Below are positions 1 through 58,132 of a stretch of DNA of 58,132 bases, one piece after another. The number at the start of each line of letters is the position of its first letter. Positions within the stretch are counted from its first letter, which is position 1. The stretch is taken from the NCBI GenBank assembly GCA_013298075.1, contig JAAFJG010000026.1, forward strand, positions 1-58,132. The letters are read 5' to 3'. Source of the stretch: Cytophagales bacterium. GTDB taxonomy: Bacteria > Bacteroidota > Bacteroidia > Cytophagales > Microscillaceae. The position numbers were made by a program, and so were the translations under genes. Below the pieces are notes generated by a model, which was given only the letters and a program-made list of their open reading frames with translations, ran no database searches and was not told the origin of the DNA.

Positions 1-48
1 ATTCTGAATTTTACCCAATAAAATTTGGGAAAATATGGATAGATTTGA

Positions 49-453
49 CATATATATTCTTTTTTATGCAAAATAACTAGTTTAAAACCACTTTTCAAAA
101 TAAAATATTTTTTCCACAGCTTTCAAAGTAAATATTTCGAAATTCAACCTTCAAAACTAAATATAGAAATGAAAAATGTGGACGAAAAAATATTCTTTGA
201 AGCAAAAGTTCGCCAAAAAGCTGACGAATTTAATAACCACCCTACTAAAAAACCTGTAAAACTCATGGAACATTTAGTGAAATTACTATCTTGGGAAAAA
301 CAAACTATTTTAGACCCTTTTATGAGAAGTGGTTCTACTGGCGTAGCTTGTGTATTACAAGATAGAAATTTTATAGGATATGAATTAGAAAAAGATTTTT
401 ATAAAATTGCAGAAAGAAGACTAACCGAAATAGAAAAACAAACTAAAAATTGA
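49..453 (+). pseudogene. C-terminal remnant of a DNA N4/N6 methyltransferase
   Basis: The reading frame is open from base 49, after a TGA at 46-48, and the first ATG is at 169. The product shows HPTKKPVKLMEHL followed by DPFMRSGSTG and FIGYELEKDFYKIAERRL. This is the C-terminal half of a site-specific adenine or cytosine-N4 methylase in which motif I (DPFMGSG) follows the catalytic motif. The catalytic DPPY region is absent, and motif I carries Arg in place of the first Gly. Codons 49-168 without a start still look like methylase sequence (SKYFEIQPS), so the frame appears to be a decayed gene rather than a short intact protein. No restriction endonuclease is next to it. Methylation activity is not expected. 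Confidence 0.75.
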
Positions 454-460
454 ATAGAAT

Positions 461-560
461 TTTTAAAATTGAAAACAAAAATTGATAAAAAACACTAAAA
501 ATTCAATAAAAAAAGAAAAAATCCATTTTAATGCACACTAAAATCTTTGTCGTTTTAAAA
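461..560. repeat. Dispersed repeat E, copy 1
   Basis: About 100 bp running from TTTTAAAATTGAAAACAAAA to GTCGTTTTAAAA. It matches a second copy at 2677-2789 through a shared core (AAAACAAAAATTGATAAAAA, then ACACTAAAAA). Both copies begin and end with TTTTAAAA. No protein is encoded. Function is unknown. Confidence 0.6.
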
Positions 561-601
561 CCGCCATTATTATTAATGCAAAAATATGAAAAATATTAGA
601 T

Positions 602-671
602 GCCTCCCCAGCGGTGAGGGAACTAAAAGTAGGTTTTTTTGAGTGGGTAGTTTATTTTTTAGATGCTCCCT
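602..671 (+). repeat. Fragment of hairpin repeat family B
   Basis: Matches one half of the elements at 39533-39688 and 32342-32642: CCCCAGCGGTGAGGGAACTA, then TTTTTTTGAGTGGGTAGTTT, ending at TGCTCCCT. The other half is missing, so this is a solo arm. The rest of the gap 454-824 is AT-rich and shows no gene. Confidence 0.75.
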
Positions 672-824
672 AATGACTTTTTAATTTTGTAAAAAGACGT
701 TTGTTTTATTATTTCTTCATTAAAAAGTCGCCATCAAATTTATATAATTTTACAAATTTAATGCTTTTTTTATCTTTTTTGTTGAATATTTTTGTTTTTT
801 TATTTCATATCAATTTTAAAATTC

Positions 825-1628
825 CTATTTTTTTACTGCAAAAATATTGACTTGTAAATCCATTTCATTTTTTGGATTGGTATAAATAAAAGGCAATTTT
901 CTTGTTTGTTCATTTTTTATAAAATAGCGAAAATTATTTTTTTCTAAAATGGATAAAATTTCAGCCAGAGATTGTGGCAAACCTTGATAATCGTGATATT
1001 CGATAAAAATATTTTTACATTTATATAATTCATCTGCACAATCTTTGATAACTTGTGTTTCTGCTCCTTCAATATCCATTTTTAACATATCAATTTCAGT
1101 TTCTTGTGCCAATAAATCTTTCAAACGCAACGAATTGATTAGTTTTTTTTCTCCATTTCCTATGATAGAACCTGCATCTGCACCTTCTAAATTCATTTCT
1201 ATTCCATTTTCATCAATCCAAACTGCTTTTTTATGAATGATTACATTGTCATTTACTTTATTTTTTGCTAAATTTTTTTCTAAATAATCAGCAATATTTT
1301 CATCAGCTTCAAAACATTTTATTTGTGCCAATGGATATTTTTTTTTGAAATATAAAATACTTAAACCAACGTTAGAACCACAATCATAAATCAAAGGCGT
1401 TTTTTTTTCGGTTTGAAAATGATAGTATTCTTCTAAAAAAATTTCTTTGAATTGATACACAAAAGATTGTGCGTCTGGCAAATGAAATGAATAATGTAGA
1501 AAACGAATTTGACAAGGTTGATAACGTTTTTTTTTGCCATAAAAAAATAACAAATACGCAAAAGTTCGACCTTGTTTGGTGAATAAAATTTGATATAAAG
1601 ATTTGAAAATAAAACGAAAAAGTAGCAT
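825..1628 (-). CDS. FkbM family methyltransferase
   Basis: Predicted S-adenosylmethionine-dependent O-methyltransferase of the FkbM type, a family that methylates sugars or other polar metabolites. The SAM-binding motif is seen in PLIYDCGSNVGLSILYFKK, followed by CFEADENIADYLEKNL. The late FkbM signature LKMDIEGAETQVI precedes IFIEYHDY. The ATG at 1628 is chosen because the first residues (MLLFRFIFKSLYQILFTK) look like the usual start of such proteins. A TTG at 1706 would add 26 residues and overlap the upstream stop as TTGA. It lies directly downstream of a glycosyltransferase gene in the same orientation, suggesting a shared role in decorating a surface glycan. The substrate cannot be told. 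Confidence 0.82.
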   Translation of the reverse strand: MLLFRFIFKSLYQILFTKQGRTFAYLLFFYGKKKRYQPCQIRFLHYSFHLPDAQSFVYQFKEIFLEEYYHFQTEKKTPLIYDCGSNVGLSILYFKKKYPLAQIKCFEADENIADYLEKNLAKNKVNDNVIIHKKAVWIDENGIEMNLEGADAGSIIGNGEKKLINSLRLKDLLAQETEIDMLKMDIEGAETQVIKDCADELYKCKNIFIEYHDYQGLPQSLAEILSILEKNNFRYFIKNEQTRKLPFIYTNPKNEMDLQVNIFAVKK

Positions 1629-1702
1629 TTTTTTGAAGGAATAGAAATGATTTTTTTGACTAATTAACAACGTTTTTTTAGTTTTTTTATTGGATACAAA
1701 TT

Positions 1703-2614
1703 TCAAATATAACCATATTTAAAAAAATACTTTATTCTAACTAATAAGTCAGGTTTAAAAAATAGACTTAAATTTTTTTTGATAACTTCATTTTCTTCTA
1801 TATTTTTGACAAATTGATAAGATTTTTCAGATAATTCTATGTCAAATTTTTTCGTTTCTGGCGTATGTGTGCCTGTATTATCTGTGCCAATATTTTGAAT
1901 TTTTGAATGAATTGGATATACACAAAAACCTTTATGTTTGAAATGTGTATAAATCCAACGAATTGCCCAAGAATCTATCAAACCATTTTGCTGTTTTTTA
2001 AGCATCAAAATCAAATCTTCTCCAATGGCTTTGAATTGTTTTTTTTCGATATTATTTTTGATAAATGATTGATAATCATTCATTTGCCAATCTGCTTTTT
2101 GCCATCTATCTTCCCAAGTTGCCCAACCCCAAGAAGAAGTTCTTTGATTGATAAATACATTTTTTTTGTAATCTGATGGAATAACAATCGGAAATGTATA
2201 ACCTGAAATAGAAAATATTTTTTTTTCGTCCTGATAAAAATCTAACGCATCATTCATAAAATTTAAAAAATCAGGCGTGCAAATCATATCATCTTCCAAA
2301 ATAATTGCTTTTTTATATATTTTGATAATTTCTGATACTCCTGCAATAATCGAATTAGCCAAACCCCAATTTTTTTCTCTTTCAATAATCGTTATTTTTT
2401 TGAAAAATATTGAATTTTCGAGATTTTTTTTTACATATTGTTTTACTTCCTCCACTTTTGCTTTGTCTATTTCTTTTTTTGCATTATCAATATATAAAAA
2501 CACTTCGCTTTCTGCTGCCAAATAATTTTTGGATAAACTTTCTATCGTTTTTTGGAGATGCAAAGGTCGATTATAAGCAAAAATAATAATAGGCGACAAA
2601 TTAATATATTTCAT
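1703..2614 (-). CDS. Family 2-like glycosyltransferase
   Basis: A 303-residue protein with an N-terminal nucleotide-sugar fold. SPIIIFAYNRPLHLQKTIESL is the typical opening strand and helix, and the acidic DXD-type metal site is LEDDM at residues 107-110. A SSWGWATWEDRW block near residue 160 is characteristic of a Bacteroidota and proteobacterial sugar-transferase subgroup related to GNT-I-like enzymes. No membrane segment is seen, so it probably acts at the cytoplasmic face of the membrane. It probably forms an operon with the downstream FkbM methyltransferase. Expected role: adding a sugar to a surface polysaccharide or glycoprotein. Donor and acceptor are unknown. Confidence 0.83.
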   Translation of the reverse strand: MKYINLSPIIIFAYNRPLHLQKTIESLSKNYLAAESEVFLYIDNAKKEIDKAKVEEVKQYVKKNLENSIFFKKITIIEREKNWGLANSIIAGVSEIIKIYKKAIILEDDMICTPDFLNFMNDALDFYQDEKKIFSISGYTFPIVIPSDYKKNVFINQRTSSWGWATWEDRWQKADWQMNDYQSFIKNNIEKKQFKAIGEDLILMLKKQQNGLIDSWAIRWIYTHFKHKGFCVYPIHSKIQNIGTDNTGTHTPETKKFDIELSEKSYQFVKNIEENEVIKKNLSLFFKPDLLVRIKYFFKYGYI

Positions 2615-2635
2615 TGAGATATTTTTTGTTGAAAT

Positions 2636-2789
2636 AACCTCCAGATAAATCTGGAGGCAATTTAAGAAATAGTTTTTTTTAAAACGGAAAACAAAAATTG
2701 ATAAAAAACACTAAAAAATCGATAAAAAAATCCGTTTTAATCTGCTCAATCCGCGTTATCCGTGTGCTAAAATTTTTCTCATTTTAAAA
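2636..2789. repeat. Family A hairpin fragment followed by repeat E copy 2
   Basis: Bases 2638-2675 hold CCTCCAGATAAATCTGGAGG plus CAATTTAAGAAATAG, the central hairpin of element family A. Bases 2677-2789 are the second copy of repeat E, including TCCGTTTTAAT and AATCCGCGTTATCCGTGTGC. The two repeats abut. They occupy the gap between the glycosyltransferase and the CcmF-like gene. Confidence 0.7.
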
Positions 2790-2800
2790 ATCAAAGTTAT

Positions 2801-5455
2801 TTAAACCACTTTTTTTAATTTTTTAGATAAATTAACATTGGTTTCGCCACCACTTTTTACTTTTTTGAACATTCCCATCATAAAACCAATAATGACTACA
2901 ATCGTTCCTATCCAAAGTAAATTTATCAATGGTTTTTGGACTGCTTTCATAATAATATAATCTTTTTGAGTGGTATTGATGACAAAATGAAATTCGCTCA
3001 AATCACGTCCATTCGCATCTGGCGGATTAGGACTTATTTTTTTAAGGGCGATTTTAATACCAAATTCAGGTGTAAAATCAGGTAAATTTCCTGCTTCTGA
3101 TTCATTTTTTACAAAAAATACAGGTTTAAGATAAATCGTTTTATTATCTTTATTCAATACTCTTAAAGTTGCTTGCACGCCCATAAACTCGCCTTTTTCT
3201 TCTCCCAATAACCTCAATTCTTGTTTTAATTCTTGCGGAGCGACAGGTTTTTTGCTTTCAAAAACGACAAAATAATCGTTTAAAATCAATGTATCCCCTA
3301 TTTTTGCTGTTCTTTCTTCATCAGGTGACCAACCTCTTTCTTTGGTAGGATCTGGAATCGAAGAAACGTGTGTGTATAAATCTTGCGTCCATTCTTTGAA
3401 AATATCAGGCGATGCTAACAAACCGCCCATTTGTGGATTGACTTGCCCGCGTGGATACAAAGAAAATATTTTTCCTGAATTTTTATCTCTATAATCAACT
3501 TTATAAAAAGTATTTTCGGGAAATATTTCTACTTTATCACCTTTTTTAAAATAAGTTTTGCCTTCAAAACTAATATCTTCTTTGGCTAAAACCATTCTTT
3601 CTTGATTATTGATAGCAATTAAAGACGTTTTTTTGATGAAATGTGGAAAGTTTTTTGCCTCGACATAATCACCTTTGTACGTAATTTGAAAACGATTGCT
3701 CATCGGTGCGGGCTGATTTAACCACAATAAAACATTATCCGAATTATCTTCGGTTTTCCAATCTTTGTTATAAATTTTCCCTGTTACATTTTTTGAAATG
3801 GTATTAGAATATCCTGCAGAAAATAAAATTCCTAACAACATCATTGCCACGCCCAAATGTGCTATCGAACCACCCGAAAGATGTGCTTGTTTTCTACGTA
3901 ACATCATTATCAATATGGTCGAGTTACTAATCAAAGCATAAATACAAGCCACTAATAACATAATAAATGAAAAATTTTGCATTCCTGTTACTAACATCAA
4001 AATAGTTGCAAACAAAAAAGTAAGAATTAAAGGAATAGCAAAAATATTGATTAAATTTTCTTTATTGATTCTTTTCCACCAAAAAAATTGCCCTGTTCCT
4101 GCAAAAAGTGCCACAAAAAAACCAGCCCATAACTGAAATTTGGTATAATGAGCAATTTGGTCAGCAGGCAAAGCCACATTTGATTTGATATAAAAAACTT
4201 CTAAAATTTTATTAAAAACAGGAATCGAAGTAGTCATCAACACTTGAATTGATGCCAATACTAAAGTCATTGCTCCTAAAAAAATCCAAAAATCTGCTCC
4301 ATATACTTCCACTTCTTGTTTTTTTCCATCAACTTTTTTCCATTTTGCTATCATTAAAATTATTGCCCCAAAAAGAAAAAATAATAAATATAACAATAAT
4401 TGTCCTGAAAGTCCTAAATCTGTGAATGAATGAACTGACGCATTGCCTAAAATGCCGCTTCGAGTTAAAAATGTAGAATATAATATCAAAATAAAAGAAC
4501 TAACCACCAAAATAATCGAGGTTTTGAGTGCTAATGAACTTTTTTCTCTTTGATACATATTTAACGTATGAATCGCTCCCACCATTACCAACCAAGGAAT
4601 ATACACCGCATTTTCAACAGGATCCCAATTCCAATATCCGCCAAAATTCAAGGTTTCATACGCCCAATATGCGCCCATCATAATGCCTAAACCTAAAATT
4701 CCCGCAGAAAATAACAACCATTTTAGCGCAGGTTGTATCCATTCTTTTGTTTTATTGAGCCATAAACCAGCCATACAAAACGCAAAAGGCACTAAGGAAG
4801 TCGCAAAACCTAAAAATAAAGTCGGCGGGTGAATAACCATCCAATAATTTTGCAATAAAGCATTCAAACCACTTCCATCTTCGGGAACAAAATTTGGATT
4901 TGTTTTATAAATAGGCAAATCAGGCATCGCATCTTTCAATAATATAAAAGGATCACTTCCTACTTTTATACCCAAAAACATTACGCCCAAAATCATAGAG
5001 GCTAAGAAAAATTGCACAGACATAAAAATTGTCATCACTGATTTTTCCCAAAATTTATTTCTTATAATAATAAAACCCAAACAAACGTGCCAAAATAACC
5101 ACAACAAAAAACTACCTTCTTGCCCTTCCCAAAAACACGCCACCATATATTGCACCTGCAAAAAATTAGAAGAGTGATCCCAAGCATAATGATATTGATA
5201 ACGATGATTATAAATAATATCGAAAAGAACAATAACAATAGACAAAACCGCCAAAGCGTGTAAAAAAAAGGCATTTTTTCCTAAAACATACCATTTTTTG
5301 AGTTGTAAAGTTTCTTGTTTATTTTCTAAATATTGAGCCATACCATAAGATAAAGCCGACACAAAAGCAGACACAAAAGCAATAATAACAGCCAAATGTC
5401 CTGCATCTCCGAGTGTATAAATGAAATTAAATATATATAAAAATGTGATATTCAT
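2801..5455 (-). CDS. ccmF: Cytochrome c haem lyase, CcmF/CcsA family
   Basis: An 884-residue polytopic inner-membrane protein for cytochrome c maturation, which delivers haem to apocytochrome CXXCH sites. The CcmF hallmark FWEGQEGSFLLW is at residues 107-118. The haem-handling WWD-type segment NFGGYWNWDPVENAVYIPW is near residues 271-290. Many hydrophobic helices span residues 1-560 and one helix lies near the C-terminus (LLWIGTIVVIIGFMMGMF). A periplasmic soluble domain of roughly 280 residues sits between them. Length suits Bacteroidota CcmF-like proteins, which are longer than the proteobacterial ones. No other ccm gene is visible next to it, so the remaining biogenesis genes must lie outside the window. 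The start ATG at 5455 gives an immediate membrane helix. Confidence 0.88.
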   Translation of the reverse strand: MNITFLYIFNFIYTLGDAGHLAVIIAFVSAFVSALSYGMAQYLENKQETLQLKKWYVLGKNAFFLHALAVLSIVIVLFDIIYNHRYQYHYAWDHSSNFLQVQYMVACFWEGQEGSFLLWLFWHVCLGFIIIRNKFWEKSVMTIFMSVQFFLASMILGVMFLGIKVGSDPFILLKDAMPDLPIYKTNPNFVPEDGSGLNALLQNYWMVIHPPTLFLGFATSLVPFAFCMAGLWLNKTKEWIQPALKWLLFSAGILGLGIMMGAYWAYETLNFGGYWNWDPVENAVYIPWLVMVGAIHTLNMYQREKSSLALKTSIILVVSSFILILYSTFLTRSGILGNASVHSFTDLGLSGQLLLYLLFFLFGAIILMIAKWKKVDGKKQEVEVYGADFWIFLGAMTLVLASIQVLMTTSIPVFNKILEVFYIKSNVALPADQIAHYTKFQLWAGFFVALFAGTGQFFWWKRINKENLINIFAIPLILTFLFATILMLVTGMQNFSFIMLLVACIYALISNSTILIMMLRRKQAHLSGGSIAHLGVAMMLLGILFSAGYSNTISKNVTGKIYNKDWKTEDNSDNVLLWLNQPAPMSNRFQITYKGDYVEAKNFPHFIKKTSLIAINNQERMVLAKEDISFEGKTYFKKGDKVEIFPENTFYKVDYRDKNSGKIFSLYPRGQVNPQMGGLLASPDIFKEWTQDLYTHVSSIPDPTKERGWSPDEERTAKIGDTLILNDYFVVFESKKPVAPQELKQELRLLGEEKGEFMGVQATLRVLNKDNKTIYLKPVFFVKNESEAGNLPDFTPEFGIKIALKKISPNPPDANGRDLSEFHFVINTTQKDYIIMKAVQKPLINLLWIGTIVVIIGFMMGMFKKVKSGGETNVNLSKKLKKVV

Positions 5456-5666
5456 AACTAATGATTGAAATTAAGGCACAAAATTAAATGCTAAAATCTT
5501 ATAAAACTAACATTTTGTAATTTTATTTGTTTTTAATTCATTTAATTTTTTTTAGCACTAAAAAATTGACTTGTTTTAGTTTGCTTTTTTCAGAATGAAT
5601 AGTATTTTTTTGTGTTGAGTCTTGATTAAATTTTTGGTTAAAATCTTAAAAAATGATTAACCCATT

Positions 5667-6009
5667 TGAGTGAAGTCCAATGCTATTAACCTAAGTGAAA
5701 ACGAAATATTTTGCAAAAAAATTATTATCTTTGCAAAAAAATATTATATTAGTTATCAACTATGGGTCACATAGTTGTAAAGGCTATAAAGGCTTAAATT
5801 TAATAGAAAAGAATTTTTTGTATTTAAAACATTAATTAAAAATAAATACGACAAATTCTCGTAAGTATTTTTTATTCATTTAACCAGATACTAAAATTTA
5901 AAAGTATTGAAAAATGTCTTAATCATCTTTAAATAGCCTTTTTATGTTAAATTCAAAATGTCACTCATATTTTAAAACAGCTTAGGTTAATAGCATTAGA
6001 CTAAACTCA
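5667..6009. mobile_element. Family C miniature inverted-repeat element, full length
   Basis: A 343-bp element bounded by inverted repeats. AGTCCAATGCTATTAACCTA with its last bases AG starts at 5674, and its complement at 5981-6002 matches 21 of 22 bases. Weaker pairing extends to 5667 and 6009. No protein is encoded. Bases 5812-5970 recur in reverse orientation at 36486-36644. An internal stem, CAACTATG/CATAGTTG, sits at about 5758-5778. Confidence 0.8.
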
Positions 6010-6707
6010 TACTAAGATTAGTAAATGGTTTCACACGTAAAAGTGGTAAACCTAAAAGACCTTGACAACTTCCTTTTCTGTAGTAGTGGAATTTTGCATT
6101 TTTAAAATTACAGAAAATTTTTATCATTTCTTATTTTTTAACATATCTTGTCCAAAGTCCAAAGAAAAATAAACAGAGAATAAGTTGCTTCGAAAAGTAC
6201 TCAATTGACACGTATTATTTTGTTTTATAGGTTGGATAAAAAAACAGATTTTCTTGAAAGAAAGCGAAAGATAAAATTTTATCTGAACTCTATTCGTTTT
6301 AGAAATTTTATAGGTTTTTATTTTATTTCAAACGTTTGCAATTATATAAGTTAGCATAAAAAGTAATTTTTATTATAATTTATATTGTTACAAAATAATA
6401 TTTTAAATTACATAGAAAAATGATTATAAATACAAAATTATAATTTGTTTTTATAAATAAATACAAAATAAAATTCTTTTATAATTGATAAAACACAAAA
6501 TTATATTTATAAATTAAAAAAATATAAAGTAAATAAAAATAAAATAGTTTTACAACTAAAATCTTTAAAAAGTGCAATAAATATTTAAAATATTCTATAA
6601 AAAAAATAAAAAATAATTATTTTCTTAAAAAAATGTTTTATTCTTTTGAAAAATAGCTTAGATTTGCAGTGCTTATTATAGCAAAATTTTTAAATTATTC
6701 TTAAATT
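6010..6707. other. AT-rich gene-free leader of the SusC gene
   Basis: About 700 bp with no credible gene on either strand and very high A+T. A TAGATTTG at 6659-6666 fits the Bacteroidota -7 box, but no TTTG lies at the usual spacing. The susC promoter assignment is therefore weak. Confidence 0.45.
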
Positions 6708-9700
6708 ATGTTAAAAAAAATTTACCTAACTTTATTTTTAGTGTGTTTTGGGATAGGAATATCTCTGGCACAATCTATCACAGGAAAAGTACTTGATAAT
6801 GACATAAAAACTGGAATGCCGGGAGTAAGTGTATTTATCAAAGGTACTACGCAAGGAACAACCACAGATGTTGAGGGCAATTACTCATTAGCCTCACAAT
6901 CTAATTCTGTTTTGGTTTTTCAATCGGTTGGTTATACGTCTCAAGAGGTTTTAGTTGGGACACAAAGTATTATCAACATAACATTATTATCTGATGTTAA
7001 AAATTTAACAGAAGCAGTCGTTATCGGATATGCTACTGTGGATTCAAGAGATGTTACAGGGGCGGTTGTTGGCGTAAAAGCTGACGAAATTAAAGACGTA
7101 CCTGCTCAAAGTTTTGAATCAATCTTACAAGGACGAGTTACTGGTGTTCAAATCACGTCAGGTAGTGGAAAAGTCGGACAGGGTTTTAATATTCGTGTTC
7201 GTGGTTCTTCTTCTTTGACAGGTGGAAATCAGCCTTTGTATGTAGTTGATGGTATTTTGATTACGTCTTCTTCAGTCAATTCAAATGATGAAGGTATTAA
7301 TCCAACGGCAGATATCAATCCAAATGATATTGAAAGTATTGATGTGTTAAAAGATGCAGCAGCTGCAGCCATTTATGGTTCACGTGGTTCAAATGGTGTA
7401 ATTTTAATCACAACTAAAAAAGGAAAAGCAGGAAAAAGTACTTTTAATGTTAATTTTTCATCTGGAATTAGTGAAGCAACTCGCAGAAGAGGATTTTTAA
7501 ATAGAAGTCAATATGTTGAATTACTTGGCGAATCTTTAAGAAACGCAGGACTTTCTCAAGTAGATGTGGAAAATCGATTAAATGTATTAAGCCCAACTTG
7601 GAGAGACCCTGATGTAGATACTAATTGGGAAAATTTAGTATTTAGGTCTGGTAAATTCAAACAATTAGATGTAAGTACTTCTGGTGGGAATGAAAAAACA
7701 ACTTATTATTTGGGCGGAAGTTATAATGATAGTGAAGGGATTATCATAGGAAATCGTTTTCAACGTTTGAGTGCGAGATTATCATTAGAAACCAAAGTAA
7801 ATGATAAATTTAAAATGGGTGGAAGTTTGATGTTAGCACGTAGCAAAAATTTTAGAGCGGCTGCTGATAATGGCTTCAACAATCAATTACAGTTAGTGGC
7901 AATGCCAAATATCCAAACTCCTTATGGCGCAGATGGTAAAACCAATTTAGGAACTCTCTATTACAATGCACTCACAGAATTAACCGATGCAAAAAATACG
8001 GCTGTAACGCTTCGTAATTTGACAAATATATATGGAGTCTATACAATTATTCCGGGTTTGACGTTGCGTAGCGAAGCAGGGTTAGATTTAATGTATTTGG
8101 TAGAAGAAACGTATAATGGCAGAAGAACAGCAGGTAATATAGGTGCAGCACAAGGACTTGGTACTTATAATACAACATTAGTAACTAATTATACGTTAAC
8201 TAATACTTTAAGTTATACTAAAAACATCAATAAAATGCACCAAATAGATGCGTTATTGGGTACAAGTTATCAACAAAGTGATTTTGAATCTTCGGGTGTA
8301 GAAGGACGTGTGTTTGCCAGTGATGATTTTAAAACCATTGCAAGTGCTGCCACTATTACTGCGGGAAGTTCATTTAAAACTAATTTTAATTTTTTATCTT
8401 ATTTTGCACGCGGTAGTTATAAATTTAACGATAGATATTTAGTATCTATTAGCGCAAGGTTAGATGGGTCTTCAAGATTTGCGCCCAAAACTCGTTACGG
8501 ATTTTATCCTGCTGCTTCTTTGGGTTGGGTTGCTTCAGAGGAAACTTTTATCAAATCTATCAAACAAATTAGTTTTTTAAAATTGCGTGTAGGATATGGC
8601 GCAACTGGAAATGCTGAGATAGGTAATTTTGATTATCTAGGATTGTATGGAACGAATGCTTATGGTTCTTCATCAGGAACATTGCCTACCAATGCTCCTA
8701 ATGCCAATTTAAAATGGGAAACTACTTATCAGTTTGATTCTGGTTTAGAAGTATCTTTGTTTGATGATAGATTAAGTTTAACACTAGATTTTTATCAAAA
8801 AAATACAAGAGATTTATTACTCAACGTACAAACTCCTTCTACTTCTGGTTTTACGATTCAAACTCAGAACTTAGGCAGAATAAGTAATCGTGGAATTGAA
8901 ATTGATATTAAATCAAAAAATTTAGTAGGTGAATTCAAATGGAACACTTCATTTAATATTTCTTTTAATCGTAACAGAGTTGATTTTACCAACGGACAAA
9001 TCATTGCACCGGGTAATAGAAATAGAGTCATCAACGAAGCAAGAGAAGGAGAAGCTATCGGAATTATGTATGGTGTAAAATATGCAGGAGTTAATCCGGC
9101 GAATGGCGATGCGCTGTATTATGCGCAAGATGGTAGCAAAACAAATAATTACACTAGTGCTTTTAGACAACAAATCGGTAATCCAAATCCAAACTTTATT
9201 GGAGGTTTAACAAATAGTTTTAGTTATAAAGGTTTAGAATTAACTATCTTTGCTCAATTCGTACAAGGAAATAATGTGTATAATATGGCAGGTAGTTTTA
9301 TGTCTTCAAATGGTGATGATTATGATAACCAAACTGTAGACCAATTAAGTAGATGGAGAAATCCGGGTGATATTACTAATGTTCCCCGAGCGAAATTTGG
9401 TGATGCAAATGGTACGCGTATGTCATCTCGTTATGTATATGATGGCTCTTATTTGCGTTTGAAAACAGTAACATTGGCTTATACCTTTCCAAAAAGTTGG
9501 TTAGAAAAATCTAAATTAAGTTCTGTAAGATTATATTTAATGGGACAAAATTTATTGACAAGAGTAGCCAGTGGTTTTCAAGGTTGGGATCCTGAGTTAA
9601 GTGCAGGATTTACCCAAACATCTAATCAAAGCTCTAATATTATTATGGGAAATGATTTTTATACGCCACCACAAGCAAGGACAATTACAGCAGGTATCAA

Positions 9701-9713
9701 CATTGGTTTCTAA
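6708..9713 (+). CDS. SusC/RagA family TonB-linked outer-membrane receptor
   Basis: A 1001-residue TonB-dependent importer. A signal peptide ends near SLAQ at residue 22. A carboxypeptidase-D regulatory-like domain follows (ITGKVLDNDIKTGMPGVSV, residues 24-110). The plug domain comes next, with the SusC signature DIESIDVLKDAAAAAIYGSR followed by NGVILITTKKG. The rest is a beta-barrel ending in aromatic ITAGINIGF, as outer-membrane barrels do. The SusD partner follows 21 bp downstream, so the pair should form a lid-and-barrel uptake complex in the outer membrane. No glycosidase or peptidase gene is linked, so the ligand (glycan, peptide or other) cannot be inferred. There is no anti-sigma or sigma pair next to it. 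Confidence 0.95.
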   Translation: MLKKIYLTLFLVCFGIGISLAQSITGKVLDNDIKTGMPGVSVFIKGTTQGTTTDVEGNYSLASQSNSVLVFQSVGYTSQEVLVGTQSIINITLLSDVKNLTEAVVIGYATVDSRDVTGAVVGVKADEIKDVPAQSFESILQGRVTGVQITSGSGKVGQGFNIRVRGSSSLTGGNQPLYVVDGILITSSSVNSNDEGINPTADINPNDIESIDVLKDAAAAAIYGSRGSNGVILITTKKGKAGKSTFNVNFSSGISEATRRRGFLNRSQYVELLGESLRNAGLSQVDVENRLNVLSPTWRDPDVDTNWENLVFRSGKFKQLDVSTSGGNEKTTYYLGGSYNDSEGIIIGNRFQRLSARLSLETKVNDKFKMGGSLMLARSKNFRAAADNGFNNQLQLVAMPNIQTPYGADGKTNLGTLYYNALTELTDAKNTAVTLRNLTNIYGVYTIIPGLTLRSEAGLDLMYLVEETYNGRRTAGNIGAAQGLGTYNTTLVTNYTLTNTLSYTKNINKMHQIDALLGTSYQQSDFESSGVEGRVFASDDFKTIASAATITAGSSFKTNFNFLSYFARGSYKFNDRYLVSISARLDGSSRFAPKTRYGFYPAASLGWVASEETFIKSIKQISFLKLRVGYGATGNAEIGNFDYLGLYGTNAYGSSSGTLPTNAPNANLKWETTYQFDSGLEVSLFDDRLSLTLDFYQKNTRDLLLNVQTPSTSGFTIQTQNLGRISNRGIEIDIKSKNLVGEFKWNTSFNISFNRNRVDFTNGQIIAPGNRNRVINEAREGEAIGIMYGVKYAGVNPANGDALYYAQDGSKTNNYTSAFRQQIGNPNPNFIGGLTNSFSYKGLELTIFAQFVQGNNVYNMAGSFMSSNGDDYDNQTVDQLSRWRNPGDITNVPRAKFGDANGTRMSSRYVYDGSYLRLKTVTLAYTFPKSWLEKSKLSSVRLYLMGQNLLTRVASGFQGWDPELSAGFTQTSNQSSNIIMGNDFYTPPQARTITAGINIGF

Positions 9714-9734
9714 CACTTAATCTTAATTTTAAAC

Positions 9735-11123
9735 ATGAAAAAAATAAATTTTTATATAGTAATTTTGACTCTCTTATTTGTATTTACAAAATGTAATTAT
9801 AAATTAGACGAACCCGTTCCACAACAAAGCTTTACGGTAGATATTGCATTTAATACACCAGAAGGTGCGCAAAATGCAATCATTGGAGTATACGGTATCA
9901 TCGCAGGTTCTACTTTGTATGGTGAAAGTATACAAATGGCTTCTGATTTGATGGGCGCAAGTGATGATTTTAATTGGAGAGGAACATTTTTTGCACAACG
10001 TGACTTACGTAATAAAAATATGGTATCTGATAATGGGATAGCAACGAATACTTGGATTACCGCTTATAGAGCAATCAATGCTTCTAATAGTGTATTAGAA
10101 AAACTTGATGTAATTACAAACCCCACTGATAAAAATACGGCAAGAGGTGAATTATTATTTTTGAGAGCATTATGTCATTTTGATTTAGTTAGATTATATG
10201 CACAACCTTGGGACGCAGCAGGAACAAATACAGGTCTGGGCGTGCCTCTTATGTTGGTAGCGAATAATTTTAATAAAGTTTCAAGAAACTCAATAGCAGA
10301 AGTATATGCACAAGTGATTCAAGATTTGCAAAATGCTGAGTCATTATTACCTGCAACTAATAATAACAGAGCCACTTCTTTTGCCGCAAAAGCATTATTA
10401 GCACGTGTATATTTACAACAAGGAAACTATACACAAGCGTTAGCAAAAGCAAATGATGTTATCTCAAATGGTAGTTATACATTAGGAAGCACCGTAAATG
10501 CTGTGTTTGATGGAAACAATACGCCAGAAGCAATATTTGAAATACAACAAACTTCTGTCAATAATGCAGGACAAACCAATTCAGGATTAGCTACTTTTTA
10601 TTCTAATCAAAATGGTATAGGACGAGGTGATATCGAAATTAGAGCCGAGCATTTGGCTTTATACACTATGGCTGACGCAAGACTTACTGAATTATTTTAT
10701 GTAGGAACAGGAAATAAACCGGGCGAACAAGCGTGTGGAAAATGGAAAAGTCCTGTCAAAAATTATAACATTATTCGTTTGGCTGAAATGTATTTAATTC
10801 GTGCTGAAGCGAATTTTAGAAATAGTACTTCTACAGGGGCAACACCTTTGGCTGATATTAATAGAATTCGTAACAGAGCAGGTTTAACTAATTTAGCTAC
10901 TGTAACTCTCAATAATATTTTATTAGAACGTCGTGTAGAGTTATGTTTTGAAGGACATAGATTGCACGACTTGAAAAGATTAAAACAAAATATTGTTATT
11001 TTGAATGGTACAACTACTGTGATTACTACCACTTTTCCATACAATTCTCCTAAAGCAGTTTTACCAATTCCTTTAAGAGAAATAAATGTAAATTCTAATT
11101 TAGTACAAAATCCTGGTTATTAG
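9735..11123 (+). CDS. SusD/RagB family nutrient-binding lipoprotein
   Basis: A 462-residue surface lipoprotein that caps the SusC barrel. The signal peptide runs MKKINFYIVILTLLFVF with lipobox TKC, so the mature protein starts at Cys20. The SusD N-terminal region follows (EGAQNAIIGVYGIIAGS), then LFLRALCHFDLVRLYAQPW, a classic SusD TPR segment. The RagB C-terminal block is present as IIRLAEMYLIRAEANFR, then INRIRNRAGLTNL and ILLERRVELCFEGHRLHDLKR. It is co-transcribed with the upstream SusC gene and closed by a strong terminator. Ligand unknown. Confidence 0.95.
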   Translation: MKKINFYIVILTLLFVFTKCNYKLDEPVPQQSFTVDIAFNTPEGAQNAIIGVYGIIAGSTLYGESIQMASDLMGASDDFNWRGTFFAQRDLRNKNMVSDNGIATNTWITAYRAINASNSVLEKLDVITNPTDKNTARGELLFLRALCHFDLVRLYAQPWDAAGTNTGLGVPLMLVANNFNKVSRNSIAEVYAQVIQDLQNAESLLPATNNNRATSFAAKALLARVYLQQGNYTQALAKANDVISNGSYTLGSTVNAVFDGNNTPEAIFEIQQTSVNNAGQTNSGLATFYSNQNGIGRGDIEIRAEHLALYTMADARLTELFYVGTGNKPGEQACGKWKSPVKNYNIIRLAEMYLIRAEANFRNSTSTGATPLADINRIRNRAGLTNLATVTLNNILLERRVELCFEGHRLHDLKRLKQNIVILNGTTTVITTTFPYNSPKAVLPIPLREINVNSNLVQNPGY

Positions 11124-11158
11124 TATTATTCGTTTTTTTATTTTATTCTCAATAAAAC

Positions 11159-11203
11159 AAAAACTACTTAAAGAAAAATTAAAAAATCTTTGAGTAGTTT
11201 TTT
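11159..11203 (+). terminator. Rho-independent terminator after susD
   Basis: Stem AAAAACTACTTAAAGA pairs with TCTTTGAGTAGTTTTTT around a short A-rich loop and is followed by a T-rich run. It separates the SusCD pair from the TetR gene. Confidence 0.85.
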
Positions 11204-11304
11204 ATTTTTGGTTATTTCGATATTTCTCTCATCAATTTTTATGATATTCTCGGAAAAAAATACTTCTCAAAAAATCCAAAGTAAATATTTTATTTTTAAA
11301 GACT

Positions 11305-11336
11305 TTTGTAATACTGAACTATTTTGACTACATTTG
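11305..11336 (+). promoter_or_regulatory. Bacteroidota sigma-A promoter for the TetR gene
   Basis: TTTG at 11305-11308, 20 bp spacer, then TACATTTG at 11329-11336. This fits the Bacteroidota -33/-7 consensus TTTG-N(17-20)-TANNTTTG. The gene starts 50 bp downstream. Confidence 0.75.
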
Positions 11337-11386
11337 CGTTCCAATACTAATTCATCATCAGAATTCTAACTTATTTACAAAAAGAT

Positions 11387-12025
11387 ATGGGTGTTATAGA
11401 AAGAAAAGAACGCGAAAAAATTGAACGTAGAAATGCAATTATTGAAGCCGCAGAAAGAATTTTTTTTAAAATAGGGATAGAAAATGCTTCTATGGAACAA
11501 GTCGCACAAGAAGCTGAATTGAGTAAAGGAACACTGTATTTATACTTTAAAAGTAAAGAAGATTTATATCGTTCTATTATTATCAAAGGTTTTATTATAC
11601 TCAAAAGACAACTCAAAGAAAGTATTAACGCCGCAGAAACAGGCTTTCAAAACGTAAAAAATATATCGCAAGCCTATATCAAATTTTCACATATTCACAC
11701 AGGTTATTTTGATGCTATTTTACATTATCAAAATGATTTATTCACCACAAAAGATAGAGAACCCGAACAAGTAAAATCTTTAGAAAGTGGTAATGCAGTG
11801 ATTGGTGTGTTGATTCATGAACTCGAAAAAGGTATTTTAGACCAAAGTATTGATGTAAGTATTCGCCCAATCGAAACTGCTTTTGTCCTTTGGAGTCAAT
11901 TAACAGGGCTTTTGCAAGTAATTCAAAGAAAAATGAAAATTATTGCTTATCATTATAAAATTAAACAAATTGATTTATTCGAAAATTATTTTGATTTATT
12001 AGAAAAGTCTTTGAAAAATAAATAG
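11387..12025 (+). CDS. TetR/AcrR family transcriptional regulator
   Basis: A 212-residue one-component repressor. The N-terminal TetR DNA-binding domain spans residues 10-60: RRNAIIEAAERIFFKIGIEN, then the helix-turn-helix MEQVAQEAELSKGTLYLYF and KSKEDLYR. The C-terminal half is a poorly conserved all-helical ligand and dimer domain. It has its own promoter and is cut off from susD by a terminator, so it is not part of the SusCD operon. It might still regulate nearby genes, but no operator is obvious. Effector unknown. Confidence 0.9.
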   Translation: MGVIERKEREKIERRNAIIEAAERIFFKIGIENASMEQVAQEAELSKGTLYLYFKSKEDLYRSIIIKGFIILKRQLKESINAAETGFQNVKNISQAYIKFSHIHTGYFDAILHYQNDLFTTKDREPEQVKSLESGNAVIGVLIHELEKGILDQSIDVSIRPIETAFVLWSQLTGLLQVIQRKMKIIAYHYKIKQIDLFENYFDLLEKSLKNK

Positions 12026-12154
12026 CTATCCAATCTTTCCATTTTATTGGTTTTCTTCAAATTGTTCTAAAATATATTTTACAAAACATTTTATTTTAAA
12101 AAAAAGGCTTTATTTTTGTTACATAATATTACGAATCTTATTACTTCAATAAAA

Positions 12155-13834
12155 ATGAAAAAGTATTGGCGAATTATTGGTGGCGTAGCCTTCTTTATGT
12201 GGTTGTCAGGAAATGAAATTTATGGGCAAATGGCTGACCCACAAATTGCAAATCTACAACAGACGCTATCTATTACTACAAACGTGAGCGAAAAAGTAAA
12301 GGTTTTGAACGAACTCTCGAAAAGATTGAACGAAGTAAACCCACGCGAAGCACGTAAATATGCTGATGAAGCTTTTAAATTAGCAGGAAAAACCGAAAAT
12401 AAAAACGGAGAAACTTTGAGTCTCGTAAGAATGGCACAAGCCGATTATTATTTAGGAAATTATGATTTATCGAAGGCTTATTTCTTAAATGCTATTGATT
12501 TGTACCAAAATACAGGCAATAAAATAGGAGAAGTAGAAGCACTGAGAGGAGTCTGTGATGTATTTTCAGCCTTAGCAAGAAATTATAAACTCAAAAATGA
12601 CGATAGAAATGCAGAACAATATGCAAATTTCTACCAAATTTATCTTAAAAAATATGAAACGGCTACCGAAGGATTAGCAGAAAAAAAATTGACAGCATCA
12701 ATCGACACAAAAAAAGAAAATAACAAAAAAGAAATCACCGAAAGTAATACTGAAAATAATAGCAAAAACGAATTATCAACCGAAGAAAAAAAGAAAATTC
12801 TTGATGAAATTAAGCATACCGAAATCCCAACAGAAATCGAAACGATGACTTTAATTCAAAAAGAAACAGAAATTAAACATTTAAGACGCGAAAAAAATAA
12901 AAAAGATAAACAAATTACTTATTTAATCGAAGAAAATTTGACCAAAGATGATGTATTAGACAAACAACGCCAAACAATGTATGCTTGGATTTTTGGTTTG
13001 AGTGGTATATTGTTAGCAAGTGGCGTGTATATTTTTGGATATTGGAGAAGTAAAAATAAAGGCGATTCTCAAAAAAATAATACAACAAACTTGCACGAAA
13101 AACTAAATCGTCAAGAAGTTATTTTGAGAGAAAAAGAAGATATTTTAAAGAAAAAAGAAAACGAATTGGCACAAGCGTTCTTAAAAATTGATGAAACAAA
13201 ATTGGAAACAAACACGCTTTATCAATTATTAGGCAATGAAATGCAACCACAAGTCGCTTCTATGAGTGCTATTGCGGATATGGAAAATCCAAGTGTGCCA
13301 CTTTTAAGACAACAAGCAAAACGTTTGAGTACATTAATCAACTCAACTGTGGCGGTTGGACAATGGGAAAGACAAAAAAATGCTATTTCTTTGAGCAGAA
13401 AACCTGTGAAAGAAGTTGCAGATAAAGCAATCAGTAATTATTCTGAGTTATTGGCACAAAAACAATTAACAGCAGAAAATCGTATTTCTGAAAATTTATT
13501 GGCACAAATGCAAGCAGACGTTACTTTGAATATTTTTACAAATTTATTAGATAATGCTTTGCGTTATGCTCCTAAAAATAGTAAAATTATCATTGAAGCA
13601 GAAACAATCGCAGAAAAAGAAGGTGAATTTATCAAAATTTCGCAAACTGATATAGGAAAACATATTCCTACGAATAGCCAAAAAAGTACGTTTGGAAAAA
13701 TTCCTTCTACTGAAGGACGACCTTCGGCTTGGGGTTTGGTTTATGTAAAATTATTGGTAGAAGCACAAGGCGGAAACGTAAATGTAGATTCTTCTGAACG
13801 TGAAACTGTGTTTGGATTTACTTTAAAAGCATAA
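12155..13834 (+). CDS. TPR-containing sensor protein with degenerate histidine kinase core
   Basis: 559 residues from the ATG at 12155; a TTG 39 bp upstream was discarded because MKKYWRIIGGVAFFMW gives a proper signal sequence. After the signal peptide come TPR-like helices (residues 30-140), a charged linker and a membrane helix near residues 275-297 (WIFGLSGILLASGVYIFGYW). A coiled coil and a kinase-like region follow. The region where the phospho-accepting His should be (YQLLGNEMQPQVASMSAI, near residue 360) has no His. The ATPase N-box NLLDNALRYAPKNS near 462 is kept, but the G1 motif DxGxG is reduced to TDIGKHIP. It may be a signalling pseudokinase, or bind ATP without phosphotransfer. 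No response regulator is adjacent. Confidence 0.75.
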   Translation: MKKYWRIIGGVAFFMWLSGNEIYGQMADPQIANLQQTLSITTNVSEKVKVLNELSKRLNEVNPREARKYADEAFKLAGKTENKNGETLSLVRMAQADYYLGNYDLSKAYFLNAIDLYQNTGNKIGEVEALRGVCDVFSALARNYKLKNDDRNAEQYANFYQIYLKKYETATEGLAEKKLTASIDTKKENNKKEITESNTENNSKNELSTEEKKKILDEIKHTEIPTEIETMTLIQKETEIKHLRREKNKKDKQITYLIEENLTKDDVLDKQRQTMYAWIFGLSGILLASGVYIFGYWRSKNKGDSQKNNTTNLHEKLNRQEVILREKEDILKKKENELAQAFLKIDETKLETNTLYQLLGNEMQPQVASMSAIADMENPSVPLLRQQAKRLSTLINSTVAVGQWERQKNAISLSRKPVKEVADKAISNYSELLAQKQLTAENRISENLLAQMQADVTLNIFTNLLDNALRYAPKNSKIIIEAETIAEKEGEFIKISQTDIGKHIPTNSQKSTFGKIPSTEGRPSAWGLVYVKLLVEAQGGNVNVDSSERETVFGFTLKA

Positions 13835-13853
13835 AAATATTTTAATTTTCATA

Positions 13854-13889
13854 AAAAAAGTTCTTTATTGCAAAATAAAGAACTTTTTT
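13854..13889. terminator. Bidirectional terminator between convergent genes
   Basis: AAAAAAGTTCTTTATT pairs with AATAAAGAACTTTTTT around a short loop, giving T-runs on both strands. It lies between the TPR kinase-like gene (+) and the ferredoxin gene (-). Confidence 0.88.
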
Positions 13890-13900
13890 CGTAAATATAT

Positions 13901-14254
13901 CTAAGCAACTACAGCGTGTAACCAAGCTTGTTTGCCTAATAATTCTTCTTCTGATTCTCTATAATCAGGGTCATCAACACAACAATCAACAGGACAAACC
14001 GCCGCACATTGTGGCTCTTCGTGAAAACCCATACATTCCGTACATTTTCCTGAAACGATATAATAAAATTCATCAGAATAAGGGTCTTGTTTTTCTACAG
14101 CAGAAATATCTTTTCCGTCTTCTAATGTGATGCTGGTTAGTTTTGTTCCACCAGCCCAAGTCCAATCTACGCCACCTTCATAAATAGCAGTGTTTGGACA
14201 TTCGGGTTCGCAAGCGCCACAGTTAATGCACTCGTCAGTTATCATAATAGCCAT
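13901..14254 (-). CDS. 2[4Fe-4S] ferredoxin, 4Fe-4S dicluster protein
   Basis: A 117-residue electron carrier. The first cluster motif is [12 protein letters not shown] at residues 9-20. The second cluster region is [18 protein letters not shown] followed by VDCC, with the extended Cys spacing of the YfhL/Alvin-type ferredoxins that bind two [4Fe-4S] clusters. Length and the tail after the second cluster suit this family. No dedicated reductase or oxidoreductase lies next to it, so its partner is unknown. The start at 14254 is supported by an unusually good Shine-Dalgarno sequence six bases upstream. Confidence 0.92.
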
Positions 14255-14295
14255 TTTTAGCCTCCTTTGTTTTTAGCCTCCTGATTTTGGAGGAA
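14255..14295 (-). promoter_or_regulatory. Strong and duplicated Shine-Dalgarno leader of the ferredoxin gene
   Basis: Read on the minus strand, AAAGGAGG (14261-14268) lies 6 nt before the ATG. A second GGAGGCTAAAAA copy lies just upstream (about 14270-14281), and an upstream CCTCC (about 14289-14293) can pair with the distal GGAGG. Such a perfect ribosome-binding site is unusual here: no other gene in the window has a comparable one. Confidence 0.7.
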
Positions 14296-14405
14296 TAAAT
14301 TGTGAGAATTTATGAATAAAAAAATTATTCACCTGCAAAGATAAACATTTTTATTGTCAAGTTTGTTTCAAAATCTGTTTTATTTTGTTATTTAGAATAA
14401 AAATA

Positions 14406-14440
14406 AAAATGCACAGAGAAATATTTTCTGTGCATTTTTG
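14406..14440 (-). terminator. Terminator after the small lipoprotein gene
   Basis: AAAAATGCACAGA pairs with TCTGTGCATTTTT around a 9-nt loop, just past the stop codon of the minus-strand gene ending at 14472. It is symmetric enough to work both ways. Confidence 0.82.
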
Positions 14441-14471
14441 TTTATTTATTTTATCTATTTTACCAATTATT

Positions 14472-14999
14472 TTATAATTGTTTCACCGTTATTTCAGATG
14501 TTTCTATTTCATTACTCAAATTTGATGCTCTGTCATAGATTTTAATTTTAAATTTTAAAATTGTATTCGCAGCAAAAGAAGATTGACTAAAATTAATATT
14601 TCGAGTCAAAGTTCCCTCTAATGGATTTTTTCTACCTCTATCTTCCAAACGTGGAAAACGTGCATCATACGTAAAACTCGGATTAGGCAAAGGCAAAGGA
14701 TTGAAAACTGAACCATTTTTAACCAAAACGCTTACTTTATAATTAAAATAATAAAGTTGTCCATTTCTAAAAAGTCCCAAAGTATCTCCTTGGTCAAGTC
14801 CCAAATCGCCATCACCATCTTGAAATTTTAGCGTAATAATTAAACTATCAGATTTTGCGGTTGTGATTGCATTGATAATTGTAAATTTTTGAATAGCCAC
14901 AAAAGAAATATTAGGCACTTTAGAAAAATCAGGTTTTGAATAACAACCTCCTAATAAAGTTACCAAGAATATAAAACTAAAAAAAACTATTTTTTTCAT
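14472..14999 (-). CDS. Small putative lipoprotein, function unknown
   Basis: 175 residues. A lipoprotein signal peptide (MKKIVFFSFIFLVTLLGGC) places the acylated Cys at residue 19. The mature part is beta-rich. It contains FQDGDGDLGLDQGDTLG, an acidic Gly-Asp loop reminiscent of calcium-binding or immunoglobulin-like beta-sandwich domains that is common in Bacteroidota lipoproteins of this size. The start ATG at 14999 gives a canonical signal peptide. It sits between ferredoxin and purN on the same strand with a terminator behind it. I recognise no specific family and offer no function beyond an outer-membrane or periplasmic location. Confidence 0.7.
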   Translation of the reverse strand: MKKIVFFSFIFLVTLLGGCYSKPDFSKVPNISFVAIQKFTIINAITTAKSDSLIITLKFQDGDGDLGLDQGDTLGLFRNGQLYYFNYKVSVLVKNGSVFNPLPLPNPSFTYDARFPRLEDRGRKNPLEGTLTRNINFSQSSFAANTILKFKIKIYDRASNLSNEIETSEITVKQL

Positions 15000-15061
15000 A
15001 TTTTTTTGCTTAATTGATGTAATTTCTTTTATGTTGATAACGATATTTTTTCTTTTTTATT

Positions 15062-15748
15062 TTAAAAATTAAACTTTTTACGAGAGGAATCACCCGCATT
15101 TGGATTAGTAATTTCCGATGAATTATAAAAATCAAAACTATCTATATTTGTAAATATACTCGAAATTCCGAGTTGACGAGATACATCATCTATCACACGC
15201 GGATAATGTATATGCTCCAATGCGTGTATTCTTGCTGCTAAAGTTTCTACGGTATCGTCTTCAAGTACTTCACATTTGATTTGCTCAATAATCATACCTT
15301 CATCATATTTTTCATCTACGGAATGGATAGTAATACCACTTTCTTTTTCTTTATTTGCCAATACTGCTTCGTGTACGTGGCTTCCGTACATACCTTTTCC
15401 GCCATATTTGGGCAATAAAGATGGGTGCAAATTCAAAATTCTGCGCGAAGGCAACGCATTAATAATATTTGCGGGCAAAAGCCAATTAAAACCAGCCAAA
15501 GCAATAGAATAAATTTTATGTTCTCTTAATAAAACCCAAACTCTATCCGTTTCGTATAAATCTTTTTTATCAAAAACAAAAGTAGGAATGTGTGGATATT
15601 TTTTCATTCTTTCTAATACGTATGCGTCTTTTTTGTTGCATAGCACAAGTTTAATATTTGTGCCATCTCGCTCTTTGCCTTCAAATTTTTGAATAATAGC
15701 CTCAGCATTTGAGCCATTTCCTGAAGCAAATATTGCCCAACTTATCAT
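15062..15748 (-). CDS. purN: Phosphoribosylglycinamide formyltransferase
   Basis: GAR transformylase, the third step of purine synthesis, moving formyl from 10-formyltetrahydrofolate to glycinamide ribonucleotide in the cytoplasm. The phosphate-binding start SWAIFASGNGSNAEAII is present. The catalytic region LNLHPSLLPKYGGKGMYG carries the Asn-x-His pair, and the folate-site Asp is in SVDEKYDEGMII. The protein is 228 residues against about 190-210 for most PurN, because of a C-terminal tail (after DVSRQLGI) rich in Ser, Asn and Phe. That tail is not part of the fold and may be lineage-specific. No other purine gene is linked. Confidence 0.92.
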   Translation of the reverse strand: MISWAIFASGNGSNAEAIIQKFEGKERDGTNIKLVLCNKKDAYVLERMKKYPHIPTFVFDKKDLYETDRVWVLLREHKIYSIALAGFNWLLPANIINALPSRRILNLHPSLLPKYGGKGMYGSHVHEAVLANKEKESGITIHSVDEKYDEGMIIEQIKCEVLEDDTVETLAARIHALEHIHYPRVIDDVSRQLGISSIFTNIDSFDFYNSSEITNPNAGDSSRKKFNF

Positions 15749-15881
15749 AATAGTAGAAATTTAAGATGAATGTTATAAAATCTATCAATAAAAAATGATT
15801 TGCAAATCTAATTATAAATATTTCGAAAAGCAATTTTTTTTGATTAAAAAATATTTTTAAGCGTATTTTTAAAGATTTTTT

Positions 15882-16577
15882 TTACTTTATCTTTTCGAAT
15901 ATATCTTTCATCATTTCCATTTGTGCTTTTTGAATTTTGATGAGTTCTTGTTGTTGATTGATGATAAGATGGTCTATTTTTTCGTGTAAAATTCTGATTT
16001 CTAATTCTGATTTTAGGTTAATCATATAATCTTTTTTTGCTCGTTCTCTGTCTTTTTCTTCTTGTCTATTTTGGCTCATCATAATCACAGGTGCTTGCAA
16101 AGCCGCAATACAGGACAAAATCAAATTTAACAAAATAAAAGGATATGGGTCAAAACCTTGATTATTGAATACAAAAATATTTATCAAAATCCAAGTCCAT
16201 AAAAATGACATAAAAGTAATAATAAACGTCCAACTTCCGCCAAAAGTGGCTACTTTATCAGCCAATCTTTGCCCAAAAGTTGAAGGCGTATTTTCTTTTT
16301 CGTCCTCGATTTTATTGGTCAATGTTGTTTTATTTTCGAATGAATTTAAAACAATATTTTCTAAATCTGATAATTCTCCAATTTCTTTCATCAAATAATT
16401 AGCCATATATTTACTTTTATAAATATTTAGTTCGGCAGATGATAAACAACTATTTTCTTGAAACGTTTTACAATCTTTTTGAATTAATGCTAAGATAGAT
16501 TGTTGGATAGAAGTTCCTTGTACTTTATCCTGAACAGGAAACTCTAAATTTGATAAATCACTGATGAAAGTTTCCAT
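15882..16577 (-). CDS. DUF1003 membrane protein
   Basis: A cytoplasmic-membrane protein of the DUF1003 family. The central region LADKVATFGGSWTFI begins the domain and is followed by two membrane helices (FMSFLWTWILINIFVF and FILLNLILSCIAALQAPVIM). The family signature SQNRQEEKDRERAKKDY comes next, then a coiled-coil tail of repeated Glu, Gln and Lys. The function of DUF1003 is not established. The ATG at 16577 (METFISDLSNLEF) is preferred. A further ATG at 16625 is in frame but falls inside the end of a miniature repeat element, so the extra 16 residues (MNQKNQSSFTLYISKK) may be non-native. Confidence 0.82.
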   Translation of the reverse strand: METFISDLSNLEFPVQDKVQGTSIQQSILALIQKDCKTFQENSCLSSAELNIYKSKYMANYLMKEIGELSDLENIVLNSFENKTTLTNKIEDEKENTPSTFGQRLADKVATFGGSWTFIITFMSFLWTWILINIFVFNNQGFDPYPFILLNLILSCIAALQAPVIMMSQNRQEEKDRERAKKDYMINLKSELEIRILHEKIDHLIINQQQELIKIQKAQMEMMKDIFEKIK

Positions 16578-16618
16578 TTTTTTTGAAATATAAAGTGTAA
16601 ATGATGATTGATTTTTTT

Positions 16619-16833
16619 GGTTCATAGGAAATTATTGCGGATTTAATTTTATTCTACTATAAATAGCCATTTATTTTGAAAATATAGAAAAATATCAATT
16701 TGAAAAATATAGAGATTTTGGCTAAAGCCAACGATTGAATTATATATTATCCTCCAGATAAATCTGGAGGCAATTCAAGAAATACATTTCAAAAAAACCA
16801 TTTTCTATTTTTCGCACAAATTTCCTAAGAACC
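16619..16833. mobile_element. Family A miniature inverted-repeat element, full length
   Basis: A 215-bp element. The left end GGTTCATAGGAAATTATTGC (16619-) and right end CGCACAAATTTCCTAAGAAC (16813-16833) are inverted repeats, 18 of 21 bases. The inside holds GGCTAAAGCC and the hairpin CCTCCAGATAAATCTGGAGG. No protein is encoded. Partial or full relatives are at 2636, 24472, 25412, 28193, 36647 and 49444. Confidence 0.85.
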
Positions 16834-16860
16834 ATTTTTTTTATTTTGTTGGTTTTAGTT

Positions 16861-17493
16861 TTATATTTCTTTTATTTTTCGTATCAAAAAAAGTCCATCT
16901 CTCAAAGGTAAAAATATTTTTTCTACTCGAGTATCATTTTTGATAGTTTCATTAAAAATTCGAATCGCATTTGTTTTTTTATCTTTGGCATTTTCATCTA
17001 TCAATTTGCCGTCCCACCAAACATTATCCGCCAAAATAACTCCGCCTATTTTTATTTTGGGGAATATTTTTTCATAATAGAACAAATAATTTTCTTTGTC
17101 TGCATCAATAAAAACCAAATCCCATTTTTTATCAATATTTGTAATTATATTTTGTGCTTGCCCGATGTGCAAATGAATTTGAGTAGCATAATTACTTTCT
17201 TGAAAATATTTTTTAAGTCTTGATGCCAATTCTTCATTGCCTTCTATTGTATGCAATTCTCCCTCTTTTTGCAAACCTTCAGCCAAACATAAAGCAGAAT
17301 ATCCTGTAAAAGAGCCAATTTCTAAAATATAATTTGGTTTTATTAATTGACTTATCATCGCCAATAATCGACCTTGCAAATGTCCTGATAACATTCGAGG
17401 TTTTAGGACTTCGAGATGCGTCTCACGATTTATTTTGAGTAATAATTCATTTCCCTGCGTGGTATGTAGGAGTGCGTATTCTTCAATATTCAT
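16861..17493 (-). CDS. SAM-dependent O-methyltransferase, caffeoyl-CoA/catechol type
   Basis: A 210-residue class I methyltransferase of the O-methyltransferase family 3. The SAM loop is in ILEIGSFTGYSALCLAEGL, followed by LHTIEGNEELASRLKKYF. The metal-binding segment WDLVFIDADKENYLFYYE contains the conserved Asp residues. GGVILADNVWWDGKLID is the family motif that holds the divalent metal. It is 23 bp downstream of ridA in the glmS gene row and probably the last gene of that operon. In bacteria the family often methylates small catechol-like metabolites; the substrate here is unknown. Confidence 0.9.
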   Translation of the reverse strand: MNIEEYALLHTTQGNELLLKINRETHLEVLKPRMLSGHLQGRLLAMISQLIKPNYILEIGSFTGYSALCLAEGLQKEGELHTIEGNEELASRLKKYFQESNYATQIHLHIGQAQNIITNIDKKWDLVFIDADKENYLFYYEKIFPKIKIGGVILADNVWWDGKLIDENAKDKKTNAIRIFNETIKNDTRVEKIFLPLRDGLFLIRKIKEI

Positions 17494-17516
17494 TTGTTTT
17501 GATTGATTTTACTATT

Positions 17517-17891
17517 TTATTTTCCTGCTATACACGAAATTTCAATATTGACATCTTTAGGCAAACGACTTACTTCTACGGTTTCTCTTGCAGGTGGATT
17601 GAGGTGAAAATAACTACCATATACTTGATTAACGGCTTGAAAATCATTGAAATTTTTTAAGAAAATAGTACATTTTAAAACATCATCAAAAGAAAAACCT
17701 GCTTGATTGAGTATCAAACCAAGATTTTTCATTACTTGATGCGTTTCTGTTTCGATATTTTCTTGATGCAAATTTCCTTTATCATCTAAAGCAATTTGTC
17801 CCGAAACAAATAATAAATTGCCTAATAAAGTGGCTTGACTATAAGGTCCGATGGGAGTAGGTGCATTCGCATTTAAAATAATTTCTTTCAT
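17517..17891 (-). CDS. ridA: RidA family enamine/imine deaminase
   Basis: A 124-residue trimeric Rid protein that hydrolyses reactive 2-aminoacrylate and similar enamines from PLP enzymes, protecting them from damage. The start MKEIILNANAPTPIGPYSQA at 17891 is the usual RidA N-terminus; an upstream in-frame ATG at 17960 would add 23 unrelated hydrophobic residues and was rejected. Family blocks are LLFVSGQIALD, VLKCTIFLKNFNDF and PPARETVEVSRLPKDVNIEI, which holds the substrate-binding Arg. It lies downstream of glmS and upstream of the O-methyltransferase on the same strand. Confidence 0.93.
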   Translation of the reverse strand: MKEIILNANAPTPIGPYSQATLLGNLLFVSGQIALDDKGNLHQENIETETHQVMKNLGLILNQAGFSFDDVLKCTIFLKNFNDFQAVNQVYGSYFHLNPPARETVEVSRLPKDVNIEISCIAGK

Positions 17892-17972
17892 ATTTTTAGG
17901 ATTTTTATTTAAAAAAATATGGATAATCTGATATAAAAACATCAAAAAATCCATATTCAACTTATATTTTTT

Positions 17973-19814
17973 TTATTCTACGGTAACAGATTTTGCTAAA
18001 TTTCTTGGTTTATCTACATCACAACCACGCATTATCGCAATATGATACGATAATAATTGCAAGGGAATAACCGATAAAAGTGGCGTAAGCATTTGATGAG
18101 TAGCAGGAATTTCTATCGTATAATCTGCCATTTCTTTGATATATTTTTCACCTTCAGTTACAATCGCAATTACTTTTCCCGCTCTTGCTTTCACTTCTTG
18201 AATATTAGAAACAATTTTTTCATAAATTCCATCTTGTGGTGCAATAAAAACTACAGGCATTTCTTTATCAATCAAAGCAATCGGTCCGTGTTTCATTTCA
18301 GCAGCAGGATAACCTTCTGCGTGAATATAAGAAATTTCTTTTAGTTTTAAAGCACCTTCTAACGCCACAGGAAAATTATTTCCACGTCCTAAATATAAAA
18401 AATTAGTAGCATCTTTGAATTTAGCAGCAATTTTTTCAATTTTATCGTTTACTTCTAATGCTTTTTGAATCTTTTGAGGAATGAGTTCTAATTCTGTCAA
18501 AATTTCTCTAAATTCACTTTCAGCTATAATGCCTTTTTTGTGTGCAATCATCAAAGCCATCATCGTCAAAACAGATAATTGTCCTGTAAATGCTTTTGTA
18601 CTTGCCACGCCAATTTCAGGTCCGGCGTGTATATAAACGCCTGCGTCTGTCATACGCGGGATAGACGCACCCACGACATTACAAACTCCGAAGATTTTTG
18701 CTCCTTTTGATTTGGCTAATTCGATGGCTGCCAATGTATCCGCCGTTTCTCCTGACTGAGAAATAGCAATAATCACGTCATTTTCTCTAATAATTGGATT
18801 TCTATATCGAAATTCAGAAGCGTATTCTACTTCGACAGGAATACGAGCATATTCCTCAAATAAATATTCTGCGACCAAACCTGCGTGCCAAGAAGTACCA
18901 CAACCTAAAATAATAATTCTATCAGCCGTCAAAAGTCTATTGATATATTCGGATAAACCGCCCAAAGTCAAAGTTCCTTCGTCTGCATTGACTCGTCCTC
19001 TCAAACTATTGGTAACTGATTTTGGTTGTTCGAATATTTCTTTGAGCATAAAATAAGGATAACCACCTTTTTCTATTGCTTCGAGAGTCATTTCTAAAGT
19101 ATGAATATAAGGAATTTTAACAGTAGAATCTAAATTTTTGATAGTTAAATTGCCATCACGAATGACTGCAATTTCTAAATCATCTAAATAAATTACTTCA
19201 TTGGTATATTCTATAATTGGAGTAGCATCAGAGGCAATAAAATATTCGCCTTTATCTTTTCCTACGCCAATCACTAACGGACTTCCTTTTCGAGCAGCAA
19301 TTAAAGTTTTAGGAGAATTTTTTGACATTACCACAATCGCATACGCACCAATCACTCTTTGCAAAGCAAATCTTACCGATTCTTCTAATGATGTTTGCGT
19401 ATTTTTTTGAATATCCTCAATAAAAGTAACTAACACTTCGGTATCAGTTTGGCTTTCAAATTGGTATCCTTTGTTCATTAAGTCTTGTTTGATAACATTA
19501 TAGTTTTCAATAATTCCGTTATGAACGATTACTAAATCTCTATTATTCGAATAATGAGGGTGTGCATTGATGTCGTTTGGCTCGCCATGAGTTGCCCATC
19601 TGGTGTGTCCGATTCCTGTATGTCCATCTAATTTTTCGTGTATCAAAGAATTTTTTAAGTCTGCAACTTTGCCTTTTTTCTTATATACATTCAATTCACC
19701 ATTCAAAAGAGCAATTCCTGAACTATCATATCCTCGATATTCTAATCGTTCCAAACCGCCTATAATAATTGGATAGGCATTTTTATGTCCTGTATAACCA
19801 ACGATTCCGCACAT
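17973..19814 (-). CDS. glmS: Glutamine--fructose-6-phosphate aminotransferase
   Basis: Makes glucosamine 6-phosphate from fructose 6-phosphate and glutamine, the entry to UDP-GlcNAc for peptidoglycan and lipopolysaccharide. It is 613 residues, the normal size. Cys2 in MCGIVGYTGH is the glutaminase nucleophile, and GIGHTRWATHGEPND and HNGIIENY complete that site. Two SIS sugar-isomerase domains follow (GCGTSWHAGLVAEYLFE and SQSGETADTLAA; LGRGNNFPVALEGALKLKE). The C-terminal DKPRNLAKSVTVE tail is intact. The gene follows DUF4270 by 27 bp in a row starting with the GT5 protein. No glmS ribozyme-like leader was noticed. Confidence 0.97.
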   Translation of the reverse strand: MCGIVGYTGHKNAYPIIIGGLERLEYRGYDSSGIALLNGELNVYKKKGKVADLKNSLIHEKLDGHTGIGHTRWATHGEPNDINAHPHYSNNRDLVIVHNGIIENYNVIKQDLMNKGYQFESQTDTEVLVTFIEDIQKNTQTSLEESVRFALQRVIGAYAIVVMSKNSPKTLIAARKGSPLVIGVGKDKGEYFIASDATPIIEYTNEVIYLDDLEIAVIRDGNLTIKNLDSTVKIPYIHTLEMTLEAIEKGGYPYFMLKEIFEQPKSVTNSLRGRVNADEGTLTLGGLSEYINRLLTADRIIILGCGTSWHAGLVAEYLFEEYARIPVEVEYASEFRYRNPIIRENDVIIAISQSGETADTLAAIELAKSKGAKIFGVCNVVGASIPRMTDAGVYIHAGPEIGVASTKAFTGQLSVLTMMALMIAHKKGIIAESEFREILTELELIPQKIQKALEVNDKIEKIAAKFKDATNFLYLGRGNNFPVALEGALKLKEISYIHAEGYPAAEMKHGPIALIDKEMPVVFIAPQDGIYEKIVSNIQEVKARAGKVIAIVTEGEKYIKEMADYTIEIPATHQMLTPLLSVIPLQLLSYHIAIMRGCDVDKPRNLAKSVTVE

Positions 19815-19841
19815 AAATAAATTTTTTAAGTAATTTTATTT

Positions 19842-21203
19842 TTAATTATATTTTGTATAAAAAACTCTTAATTTTGTTGAATAAGGAAAATTAAGATTTC
19901 CATTATCATTCAAAATAACCATTCTTGATACTTCCCAAGCTGTAACTGAAGGTCTTATAATCAACGAATTATTTAGATTTGAGCCTGAATAAATACTTTG
20001 AATATAAGAAGTAAGAGAAACTCTGTATTCTAAATCACGCGAATTAAAACCAATCACAGGCGATTGCGAACCTTGTGGAAAAGCATAAATAGGTATCACT
20101 GACCCAAATTGATTGGTAAAAGTGAGCGATTCATTGGTATTATTGCTTTGTATCAATACAATACTTCTTGGTGTGCCATAAATATCGGCACTATTGGGTG
20201 CAATTTTAATCACTAATTCTGCTCTATTGATAGCCACATTTCCTTGATTACGCAAACTTTGTAAAGTTGGGAACGATAATTTAGTCAAATAATTTACGCC
20301 TGCTTGTACAAATGTACGATTATTACTCGCAGAAGATAATTTTGTTTGCAAAGGCGTATTCATATCATCTAAAAATGTTCCTGTATTTCTCAGGCTTGTG
20401 ATTTGATTAAACCTTGCATTGACAAATAAAGATTGTGAATATTTATTTAATATATCTGGAGCAGCAGTTTGTGATTGTGGCGCAGTATAATAAATAATCA
20501 ATCTACTAAAATTGAATGCCAATTGCGGATTATTTGAAGCCTCAAAACCCATCACGGCTGCATTGTCTGTTACATTTGGCACTAAAACTAAACCTTTGAC
20601 CGCAGCTAAAAAATCGTCTTTTGAACTACTATTTTTAGCTAAATTAAATATATCCGTTTTAAAAGTAGAATTTGGAATGGGCATACGCATAAAACCATCT
20701 GCTAAAATTCTTCCACCTTTCGTACTCAAAGAAGTAATAGGAATTGGGTCATAAGCAAGGTTTGATTTATTGGTATATTCTACGTTTTGGTCTAATACAT
20801 CAGTCAAACGATGCAAATTAAATCGTTGCACTCTCATTGTATCCGCATAATAATTATACACAGGAAACTCTATTGCTAACGAATCAAAAATCAAATCTTT
20901 GTCAAATTTTGTCAAAGAAATTCCGTTAGGTGGGGGCGAAATTTGAAAAAATGCTTTGCTTGTTACTTTTCCAAAAGCAGGGTCATTGTATTGTCCACAT
21001 AAAAGCGTAATACTTGTATTTGTAGGCAAATCTTTTCCTACAATCGTGGCAGCTTGTACGGGAAATTCTGTATAAATAGTTTCTGTGGGTAATTGATCCA
21101 CCAGAGTAATGCCTATATCGGTTGCTTTTTCACAACTAAACAATACAAATACAGAAAAAAGAATAATAAAAAGTGATTTTTTATGAGATTGTAACCAATT
21201 CAT
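19842..21203 (-). CDS. DUF4270 family lipoprotein
   Basis: A 453-residue exported lipoprotein; the signal peptide ends in VFVLFSC, with the modified Cys at residue 24. The mature protein opens with EKATDIGITLVDQLP. It carries DUF4270 blocks such as CGQYNDPAFGKVTSKAFFQI and FDSLAIEFPVYNYYADT, predicted beta-sandwich repeats. DUF4270 proteins occur across Bacteroidota and commonly sit between a short GT5-type protein and glmS, as here; that is a remembered synteny, not a calculation. The first codons overlap the end of the upstream gene by 23 bp, so translation is probably coupled. Function is not established; a cell-envelope role is likely from context. Confidence 0.88.
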   Translation of the reverse strand: MNWLQSHKKSLFIILFSVFVLFSCEKATDIGITLVDQLPTETIYTEFPVQAATIVGKDLPTNTSITLLCGQYNDPAFGKVTSKAFFQISPPPNGISLTKFDKDLIFDSLAIEFPVYNYYADTMRVQRFNLHRLTDVLDQNVEYTNKSNLAYDPIPITSLSTKGGRILADGFMRMPIPNSTFKTDIFNLAKNSSSKDDFLAAVKGLVLVPNVTDNAAVMGFEASNNPQLAFNFSRLIIYYTAPQSQTAAPDILNKYSQSLFVNARFNQITSLRNTGTFLDDMNTPLQTKLSSASNNRTFVQAGVNYLTKLSFPTLQSLRNQGNVAINRAELVIKIAPNSADIYGTPRSIVLIQSNNTNESLTFTNQFGSVIPIYAFPQGSQSPVIGFNSRDLEYRVSLTSYIQSIYSGSNLNNSLIIRPSVTAWEVSRMVILNDNGNLNFPYSTKLRVFYTKYN

Positions 21204-22011
21204 TGTTTAAAGTTTGATATATTCCATAGTAGTCGTCATAAGAAAACTCATCGAATATGTGTTCATTTTTGATTTTATGTTCATTAAATATTCTTTCTGT
21301 CAATTCATCTAAATTTGTTTCTCCTTTGGTAACTGCATCAGCATTTTGTATCGCTAATTTTATAAAACCTTCATAATCACAAGTTTGCAAAGGCGAAAGC
21401 ATATCATCAGTTACATCAATAATTTTTACTTTTTCGGGCATATCCGCAGGGAATACGTGTGAGAAAGAATTAGCAAATACGCTAAATATTGTCTTTGTAT
21501 TTCTAAAAACGGGGTCTTTTCTATAACCTGTTTTCAAATACAAAGGAATTAAGCTCGAAATCCAATCGTTACAATGAATAATACTGGGTGCCCAACCTAG
21601 CTTTTTAATCGTTTCTAAAGTACTTTTACAAAAAAATATGGCTCTTTCGTCATTATCTTCAAAAAAACCTTCATTTTTGACGCTATCATTATAAAAAACT
21701 GCTTTTCTTTGAAAAAAATCTTCATTATCAATAAAATAAACTTGCAATTTTGCATTCGGAATCGATGCAACCTTAATCACCAATGGCTTTTCATCATCTC
21801 CTACACTAATATTGATGCCTGAAAGCCTAACAACTTCGTGTAATCTGTTTTTTCTTTCGTTAATTAGTCCAAATCTTGGTACTATAATCCTAATCTCTGC
21901 CCCACGCTCTTGCATATTTTGAGAAATGTGACGTATAAATTCACTAATTTGCGTAGCTTGTAAAAAAGGACTAACCTCACTTGCTACATATAAAATACGG
22001 AGTTTTTCCAT
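21181..22011 (-). CDS. Glycogen/starch synthase catalytic-domain protein (GT5 N-terminal domain only)
   Basis: 276 residues from the ATG at 22011 (MEKLRILYVASEVSPFLQAT); an in-frame GTG five codons upstream is less likely. It matches the N-terminal GT5 domain of glycogen synthase: ILYVASEVSPF opening, IRIIVPRFGLINERKN, and IHCNDWISSLIPLYLKTGYR. The usual Lys-x-Gly-Gly ADP-glucose loop after EVSP is altered to QATQI, and the C-terminal GT-B half that bears the catalytic glutamate is missing. Catalytic glycogen synthesis is doubtful. A short form like this linked to DUF4270 and glmS is characteristic of many Bacteroidota. Its real role is unknown, perhaps in envelope sugar metabolism. Confidence 0.82.
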   Translation of the reverse strand: MEKLRILYVASEVSPFLQATQISEFIRHISQNMQERGAEIRIIVPRFGLINERKNRLHEVVRLSGINISVGDDEKPLVIKVASIPNAKLQVYFIDNEDFFQRKAVFYNDSVKNEGFFEDNDERAIFFCKSTLETIKKLGWAPSIIHCNDWISSLIPLYLKTGYRKDPVFRNTKTIFSVFANSFSHVFPADMPEKVKIIDVTDDMLSPLQTCDYEGFIKLAIQNADAVTKGETNLDELTERIFNEHKIKNEHIFDEFSYDDYYGIYQTLNNELVTIS

Positions 22012-22067
22012 AAAACACTTTGACACTTAATTATTTATTGAAACTAAACTAGTTCTAAATTAAGGTG

Positions 22068-22075
22068 CAAAGGTA
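22068..22075 (-). promoter_or_regulatory. Probable -7 box of the GT5-DUF4270-glmS operon
   Basis: Read on the minus strand the site is TACCTTTG, matching TANNTTTG, 57 bp before the ATG at 22011. A good TTTG -33 box is not evident. Confidence 0.5.
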
Positions 22076-22428
22076 GTGAATTTATTCTAATTTTTTGCAT
22101 TTTTAATAATATTTCTAATAAAATACTCTTAAAATATGATTATTTTTTTCTATTAGACTAAAAACATACTAAAAAGTTGCCTTGTTTTAATTTTTTATTT
22201 TTTTAGGGAAAGTAGATTAAAATTTATATTGGATAGAAAAATAGCTTTTTTATGGATAGTAAATAAATACTATTGTAATTTTTTGTATGGTAAGTATAAA
22301 TAATAGAGATTTTATTTCTAATTTTATGACAGTTAATTAATTAATAATTGTAGTTATTTTGCTGCAAAATAATTTTTCACACTTTTAATTACTAAAAGAA
22401 TATCTTGTATTTTTCTAATTATTGGATA

Positions 22429-22519
22429 TTGTCCCAATTTCGTTTCAAATTTATTTTTATATTCAAAAAAATATCTACAAGGGTTTTATTTTAAATATCT
22501 TGTAACGAATTTGGGACAA
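22429..22519. mobile_element. Family D miniature inverted-repeat element, 91 bp
   Basis: TTGTCCCAATTTCGTTTCAA at 22429-22448 and TTGTAACGAATTTGGGACAA at 22500-22519 are inverted repeats, 18 of 20 bases. The interior is AT-rich and non-coding. A second copy with perfect 20-bp ends lies at 36720-36830. The remainder of the gap 22076-22741 shows no gene. Confidence 0.75.
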
Positions 22520-22741
22520 CATCAATTATTTATCATAAAAAAATAAAATAAAATTTCAAATAAAATTTTACTTATTGCTACAAAAAACAAAGTTTTTGAT
22601 TCAAATAACCAATAATTAAGCATATTTTTTTGATTTATGTGTATTTTAATTTTTATTTATTTAAAAAAACATTAAAAATTAAAAATCTTTTTTATTTTTG
22701 CAGACAAATTTCAAATTTTTTACTTTAATGTATTCTCCATA

Positions 22742-24322
22742 ATGAAAAAAATATTATTTACATTACTAATTTTGTGTTTTCAAGTGTTTGTATTTGCACA
22801 AGAAAAAACGCCCTCAAAAGAAAAAACAATAGACCAGCAAATAGATGAATGGGTAAAGCCTGCCACAGATGCCATCGAATCAGTTGTATTTTTTAATATT
22901 TGGACTTTTACAGACCCAACAGGAAAAAATCCAAATGTTGCTATTCCTTTTGTAATTGTTTGGTTGATTGTGGGCGCTTGTTTTTATACAATTTATATGG
23001 GCTTTATCAATTTTAGAAGTTTTAGACATTCGATTGGTATTGTTAGTGGAAAATATGATGACCCCAATAGCAAAGGAGAAGTTTCACATTTTCAGGCTTT
23101 AACCGCAGCACTCTCAGGAACTGTAGGCGTGGGAAATATTGGGGGAGTAGCGATTGCTATTTCAGCAGGCGGACCTGGGGCTACATTTTGGATGATTTTA
23201 GCAGGTCTATTAGGTATGACTTCTAAGTTTGTGGAATGTACTTTGGGCGTAAAATATCGTAAATATAACGCAGACGGCTCGGTTTCAGGCGGTCCAATGT
23301 ATTATTTAGAACAAGGTTTGAAAAAACAAAACTTAGGAATATTAGGGAAATTTTTAGCAGTATTTTTTGCGATTGCTTGTATTGGAGGCTCTTTTGGTGG
23401 TGGAAATATGGCACAAGTCAATCAAGCCACCGAACAACTTATCAACGTAACAGGTGGAAAAGATAGTTTTTTATTTGGACAAGGTTGGATTTTTGGAAGT
23501 ATTTTAGCAGTTTTAGTAGGCTTAGTTATTTTGGGAGGTATCAAATCTATTGTAAAAGTAACTGATAAAATTGTACCTTTGATGGTGATTATTTATTTAG
23601 GGGGAGGTTTAATCGTATTGGGCGCTAATTTTACACTAATTCCAAAAGCAATACATTTGATTATAGATGGGGCTTTTAATTCGCAAGCGATTTATGGTGG
23701 TATGATAGGAGTACTGATTATGGGTTTTAGACGTGCTTGTTTTTCTAATGAAGCAGGAGTTGGCTCGGCTTCTATTGCCCACTCGGCTGCCCGCACTGAC
23801 CATCCTGTGAGCGAAGGAATTGTTGCTTTACTAGAACCTTTTATTGATACAGTGGTAATTTGTACGATGACGGCTTTAGTGATTGTTATTACAGGTGTAT
23901 ATATTGGTAACGAACCAAAACTTATCAATGGAGCATGGGAAGTAAGTGCCAATGGTGTGAGTTTAACTTCGCAAGCATTTTCATCTGTGATGACTTGGTA
24001 TCCGCCTATTTTGGCCATTGCAGTGATGTTATTTGCTATTTCGACTATGATTTCTTGGTCTTATTATGGTTTAAAATGTTGGACTTATTTATTTGGCGAA
24101 ACAAAAATAATGGACATTACTTATAAAATTATTTTTTGTGTGTTTATTGTAATAGGTTCTGCTATCAATGCAAAAAGTGTATTTGGCTTTAGTGATGCGA
24201 TGATTTTTGCGATGTGTTTTCCAAATATTTTAGGGTTATATTTATTAGCGCCAGAAGTTCGTAGAGATTTAATAGAATATTTACGACAAGTAAAATCAGG
24301 AGAAATCAAAAAATATCATTAA
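22742..24322 (+). CDS. Alanine/amino acid:sodium symporter, AGCS family
   Basis: A 526-residue inner-membrane transporter of the alanine-glycine-cation symporter family (AlsT/DagA), which takes up small amino acids with Na+. Diagnostic blocks are SHFQALTAALSGTVGVGNIG followed by GVAIAISAGGPGATFWM; GGSFGGGNMAQVNQATEQL; and GFRRACFSNEAGVGSASIAH. About ten or eleven hydrophobic helices are visible. An N-terminal signal-like segment (MKKILFTLLILCFQVFVFAQ) and a short periplasmic stretch precede the first helix, a feature seen in Bacteroidota members. It stands alone between two gene-free gaps and has its own terminator. TATTTTTG near 22692 may be its -7 box. Confidence 0.94.
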   Translation: MKKILFTLLILCFQVFVFAQEKTPSKEKTIDQQIDEWVKPATDAIESVVFFNIWTFTDPTGKNPNVAIPFVIVWLIVGACFYTIYMGFINFRSFRHSIGIVSGKYDDPNSKGEVSHFQALTAALSGTVGVGNIGGVAIAISAGGPGATFWMILAGLLGMTSKFVECTLGVKYRKYNADGSVSGGPMYYLEQGLKKQNLGILGKFLAVFFAIACIGGSFGGGNMAQVNQATEQLINVTGGKDSFLFGQGWIFGSILAVLVGLVILGGIKSIVKVTDKIVPLMVIIYLGGGLIVLGANFTLIPKAIHLIIDGAFNSQAIYGGMIGVLIMGFRRACFSNEAGVGSASIAHSAARTDHPVSEGIVALLEPFIDTVVICTMTALVIVITGVYIGNEPKLINGAWEVSANGVSLTSQAFSSVMTWYPPILAIAVMLFAISTMISWSYYGLKCWTYLFGETKIMDITYKIIFCVFIVIGSAINAKSVFGFSDAMIFAMCFPNILGLYLLAPEVRRDLIEYLRQVKSGEIKKYH

Positions 24323-24338
24323 TTATTTTGATACAGAT

Positions 24339-24377
24339 AAAAAAGAGTTGCTTTTGTAAAAAGTAACTCTTTTTTTT
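24339..24377 (+). terminator. Terminator after the AGCS symporter gene
   Basis: A near-perfect stem AAAAAGAGTTGCTTTT / AAAAGTAACTCTTTTTT with a short loop and a T-run of eight, 17 bp past the stop codon. Confidence 0.88.
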
Positions 24378-24725
24378 ATGTTAAAATAACAAACAGCAAG
24401 ATGAATTAAGTTATGTTAAATTAATCTTCTTGGCTTTATATAAATTAAAAAAAGTGGCTCTAATGTATTTTTTTTGAGTTGCCTCCAGATTATTGCACTA
24501 TTGGCATCTATGCTTAATCTATTCCATTTATCTTGATTCCCTCAACTATATTACTATGTAAATTATCTTGCTTAGTAATAATTTGATGTTTCATATTCGT
24601 TTTTACATAATTTTCATTATAAGTCTGCTGTTAATAATTTTTGTGTCATTGATATTTATTGAATGATACATAATTTTTCTTTTTAGATATAAAAATCATA
24701 AAAATTCAAACTCATCTCATAAAAA
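24378..24725. other. Gene-free gap with a short family A remnant
   Basis: No coding potential seen. TTGAGTTGCCTCCAGATT at about 24476-24493 matches the central part of family A elements in reverse orientation. The rest is AT-rich and featureless. Confidence 0.55.
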
Positions 24726-25211
24726 TTAAGACCTCCAATTGGTTTCTAATACGTCCCAAGTATGGTCTGCTAACAAACTTACTTGCGAAACATACTCAAA
24801 TTTTTTGCCTCTGCCCCATTCATCAGGATTAACCATTGACAAAAAATATTTTCCATTTTCACGTAGATATAAAAAATAAGTATGTCCAATCACAGGTTCA
24901 AATGGAATTTCTGCTTCATATACATATTTTGAAATTTCGATTCTATCTTGGATTTCTTTTGCTTGTTTCGAAAGCGTTTGCATTTGGTCATATAATTGTC
25001 GCATTTGCTTGTCAGTTTGTTGTTCCATAGCAGACATTGCTTTTCCTTTAATTACGCCCTGCTCGGTAGGTCTGATGACTGCTCCGCCTGCTGTATGTGC
25101 GTAAGGTAACAATCCTGGATTTTCTGCTACTTTTTTGGCATCAATCGGGTTGACAAATTCAAACTCTAATTTTTGTTCTTCTTGCTCTTCTTTTTTTTCG
25201 TTATTTTCCAT
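24726..25211 (-). CDS. DUF2452 family protein
   Basis: 161 residues from the ATG at 25211; an in-frame ATG at 25313 would add 34 basic residues unlike the family and was rejected. After an acidic start (ENNEKKEEQEEQ) comes the DUF2452 core: NPIDAKKVAENPGLLPYAHT, GGAVIRPTEQGVIKGKAMSA and KQAKEIQDRIEISKYVYEAE. GHTYFLYLRENGKYFLSMVN and DEWGRG follow. The family is cytoplasmic, found in Bacteroidota and also some eukaryotes, and has no established function. It is an isolated minus-strand gene with long gaps on both sides. Confidence 0.85.
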   Translation of the reverse strand: MENNEKKEEQEEQKLEFEFVNPIDAKKVAENPGLLPYAHTAGGAVIRPTEQGVIKGKAMSAMEQQTDKQMRQLYDQMQTLSKQAKEIQDRIEISKYVYEAEIPFEPVIGHTYFLYLRENGKYFLSMVNPDEWGRGKKFEYVSQVSLLADHTWDVLETNWRS

Positions 25212-25411
25212 TTTTATGTGTCTAAATAAATATTTATTTCTTATCTTACAATATTTTTGATGTTTTTGTTTTAAAATACGTTGTTTTTTTTGAAATACTT
25301 TTTTCTTAAACAAAATAGATTAAAATTTTATGCAAAACTACTTCTTTTTATTCAAATAAACAAAAAATAATTTTTATTTTGATTGGTTGATACTTATTTT
25401 TCTTTCTTGGT

Positions 25412-25500
25412 CGTTGGGAAATTATTATGCAGATAATTTTATATGAATATGAATAGCCATTTATTTTGAAAATATAAAAAAATATCAATTTGAGAAATAC
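25412..25500 (+). repeat. Family A element, left-half remnant
   Basis: GGGAAATTATTATGCAGATA starts the match. AATAGCCATTTATTTTGAAA then continues as in the full element at 16619. The right half and its end repeat are missing. Confidence 0.7.
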
Positions 25501-25502
25501 AT

Positions 25503-25539
25503 AAAAAAACACAATCGACTTAAATTAGATTGTGTTTTT
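25503..25539 (-). terminator. Terminator of the repetitive lipoprotein gene
   Basis: AAAAAACACAATC pairs with GATTGTGTTTTT around a 12-nt loop, 28 bp after the minus-strand stop codon. Confidence 0.8.
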
Positions 25540-25567
25540 AGTATTTTCAAAACTCACTAAAAAATAA

Positions 25568-25867
25568 TTATTTTTTCTCAGCAGGTTTAGCTTCTTTAGT
25601 TTCAGCAGGTTTAGCTTCTTTGCTTTCTTTAGCGTCAGCAGGTTTAGCTTCTTTACCTTCCTTAGCATCTTTACCTTCTTTACTTTCTTTATCGTCAGCA
25701 GGTTTAGCTTCTTTATCGTCAGCAGGTTTAGCGTCAGCAGGTTTAGCGTCAGCAGGTTTGTCAGTTTTAGTTGTGTCTGTATTTTCTTTTTTATGTTCAC
25801 CACCACCACAAGCAGTAAAAGAGAATGTAGCAACGGCTACGAAAGCAAGAATTTTTACAAATTTCAT
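25568..25867 (-). CDS. Small lipoprotein with Lys/Ala/Pro/Asp/Glu tandem repeats
   Basis: 99 residues. A lipoprotein signal peptide MKFVKILAFVAVATFSFTAC ends at Cys20, followed by GGGEHKKE. Residues 37-99 are low-complexity repeats built on AKPAD, KEAKPAD and KESKEGKD units, ending PAEKK. The repeat is extremely hydrophilic and proline-spaced and resembles wall- or envelope-spanning linkers. No folded domain remains. The repeats are encoded by near-identical DNA units (GCAGGTTTAGC on the plus strand), so length variation by slippage is likely. A long leucine-rich frame on the opposite strand and another in a shifted frame are by-products. Function unknown. Confidence 0.8.
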   Translation of the reverse strand: MKFVKILAFVAVATFSFTACGGGEHKKENTDTTKTDKPADAKPADAKPADDKEAKPADDKESKEGKDAKEGKEAKPADAKESKEAKPAETKEAKPAEKK

Positions 25868-25991
25868 AATTTTAATTTTTTTTTAAGTGTTTTAAACAAA
25901 ACGTTTTAGATTCAATTTTTCAATTGCCTTGCAAAGTACGGCATTTAATTTGAGACTTCCAAATATATGTAAGTTTTTTTTTGTTTTTGCA

Positions 25992-26642
25992 CTAAAATTT
26001 TTCTTTTATTTCTTTTTTTGCAAATAAAATAAATTTATTTATTCGTAAAAGTTCTTCAAAATCTGGCGTATAAACCAATAAAGGTACTTTTTTTAATCTT
26101 TCATCTTTTTTATCAAAAGGACAATTTATTTTTGATTCAAATAATAAATTCCAACAATCAATCGAGGCACTGTGAAAAATAAACGGAATATTTGTAACTT
26201 CCCACTCTTCTAATTTCTCATTAATTTCTTCAAAAAAATCTTTGGTTTGTGCTAATCTAATCCTCGAACCCAATTTTGATTTTCCTTTGCTATTCAAATG
26301 TTTGAGTTGTGCTTTTCCTTGCGCAGCCCGAATCATATATTTTTTAATTACTTTATGATTGACTAATTTCCCTTCTTCATAATGTCCAATAGCTGCACTT
26401 CCCGCCTGTATCAAAAGCAAAATATAATCAGGAGGAAAAGGAGAAATATGACGTAAATAATTTTCAAGTGATTGATTTTCAATGATTTCATCTATCAATA
26501 AAGGAATATGATACGTTATTTTTTCATAGTCATTTTCTTTAAAAAGTATTCGTTTATCAATTTTCCACGCTTGTATATCAGGCAAAATTTCTTCTTGAAT
26601 TATATCATAAAAATTTTGATAAGGAATTATTTTTTCGTTCAT
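25992..26642 (-). CDS. Bacterial VLRF1 (Vms1/ANKZF1-like release factor) domain protein
   Basis: A 216-residue protein resembling the eRF1-like domain of eukaryotic Vms1/ANKZF1, which frees stalled chains from peptidyl-tRNA in ribosome quality control. Residues 74-98 (ILLLIQAGSAAIGHYEEGK, then VNHK) match the first strands. IKKYMIRAAQGKAQLKHLNS matches the family RYxxRAKxGxxQ block, with the candidate catalytic glutamine at Q112. SRIRLAQTKDFFEEINEKL is followed by a Trp. CPFDKKDERLKKVPLLVYTP then FEELLR matches the end of the domain. It lacks the zinc-finger and ankyrin parts of the eukaryotic proteins. The assignment rests on motif memory. Neighbours give no further clue. Confidence 0.72.
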   Translation of the reverse strand: MNEKIIPYQNFYDIIQEEILPDIQAWKIDKRILFKENDYEKITYHIPLLIDEIIENQSLENYLRHISPFPPDYILLLIQAGSAAIGHYEEGKLVNHKVIKKYMIRAAQGKAQLKHLNSKGKSKLGSRIRLAQTKDFFEEINEKLEEWEVTNIPFIFHSASIDCWNLLFESKINCPFDKKDERLKKVPLLVYTPDFEELLRINKFILFAKKEIKEKF

Positions 26643-26704
26643 TTTTTTTAAATAAATACTTTAGGAAATAAGTAAAAATATTATACCTAATAAAAACCTC
26701 TATC

Positions 26705-26742
26705 TATATAAAGCGTTGGCGTTAACGCCAACGCTTTATATA
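26705..26742. repeat. Perfect 38-bp palindrome
   Basis: Arm TATATAAAGCGTTGGCGTT is followed at once by its exact complement, with no spacer (centre 26723/26724). The core AGCGTTGGCGTTAACGCCAA is GC-rich against the surroundings. It lies between two minus-strand genes and could be a terminator (no T-run) or a repeat. Confidence 0.75.
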
Positions 26743-26783
26743 TTTGTTCATATTTCTAAATATAAAGTGAGTAAATTATTTTT

Positions 26784-27326
26784 TTATTCTTTAATTTGAG
26801 AAGCATTTTCTTCTTGACAATTTTTATTATAATAAGGTTTTACGTAAGAATTACCCAAATAAATTGCCTCTTCCCAATCTTTACACGCCATTTTTTTGTT
26901 TTTAAGATAAAAATGAGACATACCACGCCAGCCCATTGCTTCTGAATCTTTGGGTATTTTTTCTAAAAAAGTATTAAAATATGATAAGGCTTTAGTATAA
27001 TCTTTCAAATTATATTGAGCAATTCCGAGATTAAAATAGGCTTGAACGAGGTTTTTATCGTATTCTAAAGCGGTTTCGCAGTCTTTTATCATTTCTTTAT
27101 ATTTGCTCAATTCATAATACACTTGTCCTCTTTTGAGATACGCCTCTGCCCATTGTGGTTTTATTTTGATAGCTTTATTCAAATTTTTGAGGGCTTTTCC
27201 GTAGTTTCCATTTTCCATCAATTTTTTTGCCTCCTCAAAATTATTTTCTGCTTCTTGTGCTGTTAAATTCATCACAAAAAATACGCACACATATATATAA
27301 GTAAAAAATGTAAATAATCGTTTCAT
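26784..27326 (-). CDS. Secreted TPR protein
   Basis: 180 residues with a signal peptide (MKRLFTFFTYIYVCVFFVM, cleavage near LTAQ) and about three to four tetratricopeptide repeats: AKKLMENGNYGKALKNLNKA, AYLKRGQVYYELSKYKEMI, AYFNLGIAQYNLKDYTKALS and WRGMSHFYLKNKKMACKDW. The C-terminus has a small Cys-containing tail. TPR proteins of this kind act as periplasmic scaffolds; the partner is unknown. It lies downstream of the RiPP-like precursor gene on the same strand, but a terminator stands between them. Confidence 0.82.
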   Translation of the reverse strand: MKRLFTFFTYIYVCVFFVMNLTAQEAENNFEEAKKLMENGNYGKALKNLNKAIKIKPQWAEAYLKRGQVYYELSKYKEMIKDCETALEYDKNLVQAYFNLGIAQYNLKDYTKALSYFNTFLEKIPKDSEAMGWRGMSHFYLKNKKMACKDWEEAIYLGNSYVKPYYNKNCQEENASQIKE

Positions 27327-27442
27327 AAAATTTGAAAGTGTTTTATTCTATAAAACGTTTTTTTGTGTGAAATAATTAAAAATTGTGAGAAAATAAAAAA
27401 AATATTTTGTAATTTTTTTGTGGAGTAGATAAATATTCGAAA

Positions 27443-27479
27443 AAAATAGTCTGACCTTTATATTGGTGCAGACTATTTT
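27443..27479 (-). terminator. Terminator of the RiPP precursor gene
   Basis: AAAATAGTCTG pairs with CAGACTATTTT around a 15-nt loop just after the minus-strand stop codon, with T-rich flanks. Confidence 0.75.
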
Positions 27480-27492
27480 GTTATATTTTTTG

Positions 27493-28032
27493 TTAGAATA
27501 AGCCTTTTTGAGAGCGACAACGAGGTCCGCCGCCACCTCTTTTTCTGCCAATGTGAGGTCCTTTTCCTTTTTTTCCACCTACTACAGATTCCAATTCTGC
27601 TTCACTTAATTCGTCTTCGCTTTCTGCCAAATTAGGAATTAAAACGTGCATTTCTTTGTCAGTATTTTCGTGAAAATATAATTTAAAATCAGCAGGAACA
27701 AAATAATCAGGTAATTTTGCATTCAAAGTGCCTTTTGGGTCGGCTATTAATAATTTTCTAAACGAATCATTATGAATGGCTTCATCGAGCATTTTTTCTA
27801 CAGATTCATCAAGAGAATCACCAAATATCACATTTTCTGCTTTTACTAAAATAATGTGCATTTCGCGAAAATTATTTTCGTGAATATGAATTTTTATGTT
27901 TGTGTCCAGATTGCCACCAAATTCTTTTTCTATGATTGTTTTTGGATTTGCTAATAGTCCATTTCTGAAAGAAATATCAGTCTTTAAGCGGTCTGAATTT
28001 CCAATTTTTTCCAATAATTCTTTATGTGCCAT
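27493..28032 (-). CDS. RiPP precursor with tandem NHLP-type leader and Gly-Gly cleavage site
   Basis: A 179-residue protein that looks like a nitrile-hydratase-leader-peptide (NHLP) natural product precursor. Two related leader units are seen: residues 21-66 (SFRNGLLANPKTII... HENNFREMHIILV) and 90-138 (SFRKLLIADPKGTL... HENTDKEMHVLIP). They are followed by the secretion and cleavage motif ELSEAELESVVGG, ending at G153. The presumed core is 26 residues, very basic and Gly-rich, with one Cys and one His (GPHIGRKRGGGGPRCRSQK inside it). No modification enzyme, C39-peptidase exporter or immunity gene is adjacent. It could be an orphan precursor matured in trans, or an unmodified bacteriocin-like peptide. 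A leader this large and doubled is unusual. Confidence 0.75.
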   Translation of the reverse strand: MAHKELLEKIGNSDRLKTDISFRNGLLANPKTIIEKEFGGNLDTNIKIHIHENNFREMHIILVKAENVIFGDSLDESVEKMLDEAIHNDSFRKLLIADPKGTLNAKLPDYFVPADFKLYFHENTDKEMHVLIPNLAESEDELSEAELESVVGGKKGKGPHIGRKRGGGGPRCRSQKGLF

Positions 28033-28098
28033 ACTAAAAATAGATTAATGTGAAGGATACTTTATTAGCTTATTTATACGTAAAATTATTAAAAAAGT

Positions 28099-28128
28099 TT
28101 TGATAAAAAATAATTTTTTATATATTTG
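28099..28128 (+). promoter_or_regulatory. Promoter at the left cassette junction, pointing rightwards
   Basis: TTTG at 28099-28102, 18-bp spacer, TATATTTG at 28121-28128. It points into gene-free DNA and the 3' end of rloB on the opposite strand. The TATATTTG belongs to a direct repeat whose other copy precedes ogt, so this may be the displaced original ogt promoter. Confidence 0.55.
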
Positions 28129-28185
28129 CAAAATATTAAAAATTATATAAAAAAATACGCAAAATATTTAAAAAAACATACAAAA
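28118..28185 (+). repeat. Left 68-bp direct repeat flanking the RloAB module
   Basis: Matches 30664-30731 at 64 of 68 positions, in the same orientation. It includes TATATATTTGC, AATACGCAAAATAT and AAAAAAACATACAAAA. The DNA between the copies (28186-30663, about 2.5 kb) holds only the RloB/RloA-like genes, a family A end and two palindromes. Confidence 0.85.
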
Positions 28186-28192
28186 TAATTTG

Positions 28193-28215
28193 GTTCTTAG
28201 GAAATTATTGCAGAA
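28193..28215 (+). repeat. Solo family A end
   Basis: GGTTCTTAGGAAATTATTGC matches the end repeat of family A. No second end was found nearby. It sits immediately inside the left direct repeat. Confidence 0.65.
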
Positions 28216-28375
28216 TAATTTTTAGTATCCATAAATCTATTTATATATTCATTTTGTATTCTAAAAATAAATTCTCTCAAAAAATAAACAAACTTTTTTC
28301 AGATAAATAACGTTCTAAGGTCGTAGGAGTTGCTATTATTCGAATAGCCAAGTCAGAAAACTTCAAAAGTGATAA

Positions 28376-28408
28376 GTTTAAGTAACGCTTGGCTTAATAC
28401 TTAAACCA
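28376..28408. repeat. Palindromic repeat downstream of rloB
   Basis: GTTTAAGTA at 28376 pairs with TACTTAAAC at 28398-28406. The 33-bp unit matches 30616-30648 in the same orientation with three differences. It lies past the end of rloB and, with its twin, brackets the two-gene module. Nothing else is seen in 28216-28513. Confidence 0.75.
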
Positions 28409-28513
28409 GTTGAGAGTTTTAAGCCCATTATTTTGTAAAGGTAGTGTTTTTGCAACTTTATTGCAAAAATTATTTGAAATATTTTTTTTTGAAAATGTTT
28501 AAAAAAATGATTT

Positions 28514-29221
28514 TTATTCTCCCCTTTCAAATTTATCTTCTATTTCTTTTTTCAAAACATCAGAATTACCCAATAACTCTTCCACCAATTTATAAACTTG
28601 CGTAGCAGGATTAAAATCAGCATAATTTTCTCCTTCACAATCTTCCTCTAATTTTTTGGCTCTTCTAATTGCTTCCATTTGATTACCATACGTTTCTAAT
28701 ATCTCAAACATTTTTTCGTTATTTTTTTGATATTGAAATTTTTTTTTCTTGTTGATAATTTCGTTAATATGGGTTTCTATTTGTTTTTTATAATCTTCTC
28801 TGTTCATAGGCGTTGTACGAAGTTCGAAATGTAACAAAAACCATAATTCAAAAGCTTCATTACTCCAAGCACAAAATATTTCGTTTGCTTTTGCTTTTTT
28901 GATAGCATTATTAAATTTTTCATTAGGAAAATCATCTTTATCAAAAACAGCCCAAACTCTGTCATATTTTTGCCTTGAATTATTTTTCAATTCGATGGCT
29001 TTATCCACTACTTTTATAGTATCTATATTGCCACCTCCAAACTCGAGATGATAAATAATTTTTCCTATTTCTTTGGGGAAACTTTTGAAATAGTTAGGTT
29101 CTGTTTTTTCACCTTCACATACAATTAGAAAATAGATGGCTAATTCCTTATTTTTTTGTTGTGATTTTTTTGGTGAAAATTTTTTTGTTAATTGTTTGTC
29201 TAATTTTATTTTTCTTGCCAT
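28514..29221 (-). CDS. rloB: RloB-like TOPRIM-type nuclease
   Basis: A 235-residue protein of the RloB family, a TOPRIM-like fold paired with ABC ATPases. The first acidic motif is IVCEGEKTEPNYF (Glu36 and Glu38) and the second is VWAVFDKDDF (Asp94 and Asp96). A conserved SNEAFELWFLLHFE block at 120-133 follows. The N-terminus is basic (MARKIKLDKQLTKKFSPKKS). TOPRIM partners of ABC ATPases, such as AriB of PARIS and the OLD nucleases, act as effectors that cut nucleic acid after the ATPase senses infection; by analogy this is the predicted effector. It starts 14 bp after the ATPase gene, so the two form an operon. Family-level call is firm; defence role is inference. Confidence 0.85.
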   Translation of the reverse strand: MARKIKLDKQLTKKFSPKKSQQKNKELAIYFLIVCEGEKTEPNYFKSFPKEIGKIIYHLEFGGGNIDTIKVVDKAIELKNNSRQKYDRVWAVFDKDDFPNEKFNNAIKKAKANEIFCAWSNEAFELWFLLHFELRTTPMNREDYKKQIETHINEIINKKKKFQYQKNNEKMFEILETYGNQMEAIRRAKKLEEDCEGENYADFNPATQVYKLVEELLGNSDVLKKEIEDKFERGE

Positions 29222-29235
29222 TTTGATTTTATTTT

Positions 29236-30486
29236 TTAGTTGATTATGACAGGAATTGCTTCATATCGTCCTCTCATATAATTTTTTTCCAAATTAGAAT
29301 CATTGCGAACTTTATTTCCATCGGGCATATTAAAATCGTATAAAGAATATAAATCGGTTTGTTCAACTTTATTTTTTTGTGCAAACCAAATTTGGTCACG
29401 TCTAAAAAGTTCTGTACTCAATAAATTAGTATCGTGAGTAACAAATAAAAGTTGCGCTTTTTTAGGATTTGTTTTTGGATTATTAAACAAACTAATAATA
29501 TGTGTCGTAATCAAAGGGTGAAGTTTGGCATCAAGTTCATCAATAATCAATGATTTTCCATAAAATAAAGTGTCAAAAATAGGACCCGATAAATCAATTA
29601 TTTTTTTTGTTCCTTCTGATTCATTTTTATCTTTATCAAAGTTGATTTTGCCAATTATTTTTCCTTTTTTATTGTATGTATGATGAATAGTTTTTAATGT
29701 TTTTGTGGTCAATATTGGTTTTATATGATGAATAATTGAATCGGAATTATTATTTTGGTCAAATATTTTTTCTGTAATAATAATATCTTCAAAACCTAAT
29801 TGTAAAGTTTGAAAAAATGACAAGGACTCTTCATAACCTACTGATTTTTTATCAAACATATTCAAAGAAAATAATTGATAAGAATCGTGTCCAATTCCTG
29901 AGATAACATTATACTCCATAAATAATTTCATTATTTTTTGAGAAATTTCTCCTTTTAACTGTGATAAAAGAGAAATAAAAAGTCTATTATCATTGGTGAT
30001 TTCTTCTTTATTTTTTCCTTCTACAAATTTGTCAGACACAGCAATACCTTCTTCAGTTCTAATAAAAAATGGAATTTCTTTTTTATTTCCATAACTAACA
30101 TATAACCATTCATTTATAATTTTTTTTAAATTATATTCAAAACCATATCTAAATTTAGTATTTTCATTGGTATCAAGAAAAATAATCTCAAAAAATGTAG
30201 GGGCTGATTCATTTTCAACTGATAATAAAAACGGACTATAATCTAACTCGTCAGAATCATTTAATTTTACAGATTGAAATACATTTTGTTTCATTCTTCG
30301 AAATGCTTCGATAAGATTACTTTTACCGCTTGAATTTGCACCATAAATAACCAACGAAAGTAGTAGTTTATGTTTATCAGCAATCATAATATTTTCTTTT
30401 AATTCCGAAATTGGTTTGGCTTCAAAACTAATCGTTTTTTTTTGATAAAAAGAAAGAAAATTGCCTACCGTAAATTCTATGATCAT
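29236..30486 (-). CDS. rloA: RloA-like ABC ATPase (AAA15/AAA21, SMC-like)
   Basis: 416 residues from the ATG at 30486 (MIIEFTVGNFLSFYQKKTIS), the usual N-terminus of such ATPases. A farther ATA-rich upstream extension to 30549 overlaps the promoter and was rejected. Walker A is YGANSSGKSNL (residues 48-58), the ABC signature is SEGTKK (about 290-295), Walker B is LIIDELDAKLHP (about 313-324), and the switch His is in LLFVTHDTNLL. A long insertion without coiled-coil heptads lies between. Similar ATPases act as sensors in OLD, PARIS and Gabija-type defence. No restriction or modification genes are next to it, unlike the rlo genes first named beside type I systems. It is followed by RloB, 14 bp on. 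Confidence 0.85.
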   Translation of the reverse strand: MIIEFTVGNFLSFYQKKTISFEAKPISELKENIMIADKHKLLLSLVIYGANSSGKSNLIEAFRRMKQNVFQSVKLNDSDELDYSPFLLSVENESAPTFFEIIFLDTNENTKFRYGFEYNLKKIINEWLYVSYGNKKEIPFFIRTEEGIAVSDKFVEGKNKEEITNDNRLFISLLSQLKGEISQKIMKLFMEYNVISGIGHDSYQLFSLNMFDKKSVGYEESLSFFQTLQLGFEDIIITEKIFDQNNNSDSIIHHIKPILTTKTLKTIHHTYNKKGKIIGKINFDKDKNESEGTKKIIDLSGPIFDTLFYGKSLIIDELDAKLHPLITTHIISLFNNPKTNPKKAQLLFVTHDTNLLSTELFRRDQIWFAQKNKVEQTDLYSLYDFNMPDGNKVRNDSNLEKNYMRGRYEAIPVIIN

Positions 30487-30518
30487 TTTATTTTTTTTAT
30501 TATAATGAGATTTTTCCA

Positions 30519-30550
30519 CAAAAATAGAATGTTTTTTATAAAAATACAAA
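30519..30550 (-). promoter_or_regulatory. Promoter of the rloA-rloB operon
   Basis: On the minus strand: TTTG (30547-30550), 20-bp spacer, TATTTTTG (30519-30526). This matches TTTG-N20-TANNTTTG and lies 33 bp upstream of the ATG at 30486, supporting that start. Confidence 0.75.
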
Positions 30551-30603
30551 TAAATTATTGTTTTTTTTGAGATTTTTTCTCAAAAAAAAATAAATTTTTC
30601 TCT

Positions 30604-30657
30604 TCTCCCCAACTGGTTTAAGTAACACTTCGTTTAATACTTAAACCAATTGGGAGA
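30604..30657. repeat. Palindromic repeat upstream of rloA
   Basis: TCTCCCCAACTGGTTTAAGT (30604-) pairs with ACTTAAACCAATTGGGAGA (to 30657), leaving a 13-nt loop. The core matches the palindrome at 28376-28408. It lies between the rloA promoter and the right direct repeat. Confidence 0.8.
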
Positions 30658-30663
30658 AATATT

Positions 30664-30731
30664 TTATATATTTGCAAATTATTAAAAATTATACAAAAAA
30701 ATACGCAAAATATCGAAAAAAACATACAAAA
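30664..30731 (+). repeat. Right 68-bp direct repeat, carrying the ogt -7 box
   Basis: The second copy of the repeat at 28118-28185. It ends 15 bp before the ogt ATG and includes TATATTTG at 30667-30674. Its natural -33 region is replaced by cassette palindrome sequence (TTGG with a 14-bp gap), so the ogt promoter here looks weaker than the left copy. Confidence 0.8.
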
Positions 30732-30746
30732 AACACACAAAAAATT

Positions 30747-31241
30747 ATGCAAAAAGTTACTTATTTTTCATCTCCGATTGGAATTTTGGAAATCACAGCC
30801 AACGAATTAGGATTAGAAAGTGTAAAATTTGAAAATCAATTTAAAGTTCCTGCTGATATTCATTTCGAAAATGAACAAGAAAATCAACAAGAAAATCCTA
30901 TTTTGCAACAAACTATTATCGAATTGAGAGAATATTTTGCGAATGAAAGGAAAGTTTTTACTATCAAATTGGCTGCAATTGGCACAGATTTTCAAAAAAA
31001 TGTGTGGGAAAATTTATCAAAAACCACTTTTGGACAAACGCTTACTTATTCAGAATTTACAAAAAAATTTACTGATATAAAAACCATTCGCGCAGTAGCA
31101 AGTGCGAATGGAAAAAATAAAATAGGAATTATTGTGCCTTGCCACCGAATTATAGGCAAAGAGGGAAATTTGACAGGATATGCAGGTGAACTTTGGCGTA
31201 AAAAATGGCTTTTAGAACACGAAGGAAGTATTTTATTTTGA
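30747..31241 (+). CDS. ogt: Methylated-DNA--[protein]-cysteine S-methyltransferase
   Basis: 164 residues from the ATG at 30747 (MQKVTYFSSPIGILEITANE), the normal start of the family. Upstream in-frame ATG codons fall in the repeat and promoter and were rejected. It repairs O6-methylguanine and O4-methylthymine by moving the alkyl group to its own cysteine and is used once. The active-site motif IVPCHRIIG places the acceptor at Cys132. FQKNVWENLSKTTFGQTLTY and ASANGKNK are the DNA-binding helix-turn-helix and Asn hinge regions. It lies next to the RloAB cassette but has its own orientation and promoter. Confidence 0.94.
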   Translation: MQKVTYFSSPIGILEITANELGLESVKFENQFKVPADIHFENEQENQQENPILQQTIIELREYFANERKVFTIKLAAIGTDFQKNVWENLSKTTFGQTLTYSEFTKKFTDIKTIRAVASANGKNKIGIIVPCHRIIGKEGNLTGYAGELWRKKWLLEHEGSILF

Positions 31242-31268
31242 AATGATTACTTCTTTTTACTTCTTTTT

Positions 31269-31940
31269 TTATGCTTTTTCATCATCAAAAATCACATTTA
31301 TAAAATCTAAAAAAGGTTTCATTGTTTTGCAAACTTTCAATACATATTCCAAAAAATTATCGTTTTCGATGATAGAATTATCAGGAATTTTATGCCAAGC
31401 AATCAAACTTTTCATTTTTAAAAATTCAATCGCAGGATTTTCTGTATCATAACCTTTGGGAGCTTTTATCAATTTTTCTCCACTCAATTCTCCAAAACAT
31501 TTTTTAAATGCTTGATTTTCAATGATATTTTCAAAGTCAGAAAAATTATAATCAATTTCTTGTCTTATTTTCGCAAGCACATCATTCGGTGGCGTATAAA
31601 GTCCGCCTGCAATAAAAGAACCACCATTTGCCTCGATATGCAGATAATAACCTGCACACAAAGTTTTTTTACCACCTTTTTGCAAACTTGCACCAAAATT
31701 AGTTTTATAAGGACTTTTATCTTTGCTAAATCGTACATCTCGATTGATTCTAAATATACAATTTTGAGGTAGTAAACATTTAATATTGTCATCAAATTGA
31801 CTCACTTCGTTAATCATTTCTTCTACAAAATTTTTGAAAATATTTTTAGAAATTTCATATTTTTTTCGATTTTCATCAAACCAAGTTTTATGATTATTTT
31901 CTGCTAATTCATCTAAAAAATCAAGTACTTTTTTGTTCAT
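31269..31940 (-). CDS. DUF2461 family protein
   Basis: A 223-residue cytoplasmic protein of the DUF2461 (TIGR02453) family. The N-terminal block LDFLDELAENNHKTWFDENR, then FVEEMINEVSQFD, is typical. RINRDVRFSKDKSPYKTNFG and GYYLHIEANGGSFIAGGLYTP are the strongest family signatures, and the C-terminus has APKGYDTENPAIEFLK. Biochemical function is not established. It converges with ogt (27 bp between the stop codons). Length is normal for the family. Confidence 0.92.
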   Translation of the reverse strand: MNKKVLDFLDELAENNHKTWFDENRKKYEISKNIFKNFVEEMINEVSQFDDNIKCLLPQNCIFRINRDVRFSKDKSPYKTNFGASLQKGGKKTLCAGYYLHIEANGGSFIAGGLYTPPNDVLAKIRQEIDYNFSDFENIIENQAFKKCFGELSGEKLIKAPKGYDTENPAIEFLKMKSLIAWHKIPDNSIIENDNFLEYVLKVCKTMKPFLDFINVIFDDEKA

Positions 31941-32209
31941 TTTTTTTGATTTATATTTTTAATAAACATAATTACCACTTTTGATATTAAAAAAAGTGAT
32001 AAAAAATTAGGAAAAATTTCGATAATTTTTGATAGAAATTCTCCTGAAATTAATCTTAGACCTTTTACAATCCGAACTAACTCGGTGCAATATTAATACA
32101 TTATATATAGTTTTGCAAATTTGTTTTTTGTGTGCTGAATACTCAAATGTAAGAGATATGGCTCGTTGTAGTCATTTTGGTTGATGTAGTTTTTTAGTTC
32201 AAAAAAAAA

Positions 32210-32350
32210 TTAATTGGAGTCAAATAAATCACGCAAATATACTTTTGGCATAGATATTTTTTGGAGTGATCTTATTAAAAAATTTATCAATGGTGTTTCT
32301 ATTCTTTCAGGAGTTCTTAATATTTGCTGGTTTTTTACTTCAGGGAACAT
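32210..32350 (-). CDS. Possible 46-residue open frame, uncertain
   Basis: A short frame begins MFPEVKNQQILRTPERIETP and ends LRDLFDSN before TAA. It starts inside the edge of repeat element B (32342-). Its content looks protein-like (a mixed helical segment without low complexity) and could be a fragment of a larger, lost gene. No ribosome site or promoter is seen and I recognise no family. It is listed only because it is the one protein-like stretch in the 800-bp gap 31941-32744. Confidence 0.2.
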   Translation of the reverse strand: MFPEVKNQQILRTPERIETPLINFLIRSLQKISMPKVYLRDLFDSN

Positions 32351-32642
32351 CTAAAAAATAAATTACCCACTCAAAAAAACTTATTTTTAGTTCCCTCACC
32401 GCTGGGGCGGGTTAGGGTCAGTGTTGTTAAGTTCTAATATTTGTCAGGTAAATTATTTTACAAATCAAAATATAATTTGCCAAATCTATAAGATTTTCAA
32501 AAAATTATAGATTTTTTACAGAATATTATACAAGTTAATTTCTATTTTATTTGTTAAAAAAAAAGAATTTAACAACACTGACCCCAGCCCTCCCCGAAGG
32601 TGAGGGAGTTTTTTTAGGTATATTATTTTTTATTTAGTCCCT
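32342..32642. mobile_element. Family B hairpin repeat, expanded copy
   Basis: The outer part matches 39533-39688 in reverse orientation: AGGGAAC ... GTTCCCTCACCGCTGGGG on the left and CCCCAGCCCTCCCCGAAGGT ... GTCCCT on the right. The apex is replaced by a 164-bp segment (32418-32581) with its own inverted ends. No protein is encoded. Confidence 0.78.
32418..32581. mobile_element. Inner inverted-repeat element nested in family B
   Basis: TCAGTGTTGTTAAGTTCT at the left and AGAATTTAACAACACTGA at the right are inverted repeats, 17 of 18 bases. The 128-bp interior is AT-rich and non-coding. It is absent from the family B copy at 39533. Confidence 0.7.
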
Positions 32643-32744
32643 CAATAGCTGATAAAAAATGCAATAATTTTAACCTAAATTTTATTTTTTTTTATTTTGG
32701 ACTTTTTTTTGTCAAATAAATCATATAAATTTGCCTTGATAAAA

Positions 32745-35700
32745 ATGATTATTCAAATAAATTTTAAGATTTTGTATCCTTATTTACGCTATTTTGCTAT
32801 ATTTTTACTATTTTTAGCAAGCATTTTGTATTTTTTTTTGTTTTCTGCTACCCAAAATATCAATACAAATGAAATACAATCGCTCAAAAATCATATCAAT
32901 TATCAAATAGAAAAAACACATCAAGAAATTGGCGTTTTTTTGCCTCAAATACGCAAACAAGGCGTAATTACTTTGCAAGCAAAAGAGTTTTTTTCTACTT
33001 ATCCTTATTTTGTTTTCCAAAATGGAAGGTTAAGATATTGGACTGATTATCATATCGTACCCGAATATCCAGAAGTAAAAGGCAATTATAAAGCAAATTT
33101 TAGGCGTTTATCACAAGGCGATTTTATTATTTGTAAAAATATTATCGTTACAGAAGAAGATTCTATTGAGATTTTTAGCCTTTTGCCACTCACTCGAAAT
33201 TATAAAATTAACAATCAATATTTACAATCAGGCGTACAAAAAAATATTTTTTTATACGATAATTATAAAATTTCAGGCTTTCAAAAAAATACAATGCTCA
33301 ATATTTATTCTCCACAAAAAGAATTTTTATTTGGCATTATCAGCACTGGAATTTTATCAAAATATAGTTTGTTACAAATTTTATTGATAGGAATTTGTAT
33401 TGGCTTGGCGTGGATTTTAGTAGGCATAGATATTTATCTATCCAAAAAAATATACGAAGAAAAATTATTTTTTTCGATATTTTGGTATTTTGTGGGCAAT
33501 GCAAGCATTATTTATTTTGATGTTTTTTCTTGGTTTGTAGATACTTTTTTTGTGTTGATAAGTATATTTTTTCTGTTAATATTTTTACTCAAAAATTATA
33601 GAAAAACGTGGACTTGGCAAAAATTACTATTGATGAAAGGCTGTTTTTATTGTGAAAGAACGTGGTTTCCTGTCTTTTTATTGTTATTGATTACCAATAT
33701 TTTGGGTTATGAATGGATAATAAGACAAATTTTTACGATTGAAAATATTAATATTGACATCACCAAAAACTTAGATTTTTCTACGATTACTTTGTTAGGT
33801 TTAGGCTTATTTGCTTTGAGTTCTATCGTTTTTTTTATGGCTTGGCATTTATTGTTGCGTCCTATTTTGTCTTTGTACGAAAGGCATTTGAACACACTCA
33901 ATTTTGAAAGTTATATTTTTTGGTTGTTAAATATTGGTTTGTTGTCGTTGAGTTTTTTGGGTGGAAAATATGGTTTTTGGATAGGTACAAATTTGTTAAT
34001 TTCTCTTTGGATTTTAACTCAAAAACTTCCCAGACAACTCTATAAACTCAATTATATGGCTTCCATTTATTTGTTTGTCGTGGCTGCGTGGGCGAGTGTT
34101 GCGTGTGTATATACGTTGCAGGACTGTATTCATCAAAAAAATAAAGACGAAAAACGAAATTTTGCTACCCGAATTTTACCCGAAAACGATACTCCTACTG
34201 AGCAAAATTTGAACGATATTATTAAAAATATTCAAAAAGATACGATTTTAAAAAATGCTTTGTCAGATACTTCTCAAAATTATAAAAGATGGGCTGAAAT
34301 CATTAAAAAACAATATTTACAAAATAATTTTAATAAATACGAAGTAAATGTATTGATATTTGATGGAAAAAACGGAAATATTTTGACGAATTGGGCAGAG
34401 GCAGAAGGAAATTTTGCCACCTATCAAAAAAACTATAAAAATATTTTATTTTCTACGCATAATCCAAATATTTGGTTTATTGATAAAGGTGGCGTAAATG
34501 TTTTGAAAAGATACATTAGTTTTATTGAAATCAAACAAAAAAATCAAGCCGTTGCTCAAATTATTTTTGATTTAAAACTCAAAAGAACTTCTTTGAATTA
34601 TGTTTTTCCTGAATTATTAGTAGAAAAAAATTATCAACCCAATAAAGAAGCAAAAAATTATAGTTATGCTTTGTATGAAGACAGTGTTTTAATTTATAAT
34701 AGTGGCGATTTTAATTATGATAAAGATTTTTCGTTGGCTCTTTTTAAACAAGAAAATTTATTTTTAAAAGGAATTATTCATAAAAATTATCAACATTTAG
34801 CAGTCGCAGGCGGACTGAAAAAAAGAGTAGTCGTGTCTGCAGCAGCCATTACTTTCAATGATTATTTTTCCAATTTTTCTTTCTTTTTCTTAGGTTTAAT
34901 TCTGATTGTTTTCTTATCTTTGGCTATTGTTACCTTATTTCGAGGGCAATATGGACAATACGCCAAATTTTCTACCCGTATTCAAATTTATCTTAATATT
35001 GCTTTTTTTCTACCTTTATTTACGGTTAGTTTAACGACTTGGAGTATTTTACAAAATACTTATAAAGAAGATTTTGAAAAAACTTTTGCTTTGCAAACCG
35101 AAAGTTTGGCGAGAAATATTGCTCCTTTTTTACAAAATTTTAAAGAAGGAAAAAATGATAAAGAAATTTTTACGCAACAATTACAAAGTGTGGCACAATA
35201 TGCGGAGGCAGATATAAATATATTTGATGAAACAGGAAGGTTTTTGAGTTCGAGTCGTCCTGCCATTTTTGAAAATGAAATTTTATCAAAATATATCAAT
35301 CCAAAAGCCTTGCGTGCCATCAAAAATCAACGCAATAAAATAGTAGTTTTGTCAGAAAATGCAGGAAATTTGTTGTATCAATCTGTGTATGCGCCCATAA
35401 AATATGTGAGCAGTGATAAAGTGCAGTTGAATGGCATTATTAGTATTCCTTTTTTTGAGGCACAGACCAATTTGCAAGTAAAATCTTTGGGAATTTTATC
35501 TATTATTTTGAATATTTTTACGGGAATATTTTTAGTTTTTTTGGTGATTTCTTATTTTGCTTCGCAGGTTTTGACGTTGCCTTTGCGTTTGGTAACTCAA
35601 CAAATTCGTAAAACAACTTTTCAAAATTATTCTGACCCTTTAGAATGGAATACCAAAGATGAAATTGGTGTTTTTGTAGATGAATATAATAAAATGTTGA

Positions 35701-36413
35701 AAAAATTAGATAATTCAAAAGAAAATTTGGCAAGAAATCAAAAGGAAAATGCGTGGCGTGAAATTGCTCAACAAGTTGCCCACGAAATTAAAAATCCTTT
35801 AACGCCTATGAAATTGAGTTTGCAGATGATGCAAAGGCGTATGGAAGACCAAGGCGATACGGTGCGAAATTTATTTGAACGTTCTGTCGAAACTTTGTTA
35901 AATCAAGTAGAAATTTTAGATGATATTGCTTCTTCTTTTTCTGCTTTTGCCAAAATGCCCATTCCTTTGAGTGAAAGATTTGAAATTGCTCAAACGCTTA
36001 GAAATACGTCTAATTTATATCAAAATCAAGAAAATTTAACTTTAAGTGTTAATATTATTCAAGGAAAATTTTTTGTAAGAGGTGATGAAAAATTAGTAGG
36101 TCGAATTTTTGTCAATCTTATTAAAAATGCTATCGAAGCAATGCCTGACGATAGAAATCCTGAAATTACCATCACTTTAAATTCAGAAACTGAAGGATTG
36201 ATTTTAATTACGGTCAAAGACAATGGTTTTGGAATTTCTGATGAAATTGGAGAAAAAATATTTGCACCCAATTTTACAACTAAATCTACAGGCTCAGGCA
36301 TTGGTTTAGCAGTTGCAAAACGTGGAATGGAACATGCAGGAGGTAGAATTTGGTTTGAAAGCGTAGAAGATGAAGGCACAAGTTTTTTTATAGAATTGCC
36401 TTTGGTTGAATAA
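32745..36413 (+). CDS. Large NtrY-like membrane sensor histidine kinase
   Basis: 1222 residues from the ATG at 32745; a TTG 48 bp upstream was rejected. Many membrane helices occur in residues 10-460 and again near 710-730, 760-780 and 910-940. The kinase half is typical: a HAMP-like linker (LPLRLVTQQIRKTTF ... TKDEIGVFVDEYNKMLKKL), phospho-acceptor His1013 in QQVAHEIKNPLTPMKLSLQM, N-box FVNLIKNAIEAMPDD, G1 VKDNGFGIS, and G2 STGSGIGLAVAKRGMEHAGG. The HEIKNPLTPMKL pattern and layout resemble the nitrogen-regulation kinase NtrY, and such large forms are widespread in Bacteroidota. No response regulator is adjacent, so the partner is encoded elsewhere. Signal unknown. Confidence 0.88.
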   Translation: MIIQINFKILYPYLRYFAIFLLFLASILYFFLFSATQNINTNEIQSLKNHINYQIEKTHQEIGVFLPQIRKQGVITLQAKEFFSTYPYFVFQNGRLRYWTDYHIVPEYPEVKGNYKANFRRLSQGDFIICKNIIVTEEDSIEIFSLLPLTRNYKINNQYLQSGVQKNIFLYDNYKISGFQKNTMLNIYSPQKEFLFGIISTGILSKYSLLQILLIGICIGLAWILVGIDIYLSKKIYEEKLFFSIFWYFVGNASIIYFDVFSWFVDTFFVLISIFFLLIFLLKNYRKTWTWQKLLLMKGCFYCERTWFPVFLLLLITNILGYEWIIRQIFTIENINIDITKNLDFSTITLLGLGLFALSSIVFFMAWHLLLRPILSLYERHLNTLNFESYIFWLLNIGLLSLSFLGGKYGFWIGTNLLISLWILTQKLPRQLYKLNYMASIYLFVVAAWASVACVYTLQDCIHQKNKDEKRNFATRILPENDTPTEQNLNDIIKNIQKDTILKNALSDTSQNYKRWAEIIKKQYLQNNFNKYEVNVLIFDGKNGNILTNWAEAEGNFATYQKNYKNILFSTHNPNIWFIDKGGVNVLKRYISFIEIKQKNQAVAQIIFDLKLKRTSLNYVFPELLVEKNYQPNKEAKNYSYALYEDSVLIYNSGDFNYDKDFSLALFKQENLFLKGIIHKNYQHLAVAGGLKKRVVVSAAAITFNDYFSNFSFFFLGLILIVFLSLAIVTLFRGQYGQYAKFSTRIQIYLNIAFFLPLFTVSLTTWSILQNTYKEDFEKTFALQTESLARNIAPFLQNFKEGKNDKEIFTQQLQSVAQYAEADINIFDETGRFLSSSRPAIFENEILSKYINPKALRAIKNQRNKIVVLSENAGNLLYQSVYAPIKYVSSDKVQLNGIISIPFFEAQTNLQVKSLGILSIILNIFTGIFLVFLVISYFASQVLTLPLRLVTQQIRKTTFQNYSDPLEWNTKDEIGVFVDEYNKMLKKLDNSKENLARNQKENAWREIAQQVAHEIKNPLTPMKLSLQMMQRRMEDQGDTVRNLFERSVETLLNQVEILDDIASSFSAFAKMPIPLSERFEIAQTLRNTSNLYQNQENLTLSVNIIQGKFFVRGDEKLVGRIFVNLIKNAIEAMPDDRNPEITITLNSETEGLILITVKDNGFGISDEIGEKIFAPNFTTKSTGSGIGLAVAKRGMEHAGGRIWFESVEDEGTSFFIELPLVE

Positions 36414-36485
36414 AATGGTTTTAAAAATTTAGTTTTTTGTTTGCTTTTACTTTTATTGTTTTTAATATTTATTGATATATTTCAA

Positions 36486-36644
36486 TATGAGTGACATTTT
36501 GAATTTAACATAAAAAGGCTATTTAAAGATGATTAAGACATTTTTCAATACTTTTAAATTTTAGTGTTTGGTTAAATGAATAAAAAATACTTACGGGAAT
36601 TTGTCGTATCTATTTTTAATTAATGTTTTAAATACAAAAATTCT
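36486..36644 (-). mobile_element. Family C element, truncated copy
   Basis: 159 bp matching 5812-5970 in reverse orientation: ATGAGTGACATTTTGAATTT, AACATAAAAAGGCTATTTAA, GATTAAGACATTTTTCAATA and on to AAATACAAAAATTCTT. The match stops 2 bp before the left end of a family A element, which appears to have landed in it. Both outer ends are missing. Confidence 0.85.
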
Positions 36645-36646
36645 TT

Positions 36647-36990
36647 GGTTCATAGGAAATTATTGCGGAGCTAATTTTTTTCTATAGTATGAATAATCTT
36701 TTATTTAAAAAAATAGATGCTGTCCCAAATTCGTTGCAATTTTTTTATTTTGGAACATTTGTTACAGTACAGACCTTGCATGCAACGTCTGTACAACGAT
36801 ATACTTTTTTTTGCAACGAATTTGGGACAGTACCAAAAAATATAGAAAAATATCCATCTCACAAACATAAAAATTTCGGCTAAAGCCAAGAATTGAATTT
36901 TATATTATCCTCCAGGTAAATCTGGAGGCAATTCAAAAAAAAATATTTCAAAAAAATATTTTCATTTTTAGCATAAATTTTCTTAGGACT
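36647..36990. mobile_element. Family A element, expanded copy with a family D element inside
   Basis: The left end GGTTCATAGGAAATTATTGC is at 36647. The right end GCATAAATTTTCTTAGGACT runs to 36990 (15 of 20 bases inverted). GGCTAAAGCC and CCTCCAGGTAAATCTGGAGG lie in the right half as in the copy at 16619. A 111-bp family D element splits it at 36720-36830. Confidence 0.82.
36720..36830. mobile_element. Family D miniature inverted-repeat element, 111 bp
   Basis: CTGTCCCAAATTCGTTGCAA at the left and TTGCAACGAATTTGGGACAG at the right are perfect 20-bp inverted repeats. Inside is a second stem GTACAGAC / GTCTGTAC around a TGCATGCA core. Two overlapping open frames here (36689-36883 and 36701-36889) are by-products of the palindrome. 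Confidence 0.88.
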
Positions 36991-36995
36991 TTTTT

Positions 36996-38075
36996 TTAAT
37001 AATTTTGAAGTTCTTTGATTAAAATATCGATATGATTTTCTTCATTGGCGATAAAATTAGCGATTCTCAAATGATTATTTTTAAAATCACCATAACCACT
37101 TCCAACTATCATATTTTTTTGTTTCAAACCGCTTAAAATATTCGAAACATCACCATTTTTGCTTTCAGCCACAACCACAGTGTGTGATTGATGATTTTTA
37201 TTTTTGACAAATGCTTGCAAATGTTGATGATTTTCTAACATATCATATAATTTTTTTGCCTTTTGTTCGGTTTGTGTTCTGATATTTTCAATACCAATTT
37301 TTAACATATCTTCCACTACTTTATTCAATAAATAAATCGATAAAACATTGGGAGTGGCAGGCGTTTCAAATTTTTCAAAAAACTTCCAAAGTTGCGTTAA
37401 AGTGTGATAAGTGCCTGTTAATAAGCCTTTTTTCTCTAAATTTTCGGATTTTTTTAGGCATTTTTCGTTCACAATCCATACGCCCAAACCCGCAGGAAGT
37501 CCAAAAGATTTTTGAACAGAAAAAAAAGCTGTATCAATTTTTGTAAAATCAATATTCGGATAAGGAGCAGACGAAACCATATCTAAGGCAGTAATTGCGT
37601 GCTGATTTTTTTCGGCTAATGCGTGTATATCCGCAACAGGCATACTTACGCCTGTGCTTGTTTCGTTGTGCGTGAGTGCCAATAATTCGATATTTTTTTC
37701 AATATTTATTTTATCAATCTCAAAACCTTCACCAAAATTACTTTGATATACAGATGGTTTTTTTTGTAATTGTTGAGCGGTTTGATAAAATTTTTTGGAG
37801 AACGCACCATTGACCAAATGTAAAGAATGATTTTCGACACAAGACCAAATCAATCTCTCCCAAATTTCAGTCGCGGAGGCTGTAAAAACGATTGCCATAT
37901 TATCAGGAATATTCAATAATTTTTTTAGTCCTTGATAACATTGTTGATAAATTTCTCTAAATTGTTGGCTTCTATGCGAAATAGAATGGATTTGTAGTTC
38001 GAATGCTTCTTTTGTATGTTGATAAACACTTTGAAAAATAGCCGACGGTCCTGGTGTAAAATATATATTTTGCAT
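36996..38075 (-). CDS. Class V aminotransferase, phosphoserine aminotransferase-like
   Basis: A 359-residue PLP enzyme of fold type I, class V. The N-terminus IYFTPGPSAIFQSVYQH and HSISHRSQQFREIY match the SerC and alanine--glyoxylate aminotransferase group. Key blocks are HNETSTGVSMPVADIHALAE, ALDMVSSAPYPNIDFTKID (the Asp that contacts the PLP ring nitrogen), and FFSVQKSFGLPAGLGVWIV, where Lys is the Schiff-base residue. PNVLSIYLLNKVVEDML lies later. The substrate (phosphoserine, alanine or serine) is not certain, and no other serine-pathway gene is linked. A BlaI-like repressor gene ends 3 bp upstream, so the two are probably co-transcribed. Confidence 0.85.
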   Translation of the reverse strand: MQNIYFTPGPSAIFQSVYQHTKEAFELQIHSISHRSQQFREIYQQCYQGLKKLLNIPDNMAIVFTASATEIWERLIWSCVENHSLHLVNGAFSKKFYQTAQQLQKKPSVYQSNFGEGFEIDKINIEKNIELLALTHNETSTGVSMPVADIHALAEKNQHAITALDMVSSAPYPNIDFTKIDTAFFSVQKSFGLPAGLGVWIVNEKCLKKSENLEKKGLLTGTYHTLTQLWKFFEKFETPATPNVLSIYLLNKVVEDMLKIGIENIRTQTEQKAKKLYDMLENHQHLQAFVKNKNHQSHTVVVAESKNGDVSNILSGLKQKNMIVGSGYGDFKNNHLRIANFIANEENHIDILIKELQNY

Positions 38076-38078
38076 TTT

Positions 38079-38450
38079 TTATTTATCTTTTAATTCTTCT
38101 TCTACAAATTTTTTCATCTCTTCTAATTCTTTGTCTTCAATTTTGTTTTCTTTCACAAAAAACGAAGCCAATTTAGAAAGCGAACCACTAAAATATTTGC
38201 TCATAAAATTTTTTAAAAAGAAATTTTGATAAATATCTTGCTCTATCAAAGGAAAATAAATGTATGTTTTTTTGTCAATCGCCTCATGGGAAATAAAACC
38301 TTTTTCTTCTAAAATCCGAACCAAAGTTGAAGTAGTATTATAGGCAGGTTTTGGTTCGGGCATTTCTGCAATAATATCTTTTACAAATGCTCTTCTTTTT
38401 TGCCAAAGGATAAGCATAATTTGTTCTTCTGCTTTTGTGAGTTCTTTCAT
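38079..38450 (-). CDS. BlaI/MecI/CopY family transcriptional repressor
   Basis: A 123-residue winged-helix repressor. Residues 1-75 form the DNA-binding domain: ELTKAEEQIMLILWQKRRAF, VKDIIAEMPEPKPAYNTTST, then VRILEEKGFISHEAIDKKTY, all typical of BlaI. The C-terminal part (from QNFFLKNFMSKYFSGSLSKL) is the dimerisation and cleavage region. In most Bacteroidota such regulators precede a BlaR1/MecR1-like membrane peptidase (M56). Here the next gene is a class V aminotransferase instead. No operator was identified upstream. A role in beta-lactam response cannot be claimed. Confidence 0.9.
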   Translation of the reverse strand: MKELTKAEEQIMLILWQKRRAFVKDIIAEMPEPKPAYNTTSTLVRILEEKGFISHEAIDKKTYIYFPLIEQDIYQNFFLKNFMSKYFSGSLSKLASFFVKENKIEDKELEEMKKFVEEELKDK

Positions 38451-38574
38451 AAAAATAAATAATTAAAAATCAATTAAATAGAATTTGACTACAAAAATAA
38501 CGAAAAAATTAGTTATATAATATACTTTTGTGTAATTTTATATAATTTTTATATTTTTTTTCAAATTTATTTTT

Positions 38575-39288
38575 TTATTTCTTTGTCAAAAATTTGACTA
38601 ATTGTCTTTTAGCAATCGGCAAAAGAGTGCTATCCAAAGGGCATTGAAGTTTTGAATAAGCCAAATAAGTAGTAGAATGATTTTTTTCAGAATATTTTTT
38701 CATCATTTGTACTTTCAAATTTTCAAAAGTATTATGGATATTTTTAGGAACGGTTTCTAAAAAACGGGTATGTATTCCTCTAAAATTTTCATTTGCATTT
38801 TCAAAAATAGTAATTTTATATTCAAAAATTTGTGCTTCGGTTTTTTTATCTTCATAAATAATCAAAAAACCTGCGTCATCATTCAAAGATAAAATACCAA
38901 TTGGTTGCAATTCGATATTTTCTTCGATATGTTCATAAATACTTTTTCCTTCAGTCAATGCATTTTTGATGTGTGGAATAGCAAAATTGATAATATTTTC
39001 TATTTCGGTCATCAAAGTTGTGTCGGTAATCATTTTTTTATACAATAATTGCCAATTTTCGAAATCAACTAAAGTTAATTGCGTAGGAAAATTTTCTCTT
39101 AAAATTTCTTGATTGCGTTGAATAGTCAATAATTCGTTATAATGTGAAACCAAATCAGCCATCGCAGGATATAATTCTACTTGTAAAAATTGCTTTTTAA
39201 TGGCTTGCATATACGCTAGCAATACATATTTTTTGTATTCAAAATCGATGGGACTTAATGTAAGCCAGTCTTTTTCTAAATTTTTCAT
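38575..39288 (-). CDS. Conserved hypothetical protein
   Basis: 237 residues, soluble, no signal peptide or membrane helix. The N-terminal half is helical (KYVLLAYMQAIKKQFLQVEL, HYNELLTIQRNQEIL). The C-terminal half has beta strands (GILSLNDDAGFLIIYEDKKT, IFEYKITIFENANENFRGIH). The start at 39288 (MKNLEKDWLTLSPIDFEYKK) looks native. I do not recognise a named domain. It is transcribed in the same direction as the BlaI-like and aminotransferase genes with a 124-bp gap, so a shared operon is possible but not shown. The even codon use argues that it is a real gene. Confidence 0.7.
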   Translation of the reverse strand: MKNLEKDWLTLSPIDFEYKKYVLLAYMQAIKKQFLQVELYPAMADLVSHYNELLTIQRNQEILRENFPTQLTLVDFENWQLLYKKMITDTTLMTEIENIINFAIPHIKNALTEGKSIYEHIEENIELQPIGILSLNDDAGFLIIYEDKKTEAQIFEYKITIFENANENFRGIHTRFLETVPKNIHNTFENLKVQMMKKYSEKNHSTTYLAYSKLQCPLDSTLLPIAKRQLVKFLTKK

Positions 39289-39532
39289 ATTTTTATTATG
39301 TTTTTTGATTATTTTAAAGAATATTCAATAGATAAACGAAAAAAATACAAAATATTATATTTATTGATTTTATTTTTTGAAAATAAGAAAAAAAACATAT
39401 CCTACTACATTATTTTTAGACTAATTTTGATATTAAAAAAACAAGTTTGTTAACTAAATTTTAGGAGGTTTTGGAGCTAATATCTCAAAAAATTGTGATT
39501 TTTCAATCAGATAATTAATATTAGGGACTAAG

Positions 39533-39688
39533 TAGAAAATATTATACCCAAAAAAAACTCCCGCACCTTTGGGGAGGGCTGGGGTGGGGCATAATTTGAC
39601 TAAAAAGCCCCACCCTAACCCTCCCCAGCGGTGAGGGAACTAAAAATAAGTTTTTTTGAGTGGGTAGTTTATTTTTTATATGCTCCCT
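39533..39688. mobile_element. Family B hairpin repeat, compact copy
   Basis: A 156-bp element from AGGGACTA to TGCTCCCT. GGGGAGGGCTGGGGTGGGGC (39571-39590) pairs with GCCCCACCCTAACCCTCCCC (39607-39626) to form a very GC-rich stem with a 16-nt loop, in a genome of low GC. Relatives are at 602-671 and 32342-32642. The rest of the gap 39289-39788 shows nothing else. Confidence 0.83.
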
Positions 39689-39788
39689 TATTTGTATTTA
39701 TTTTTTTTAAATACGTATTTATTTTTACTATAAATTTGAGATAGCCGTATCATTTTTATCTAAAAATATATCTTTTTTTTATTTTTGA

Positions 39789-39820
39789 TTTGGCATTTTT
39801 GAAATTTATTACTAACTTTG
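39789..39820 (+). promoter_or_regulatory. Promoter of the deformylase gene
   Basis: TTTG at 39789-39792, 20-bp spacer, TAACTTTG at 39813-39820, then 22 bp to the ATG. Good match to the Bacteroidota sigma-A consensus. Confidence 0.75.
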
Positions 39821-39842
39821 CAACAAAATACACAAAAAAACA

Positions 39843-40403
39843 ATGATTTATTCAATAGTTGCTTATGGCGATACGGTTTTAAAGAAAAAATCCGTTGAAA
39901 TAGACCAGAAAAATACAGAAATTAATTTACCAAAACTCGTAGAAGATATGTATGAAACTATGTACGAGGCAAATGGAGTAGGATTGGCAGCACCACAAAT
40001 TGGTATGGGAATTCGATTGTTTGTAATTGACTCAACCAGAATGGAAGAAGAGGAATCGTGGGGAATAAAAAGAGTATTTATTAACCCAACTATTTTAGAA
40101 CAAACAGGCGAAAAATGGGTTTTTGAAGAAGGTTGTTTGAGTATTCCAAATGTAAGAGAAAATGTATATAGACAACCAAAAATAAAAATTCATTATTTTG
40201 ATGAAAATTGGAAAGAATATACAGATGAGTTTGATAAAATGACTGCCAGGGTTATTCAACACGAATATGACCATATAGAAGGAGTTTTATTTACAGACCA
40301 TCTTTCGTCCTTTAAAAAAACTTTATTAAAATCTAAATTAAACGGAATTAGTAGAGGAAACGTGAAAGTAGAATATAGAATGAGGTTTCCTGATAGCAAA
40401 TAA
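39843..40403 (+). CDS. def: Peptide deformylase
   Basis: A 186-residue metal enzyme that removes the N-formyl group from nascent proteins. All three family motifs are intact: GVGLAAPQIG (motif 1), EEGCLSIP with the metal ligand Cys98 (motif 2), and QHEYDHIEG with His140, Glu141 and His144 (motif 3). Length is normal. The start at 39843 follows a clear promoter. In many Bacteroidota def is followed by a Holliday-junction resolvase-like or unknown gene; here the next gene is a SiaC-like phosphoprotein 33 bp downstream on the same strand. Confidence 0.97.
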   Translation: MIYSIVAYGDTVLKKKSVEIDQKNTEINLPKLVEDMYETMYEANGVGLAAPQIGMGIRLFVIDSTRMEEEESWGIKRVFINPTILEQTGEKWVFEEGCLSIPNVRENVYRQPKIKIHYFDENWKEYTDEFDKMTARVIQHEYDHIEGVLFTDHLSSFKKTLLKSKLNGISRGNVKVEYRMRFPDSK

Positions 40404-40436
40404 ATACTAATTTTTCAGACCCTAAACACTAAATAA

Positions 40437-40796
40437 ATGAAAATAATTGCTATACCAGCTACAAAAGATACGCCTTATATATATCTTGATGCAGCAAAAA
40501 AAAAATATGAAATAGGTGGAAAATCAATTCCTGAAGATGGAGACGCATTTTTTGCACCTGTGATTGCTTGGTGGTTAGAATATGCAAAAGCACCCAATAA
40601 AGAAACCATTTTGAAAGTGAATTTGGAATATATGAATACAGTTTCTACCCGAAAAATACTCGAAGTATTAAAAGTAATAGAAAAAATAAAAGGTACATCT
40701 ATTATTTGGGCTATTTATTCAGAGGATGATAAAGCAGATATTCACCCGATTGCAGATAGCCTAAAAATTCCTTTCAAATTTATCAATATTGACTAA
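40437..40796 (+). CDS. SiaC-like regulatory phosphoprotein (DUF1987)
   Basis: 119 residues matching DUF1987, the family of SiaC, whose phosphorylation by the SiaB kinase and dephosphorylation by SiaA controls surface-attachment signalling in Pseudomonas. The pattern YEIGGKSIPEDGDAFFAPVI, WWLEYAKAP, LEYMNTVSTRKILEVLKVIE and PFKFINI fits. The Thr-rich loop NTVST corresponds to the region carrying the phosphorylated Thr in SiaC. No SiaB-like kinase or PP2C-type phosphatase lies in the window. It is downstream of def by 33 bp and probably in the same transcript. The regulatory role is inferred from family only. Confidence 0.8.
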   Translation: MKIIAIPATKDTPYIYLDAAKKKYEIGGKSIPEDGDAFFAPVIAWWLEYAKAPNKETILKVNLEYMNTVSTRKILEVLKVIEKIKGTSIIWAIYSEDDKADIHPIADSLKIPFKFINID

Positions 40797-40815
40797 AAAT
40801 AATTTTTAATTTTTG

Positions 40816-40856
40816 AGTTGGAGTTGTCAATGTCGAAGACTTGACAAACTCCAACT
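40816..40856. terminator. Bidirectional hairpin between converging genes
   Basis: AGTTGGAGTTGTCAA pairs with TTGACAAACTCCAACT with one bulge and a 10-nt loop. It lies between the SiaC-like gene (+) and the minus-strand gene ending at 40901. No long T-run follows on the plus strand, so the terminator assignment is moderate. Confidence 0.6.
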
Positions 40857-40900
40857 AAAAATAATATTCAAAATCTTACAGATTTTATATTTTTTGTTTT

Positions 40901-41695
40901 TTATTTCTTATAAAAAGGAGCTAAAACTCCATCTTTTTTTACAAATTTATCTAATTCTTGCCAACTAAATGAGTAAGTTATTTCGGGTTCGATGGCTTGC
41001 ATCACGTGTGGCAAATCATAAGAATAAATGTAATCGATGCCTTTGGGCGTAATCATAAATGTTACATTTTCTAAAGAAATAGATTTAATTCTTTCGCTTA
41101 ATTCTGGAGTGGTTTCTGCGTCCAATTCCTTCATTTTTTCTTTTCCTCTTGCTTCTATTTTTGTTTTCAATCCTTGCATAAAAACTTGTTTTTGTTTGGG
41201 AGAACTAAAAATATCTTCTTGTTTTTGATTGCTTTCTATTTTTTTTCCTGTTTTTAAATCAAAACAAAAATATTCCATATTGGTAGTTGGATGAGCAGCA
41301 ATAAATTCATTTTTGTTGATAAACGATAAAATTCCTTTATCATTTAATATAATTTCATAATCAATGTTGGTTAATCCCATCAAATATCCCTTTTCTTTTA
41401 CTTCTTTTTTGGCGTGATTGACAAAATAATCAATGATTTGTTTTAAAGACATTTGAGCAACTGATGTTTCTTTTCCGTCCATATCCATTGCTGAAAAAAT
41501 ATCGGTTTTAATTTTTTGGTTCAATGTTTTTAATTGTTGAGGCGTAATTTTACTATTTTTGATAGATTTTATTTCAAAAATTTTATATTCATAATTTTTT
41601 TCTTTGCCTCCTATATTTTCAATAACGGCAGTTTGGGCTGATACAACACAATGTATCAAGCAAAATAACACAACGAAAAAATTTGTTTTTTTCAT
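40901..41695 (-). CDS. Secreted protein with DUF3298-like C-terminus
   Basis: 264 residues. A signal peptide MKKTNFFVVLFCLIHCVVSA ends before QTAV. The C-terminal stretch ISLENVTFMITPKGIDYIYS followed by DLPHVMQAIEPEITYSFSWQ resembles DUF3298, the domain at the end of RsiV-type anti-sigma factors and of various secreted bacterial proteins. The N-terminal part (residues 40-130) has features of the companion PdaC/DUF4163-like region. No membrane anchor is visible, so it is probably periplasmic. Function unknown. It converges with the SiaC-like gene and diverges from the gene starting near 41876. The family call is tentative. Confidence 0.55.
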   Translation of the reverse strand: MKKTNFFVVLFCLIHCVVSAQTAVIENIGGKEKNYEYKIFEIKSIKNSKITPQQLKTLNQKIKTDIFSAMDMDGKETSVAQMSLKQIIDYFVNHAKKEVKEKGYLMGLTNIDYEIILNDKGILSFINKNEFIAAHPTTNMEYFCFDLKTGKKIESNQKQEDIFSSPKQKQVFMQGLKTKIEARGKEKMKELDAETTPELSERIKSISLENVTFMITPKGIDYIYSYDLPHVMQAIEPEITYSFSWQELDKFVKKDGVLAPFYKK

Positions 41696-41875
41696 AAAAA
41701 GGAAGTTTTTTTTAATAGATTTATTTTAATAATTTTTATTTTTTTAGCACACAAAGATAACCATTTTTTTGTATTTCACCAAAAAAAATCCAAAAAAATA
41801 TTTTTTACGCTTTCATATAAAATAACTCATTATTTTTTTCGTTATATGATACAGAAATTTACTTTAATACTCATT

Positions 41876-42346
41876 ATGAAATTATATATTTTCTTTTTAT
41901 TATTTATTTTAACAGTTCCTTTATTTGCTCAAAAATTTGATAACAGAGTATCAGAAAACCTAAAAACATTGGCTTTCAAATACGAATTACAGCCCGAAGA
42001 CGCTACTTTTAAATTTACCGTTCCTATTGGCAAACGTACCCAAACTATCTTCGTAGAATCGAGTACGAGTACGTATGATAAATTAGAAATGCGTGAAATT
42101 TATTCGATTATTCATCAATCTAAAAATATTCCTGACCAATCAAGATTAGTAAAACTTTTGATGGATAATGCTCAAAAGAAAATTGGAGCATGGGAAATTG
42201 TGTATGAAGGAAGTGAATATTTTATTATTTTTACGGCAAAAATTCCTGCCAATGCAGATGCATCTGATATGAAATCTGCCATCGATATTGTGGCTGCTTC
42301 TTCTGATGGCATGGAAAATCAATTATTTACCACTGATGAATGGTAG
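41876..42346 (+). CDS. Small secreted hypothetical protein
   Basis: 156 residues from the ATG at 41876; MKLYIFFLLFILTVPLFAQ is a textbook signal peptide. An ATG 30 bp upstream would add ten residues with a Lys inside the hydrophobic run. The mature part is an alpha/beta domain with a helix (DNRVSENLKTLAFKYELQ) and strands (FKFTVPIGKRTQTIFVESST, WEIVYEGSEYFIIFTAKIP). The shape recalls YbjN-like small chaperone-type folds, but I cannot assign it. It lies 1 bp upstream of the NosL-like gene, so the two are translationally linked and may act together in the periplasm. Confidence 0.7.
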   Translation: MKLYIFFLLFILTVPLFAQKFDNRVSENLKTLAFKYELQPEDATFKFTVPIGKRTQTIFVESSTSTYDKLEMREIYSIIHQSKNIPDQSRLVKLLMDNAQKKIGAWEIVYEGSEYFIIFTAKIPANADASDMKSAIDIVAASSDGMENQLFTTDEW

Positions 42347-42347
42347 A

Positions 42348-42788
42348 ATGAAAAATATAAAATTTTATGTTTTTTTTATGCTATTATCAATTTTTTTAAG
42401 TTGTAATAATCCTAAAAATAATCTAAAAAATAGTAAATGTATTCATTGTGGTATGAATACTCAAAAATATCAACAATGGATTGGAGTCATTAAAGAAAAA
42501 CAAAAAATAGCCATTACTTGTTCACCTCGTTGTTTGTTGTTGGTTTGTTTGCGAGATAAAGAAAAATTAAAGGCAGATTTATCACTCAAAGATTATTATG
42601 AACAAACTAAAATTGACGCAAAAAAAACATTTTTTGTGGTAGGAAGTAAAATTTTAGGACCGATGGGCAATGATTTTATTCCCTTTAAAACCAAAAAAGA
42701 TGCTGATTTATTTTTGCAAGATAATCAAGGTAAAAAAATATTATCTTTTCAAGAAATAGATTTTAAAACGATTATGGAATATCAATAA
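42348..42788 (+). CDS. NosL-like copper-site lipoprotein
   Basis: 146 residues from the ATG at 42348, one base after the preceding stop; upstream in-frame codons overlap the previous gene and lack a signal. The lipoprotein signal MKNIKFYVFFMLLSIFLSC gives Cys19. The mature protein contains CIHCGMNTQKYQQW, the CxxCGM metal-binding motif of NosL, and LGPMGNDFIPFKTKKDADLF, the second NosL block. NosL proteins carry copper to nitrous oxide reductase; relatives elsewhere have broader metal-handling roles. No nos gene, or other copper gene, is in this window. Assignment rests on the two motifs. Confidence 0.82.
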   Translation: MKNIKFYVFFMLLSIFLSCNNPKNNLKNSKCIHCGMNTQKYQQWIGVIKEKQKIAITCSPRCLLLVCLRDKEKLKADLSLKDYYEQTKIDAKKTFFVVGSKILGPMGNDFIPFKTKKDADLFLQDNQGKKILSFQEIDFKTIMEYQ

Positions 42789-42862
42789 GTTTTACTATAT
42801 ACACTACTATAAATTTTGTTACCAACTATAAATCATTGTTAATCAATGTTTTATATCAAAAT

Positions 42863-42900
42863 AAAAAAGGAACAAACTTTTTAAGTTTGCCCCTTTTTTT
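42863..42900. terminator. Terminator shared by the NosL-like and dnaK genes
   Basis: A stem-loop built on AAAAAAGG ... ACAAACTT and AAGTTTG ... CCCTTTTTTT with small mismatches. It lies between the converging genes with T-runs on both strands. Confidence 0.8.
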
Positions 42901-42917
42901 ATATTTATAATAATCGC

Positions 42918-44813
42918 TTATTTTCTTACTTCTTCATAATCAACATCAGTAACATTATCTTTTTGTTGATTTGGGTCTTGTCCTTGTCCATCAGCAGGAT
43001 TTCCACCTGATTGTGCGTACATTTCAGACGAAGCAGCATTCCAAGCAGCATTTATTTTTTCCATCGCACTATCAATACTCGCAATATCTTGAGATTGATG
43101 AGCAGTTCTAAGGTGAGTTAAAGCATCTTGAATATTACTTTTATGCGTTTCGCTAATTTTATCACCAAATTCTACTAATTGTTTTTCTGTTTGGAAAATC
43201 ATAGAATCCGCTTGATTTAATTTTTCGATACGTTCTTTGGCTACTTTATCAGAATCTGCGTTTGCTTCTGCATCACGTTTCATTCTTTCTACTTCTTCTT
43301 TTGATAAGCCAGAAGATGCTTCAATTCTAATTTTTTGTTCTTTTCCTGTACCTTTATCTTTAGCAGATACGCTCAAAATACCATTCGCATCAATATCAAA
43401 AGTAACCTCAACTTGTGGCACGCCTCTTTGTGCAGGCATAATTCCTTCCAAATTAAATCTACCAATCGTACGATTATCTTTCGCCATTGGTCTTTCGCCT
43501 TGCAACACGTGCAATTCTACCGAAGGTTGATTGTCTTGTGCAGTTGAAAAAGTTTCAGATTTTTTAGTTGGAATAGTTGTATTTGATTCAATCAATTTCG
43601 TAAATACTCCGCCCAAAGTTTCGATACCCAACGAAAGTGGCGTAACATCTAATAATAACACATCTTTTACTTCTCCTGTCAAAACGCCTCCTTGAATAGC
43701 CGCACCCACTGCTACTACTTCATCAGGATTTACGCCTTTTGAAGGTTTTTTTCCAAAGAATTTTTCTACTTCTTCTTGAATACGAGGAATACGAGTCGAG
43801 CCACCTACCAAAATAACTTCATCAATATCAGATGCTTTCAATTTTGCATCTTCTAACGCTTTTTTACAAGGAGTAAGTGTACGTTGAATTAAATCATCTG
43901 CTAATTGTTCAAATTTTGCTCTTGATAAACTCAAGGTTAAGTGTTGAGGAATGCCATCAATAGGCATAATATAAGGCAAATTGATTTCGGTTTGAGAAGA
44001 ACTTGATAATTCAATTTTCGCTTTTTCAGCGGCATCTTTCAAACGTTGCAAAGCCATTGGGTCTTTGCGTAAATCAATGTTATGGTCTTTTTTAAATTCA
44101 TCAGCCATCCAAGCAATAATTCTTTCATCAAAATTATCACCGCCCAAATGCACATCTCCGTTGGTTGATTTTACTTCAAAAACGCCATCACCTAATTCTA
44201 AAATAGAAACGTCAAAAGTACCGCCACCTAAATCAAAAACGGCAATTTTCATTTCTTTATTTCTTTTATCTAATCCATAAGCTAAAGCAGCAGCTGTTGG
44301 TTCGTTGATAATACGTTTTACGTCTAATCCTGCAATCGCACCCGCTTCTTTGGTTGCTTGGCGTTCTGAATCATTAAAGTACGCAGGCACCGTAATTACC
44401 GCTTCTGTTACTGTTGTTCCCAAATAATCTTCTGCTGTTTGTTTCATTTTTTGCAAAATCATAGCAGAAATTTCTTGAGGTGTATATTGTCTATCTCCAA
44501 TTCTTACTCTTGGCGTTGCGTTTGTTCCACTTTCAACGGTATATGGCATATTAGCAATTTCGTGCGTTACATCACTAAATTTTTTGCCCATAAAACGTTT
44601 GATAGAAGCAACTGTATTTTTTGGATTGGTAATAGCTTGACGTTTTGCGGGGTCTCCTACTTTTCGTTCGCCTTGTCCATTATCCAAAAATCCAACAATA
44701 GAAGGAGTTGTATTTTTACCTTCGCTATTAGGAATTACTTTTGGTTCGTTTCCTTCCATTACCGAAACACAAGAGTTTGTAGTACCTAAGTCAATGCCGA
44801 TTATTTTTCCCAT
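42918..44813 (-). CDS. dnaK: Molecular chaperone DnaK (Hsp70)
   Basis: 631 residues, the normal bacterial Hsp70 size. The start [20 protein letters not shown] is canonical. ATPase signatures are seen as [20 protein letters not shown] and [20 protein letters not shown]. The linker and substrate-binding domain follow ([19 protein letters not shown], then [20 protein letters not shown]). The tail ends in acidic DVDYEEVRK, the usual C-terminal motif. It refolds proteins in the cytoplasm with DnaJ and GrpE, neither of which is adjacent. The upstream region 44814-45089 contains the imperfect inverted repeat TGCCAATGGATTTTTGGCA (44877-44895). Confidence 0.98.
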
Positions 44814-44876
44814 TTTTTCTAAATATATTAGTTTTAAAAATTTCTATTTTTTTATTTATCTAATAATCAATGTATG

Positions 44877-44895
44877 TGCCAATGGATTTTTGGCA
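44877..44895. promoter_or_regulatory. Inverted repeat upstream of dnaK
   Basis: TGCCAA ... TTGGCA, 6-bp arms and a 7-bp spacer, 64 bp upstream of the dnaK ATG. It might be an operator for heat-shock control. No known Bacteroidota dnaK operator was matched. Confidence 0.3.
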
Positions 44896-44984
44896 TATTT
44901 TTTATGACAAAATGACACATTTTTTTATTTAGATAAATATAATATAAACAAAACGTCATTTTTTTATAAAATTGGCTTTGCCTT

Positions 44985-45016
44985 TTTGGAATAAATAAAA
45001 AAAATACTTACCTTTG
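44985..45016 (+). promoter_or_regulatory. Promoter of the TPR/scoA operon
   Basis: TTTG at 44985-44988, 20-bp spacer, TACCTTTG at 45009-45016. It lies 73 bp upstream of the ATG at 45090. Confidence 0.78.
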
Positions 45017-45089
45017 TTTTTGATTTATGGCATATTTTCACAAACAATCATTTCATTCACTTTTGAAATAAAGGAATTTTACTTTTAAT

Positions 45090-46913
45090 ATGAATATCAA
45101 TATAAAAATTTATTTTTTTAGGTTATTTATTTTTTTATCCTTTTTTATTTTTCATCATAATTTTGTGATAATAGCACAAGAAAAAAAAAGTGAACCTGAA
45201 CAATATTACCAAAAGGCAATTCAGTTGTTAGAAAAAGATAAAAATGAAGAAGCATTAGATAATCTTAATAAAGCCATTGGTTTGAATCCTTCTTATTATG
45301 ATGCTATTTTTGCCAGAGGTTTTTTTTATCAAGAAACCAATCAAATCGAAAATGCAGTCAAAGATTATGAACTTTTAAATCATTTGTATCCTTCTAAAAT
45401 TGACCCTTTGATTGGATTAGGACAAATTTTATTGGAAGATGAACAATATGAAAAGGCAGAAGACAAATTTTTGGACGCACTTCAAATTGATTCGACTGAT
45501 GTTGATGTGTTAAATAATTTGGGTAGTTTTTATTATATTACTGATTTTTATGATGATGCTTTATTTTTTTTAAATCAAGCCACCAAATTAAAAACAAATA
45601 ATGAAATTGCTTTATTTTATAGAGCCAAAACTTTTATGGCTATTAGTAATTTTGACGCAGCCAAAAGTGATATTGATAATTTATTAAAAATAAATCCAAA
45701 AGATGAAGAAACAAAAAAACTACAAATGGAATTTTATTTTCAACAAAAAAAATATGACGAAACTATCAAAATGGCAGAAGAATTAAGAAAAAATGACGTT
45801 TCATTTTCGTTGGATAATTTTTTATTAGCAGGAAAAGCATTGATGTTTCAAAAAAAATACAAAGAAGCATTAGATTATTTAGAAATGCCTTACAAACCAC
45901 AAGACGCAGATATTTATCATTATAGAGCAAAAGCAAAATTCAAAATGAAAGAATATAAAGAGGCTTTAAACGATATAGATTCAGCTTTGGTTCTCACTCC
46001 CAAAAATGATATTAGCAGAGATAATATGTTGTATGATAGAGCCATTATTTATCACCAAAAAAATAACATCAAAGAAGCAGAAAAAGATTATTTAGACGCA
46101 CTTTATCTCACACCTGAATTGCATAAAGTTACACCAAAACAAATCGAAGACAATATTTTATTGGGAGAAGCAAATAAAATTTTGTTTTTGGATAAGAAAC
46201 AAAAAACAAAAATTGATAGCGTGTGTGTGTTGGCCTATCTGGAAAGAGCAGAATCTTATTTGGCTGAACAAATGTATCCTGAAGCAATGTTACAAACACA
46301 CGAAGCGATGATGTTGGATAGTTTGAATGCAAAAGTTTTTACGATAAGAGGTATGGCAAGAGCCATGCAACAAGATTATCAAAAAGCATTAAAAGACTTA
46401 GAAAAGGCAGAAAAATTATCAAAAAACAAAGATATAGCTCAAATTTATTATGTGAAAGGCGTTTTGTTTCGGGAGCAAAATGATTTACAAAATGCTAAAA
46501 AAACATTCGAAAAAGCAACCCAAGAAAAACCTCAAATAGCAGATTATTGGGCAGAATTAGCCCATTCAGAAAGTGAATTGAAAGAGTATCAAAATGCCCT
46601 TTTACATATTGAAAAAGCCATTAGTTTGGATAATGACGAATCAGAATTTTATTTGGATAAAGCCACTTATTTATACCATCTCAAAAATTATGATAAAAGT
46701 TTAGAAGAATGTAAAAAAGCATTAGCATTGGACAATGAAAATCCATTTATTTATCATCAACGTGCTTTAAATTATTACGAAATGAAAAAATATAATGAAG
46801 CCGCAGATGATTTAGATATTGTCTTAGATAATTTTCCTGATGATGAAAAATCTATGCAATTATTGGAAGAATGTAATAAAAAAATCACCCTAAAAAAATC
46901 ACAAAAAAATTAA
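45090..46913 (+). CDS. Secreted TPR-repeat protein
   Basis: 607 residues. An N-terminal signal ([20 protein letters not shown], ending near IIAQ) precedes a long array of tetratricopeptide repeats, about 14 or more. Clear units are [60 protein letters not shown] and EEAKKALALD-like ends. No enzymatic domain is seen. Such proteins build periplasmic or outer-membrane assemblies. The gene ends 2 bp before the CoA-transferase subunit, so they share a transcript, although their functions are not obviously related. Function unknown beyond scaffold. Confidence 0.85.
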
Positions 46914-46915
46914 AA

Positions 46916-47611
46916 ATGATAAATAAAGTAGTTGAAAATGCTGATGTAGCCGTTGTCGATATTTTCGAGGGAGCAACTTTGATGTTAGGCGGATTTGGAT
47001 TGTGCGGAATACCCGAAAATACAATTCAAGCACTTTTAAGAAAAGGCGTAAAAAATTTAACTTGTATTTCTAATAATGCAGGCGTAGATGATTTTGGTAT
47101 CGGATTGATGCTCAAAACAAAACAAGTTAAAAAAATGATTTCTTCTTATGTTGGAGAAAATAAAGAATTTGAAAGACAACTTTTGTCAGGCGAATTAGAA
47201 GTCGAACTTATTCCACAAGGCACATTAGCGGAGCGAATAAGAGCAGGCGGAGCAGGAATTCCCGCATTTTTCACGCCTGCAGGCTACGGAACAGAAATTG
47301 CAAACGGCAAAGAAGTAAGAGAATTTGATGGAAAAATGCACTTGTTAGAAAGTTGGTTAAAAGCAGATTTTTCTATCGTAAAAGCATGGAAAGGCGACAC
47401 AACAGGTAATTTAATTTTTAGAGGAACAGCCCGAAATTTTAATCCGATGATGGCAACGGCTGGAAAAATAACGATTGCAGAAGTCGAAGAATTAGTTCCC
47501 GCAGGCACACTCGATCCTAATCAAATTCATACTGCTGGCGTTTTTGTGCAACGTATTTTTCAAGGTGAAAAATATGAAAAAAGAATCGAACAGAGAACAA
47601 CAAGAGGATAG
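46916..47611 (+). CDS. scoA: Succinyl-CoA:3-ketoacid CoA-transferase subunit A
   Basis: 231 residues. The family signature [20 protein letters not shown] and [18 protein letters not shown] open the protein, and [20 protein letters not shown] is the SCOT-alpha GxGxPxF/A region. [20 protein letters not shown] completes it. It moves CoA between succinyl-CoA and acetoacetate (ketone-body or short-chain acid breakdown) with subunit B, whose active-site Glu does the chemistry. The usual subunit B gene is not adjacent: the next gene downstream is an acetyltransferase. The partner must be elsewhere, or this complex is split. Confidence 0.9.
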
Positions 47612-47625
47612 AAATAGAAAATATT

Positions 47626-47657
47626 AACTCCTAATTTTTTTTGAAAAGTTAGGAGTT
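47626..47657. terminator. Possible terminator after scoA
   Basis: AACTCCTAA pairs with TTAGGAGTT around a 14-nt T-rich loop. It lacks a following T-run, so the evidence is moderate. Confidence 0.45.
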
Positions 47658-47734
47658 GAATGAATCAGATTTTAAACAAAATTATAGACTTACTTTTAAA
47701 TTGTTATCAAAAATATTAAACTAAAAATAAAAAA

Positions 47735-48172
47735 ATGGTTATTTATATCCAAAATATTACAAACGAAAAAGAATTAGGACAAGCATTTGAAATAAGAAAA
47801 ATTGTATTTGTGGAAGAGCAAAAAGTAAATCCAGAAGAAGAATATGATGAATTTGAACAAACATCAAAGCATTTTTTGGCATTACTCAATCAAAAACCAG
47901 TCGGAACAGCCAGATGGCGTTTCACAGACAAAGGCATCAAATTAGAAAGATTTGCCGTTTTAGCTGAAGGAAGAAATCAAGGCGTAGGACAAGCATTGGT
48001 CAAGGCAGTTTTAGAAGACATCAATGCTTCGACAGACATGAACGAAACAATGATTTATTTGCACGCACAACTTTCTGCGGTTGGTTTATATCAAAAGTTT
48101 AACTTTGAAACCATCGGAGATATATTTGAAGAAGCAAATATTAAACATTATAAAATGATTTTGAAAAAATAA
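47735..48172 (+). CDS. GNAT family N-acetyltransferase, ElaA-like
   Basis: A 145-residue acetyl-CoA-dependent acetyltransferase. The start (VIYIQNITNEKELGQAFEIR, then KIVFVEEQKVNPEEEYDEFE) matches the ElaA-type subgroup, where EEYD is characteristic. The acetyl-CoA binding loop is RFAVLAEGRNQGVGQALVKA, the GNAT motif A (R/Q-x-x-G-x-G). GLYQKFNFETIGDIFEEANI completes motif B. It probably acetylates a small molecule or protein amine; the substrate is unknown. It stands between scoA and the amidohydrolase on the same strand and could be in either transcript. Confidence 0.9.
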   Translation: MVIYIQNITNEKELGQAFEIRKIVFVEEQKVNPEEEYDEFEQTSKHFLALLNQKPVGTARWRFTDKGIKLERFAVLAEGRNQGVGQALVKAVLEDINASTDMNETMIYLHAQLSAVGLYQKFNFETIGDIFEEANIKHYKMILKK

Positions 48173-48179
48173 TTTGCAT

Positions 48180-48235
48180 AAAACAAGCATTAAAACAAGC
48201 ATTAAAACAAGCATTAAAACAAATGTTAAAACAAA
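48180..48235 (+). repeat. 12-bp tandem repeat spanning the amidohydrolase start
   Basis: AAAACAAGCATT occurs three times in a row from 48180. A fourth altered copy, AAAACAAATGTT, supplies the ATG at 48223. A further partial copy follows. In the gene frame the units encode KQAL, KQAL, KQAL, KQML, KQ. Confidence 0.85.
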
Positions 48236-49422
48236 AAATTCAAACGCTTGCTCAAAATTATTTAGAAGAAATAATAGACATAAGAAGACATATTCATCAA
48301 AATCCTGAATTATCTTTTCAAGAATATAATACGGCTCAATTTATAGCTTCTATTTTGGATAAATTTGGAGTTGAAAAATATACAAATATTGCTCAAACAG
48401 GCACAATCGCTTATATTAAAGGAAAAAATCCTACTAAAAAAACGATTGCTTTGCGTGCTGATATTGATGCATTGCCTATTTTGGAAGCAAATAATGTAGC
48501 TTATAAATCTAAAAATGAAGGCGTTATGCACGCTTGCGGACATGACGCACATACAGCTTCGCTCTTAGGCGTAGCAAAAATTTTGAATGAATGTAATGAA
48601 GATTTTGAGGGAACAATCAAACTAATTTTCCAACCCGGTGAAGAAAAATCACCAGGCGGTGCTTCTTTGATGATAAAAGAAGGCGTTCTGGACGCACAAC
48701 ATCAAACTCCAAAACCTACGAGTATTATTGGGCAACACGTCATGCCTTACCTGCCTGTTGGTACGATTGGATTTCGAAGCGGTCTGTATATGGCAAGTTG
48801 TGATGAATTGTATATACGAGTGATAGGCAAAGGCGGACATGGGGCGATGCCCGAAAATTGTATTGACCCTGTGTTGATGACTTCTCATATTATTGTGGCT
48901 TTACAACAGATTGTAAGCCGAATTGCTAGCCCAAAAATGCCTTCTGTGTTGAGTTTTGGAAAAGTAATTGCAAATGGTGCAACAAATATTATTCCTAATG
49001 AAGTATATTTAGAAGGAACATTTAGAACTTATGACGAAAAATGGAGAGCAGAAGCACATCAAAAAATGAAAAAAATAGCCGAGGGAATCGCAGAGGCAAT
49101 GGGCGGAAGTTGTGAATTTACGATTGTTCGCGGGTATCCTTTTTTGAAAAATAATGAAAATCTTACGCAAAGATTGAAAAATTTTGCGATAGAATATATG
49201 GGAGAAGAAAATGTAAAAGATTTAGATTTATGGTTAGCAGCCGAAGATTTTGCGTATTATACGCAAGTAATTGATGGTTGTTTTTATCGTTTAGGAACAA
49301 GAAATGATGCCAAAAATATTATTTCTGGCGTACATACGCCCACATTTGATATTGATGAAAAATCTTTAGAAATTGGAGCAGGTTTGATGGCTTGGTTGGC
49401 AATTCAGGAGTTGAAAAATTAA
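48223..49422 (+). CDS. M20 family metal-dependent amidohydrolase
   Basis: A 399-residue zinc peptidase of the M20D subfamily (N-acyl-L-amino acid amidohydrolase, hippurate hydrolase, IAA-amino acid hydrolase). It removes an acyl group from amino acids in the cytoplasm. Metal and active-site motifs are RRHIHQNPELSFQEYNTAQF, RADIDALPILE, MHACGHDAHTA (His and Asp ligands), FQPGEEKSPGGA (the catalytic Glu), and WLAAEDFAYY, HTPTFDIDE. Length is normal. The start lies within a 12-bp tandem repeat, so slippage could shift how much sequence precedes it. It is followed by a remnant of repeat family A. The acyl amino acid is unknown. Confidence 0.93.
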   Translation: MLKQKIQTLAQNYLEEIIDIRRHIHQNPELSFQEYNTAQFIASILDKFGVEKYTNIAQTGTIAYIKGKNPTKKTIALRADIDALPILEANNVAYKSKNEGVMHACGHDAHTASLLGVAKILNECNEDFEGTIKLIFQPGEEKSPGGASLMIKEGVLDAQHQTPKPTSIIGQHVMPYLPVGTIGFRSGLYMASCDELYIRVIGKGGHGAMPENCIDPVLMTSHIIVALQQIVSRIASPKMPSVLSFGKVIANGATNIIPNEVYLEGTFRTYDEKWRAEAHQKMKKIAEGIAEAMGGSCEFTIVRGYPFLKNNENLTQRLKNFAIEYMGEENVKDLDLWLAAEDFAYYTQVIDGCFYRLGTRNDAKNIISGVHTPTFDIDEKSLEIGAGLMAWLAIQELKN

Positions 49423-49443
49423 TAATAGAGCCAATACAATAAT

Positions 49444-49555
49444 GTTTCTTAGGAAATTTGTGCGAAAAATAGATTTTTTTTTGAAATGTATTTCTTGAAT
49501 TGCCTCCAGATTTATTTGAAGAATAATATAAAATTCAATCGTTGGATTTACCCGA
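49444..49555 (-). repeat. Family A element, right-half remnant in reverse orientation
   Basis: Starts with GTTTCTTAGGAAATTTGTGC, matching the right end at 16813-16833. TTGCCTCCAGATTTATTTGA and AATATAAAATTCAATCGTTG lie further in. The left half is missing or too decayed to see. Confidence 0.7.
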
Positions 49556-49623
49556 AATCAAATATTTGATAATCAATGATTTATAAGAAATATCGTGTCA
49601 AAATCAAAAAAATCATTGAAAAC

Positions 49624-49670
49624 AAAAAAATACTATCAAATTCATTTAAAAAAATTTGATAGTATTTTTT
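49624..49670. terminator. Bidirectional terminator of gap and the amidohydrolase
   Basis: AAAAAAATACTATCAAATT pairs with AATTTGATAGTATTTTTT around a 10-nt loop, 24 bp past the minus-strand gap stop codon. Confidence 0.87.
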
Positions 49671-49693
49671 ATATATTTTCTAAAAAATAAAGA

Positions 49694-50719
<1,026 letters not shown>

Positions 50720-50824
50720 TTATAATACAAATTTTTAATTTGTGGTGCAAATTTAGGAAGTTATTTTTAAAAATAATATAATTTTACATAAAAAATTTTA
50801 ATTTAAAAAAAATAACAAAAAAAA

Positions 50825-52294
50825 TTAGTTTTTAATCGGTAAATTATTTTCAAAATCATACAAAGTAAGTTGTCTTAATTCATAATATCCACGCCAAAAA
50901 ACACGCAACGCTTCAATATACGCCCGTTTTGCTTGGTCTTTTTCATTTAAAGCAATCGTTAAATCAGTAATTGAAATTTTACCAATTAAATATCTTGCTT
51001 GGGTGATGTCATATCTTTTTTGGGCGATTTCATCAGATTTCAAACCTATTTTTAATCTATCTCTTAAAATTTTAAAAAGTCTGGTTTTTACTAATATTTC
51101 TTGTTCAAAATTTAATTCTTCTTGAGAAATAGTGGCTTTAATTACTTCTTCGTTTGCCAAAGCCGTTTGAACTCTTGCTTTTTGCCTTCCCCAATCCAAA
51201 ATAGGTACACGCAAATTGACACTTAATAATTGTTGGTCTCTCGGATTTTGATATGCTTGGTCTAAATTAGCTGCACTTTGCGTAAAACCTAACGAACCAT
51301 TTATGCCAATATTTACGCCTTGTTGATTTCTGCGGGCTTGTGCTACATCTCTCTCTGCCTCCAAAACTCGCCTTCTAAATCCTAAAAATGCTTGTCGATT
51401 TTGTTTTGCTTGGGCGATTGCCAAATTTTCATCAATTTCAAATTCAGGAATATCCATCGGAATTTCTAAATTAATATCTGTACTGACATTGCTTCCACCC
51501 AAAAAATTACGCAAAGCCAACGTATTGGTTTGTAAATCTAAATTGGCTTGCGACATTTGTTGAGCAGAATTCATCGCACTTAATTCTAATTGTAATAATT
51601 CATTTTCAGCAATTTTTCCCATTTCATAACGCCCTTTTGCAATTTTATAAATGGTGTCATTGTTAGATTTATTACGCGAAGCCATTTGATAAATAATTTG
51701 TGAATTTAATAAACTAAAGAAAAAATCGGTGGTATTCACAGAAACTTCTTCTAAATCTTCTTTGTATTTTTTTTCTGATTCTTGAAAAATCAAAGGCTGT
51801 ATTCTTTTTTCCCACAATAAATTATTGAACTGAAAAAGTGGTTGATTGACACTCAAAAAAATTGGAGTCGAAAGATAAGAAGTTGTATTATTGTTTGTAC
51901 CCAATATATCAATTCGAGATAAAGCCGTACTCAACGAAAAAGTTCCACCTGTGGCAGCCAAATTTTGTGTGATGCCTAATTGCAAATCATTGTTCACAAA
52001 ACTACGATTCACAAACGCCTGCGTACCATCGGGCAAAACAATTGCCTGAATAGAACGATTCAAATTGGGCAAAGTGCCTGTCAATACTAATTGTGGATTA
52101 TAATTAGATAAATAGGTTTTGTATTGCCAAAAACGATTTTTTTTGATATTCGAAGCCAATAAACTTCGAGGAGATTTAGTTTTGGCTAATTCTATGACTT
52201 CCAAAAGAGATAATTTCTGTTGAGCATTAATGCTAAAATTGAGGCTAAAAATAAAACTCACCAAAAAAATAAAAAGATAAAAAGTTTTTTTCAT
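50825..52294 (-). CDS. TolC family outer-membrane efflux protein
   Basis: 489 residues, outer-membrane factor. The signal peptide (MKKTFYLFIFLVSFIFSLNF) ends near INAQQ. Two TolC-like halves with heptad-rich helices are seen: YQNPRDQQLLSVNLRVPILD and QGVNIGINGSLGFTQSAANL around the second strand group, then QEILVKTRLFKILRDRLKIG and ALNEKDQAKRAYIEALRVFW. It forms the channel through which the adjacent permease and adaptor push substrate. It is the third and last gene of the adaptor-permease-TolC row. Substrate unknown. Confidence 0.9.
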   Translation of the reverse strand: MKKTFYLFIFLVSFIFSLNFSINAQQKLSLLEVIELAKTKSPRSLLASNIKKNRFWQYKTYLSNYNPQLVLTGTLPNLNRSIQAIVLPDGTQAFVNRSFVNNDLQLGITQNLAATGGTFSLSTALSRIDILGTNNNTTSYLSTPIFLSVNQPLFQFNNLLWEKRIQPLIFQESEKKYKEDLEEVSVNTTDFFFSLLNSQIIYQMASRNKSNNDTIYKIAKGRYEMGKIAENELLQLELSAMNSAQQMSQANLDLQTNTLALRNFLGGSNVSTDINLEIPMDIPEFEIDENLAIAQAKQNRQAFLGFRRRVLEAERDVAQARRNQQGVNIGINGSLGFTQSAANLDQAYQNPRDQQLLSVNLRVPILDWGRQKARVQTALANEEVIKATISQEELNFEQEILVKTRLFKILRDRLKIGLKSDEIAQKRYDITQARYLIGKISITDLTIALNEKDQAKRAYIEALRVFWRGYYELRQLTLYDFENNLPIKN

Positions 52295-52367
52295 TGTAAA
52301 TAAAATATAGTTTTTGTATGCTCAAAATAGGTGTTAAAATTCAATATAAATAGAAAAAACAATCCAA

Positions 52368-53711
52368 TTATTCATATCTCAAAGAAGTTATTGGGTCTTG
52401 TTTGGCTGCGCGTTGTGCGGGAGTAATTCCGAAAACTAAACCCACAGAAGCAGAAACTACAAAAGAAATAATCACAGAACTTGCCGAAATAATAGTCGGA
52501 ATACCCGCCATTGTGCTAATCGTAATCGCTAAACTTACGCCTAAAATAATGCCTATAATACCGCCTGTAACACTTATCAATATAGCCTCTAACATAAATT
52601 GAGAAACAATATCTGATTTTTTTGCTCCCAAAGAAAGTCGTAAACCAATTTCTTTGATACGCTCCAAAACAGAGGCTAACATAATATTCATAATTCCAAT
52701 GCCACCAACCAACAAAGAAATACAAGCAATGGCAAATAAAACCCAATTAAAAATTTGTTTGGTGCTTTGTTGTTGTTTCAAAAGCATTTCGGGCATCGAA
52801 ATTTCATAATCAATGACGTTTAAATGCCTTCTTTGTAACATTCGGGCAATAATTTCGGAAGAAGTTGATAAAAAATCTGTTTCTGTAGTTTGTACGACTA
52901 TTTTATCTAATTGATGATAGTTTTTTGGTTTTGTTTCGGGTGGAGTGCCACCGTCATTATTGTTATTATTATTTTGGTTTGCCTGCTGCATAGAGGCTTT
53001 TGTTACCAAATTTCGATTGATATATTTAATTAAAACCGTTTTTACGGGTGCATATACATCAAAGTTATAATCTCGAATTCCCAAATTGCTCATACTCGAA
53101 GCAGTTATATTTTTTGCTTCCAAAACTCCAATAATTTTTAGCCAATGTTGTCCAACTTTAATACTTTTACCGAGTGCATTTTCTTTGCTAAAAAATTTCG
53201 TTTTTATCGCACTTCCAATCACGCACACAGACGAGCTTTGCTCTAAATGAAAAGTATTAAAAAAATTTCCTTCTTCTAATTTAAAATTTGAAATATCAAA
53301 ATAAACCGTTTCTACGCCTAAAAGTTTGGTTTTTCGTTGAGTGGCATCTTTAATAATTTGCGTTTCAACCATTACTTCAGGACTCACTGCTTTTAAATTG
53401 GGGACACTTTTGCGAATATTTTCTACATCAGCCAAACTCAAACCGGGTGAAGTTTTTTGCTTGCCTTGTTTATCATTTCCCTTTTCTTCTTTTTTATCTT
53501 TTTGGTCTATCACCGCATTGATGATAATATTATTAACCCCCACTAATTTTATTTGTTCCAATATTTCTTGTTGCGCTCCATTGCCAATCGCTAGCATAGC
53601 AATTACCGCAGCCACGCCAAAAATAATTCCCAAAGCCGTCAAAGATGCTCTTAGTTTGTTGGCTAAAATAGCACTTGCTGCAATATCTAAATTGATTAAA
53701 AGTCTTTTCAC
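52368..53711 (-). CDS. MacB/FtsX-type ABC transporter permease
   Basis: 447 residues with the MacB_PCD periplasmic core between the first and the last three membrane helices: one near residues 18-40 (NKLRASLTALGIIFGVAAVI) and the others in 320-430 (IFNWVLFAIACISLLVGGIG, then IMLASVLERIKEIGLRLSLG). GIRDYNFDVYAPVKTVLI lies in the periplasmic part. A charged low-complexity insert, DQKDKKEEKGNDKQGKQKTS, is at about 69-88. No nucleotide-binding domain is fused to it and none is adjacent, although permeases of this type need a separate LolD/MacB-type ATPase. It starts 1 bp past the adaptor's stop codon (operon). Confidence 0.9.
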   Translation of the reverse strand: MKRLLINLDIAASAILANKLRASLTALGIIFGVAAVIAMLAIGNGAQQEILEQIKLVGVNNIIINAVIDQKDKKEEKGNDKQGKQKTSPGLSLADVENIRKSVPNLKAVSPEVMVETQIIKDATQRKTKLLGVETVYFDISNFKLEEGNFFNTFHLEQSSSVCVIGSAIKTKFFSKENALGKSIKVGQHWLKIIGVLEAKNITASSMSNLGIRDYNFDVYAPVKTVLIKYINRNLVTKASMQQANQNNNNNNDGGTPPETKPKNYHQLDKIVVQTTETDFLSTSSEIIARMLQRRHLNVIDYEISMPEMLLKQQQSTKQIFNWVLFAIACISLLVGGIGIMNIMLASVLERIKEIGLRLSLGAKKSDIVSQFMLEAILISVTGGIIGIILGVSLAITISTMAGIPTIISASSVIISFVVSASVGLVFGITPAQRAAKQDPITSLRYE

Positions 53712-53712
53712 T

Positions 53713-54957
53713 TTATTTTTTTAGTTTTTTGAGTGTAATTTTTTCAGCATTTGCGGGTTTTGATACCAAGACTTGGTCTTTTTCAGTCAATCCTTCTATA
53801 ATAATAATTTCATTATCATTTGTTTTTCCGACTTTTACTTGTTGTTTGATATATGAACTTCCTTCTTTTTTGAAGACATACACCATATTTTTTTCGTTAT
53901 GAATTGTTTCCAAAGGCACAAAAACAGCATTTTCAATGACTTCAGAAGTAATCATATTTGCCGTAGTCATAGCGGGCAAAAGTGTTGTATCTTTTTGGTC
54001 AATTTGTATATTTACCTCAAAAACTTTAGAATCAGAATTAGGTTTTTGCTCGCCTACATTGGCTACATTGATTACTTTTCCTGAGAATTTTTTATCAGGA
54101 AACGCATCTAAACCTATTTTTACTAATTGGTCTTTTTTTAGTTTTTGAATATCGACTTCACTAATATAAGTTTTGGAAACCATCACAGACATATCAGGCA
54201 AAGTAGCCACCACAGGATCCCAAGTGCTGATTTGTGAACCTTCTCGTTTTTTTTGTCCATTCCAATCTCGCGCATAAATCATCATTCCATCTTCGGGTGC
54301 GGAGATTTGAAACTTTTTTAATAATTCTTGAATAAAATCTACTTTTGATTTGGCAGTATTGAGATTGGCGGCTGCCTCTTGCATTTTTGCGATAGATTTA
54401 TCTTTTTGAACTTCGTAATTTTGAGAAGTTTGTTTGAAATTTCGGACTGCTTTTTCTAATTCAATTTCTGCTTGTCTGATAGTGGCAGGTGGTTCGTATT
54501 TAGATTGTTGCAAAATGATTTTTTTTTCTTCTTGTCCAAATTTTAAATTGACCAATTCATCACGTAATTTACGCAAATCGAGGGCTGTATCTAATTGAAT
54601 TTGAGAAAATTGGGACATTGCTTTGTCTAATTCGCCTTGTCTTTCTTTTAATTTTCCCACAATTTCAGAGCCATCTAACGAGCCAATCATATCTCCTTTT
54701 TTTACCACTGTGCCTTCTGGAATCATGTTAGCAATTTTTATATTCCAAACGCCCACCGTATTTATTCCTTGTGGACCTCTGATATCTAAGGAATTTTTGG
54801 CAAATAATTCGCCTGTAGAAGTGACAGAAACAACAAATTTTCCTTTTTTTACATTGACAAACACTTCTTTTTGGGCAATAATTCCATTAAAAAAGAAATA
54901 ATAAATGCCTGCAAGTCCTGCAATAATGATTACCAAAACAACAATTTTATTTCGCAT
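53713..54957 (-). CDS. Efflux periplasmic adaptor (HlyD/MacA-like)
   Basis: 414 residues. An N-terminal membrane anchor (IVVLVIIIAGLAGIYYFFF) is followed by the lipoyl domain (VSVTSTGELFAKNSLDIRGP), and the helical hairpin spans residues 90-200 (KERQGELDKAMSQFSQIQLD region). The beta-barrel domain follows (VSKTYISEVDIQKLKKDQLV, then IGLDAFPDKKFSGKVINVAN), with a last domain ending in LVSKPANAEKITLKKLKK. It links the inner-membrane permease to TolC. It is the first gene of the operon and has a good promoter upstream. Confidence 0.9.
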   Translation of the reverse strand: MRNKIVVLVIIIAGLAGIYYFFFNGIIAQKEVFVNVKKGKFVVSVTSTGELFAKNSLDIRGPQGINTVGVWNIKIANMIPEGTVVKKGDMIGSLDGSEIVGKLKERQGELDKAMSQFSQIQLDTALDLRKLRDELVNLKFGQEEKKIILQQSKYEPPATIRQAEIELEKAVRNFKQTSQNYEVQKDKSIAKMQEAAANLNTAKSKVDFIQELLKKFQISAPEDGMMIYARDWNGQKKREGSQISTWDPVVATLPDMSVMVSKTYISEVDIQKLKKDQLVKIGLDAFPDKKFSGKVINVANVGEQKPNSDSKVFEVNIQIDQKDTTLLPAMTTANMITSEVIENAVFVPLETIHNEKNMVYVFKKEGSSYIKQQVKVGKTNDNEIIIIEGLTEKDQVLVSKPANAEKITLKKLKK

Positions 54958-54970
54958 AAGATTTTTTTTG

Positions 54971-55001
54971 CAAATATATTCTAAATATAGAAAAAACCAA
55001 A
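54971..55001 (-). promoter_or_regulatory. Promoter of the adaptor-permease-TolC operon
   Basis: On the minus strand: TTTG (54998-55001), 19-bp spacer, TATATTTG (54971-54978), 13 bp before the adaptor ATG at 54957. Confidence 0.75.
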
Positions 55002-55051
55002 AAATATCTTTACTTTTTAACTTTATTTAACTTTTTTTAATTCTTAATTTT

Positions 55052-56488
55052 TTATGATGTTTTATGTGGAAAAACGTTTAATTTTTTTGCTTCTTTGAGC
55101 ATAAATTCATATCCTTTTTCGTATTCATTAGGAATAATTCCGTCTAAAATTGCTTCCCGCAAAGCCATTTTTATAATACCAACTTCTCTACAAGGTTGTA
55201 AATTAAAAATTTCCATAATCATTTCGCCTGTAATAATAGGTTGAAAACTACGCAAATGGTCTTTTTCTTCTACTTCTTGTAATCTTTTTTCTAATTTATC
55301 GAGATTTTTAAGATGTTTTTGTACTTTGTCATGATTTTTTGAGGTAATATCGGCTCTACATAATTTTAATAACGCCTCCAAATCTTCTCCCGCATCAAAT
55401 AAAAGTCTTCGAATGGCTGAATCTGTAATTTCATCTCTGACCAAAGGAATTGGTCTGAGGTGCATTCGCACTAATTTTTGGACAAATTTCATTTTTGCGT
55501 CCATAGGCAATTTCATATTTCTGAAAATAATCGGAGTCATTTTTGCTCCTTTTTCTTCGTGTCCATGAAAAGTCCAGCCTGCTTTTTTATCAAATCTTTT
55601 GGTGGCAGGTTTTGCAATATCGTGTAAAATAGCCGCCCAACGTAACCATAAATCATTAGACATACCACAAACATTGTCCAAAACTTGTAAAGTATGGAAA
55701 AAATTATCTTTGTGTCCTTTGCCATCTAAAGTTTCAACTCCTTGTAATTCTACTAATTCAGGAAAAATCAAATGTAATAATTCGCCATAATACAACAATT
55801 TAAAACCATAAGAAGGTACATCTGCCAAAATTATTTTATTCAATTCTTCGGTAATTCTTTCTTGTGAAATAATAGAAATACGTTCTTTATTAGCAATAAT
55901 AGAATCAAAAGTAATTGGGTGAATATCAAATTTTAACTGTGTGGCAAATCGAACCGCTCGCATCATACGCAATGGATCATCAGAAAAAGTAATATCAGGG
56001 GCAAGCGGAGTGCGAATAATTTTTTTTCGCATATCCGAAAGTCCATCAAAAGGGTCTATCAAATCTCCAAAAGTATCTTTATTGAGGCTGATAGCCAAAG
56101 CATTGATAGTAAAATCTCGTCTATTTTGGTCATCTTCTAATGTTCCATCTTCTACGATTGGTTTTCTGGAATCGCGTTGATAAGATTCTTTTCTTGCTCC
56201 TACAAATTCGACTTGCCATTCTCCTGCTCTACACATAGCCGTTCCGAAGCTTTTAAAAACAACTACTTCAGGTTTATATTGATATTTTTGGGCATATATT
56301 TCTGCAAATTTTTCTGCTAAGGCAATGCCACTTCCCACACAAACGACATCAATATCATTACAAGGGCGTTGCAAAATCCAATCTCTGACTAATCCACCGA
56401 CTAAATAAGTAGGTAAGTTTAATTGTTGTCCACTTTGAGCCAACAATTCAAAAACAACTGCTTGCGACAAAGTTTCTTTAAAATTCAT
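55052..56488 (-). CDS. cca: CCA tRNA nucleotidyltransferase with HD domain
   Basis: 478 residues, class II poly(A) polymerase/CCA-adding type. The nucleotidyltransferase core YLVGGLVRDWILQRPCNDID contains the GG...R and DID metal motif. RKPIVEDGTLEDDQNRRDFT carries the second Asp and the RRDFTINAL motif. DPLRMMRAVRFATQLKFDI forms the neck. The HD domain includes RWAAILHDIAKPATK and FHGHEEKGAKM with His/Asp residues. It adds or repairs CCA at tRNA 3' ends. Length is normal for Bacteroidota forms with the HD phosphohydrolase. It stands alone. Confidence 0.95.
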   Translation of the reverse strand: MNFKETLSQAVVFELLAQSGQQLNLPTYLVGGLVRDWILQRPCNDIDVVCVGSGIALAEKFAEIYAQKYQYKPEVVVFKSFGTAMCRAGEWQVEFVGARKESYQRDSRKPIVEDGTLEDDQNRRDFTINALAISLNKDTFGDLIDPFDGLSDMRKKIIRTPLAPDITFSDDPLRMMRAVRFATQLKFDIHPITFDSIIANKERISIISQERITEELNKIILADVPSYGFKLLYYGELLHLIFPELVELQGVETLDGKGHKDNFFHTLQVLDNVCGMSNDLWLRWAAILHDIAKPATKRFDKKAGWTFHGHEEKGAKMTPIIFRNMKLPMDAKMKFVQKLVRMHLRPIPLVRDEITDSAIRRLLFDAGEDLEALLKLCRADITSKNHDKVQKHLKNLDKLEKRLQEVEEKDHLRSFQPIITGEMIMEIFNLQPCREVGIIKMALREAILDGIIPNEYEKGYEFMLKEAKKLNVFPHKTS

Positions 56489-56593
56489 GGTATTATAAAT
56501 AAATTTTACTTGATGTTGATGTAATAAAATTTTGGTTTGTGCAAATTTAAGAAAAAAAAATTATTTTTCAAAAAATGTAGTTATATCTTATAA

Positions 56594-56639
56594 AAAAACA
56601 CCCAATAACTTTTTTTAATTTTTGTTATTGAGTGTTTTT
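56594..56639. terminator. Terminator between cca and the SusD gene
   Basis: AAAAACACCCAATAAC pairs with GTTATTGAGTGTTTTT (one mismatch, 14-nt loop). It lies 30 bp past the SusD stop codon on the minus strand. Confidence 0.8.
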
Positions 56640-56668
56640 GAGAGAGAAAATTTATAAACTTATTATGA

Positions 56669-58132
56669 TTAGTTTTGTACCATGGCAGGATTATTATCTA
56701 ATTCTGCTTGTGGAATAGGCCAAACATAATTTTGTGCAGCAGTTGTTATAGTTCCTCGAAAAGGTAATTGTAGTCTTGTAATATCAATAGAGCGAATTCC
56801 TTCTCCAAAAAATTCAATACGTCTTTCAAGTAATATAGCATTTACTAAGGCTGCAGATGTTGCCAAACCCGCAGAAGTATAAGCAGAACCACTTGATCTT
56901 GTACGTACTGCATTCAATAATGCCAATGCTGTAGCATCAACTCCTGCCATATTTTCACGTGCTAACGCTTCTGCATAACTCAATAAAACTTCTGAGTAAC
57001 GCATCACAGGCACAAAATCTATTGGAGGAGGAGTATTACGATATTTAAAACACCATCTACCTGCAGAAGCTGCCGGGGTCGTTACTAAAATTGTTAAACT
57101 TGTATAACGTGCATCGGTTGTTGGTGCAAATGCTGGATTACTAATAATACCCGCTGCATCAAATCGATACTCAGCTGCTCCACCCGAAATATTACCTGGT
57201 AAATAATACCCTGCTAATGCGTTTTGAGTTCCCGGTACGTCAGCACTTGACATTGGCATAGATAATATACTTTCTGCTGCTGTATAAGGAGTACTAAAAA
57301 CACTTAATATATTAGGGGCTAAGCTAAACATTACTCCTGATGTAGAAGAAAATGGAGCAGTGGTTTGCCCTACTATTCTTGCTGCTTCAGTTAAAACATT
57401 TGCATAATTACCCATTACCAAATAAACACGAACTTTAAACGCAATGACAGAATTTCTATGCATGCGAGTAGTATTCAATAATGGTGATCCATTGTCTAGT
57501 GGTAAATTTAGTTCAGCAAAGTTTAAGTCAGCTAAAATTTGAGTATATACAGCAGCCACAGTACTTCTTGCTAACGATACACCTGAATCGGTTGTATTAG
57601 CAGTTAATCGCAAAGGTAAACCTGGATTATTTCCACTATTCAACGAAAAAGGACGACAATATAATTGTGAGAGATAAAAATAAGCCATAGCACGAATAGT
57701 TCTTGCTTCTGCGCGACATTGATTTGCTTCTGCATCTGTTATAATACCAGGATTATCATCTAATCCTTTCAAAAACACATTCACTCTATTGATAGTGGCA
57801 TATCCTGCAGACCAAGCATTAGTCACTTCTGCATTACTTGGCGCTTGTGAATGATTCCAAGCAAACAAACCCGTTACCCCGTTATTAGTTCGGTTTTGAA
57901 AATCTTCGCCTCTTACATCAAGGTACATTTGCATTCTACCTCCTAAAAAATTTCCAGATTTTAAACCTGCATAGAGTCCATTGACTTGTGCTAATATTCT
58001 ACCGCGCGTATCAAATACACTATTTAAATCTGGTAATTGTGTGATAGGCTTAGGCTCTAATAAATCGGTACAAGAAATCATCACATTTGTAATTAACAAT
58101 AATGTGGCTATTTTTATACCATAATATATATA
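56669..58132 (-). CDS. SusD/RagB family lipoprotein, 5' end beyond the window
   Basis: At least 487 residues. The frame is still open at the window edge (base 58132). The visible start YGIKIATLLLITNVMISC is the rest of a lipoprotein signal, with Cys at the end of its lipobox, followed by TDLLEPKPITQLPD. A TTG at 58099 is not the real start. SusD features are seen: YATINRVNVFLKGLDDNPG, ARTIRAMAYFYLSQLYCRPF, RYSEVLLSYAEALARENM and LLERRIEFFGEGIRSIDITR. The SusC partner should lie just outside the window, upstream on the minus strand. Ligand unknown. Confidence 0.93.
   Translation of the reverse strand, partial: YIYYGIKIATLLLITNVMISCTDLLEPKPITQLPDLNSVFDTRGRILAQVNGLYAGLKSGNFLGGRMQMYLDVRGEDFQNRTNNGVTGLFAWNHSQAPSNAEVTNAWSAGYATINRVNVFLKGLDDNPGIITDAEANQCRAEARTIRAMAYFYLSQLYCRPFSLNSGNNPGLPLRLTANTTDSGVSLARSTVAAVYTQILADLNFAELNLPLDNGSPLLNTTRMHRNSVIAFKVRVYLVMGNYANVLTEAARIVGQTTAPFSSTSGVMFSLAPNILSVFSTPYTAAESILSMPMSSADVPGTQNALAGYYLPGNISGGAAEYRFDAAGIISNPAFAPTTDARYTSLTILVTTPAASAGRWCFKYRNTPPPIDFVPVMRYSEVLLSYAEALARENMAGVDATALALLNAVRTRSSGSAYTSAGLATSAALVNAILLERRIEFFGEGIRSIDITRLQLPFRGTITTAAQNYVWPIPQAELDNNPAMVQN

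What the first reader, a model, noticed from the sequence alone, without database searches (positions are those of the whole stretch)
27493..28032. Orphan RiPP precursor with two NHLP-type leader units and a Gly-Gly processing site
The 179-residue protein holds two related leader units (HENNFREMHIILV and HENTDKEMHVLIP are their best-matched parts), then ELSEAELESVVGG and a 26-residue, very basic, Gly-rich core with a single Cys. NHLP leaders are known from bacteriocin-like natural product families in which a C39 peptidase cuts after Gly-Gly. Two leader copies and no linked enzymes, exporter or immunity gene make this an unusual orphan. The core has one Ser and one Cys, so a lanthipeptide with several rings is unlikely.
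Basis: partly seen in the sequence, partly recalled or inferred. Interest (0 to 1): 0.75.

Follow-up and report, generated by a model that had tools for sequence, protein, structure and literature searches.

The report
Exported basic peptide with doubled leader
A gene makes a small, strongly positively charged peptide behind a doubled "address label" domain; in the relatives examined the peptide itself is the best-kept part and occurs together with a matching cutter-exporter, which suggests a conserved secreted signal or weapon rather than the fast-changing modified antibiotic such labels usually carry.

Summary
The 179-aa ORF (minus strand, 27493-28032) passes the NHLP-leader model (74.3 vs 50.9 bits, two stretches) and ends in ELSEAELESVVGG plus a 26-aa core, net charge +9, one Cys, one Ser.

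It is no orphan at genome level. Other contigs hold an NHLP-type peptidase/ABC exporter (TIGR03796, 1010.7 bits) and an NHLP-type HlyD. Eight other genomes of the family carry the two-unit protein. All 9 carriers have the exporter (one just under cut-off), 8 of 9 the HlyD. Two carry precursor-HlyD-exporter side by side, a third precursor-HlyD.

Unusually, the core is the most conserved part: its identity exceeds the leader's in 36 of 36 pairs, against 13 of 406 pairs of single-unit Bacteroidota NHLPs. LanC-like and YcaO matches are absent from 7 of 9 carriers.

Best reading: the exporter cuts at Gly-Gly and secretes a conserved, probably little-modified cationic peptide of unknown target. An NHLP of Microscilla marina, probably the same gene, was listed in 2010: a new variant of a known kind.

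The parts
27493..28032 (-). Two-unit NHLP precursor gene, 179 aa plus stop
   Evidence: ORF; TIGR03793 74.3 bits against cut-off 50.9; homologues in 8 other genomes
27832..28023 (-). Leader unit 1 (residues 4-67), NHase-alpha/NHLP-like, without its own Gly-Gly
   Evidence: TIGR03793 match at 27817-27993, 33.8 bits; Pfam NHase_alpha at residues 19-61, 20.4 bits, under its cut-off of 27.2; helices 3-38 and strands 47-62 in the model
27625..27807 (-). Leader unit 2 (residues 76-136), closest to solved NHLP leaders
   Evidence: TIGR03793 match at 27574-27801, 44.2 bits; 8tb1 2.2e-10 and 9cjx 2.2e-7; helices 76-106 and strands 117-132
27574..27609 (-). L(X)4L helix and Gly-Gly cleavage site (residues 142-153, LSEAELESVVGG)
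   Evidence: L142, L147, G152, G153 invariant in 9 of 9 two-unit homologues and in all 38 rows of A2 (the 29 single-unit rows were picked by an EL..GG motif); position matches the LXXXXL motif at -12 to -7 described in PMC10858898 (passage)
27496..27573 (-). Predicted released peptide (residues 154-179), 26 aa, net +9, one Cys; calculated unmodified monoisotopic mass 2761.56
   Evidence: Most conserved region of the protein, mean pairwise identity 0.745; 62% of amino-acid-identical codon pairs differ synonymously; mass
27431..27491 (-). Inverted repeat just after the stop codon, a possible terminator of a single-gene transcript
   Evidence: 23-nt arms, 78% complementary, 15-nt loop; not listed by the terminator scan, which allows loops of 3-8 nt only; weak

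Best explanation
The gene encodes the precursor of a secreted cationic peptide. The two NHase-alpha-like units form a folded double leader. The L(X)4L helix ending in Gly-Gly presents the cut site to the C39 peptidase domain of the NHLP-type ABC exporter encoded on another contig (G000:C143). That exporter, with its HlyD partner (G000:C147) and presumably a TolC-like outer-membrane channel, cuts after Gly-Gly and secretes about 26 residues (KKGKGPHIGRKRGGGGPRCRSQKGLF). The peptide is probably unmodified or touched only at its invariant Cys (for example a disulfide dimer). Because the peptide itself is held constant across genera, it most likely acts on a constant partner: a self-directed signal or surface-acting factor more likely than an arms-race bacteriocin. 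Shown: gene, leader homology, exporter and HlyD presence, co-occurrence, neighbouring genes in three relatives, core conservation. Inferred: cleavage, export, lack of modification, role.
For: TIGR03793 over cut-off. Exporter with C39 domain over the TIGR03796 cut-off in this genome (1010.7 vs 853.3), C39 match 128.1 bits. HlyD over the TIGR03794 cut-off. Co-occurrence: 9 of 9 two-unit genomes have the exporter (8 over cut-off, G011 at 842.4) against 1 of the 6 other genomes of the family, Fisher p = 0.002, not corrected for phylogeny; the two same-genus genomes (91% and 79% complete) lack precursor, exporter and HlyD alike. TIGR03796 rang in 0 of 14 control genomes. Gene order precursor-HlyD-exporter on one strand in G005 and G014, precursor-HlyD in G003. 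Core conserved above the leader in 36 of 36 pairs, against 13 of 406 in single-unit NHLPs. Core conserved as peptide while its codons change. No LanC-like or YcaO match in 7 of 9 carriers including this genome.
Against: In 7 of 9 carriers the exporter lies on another contig than the precursor, so the pairing rests on co-occurrence there. G010 has exporter and HlyD but no precursor at E <= 0.001. G013 lacks a detected HlyD (82% complete). The G011 exporter is under the cut-off and reads in two overlapping frames. Three radical-SAM proteins of this genome stay unassigned. In G005 and G014 a gene that looks to me, without a family search, like a methyltransferase lies about 3.7 kb upstream of the precursor. 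Methyltransferases, glycosyltransferases, ATP-grasp and other modifiers were not searched, and the peptide-arginase search had no positive control. The single-unit comparison set contains paralogues of one genome, which may diverge faster in the core than orthologues. No TolC was looked for. Nothing shows expression.
Confidence: 0.62

Rival explanations
1. It is an ordinary RiPP: an unlinked enzyme (YcaO as proposed for Microscilla marina in 2010, a LanC-type enzyme, or a radical-SAM enzyme) modifies the core before export.
For: Haft 2010 (PMC2887384, section 5 read) names the unlinked M. marina cyclodehydratase-docking scaffold protein as supporting an NHLP link; G005 and G014 do hold one YcaO match each and 2 and 4 LanC-like matches, on other contigs than the precursor. 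The Cys is invariant. Three radical-SAM proteins of this genome are unassigned. A methyltransferase-like gene, judged by eye, lies about 3.7 kb from the precursor in G005 and G014.
Against: 7 of 9 carriers, this genome among them, lack YcaO and LanC-like matches at E <= 1e-5. Cores hold one Cys and 0-3 Ser/Thr; Microscilla-type cores no Ser or Thr, so at most one azole and no lanthionine there. I saw no modifying enzyme between the three genes in G005 and G014, and the gene just upstream in G005 matches no Pfam family.
Confidence: 0.2
2. It is an antimicrobial peptide (unmodified bacteriocin) that kills competitors.
For: High charge (+8 to +18) and short length; NHLP exporters are annotated as bacteriocin exporters.
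Against: Core conservation across genera is opposite to the hypervariability of NHLP cores. Only 2-3 hydrophobic residues per core, so membrane lysis by an amphipathic helix is unlikely. No immunity gene was recognised among the five annotated neighbours, though unknown genes could serve.
Confidence: 0.3
3. The protein is not processed; the basic tail works inside the cell, for example binding nucleic acid.
For: RGG-like basic tail; low-confidence (probably disordered) tail in the model.
Against: Invariant Gly-Gly and L(X)4L helix; joint presence and absence with exporter and HlyD; neighbouring HlyD and exporter genes in relatives.
Confidence: 0.08

Closest known systems
NHLP precursors (TIGR03793; Haft, Basu and Mitchell 2010, PMC2887384; abstract and sections 5, 7, 9 read, passages of 6, 8 and 10 seen)
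   Same: NHase-alpha-like leader without the metal site, ends in Gly-Gly, co-occurs with TIGR03794 and TIGR03796 transporters. That paper lists an M. marina NHLP and HlyD and peptidase-ABC proteins with consecutive accessions, the arrangement seen here in G005 and G014. I did not see the M. marina sequence; that it is the same gene is inferred.
   Different: Two leader units in one protein; the core is conserved instead of hypervariable; it is poor in Cys, Ser and Thr; 7 of 9 carriers have no YcaO or LanC-like match.
Proteusin leaders MprE7 (8tb1) and DprE2 (9cjx)
   Same: Unit 2 matches both by profile and has the L(X)4L motif at -12 to -7 (passage of PMC10858898).
   Different: Those are single-unit leaders; MprE leaders serve a modifying enzyme (YcaO MprC, PMC12455567, abstract and passages seen), a kind not found in this genome.
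BMA_0021/BMA_0022 family TOMM bacteriocin (TIGR03795)
   Same: Second-best NCBIfam match, 31.1 bits. Haft 2010 reports fused tandem pairs in Delftia and Acidovorax (passage).
   Different: Below its cut-off of 41. There, as I read the passage, whole precursor pairs are fused; here unit 1 has no Gly-Gly and no core.
Double-glycine peptides with C39-ABC exporters
   Same: Gly-Gly expected to be cut by a C39 domain (recalled rule of the family), little or no modification. This genome also has a separate candidate set on contig C116.
   Different: Leader here is a folded protein of about 150 residues, not a short helix.

Membership tests
NHLP precursor (TIGR03793) | Leader passes the NHLP model | tested here: met
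   74.3 bits vs cut-off 50.9 for the whole protein; each unit alone is below it at 44.2 and 33.8
NHLP precursor (TIGR03793) | Gly-Gly at the end of the leader | tested here: met
   Invariant in 9 of 9 two-unit homologues
NHLP precursor (TIGR03793) | No catalytic CxxCSC metal motif of nitrile hydratase | tested here: met
   The only Cys of the 179 residues is in the core
NHLP precursor (TIGR03793) | Co-occurs with TIGR03794 and TIGR03796 transporters | tested here: met
   Exporter 9 of 9 (one just under cut-off), HlyD 8 of 9
NHLP precursor (TIGR03793) | Hypervariable core, in many members rich in Cys, Ser and Thr (typical, not strictly defining) | tested here: not met
   Core is the most conserved region; 1 Cys, 0-3 Ser/Thr
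TOMM | YcaO cyclodehydratase in the genome | tested here: not met
   No PF02624 match in G000; present in 2 of 9 carriers; rings in 5 of 14 controls
Lanthipeptide | LanC-type cyclase domain | tested here: not met
   No PF05147 match in G000; present in 2 of 9 carriers; rings in 1 of 14 controls
Radical-SAM modified proteusin | NHLP-associated radical-SAM maturase | tested here: inconclusive
   10 PF04055 matches in G000: 6 over a curated cut-off for another enzyme (MiaB, MtaB, HemW, LipA, RimO, RlmN), 1 QueE-like below cut-off, 3 unassigned and below every cut-off listed
Secreted peptide | Mature peptide in the medium | not testable with these tools
   Needs culture and mass spectrometry

The most novel reading that the evidence does not exclude
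In Microscillaceae an NHLP leader was duplicated once inside its gene and turned from a platform for modifying enzymes into a pure export carrier for one invariant, unmodified cationic peptide that serves the producer itself (an exported signal or surface factor): an NHLP-derived, non-RiPP secreted peptide whose core evolves more slowly than its leader.
Probability: 0.35. Interest if true: 0.7.

Novelty: new variant of a known kind. Interest (0 to 1): 0.5.

Why it matters
NHLP leaders are known as folded recognition platforms for enzymes that modify fast-changing cores. A family where the leader is doubled, most carriers lack the two usual kinds of modifying enzyme tested, and the core is the slowest-changing part would separate the export role of the leader from its enzyme-recruiting role. 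It also argues against filing the M. marina gene, if it is the same gene, as an azole-peptide precursor on the strength of an unlinked YcaO, and gives a single defined peptide whose calculated mass (3879.31 for the G005/G014 type) can be looked for in a cultured relative.

Tried and rejected
Named-genome scan with the single protein found no relative; the alignment scan found 7 named loci. Plasmid records: no match. Core alone against PDB sequences: 0 matches up to E 10. First AlphaFold job (9 rows) was poor, mean pLDDT 53.2; the second (38 rows) gave 78.1. Foldseek against PDB: ranks 1-39 are nitrile hydratase alpha or thiocyanate hydrolase chains, E 3.9e-4 to 0.071, TM about 0.4, rmsd about 8-10, and the NHLP leader 9cjx is rank 42 at E 0.62; this supports the fold family but weakly.

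Considered and rejected: the C116 C39 exporter as processing partner (444.3 bits, below the TIGR03796 cut-off; it sits among its own Gly-Gly small ORFs). Peptide arginase: 0 of 146 genomes, but nothing rang in the 14 controls either, so this is no evidence of absence. RNA families at gathering threshold in 26600-29300: none. Sigma-70 scan: 5 sites against a shuffle mean of 8.2; the two terminator-like sites (shuffle mean 0.4) are on the other strand inside the gene. A stretch of contig C64 around the chance-level third NHLP match was fetched (L010) and not studied further. Literature: 'NHLP' with 'Microscilla' gives only PMC2887384; searches for tandem, double or fused leaders listed no title or abstract on a two-unit NHLP, of which one search showed 15 of 28 papers; the library holds open-licence papers only.

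Mistakes and repairs: one search read minus-strand loci in the wrong orientation and was redone; one search read only some files and was redone.

Full report
What is there. The ORF at 27493-28032 lies on the minus strand and encodes 179 aa. NCBIfam TIGR03793 (NHLP leader) matches it at 5.3e-21 and 74.3 bits, above the curated 50.9, in two stretches. In a genome scan the two stretches score 44.2 (27574-27801) and 33.8 bits (27817-27993); neither alone passes the cut-off. A profile of the family matches solved proteusin leaders with unit 2 (8tb1, 2.2e-10; 9cjx, 2.2e-7). It also matches nitrile hydratase alpha chains with its best part starting in unit 1 (1v29, columns 20-83, 2.6e-4 for the whole sequence), but there no stretch passes on its own. 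Pfam NHase_alpha touches unit 1 at 20.4 bits, under its cut-off of 27.2. AlphaFold2 on a 38-row alignment (mean pLDDT 78.1, pTM 0.57; the other four models 61.2-72.6) gives two units of three helices and two strands, a helix at 144-151 and a tail at low confidence. The first job on 9 rows was poor (pLDDT 53.2). Foldseek ranks 1-39 in the PDB are nitrile hydratase alpha or thiocyanate hydrolase chains, with modest scores (best E 3.9e-4, TM about 0.4, rmsd 9.5).

Relatives. In 146 genomes (own plus 145 relatives) 10 match at E <= 0.01: this genome, 8 of the same family at full length (47-64% identity to this protein), and one distant single-unit NHLP, G108. The family as sampled has 15 genomes, so 9 of 15 carry the two-unit gene. 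The two same-genus genomes (91% and 79% complete) do not. The alignment scan of named genomes returned 7 loci titled Microscillaceae (4), Microscilla sp., Cytophagales and Bacteroidetes; equal contig lengths tie them to G003, G004, G005, G006, G011, G012 and G013.

One duplication. In a midpoint-rooted FastTree of 18 units and 29 single-unit leaders, all 9 first units group together (support 0.53), all 9 second units group together (0.99), and the two groups are sisters (0.81). A single duplication inside the gene before the family's genera split is the simplest reading; with about 60 columns the tree is weak. In 395 genomes of the phylum TIGR03793 rang in 14 at E <= 1e-5, and only this genome showed two matches in one open frame (own reading of the listed places). 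I also read 11 longer stop-to-stop frames (145 aa or more, from ten of these loci searched, some the same gene seen twice): each shows one unit. A more divergent second unit could still be missed in genomes I did not read.

The core. In all 9 homologues Gly-Gly is followed by 24-31 residues on the plan GPH(I/V)GR-x-RGG-x-x-P-x-C-R; net charge +8 to +18, one Cys, 0-3 Ser/Thr, 2-3 hydrophobic residues. Mean pairwise identity is 0.48 for unit 1, 0.64 for unit 2, 0.745 for the core and 0.83 for its GPH..CR part. With pairwise alignments, core identity exceeds leader identity in 36 of 36 pairs of the two-unit family but in 13 of 406 pairs of 29 single-unit Bacteroidota NHLPs; at leader identity 0.55-0.75 the cores are 0.75 and 0.24 identical. 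Those 29 were chosen by hand from the 49 ORFs a motif search found; several are paralogues of one genome, so the comparison is not orthologue against orthologue. Among codon pairs with the same amino acid, 62% differ in the core (52-61% in the other regions), so the peptide, not the DNA, is conserved. Haft and colleagues describe hypervariable cores for NHLPs (PMC2887384, section 7). This family does the reverse.

Export partners. C39 peptidase (PF03412) matches three places in this genome. One, G000:C143:48441-48830, belongs to a 725-aa protein that passes TIGR03796 (NHLP export ABC transporter with peptidase) at 1010.7 bits vs 853.3; the C116 ABC protein scores 444.3 and fails. HlyD of the NHLP type (TIGR03794) is at G000:C147:2823-3743, 270.7 bits for its two stretches together vs 156.2. 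TIGR03796 rang in 12 of 146 genomes at E <= 1e-150, 11 over cut-off: all 9 two-unit carriers (G011 at 842.4 bits, read in two overlapping frames), plus G010, G104 and G108; it rang in 0 of 14 controls. TIGR03794 passed its cut-off in 11 of 146: 8 of 9 carriers (not G013, 82% complete), plus G010, G104 and G108; 18 further genomes had matches under the cut-off, and 3 of 14 controls rang, none over it. Within the family, exporter presence is 9 of 9 with the precursor and 1 of 6 without, Fisher p = 0.002, without correction for shared ancestry. G010 is the exception: exporter and HlyD, but no precursor found even with the family profile. In G005 and G014 the order is precursor, HlyD, exporter on one strand; in G003 the HlyD match starts 169 bases after the last precursor codon on the same strand. 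In 7 of 9 carriers, G003 included, the exporter lies on another contig than the precursor. G104 and G108 carry several single-unit NHLP precursors within about 15 kb of the exporter genes, and G108 also a DUF4135 (LanM-type, recalled) enzyme: the usual kind of cluster.

Modification. LanC-like (PF05147) matches occur in 23 of 146 genomes but among the 9 carriers only in G005 and G014; YcaO (PF02624) in 9 of 146, again only G005 and G014 among the carriers, each on other contigs than the precursor. This genome has 10 radical-SAM matches: MiaB, MtaB, HemW, LipA, RimO and RlmN over their curated cut-offs, one QueE-like, and three unassigned, below every cut-off listed and on contigs C114, C93 and C8. 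So the suggestion in Haft 2010 (section 5) that the unlinked scaffold protein of M. marina supports an azole product is not borne out by the wider family, if that gene is the same: seven carriers keep the same core without YcaO. Against this reading, a gene that looks to me like a methyltransferase (no family search made) lies about 3.7 kb upstream of the precursor in G005 and G014, and other modifiers were not searched.

Mechanism. The L(X)4L motif at -12 to -7 described for proteusin leaders (PMC10858898, passages) is present and invariant here (L142, L147). I infer that unit 2 plus this helix dock the precursor on the C39 domain, which cuts after Gly-Gly as the peptide passes the ABC-HlyD-(TolC) channel. 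What unit 1 adds is unknown; its lower conservation suggests a supporting role such as solubility, avidity or masking of the charged tail. A conserved core argues for a constant partner, so I favour a producer-directed signal or surface factor over an arms-race toxin, without direct evidence.

Neighbourhood. On this contig the precursor lies between a TPR protein (26784-27326) and an AbiL-type defence pair (28514-30549). In the part of the clustering that was shown (its output was cut in the middle) I saw no gene family recurring directly beside the precursors apart from HlyD and ABC proteins.

Verdict. The sequence observation is right, the NHLP label is right, 'orphan' is wrong at genome level, and 'RiPP' is unproven. 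It is a new variant of a known kind.

Noticed in passing
window 28514-30549 (-): Two-gene AbiL-type abortive-infection system next to the precursor: RloB/AbiLii (PADLOC 1.5e-30) and AbiLi ATPase (8.7e-87).
   Followed up: partly
L008 (G000:C116:1-20000): Separate Gly-Gly peptide system: four small ORFs starting MSVLQKFEKFALTKEQGN or a near variant, each with a KGG site, a C39-VKOR protein with a weak thioredoxin match (6010-7554) and a C39 ABC exporter (7763-9982), interleaved with long similar proteins that look OmpA-like at the C-terminus (by eye); the four small ORFs match no Pfam family at E <= 0.01.
   Followed up: partly
G000:C147:2823-3743, G003:C45:3049-3951, G010:C20:16556-17461: The NHLP-type HlyD of these three genomes skips roughly model positions 116-227, so its middle part seems shortened compared with the other HlyD proteins over the cut-off.
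   Followed up: no
L034 (G108) and L036 (G104): Multi-precursor single-unit NHLP clusters in other families of the same order, with exporter, HlyD and, in G108, a DUF4135 enzyme.
   Followed up: no
G010:C18 and G010:C20: NHLP exporter and HlyD without any detectable NHLP precursor: a lost, missing or unrecognised substrate.
   Followed up: partly
window 25568-25867 (-): Small lipoprotein-like protein made of Ala-Lys-Pro-Asp/Glu repeats, with long ORFs open in other frames of the same stretch.
   Followed up: no
window 25992-26642 (-): Bacteroidetes VLRF1 release-factor family protein, Pfam 100.3 bits.
   Followed up: no
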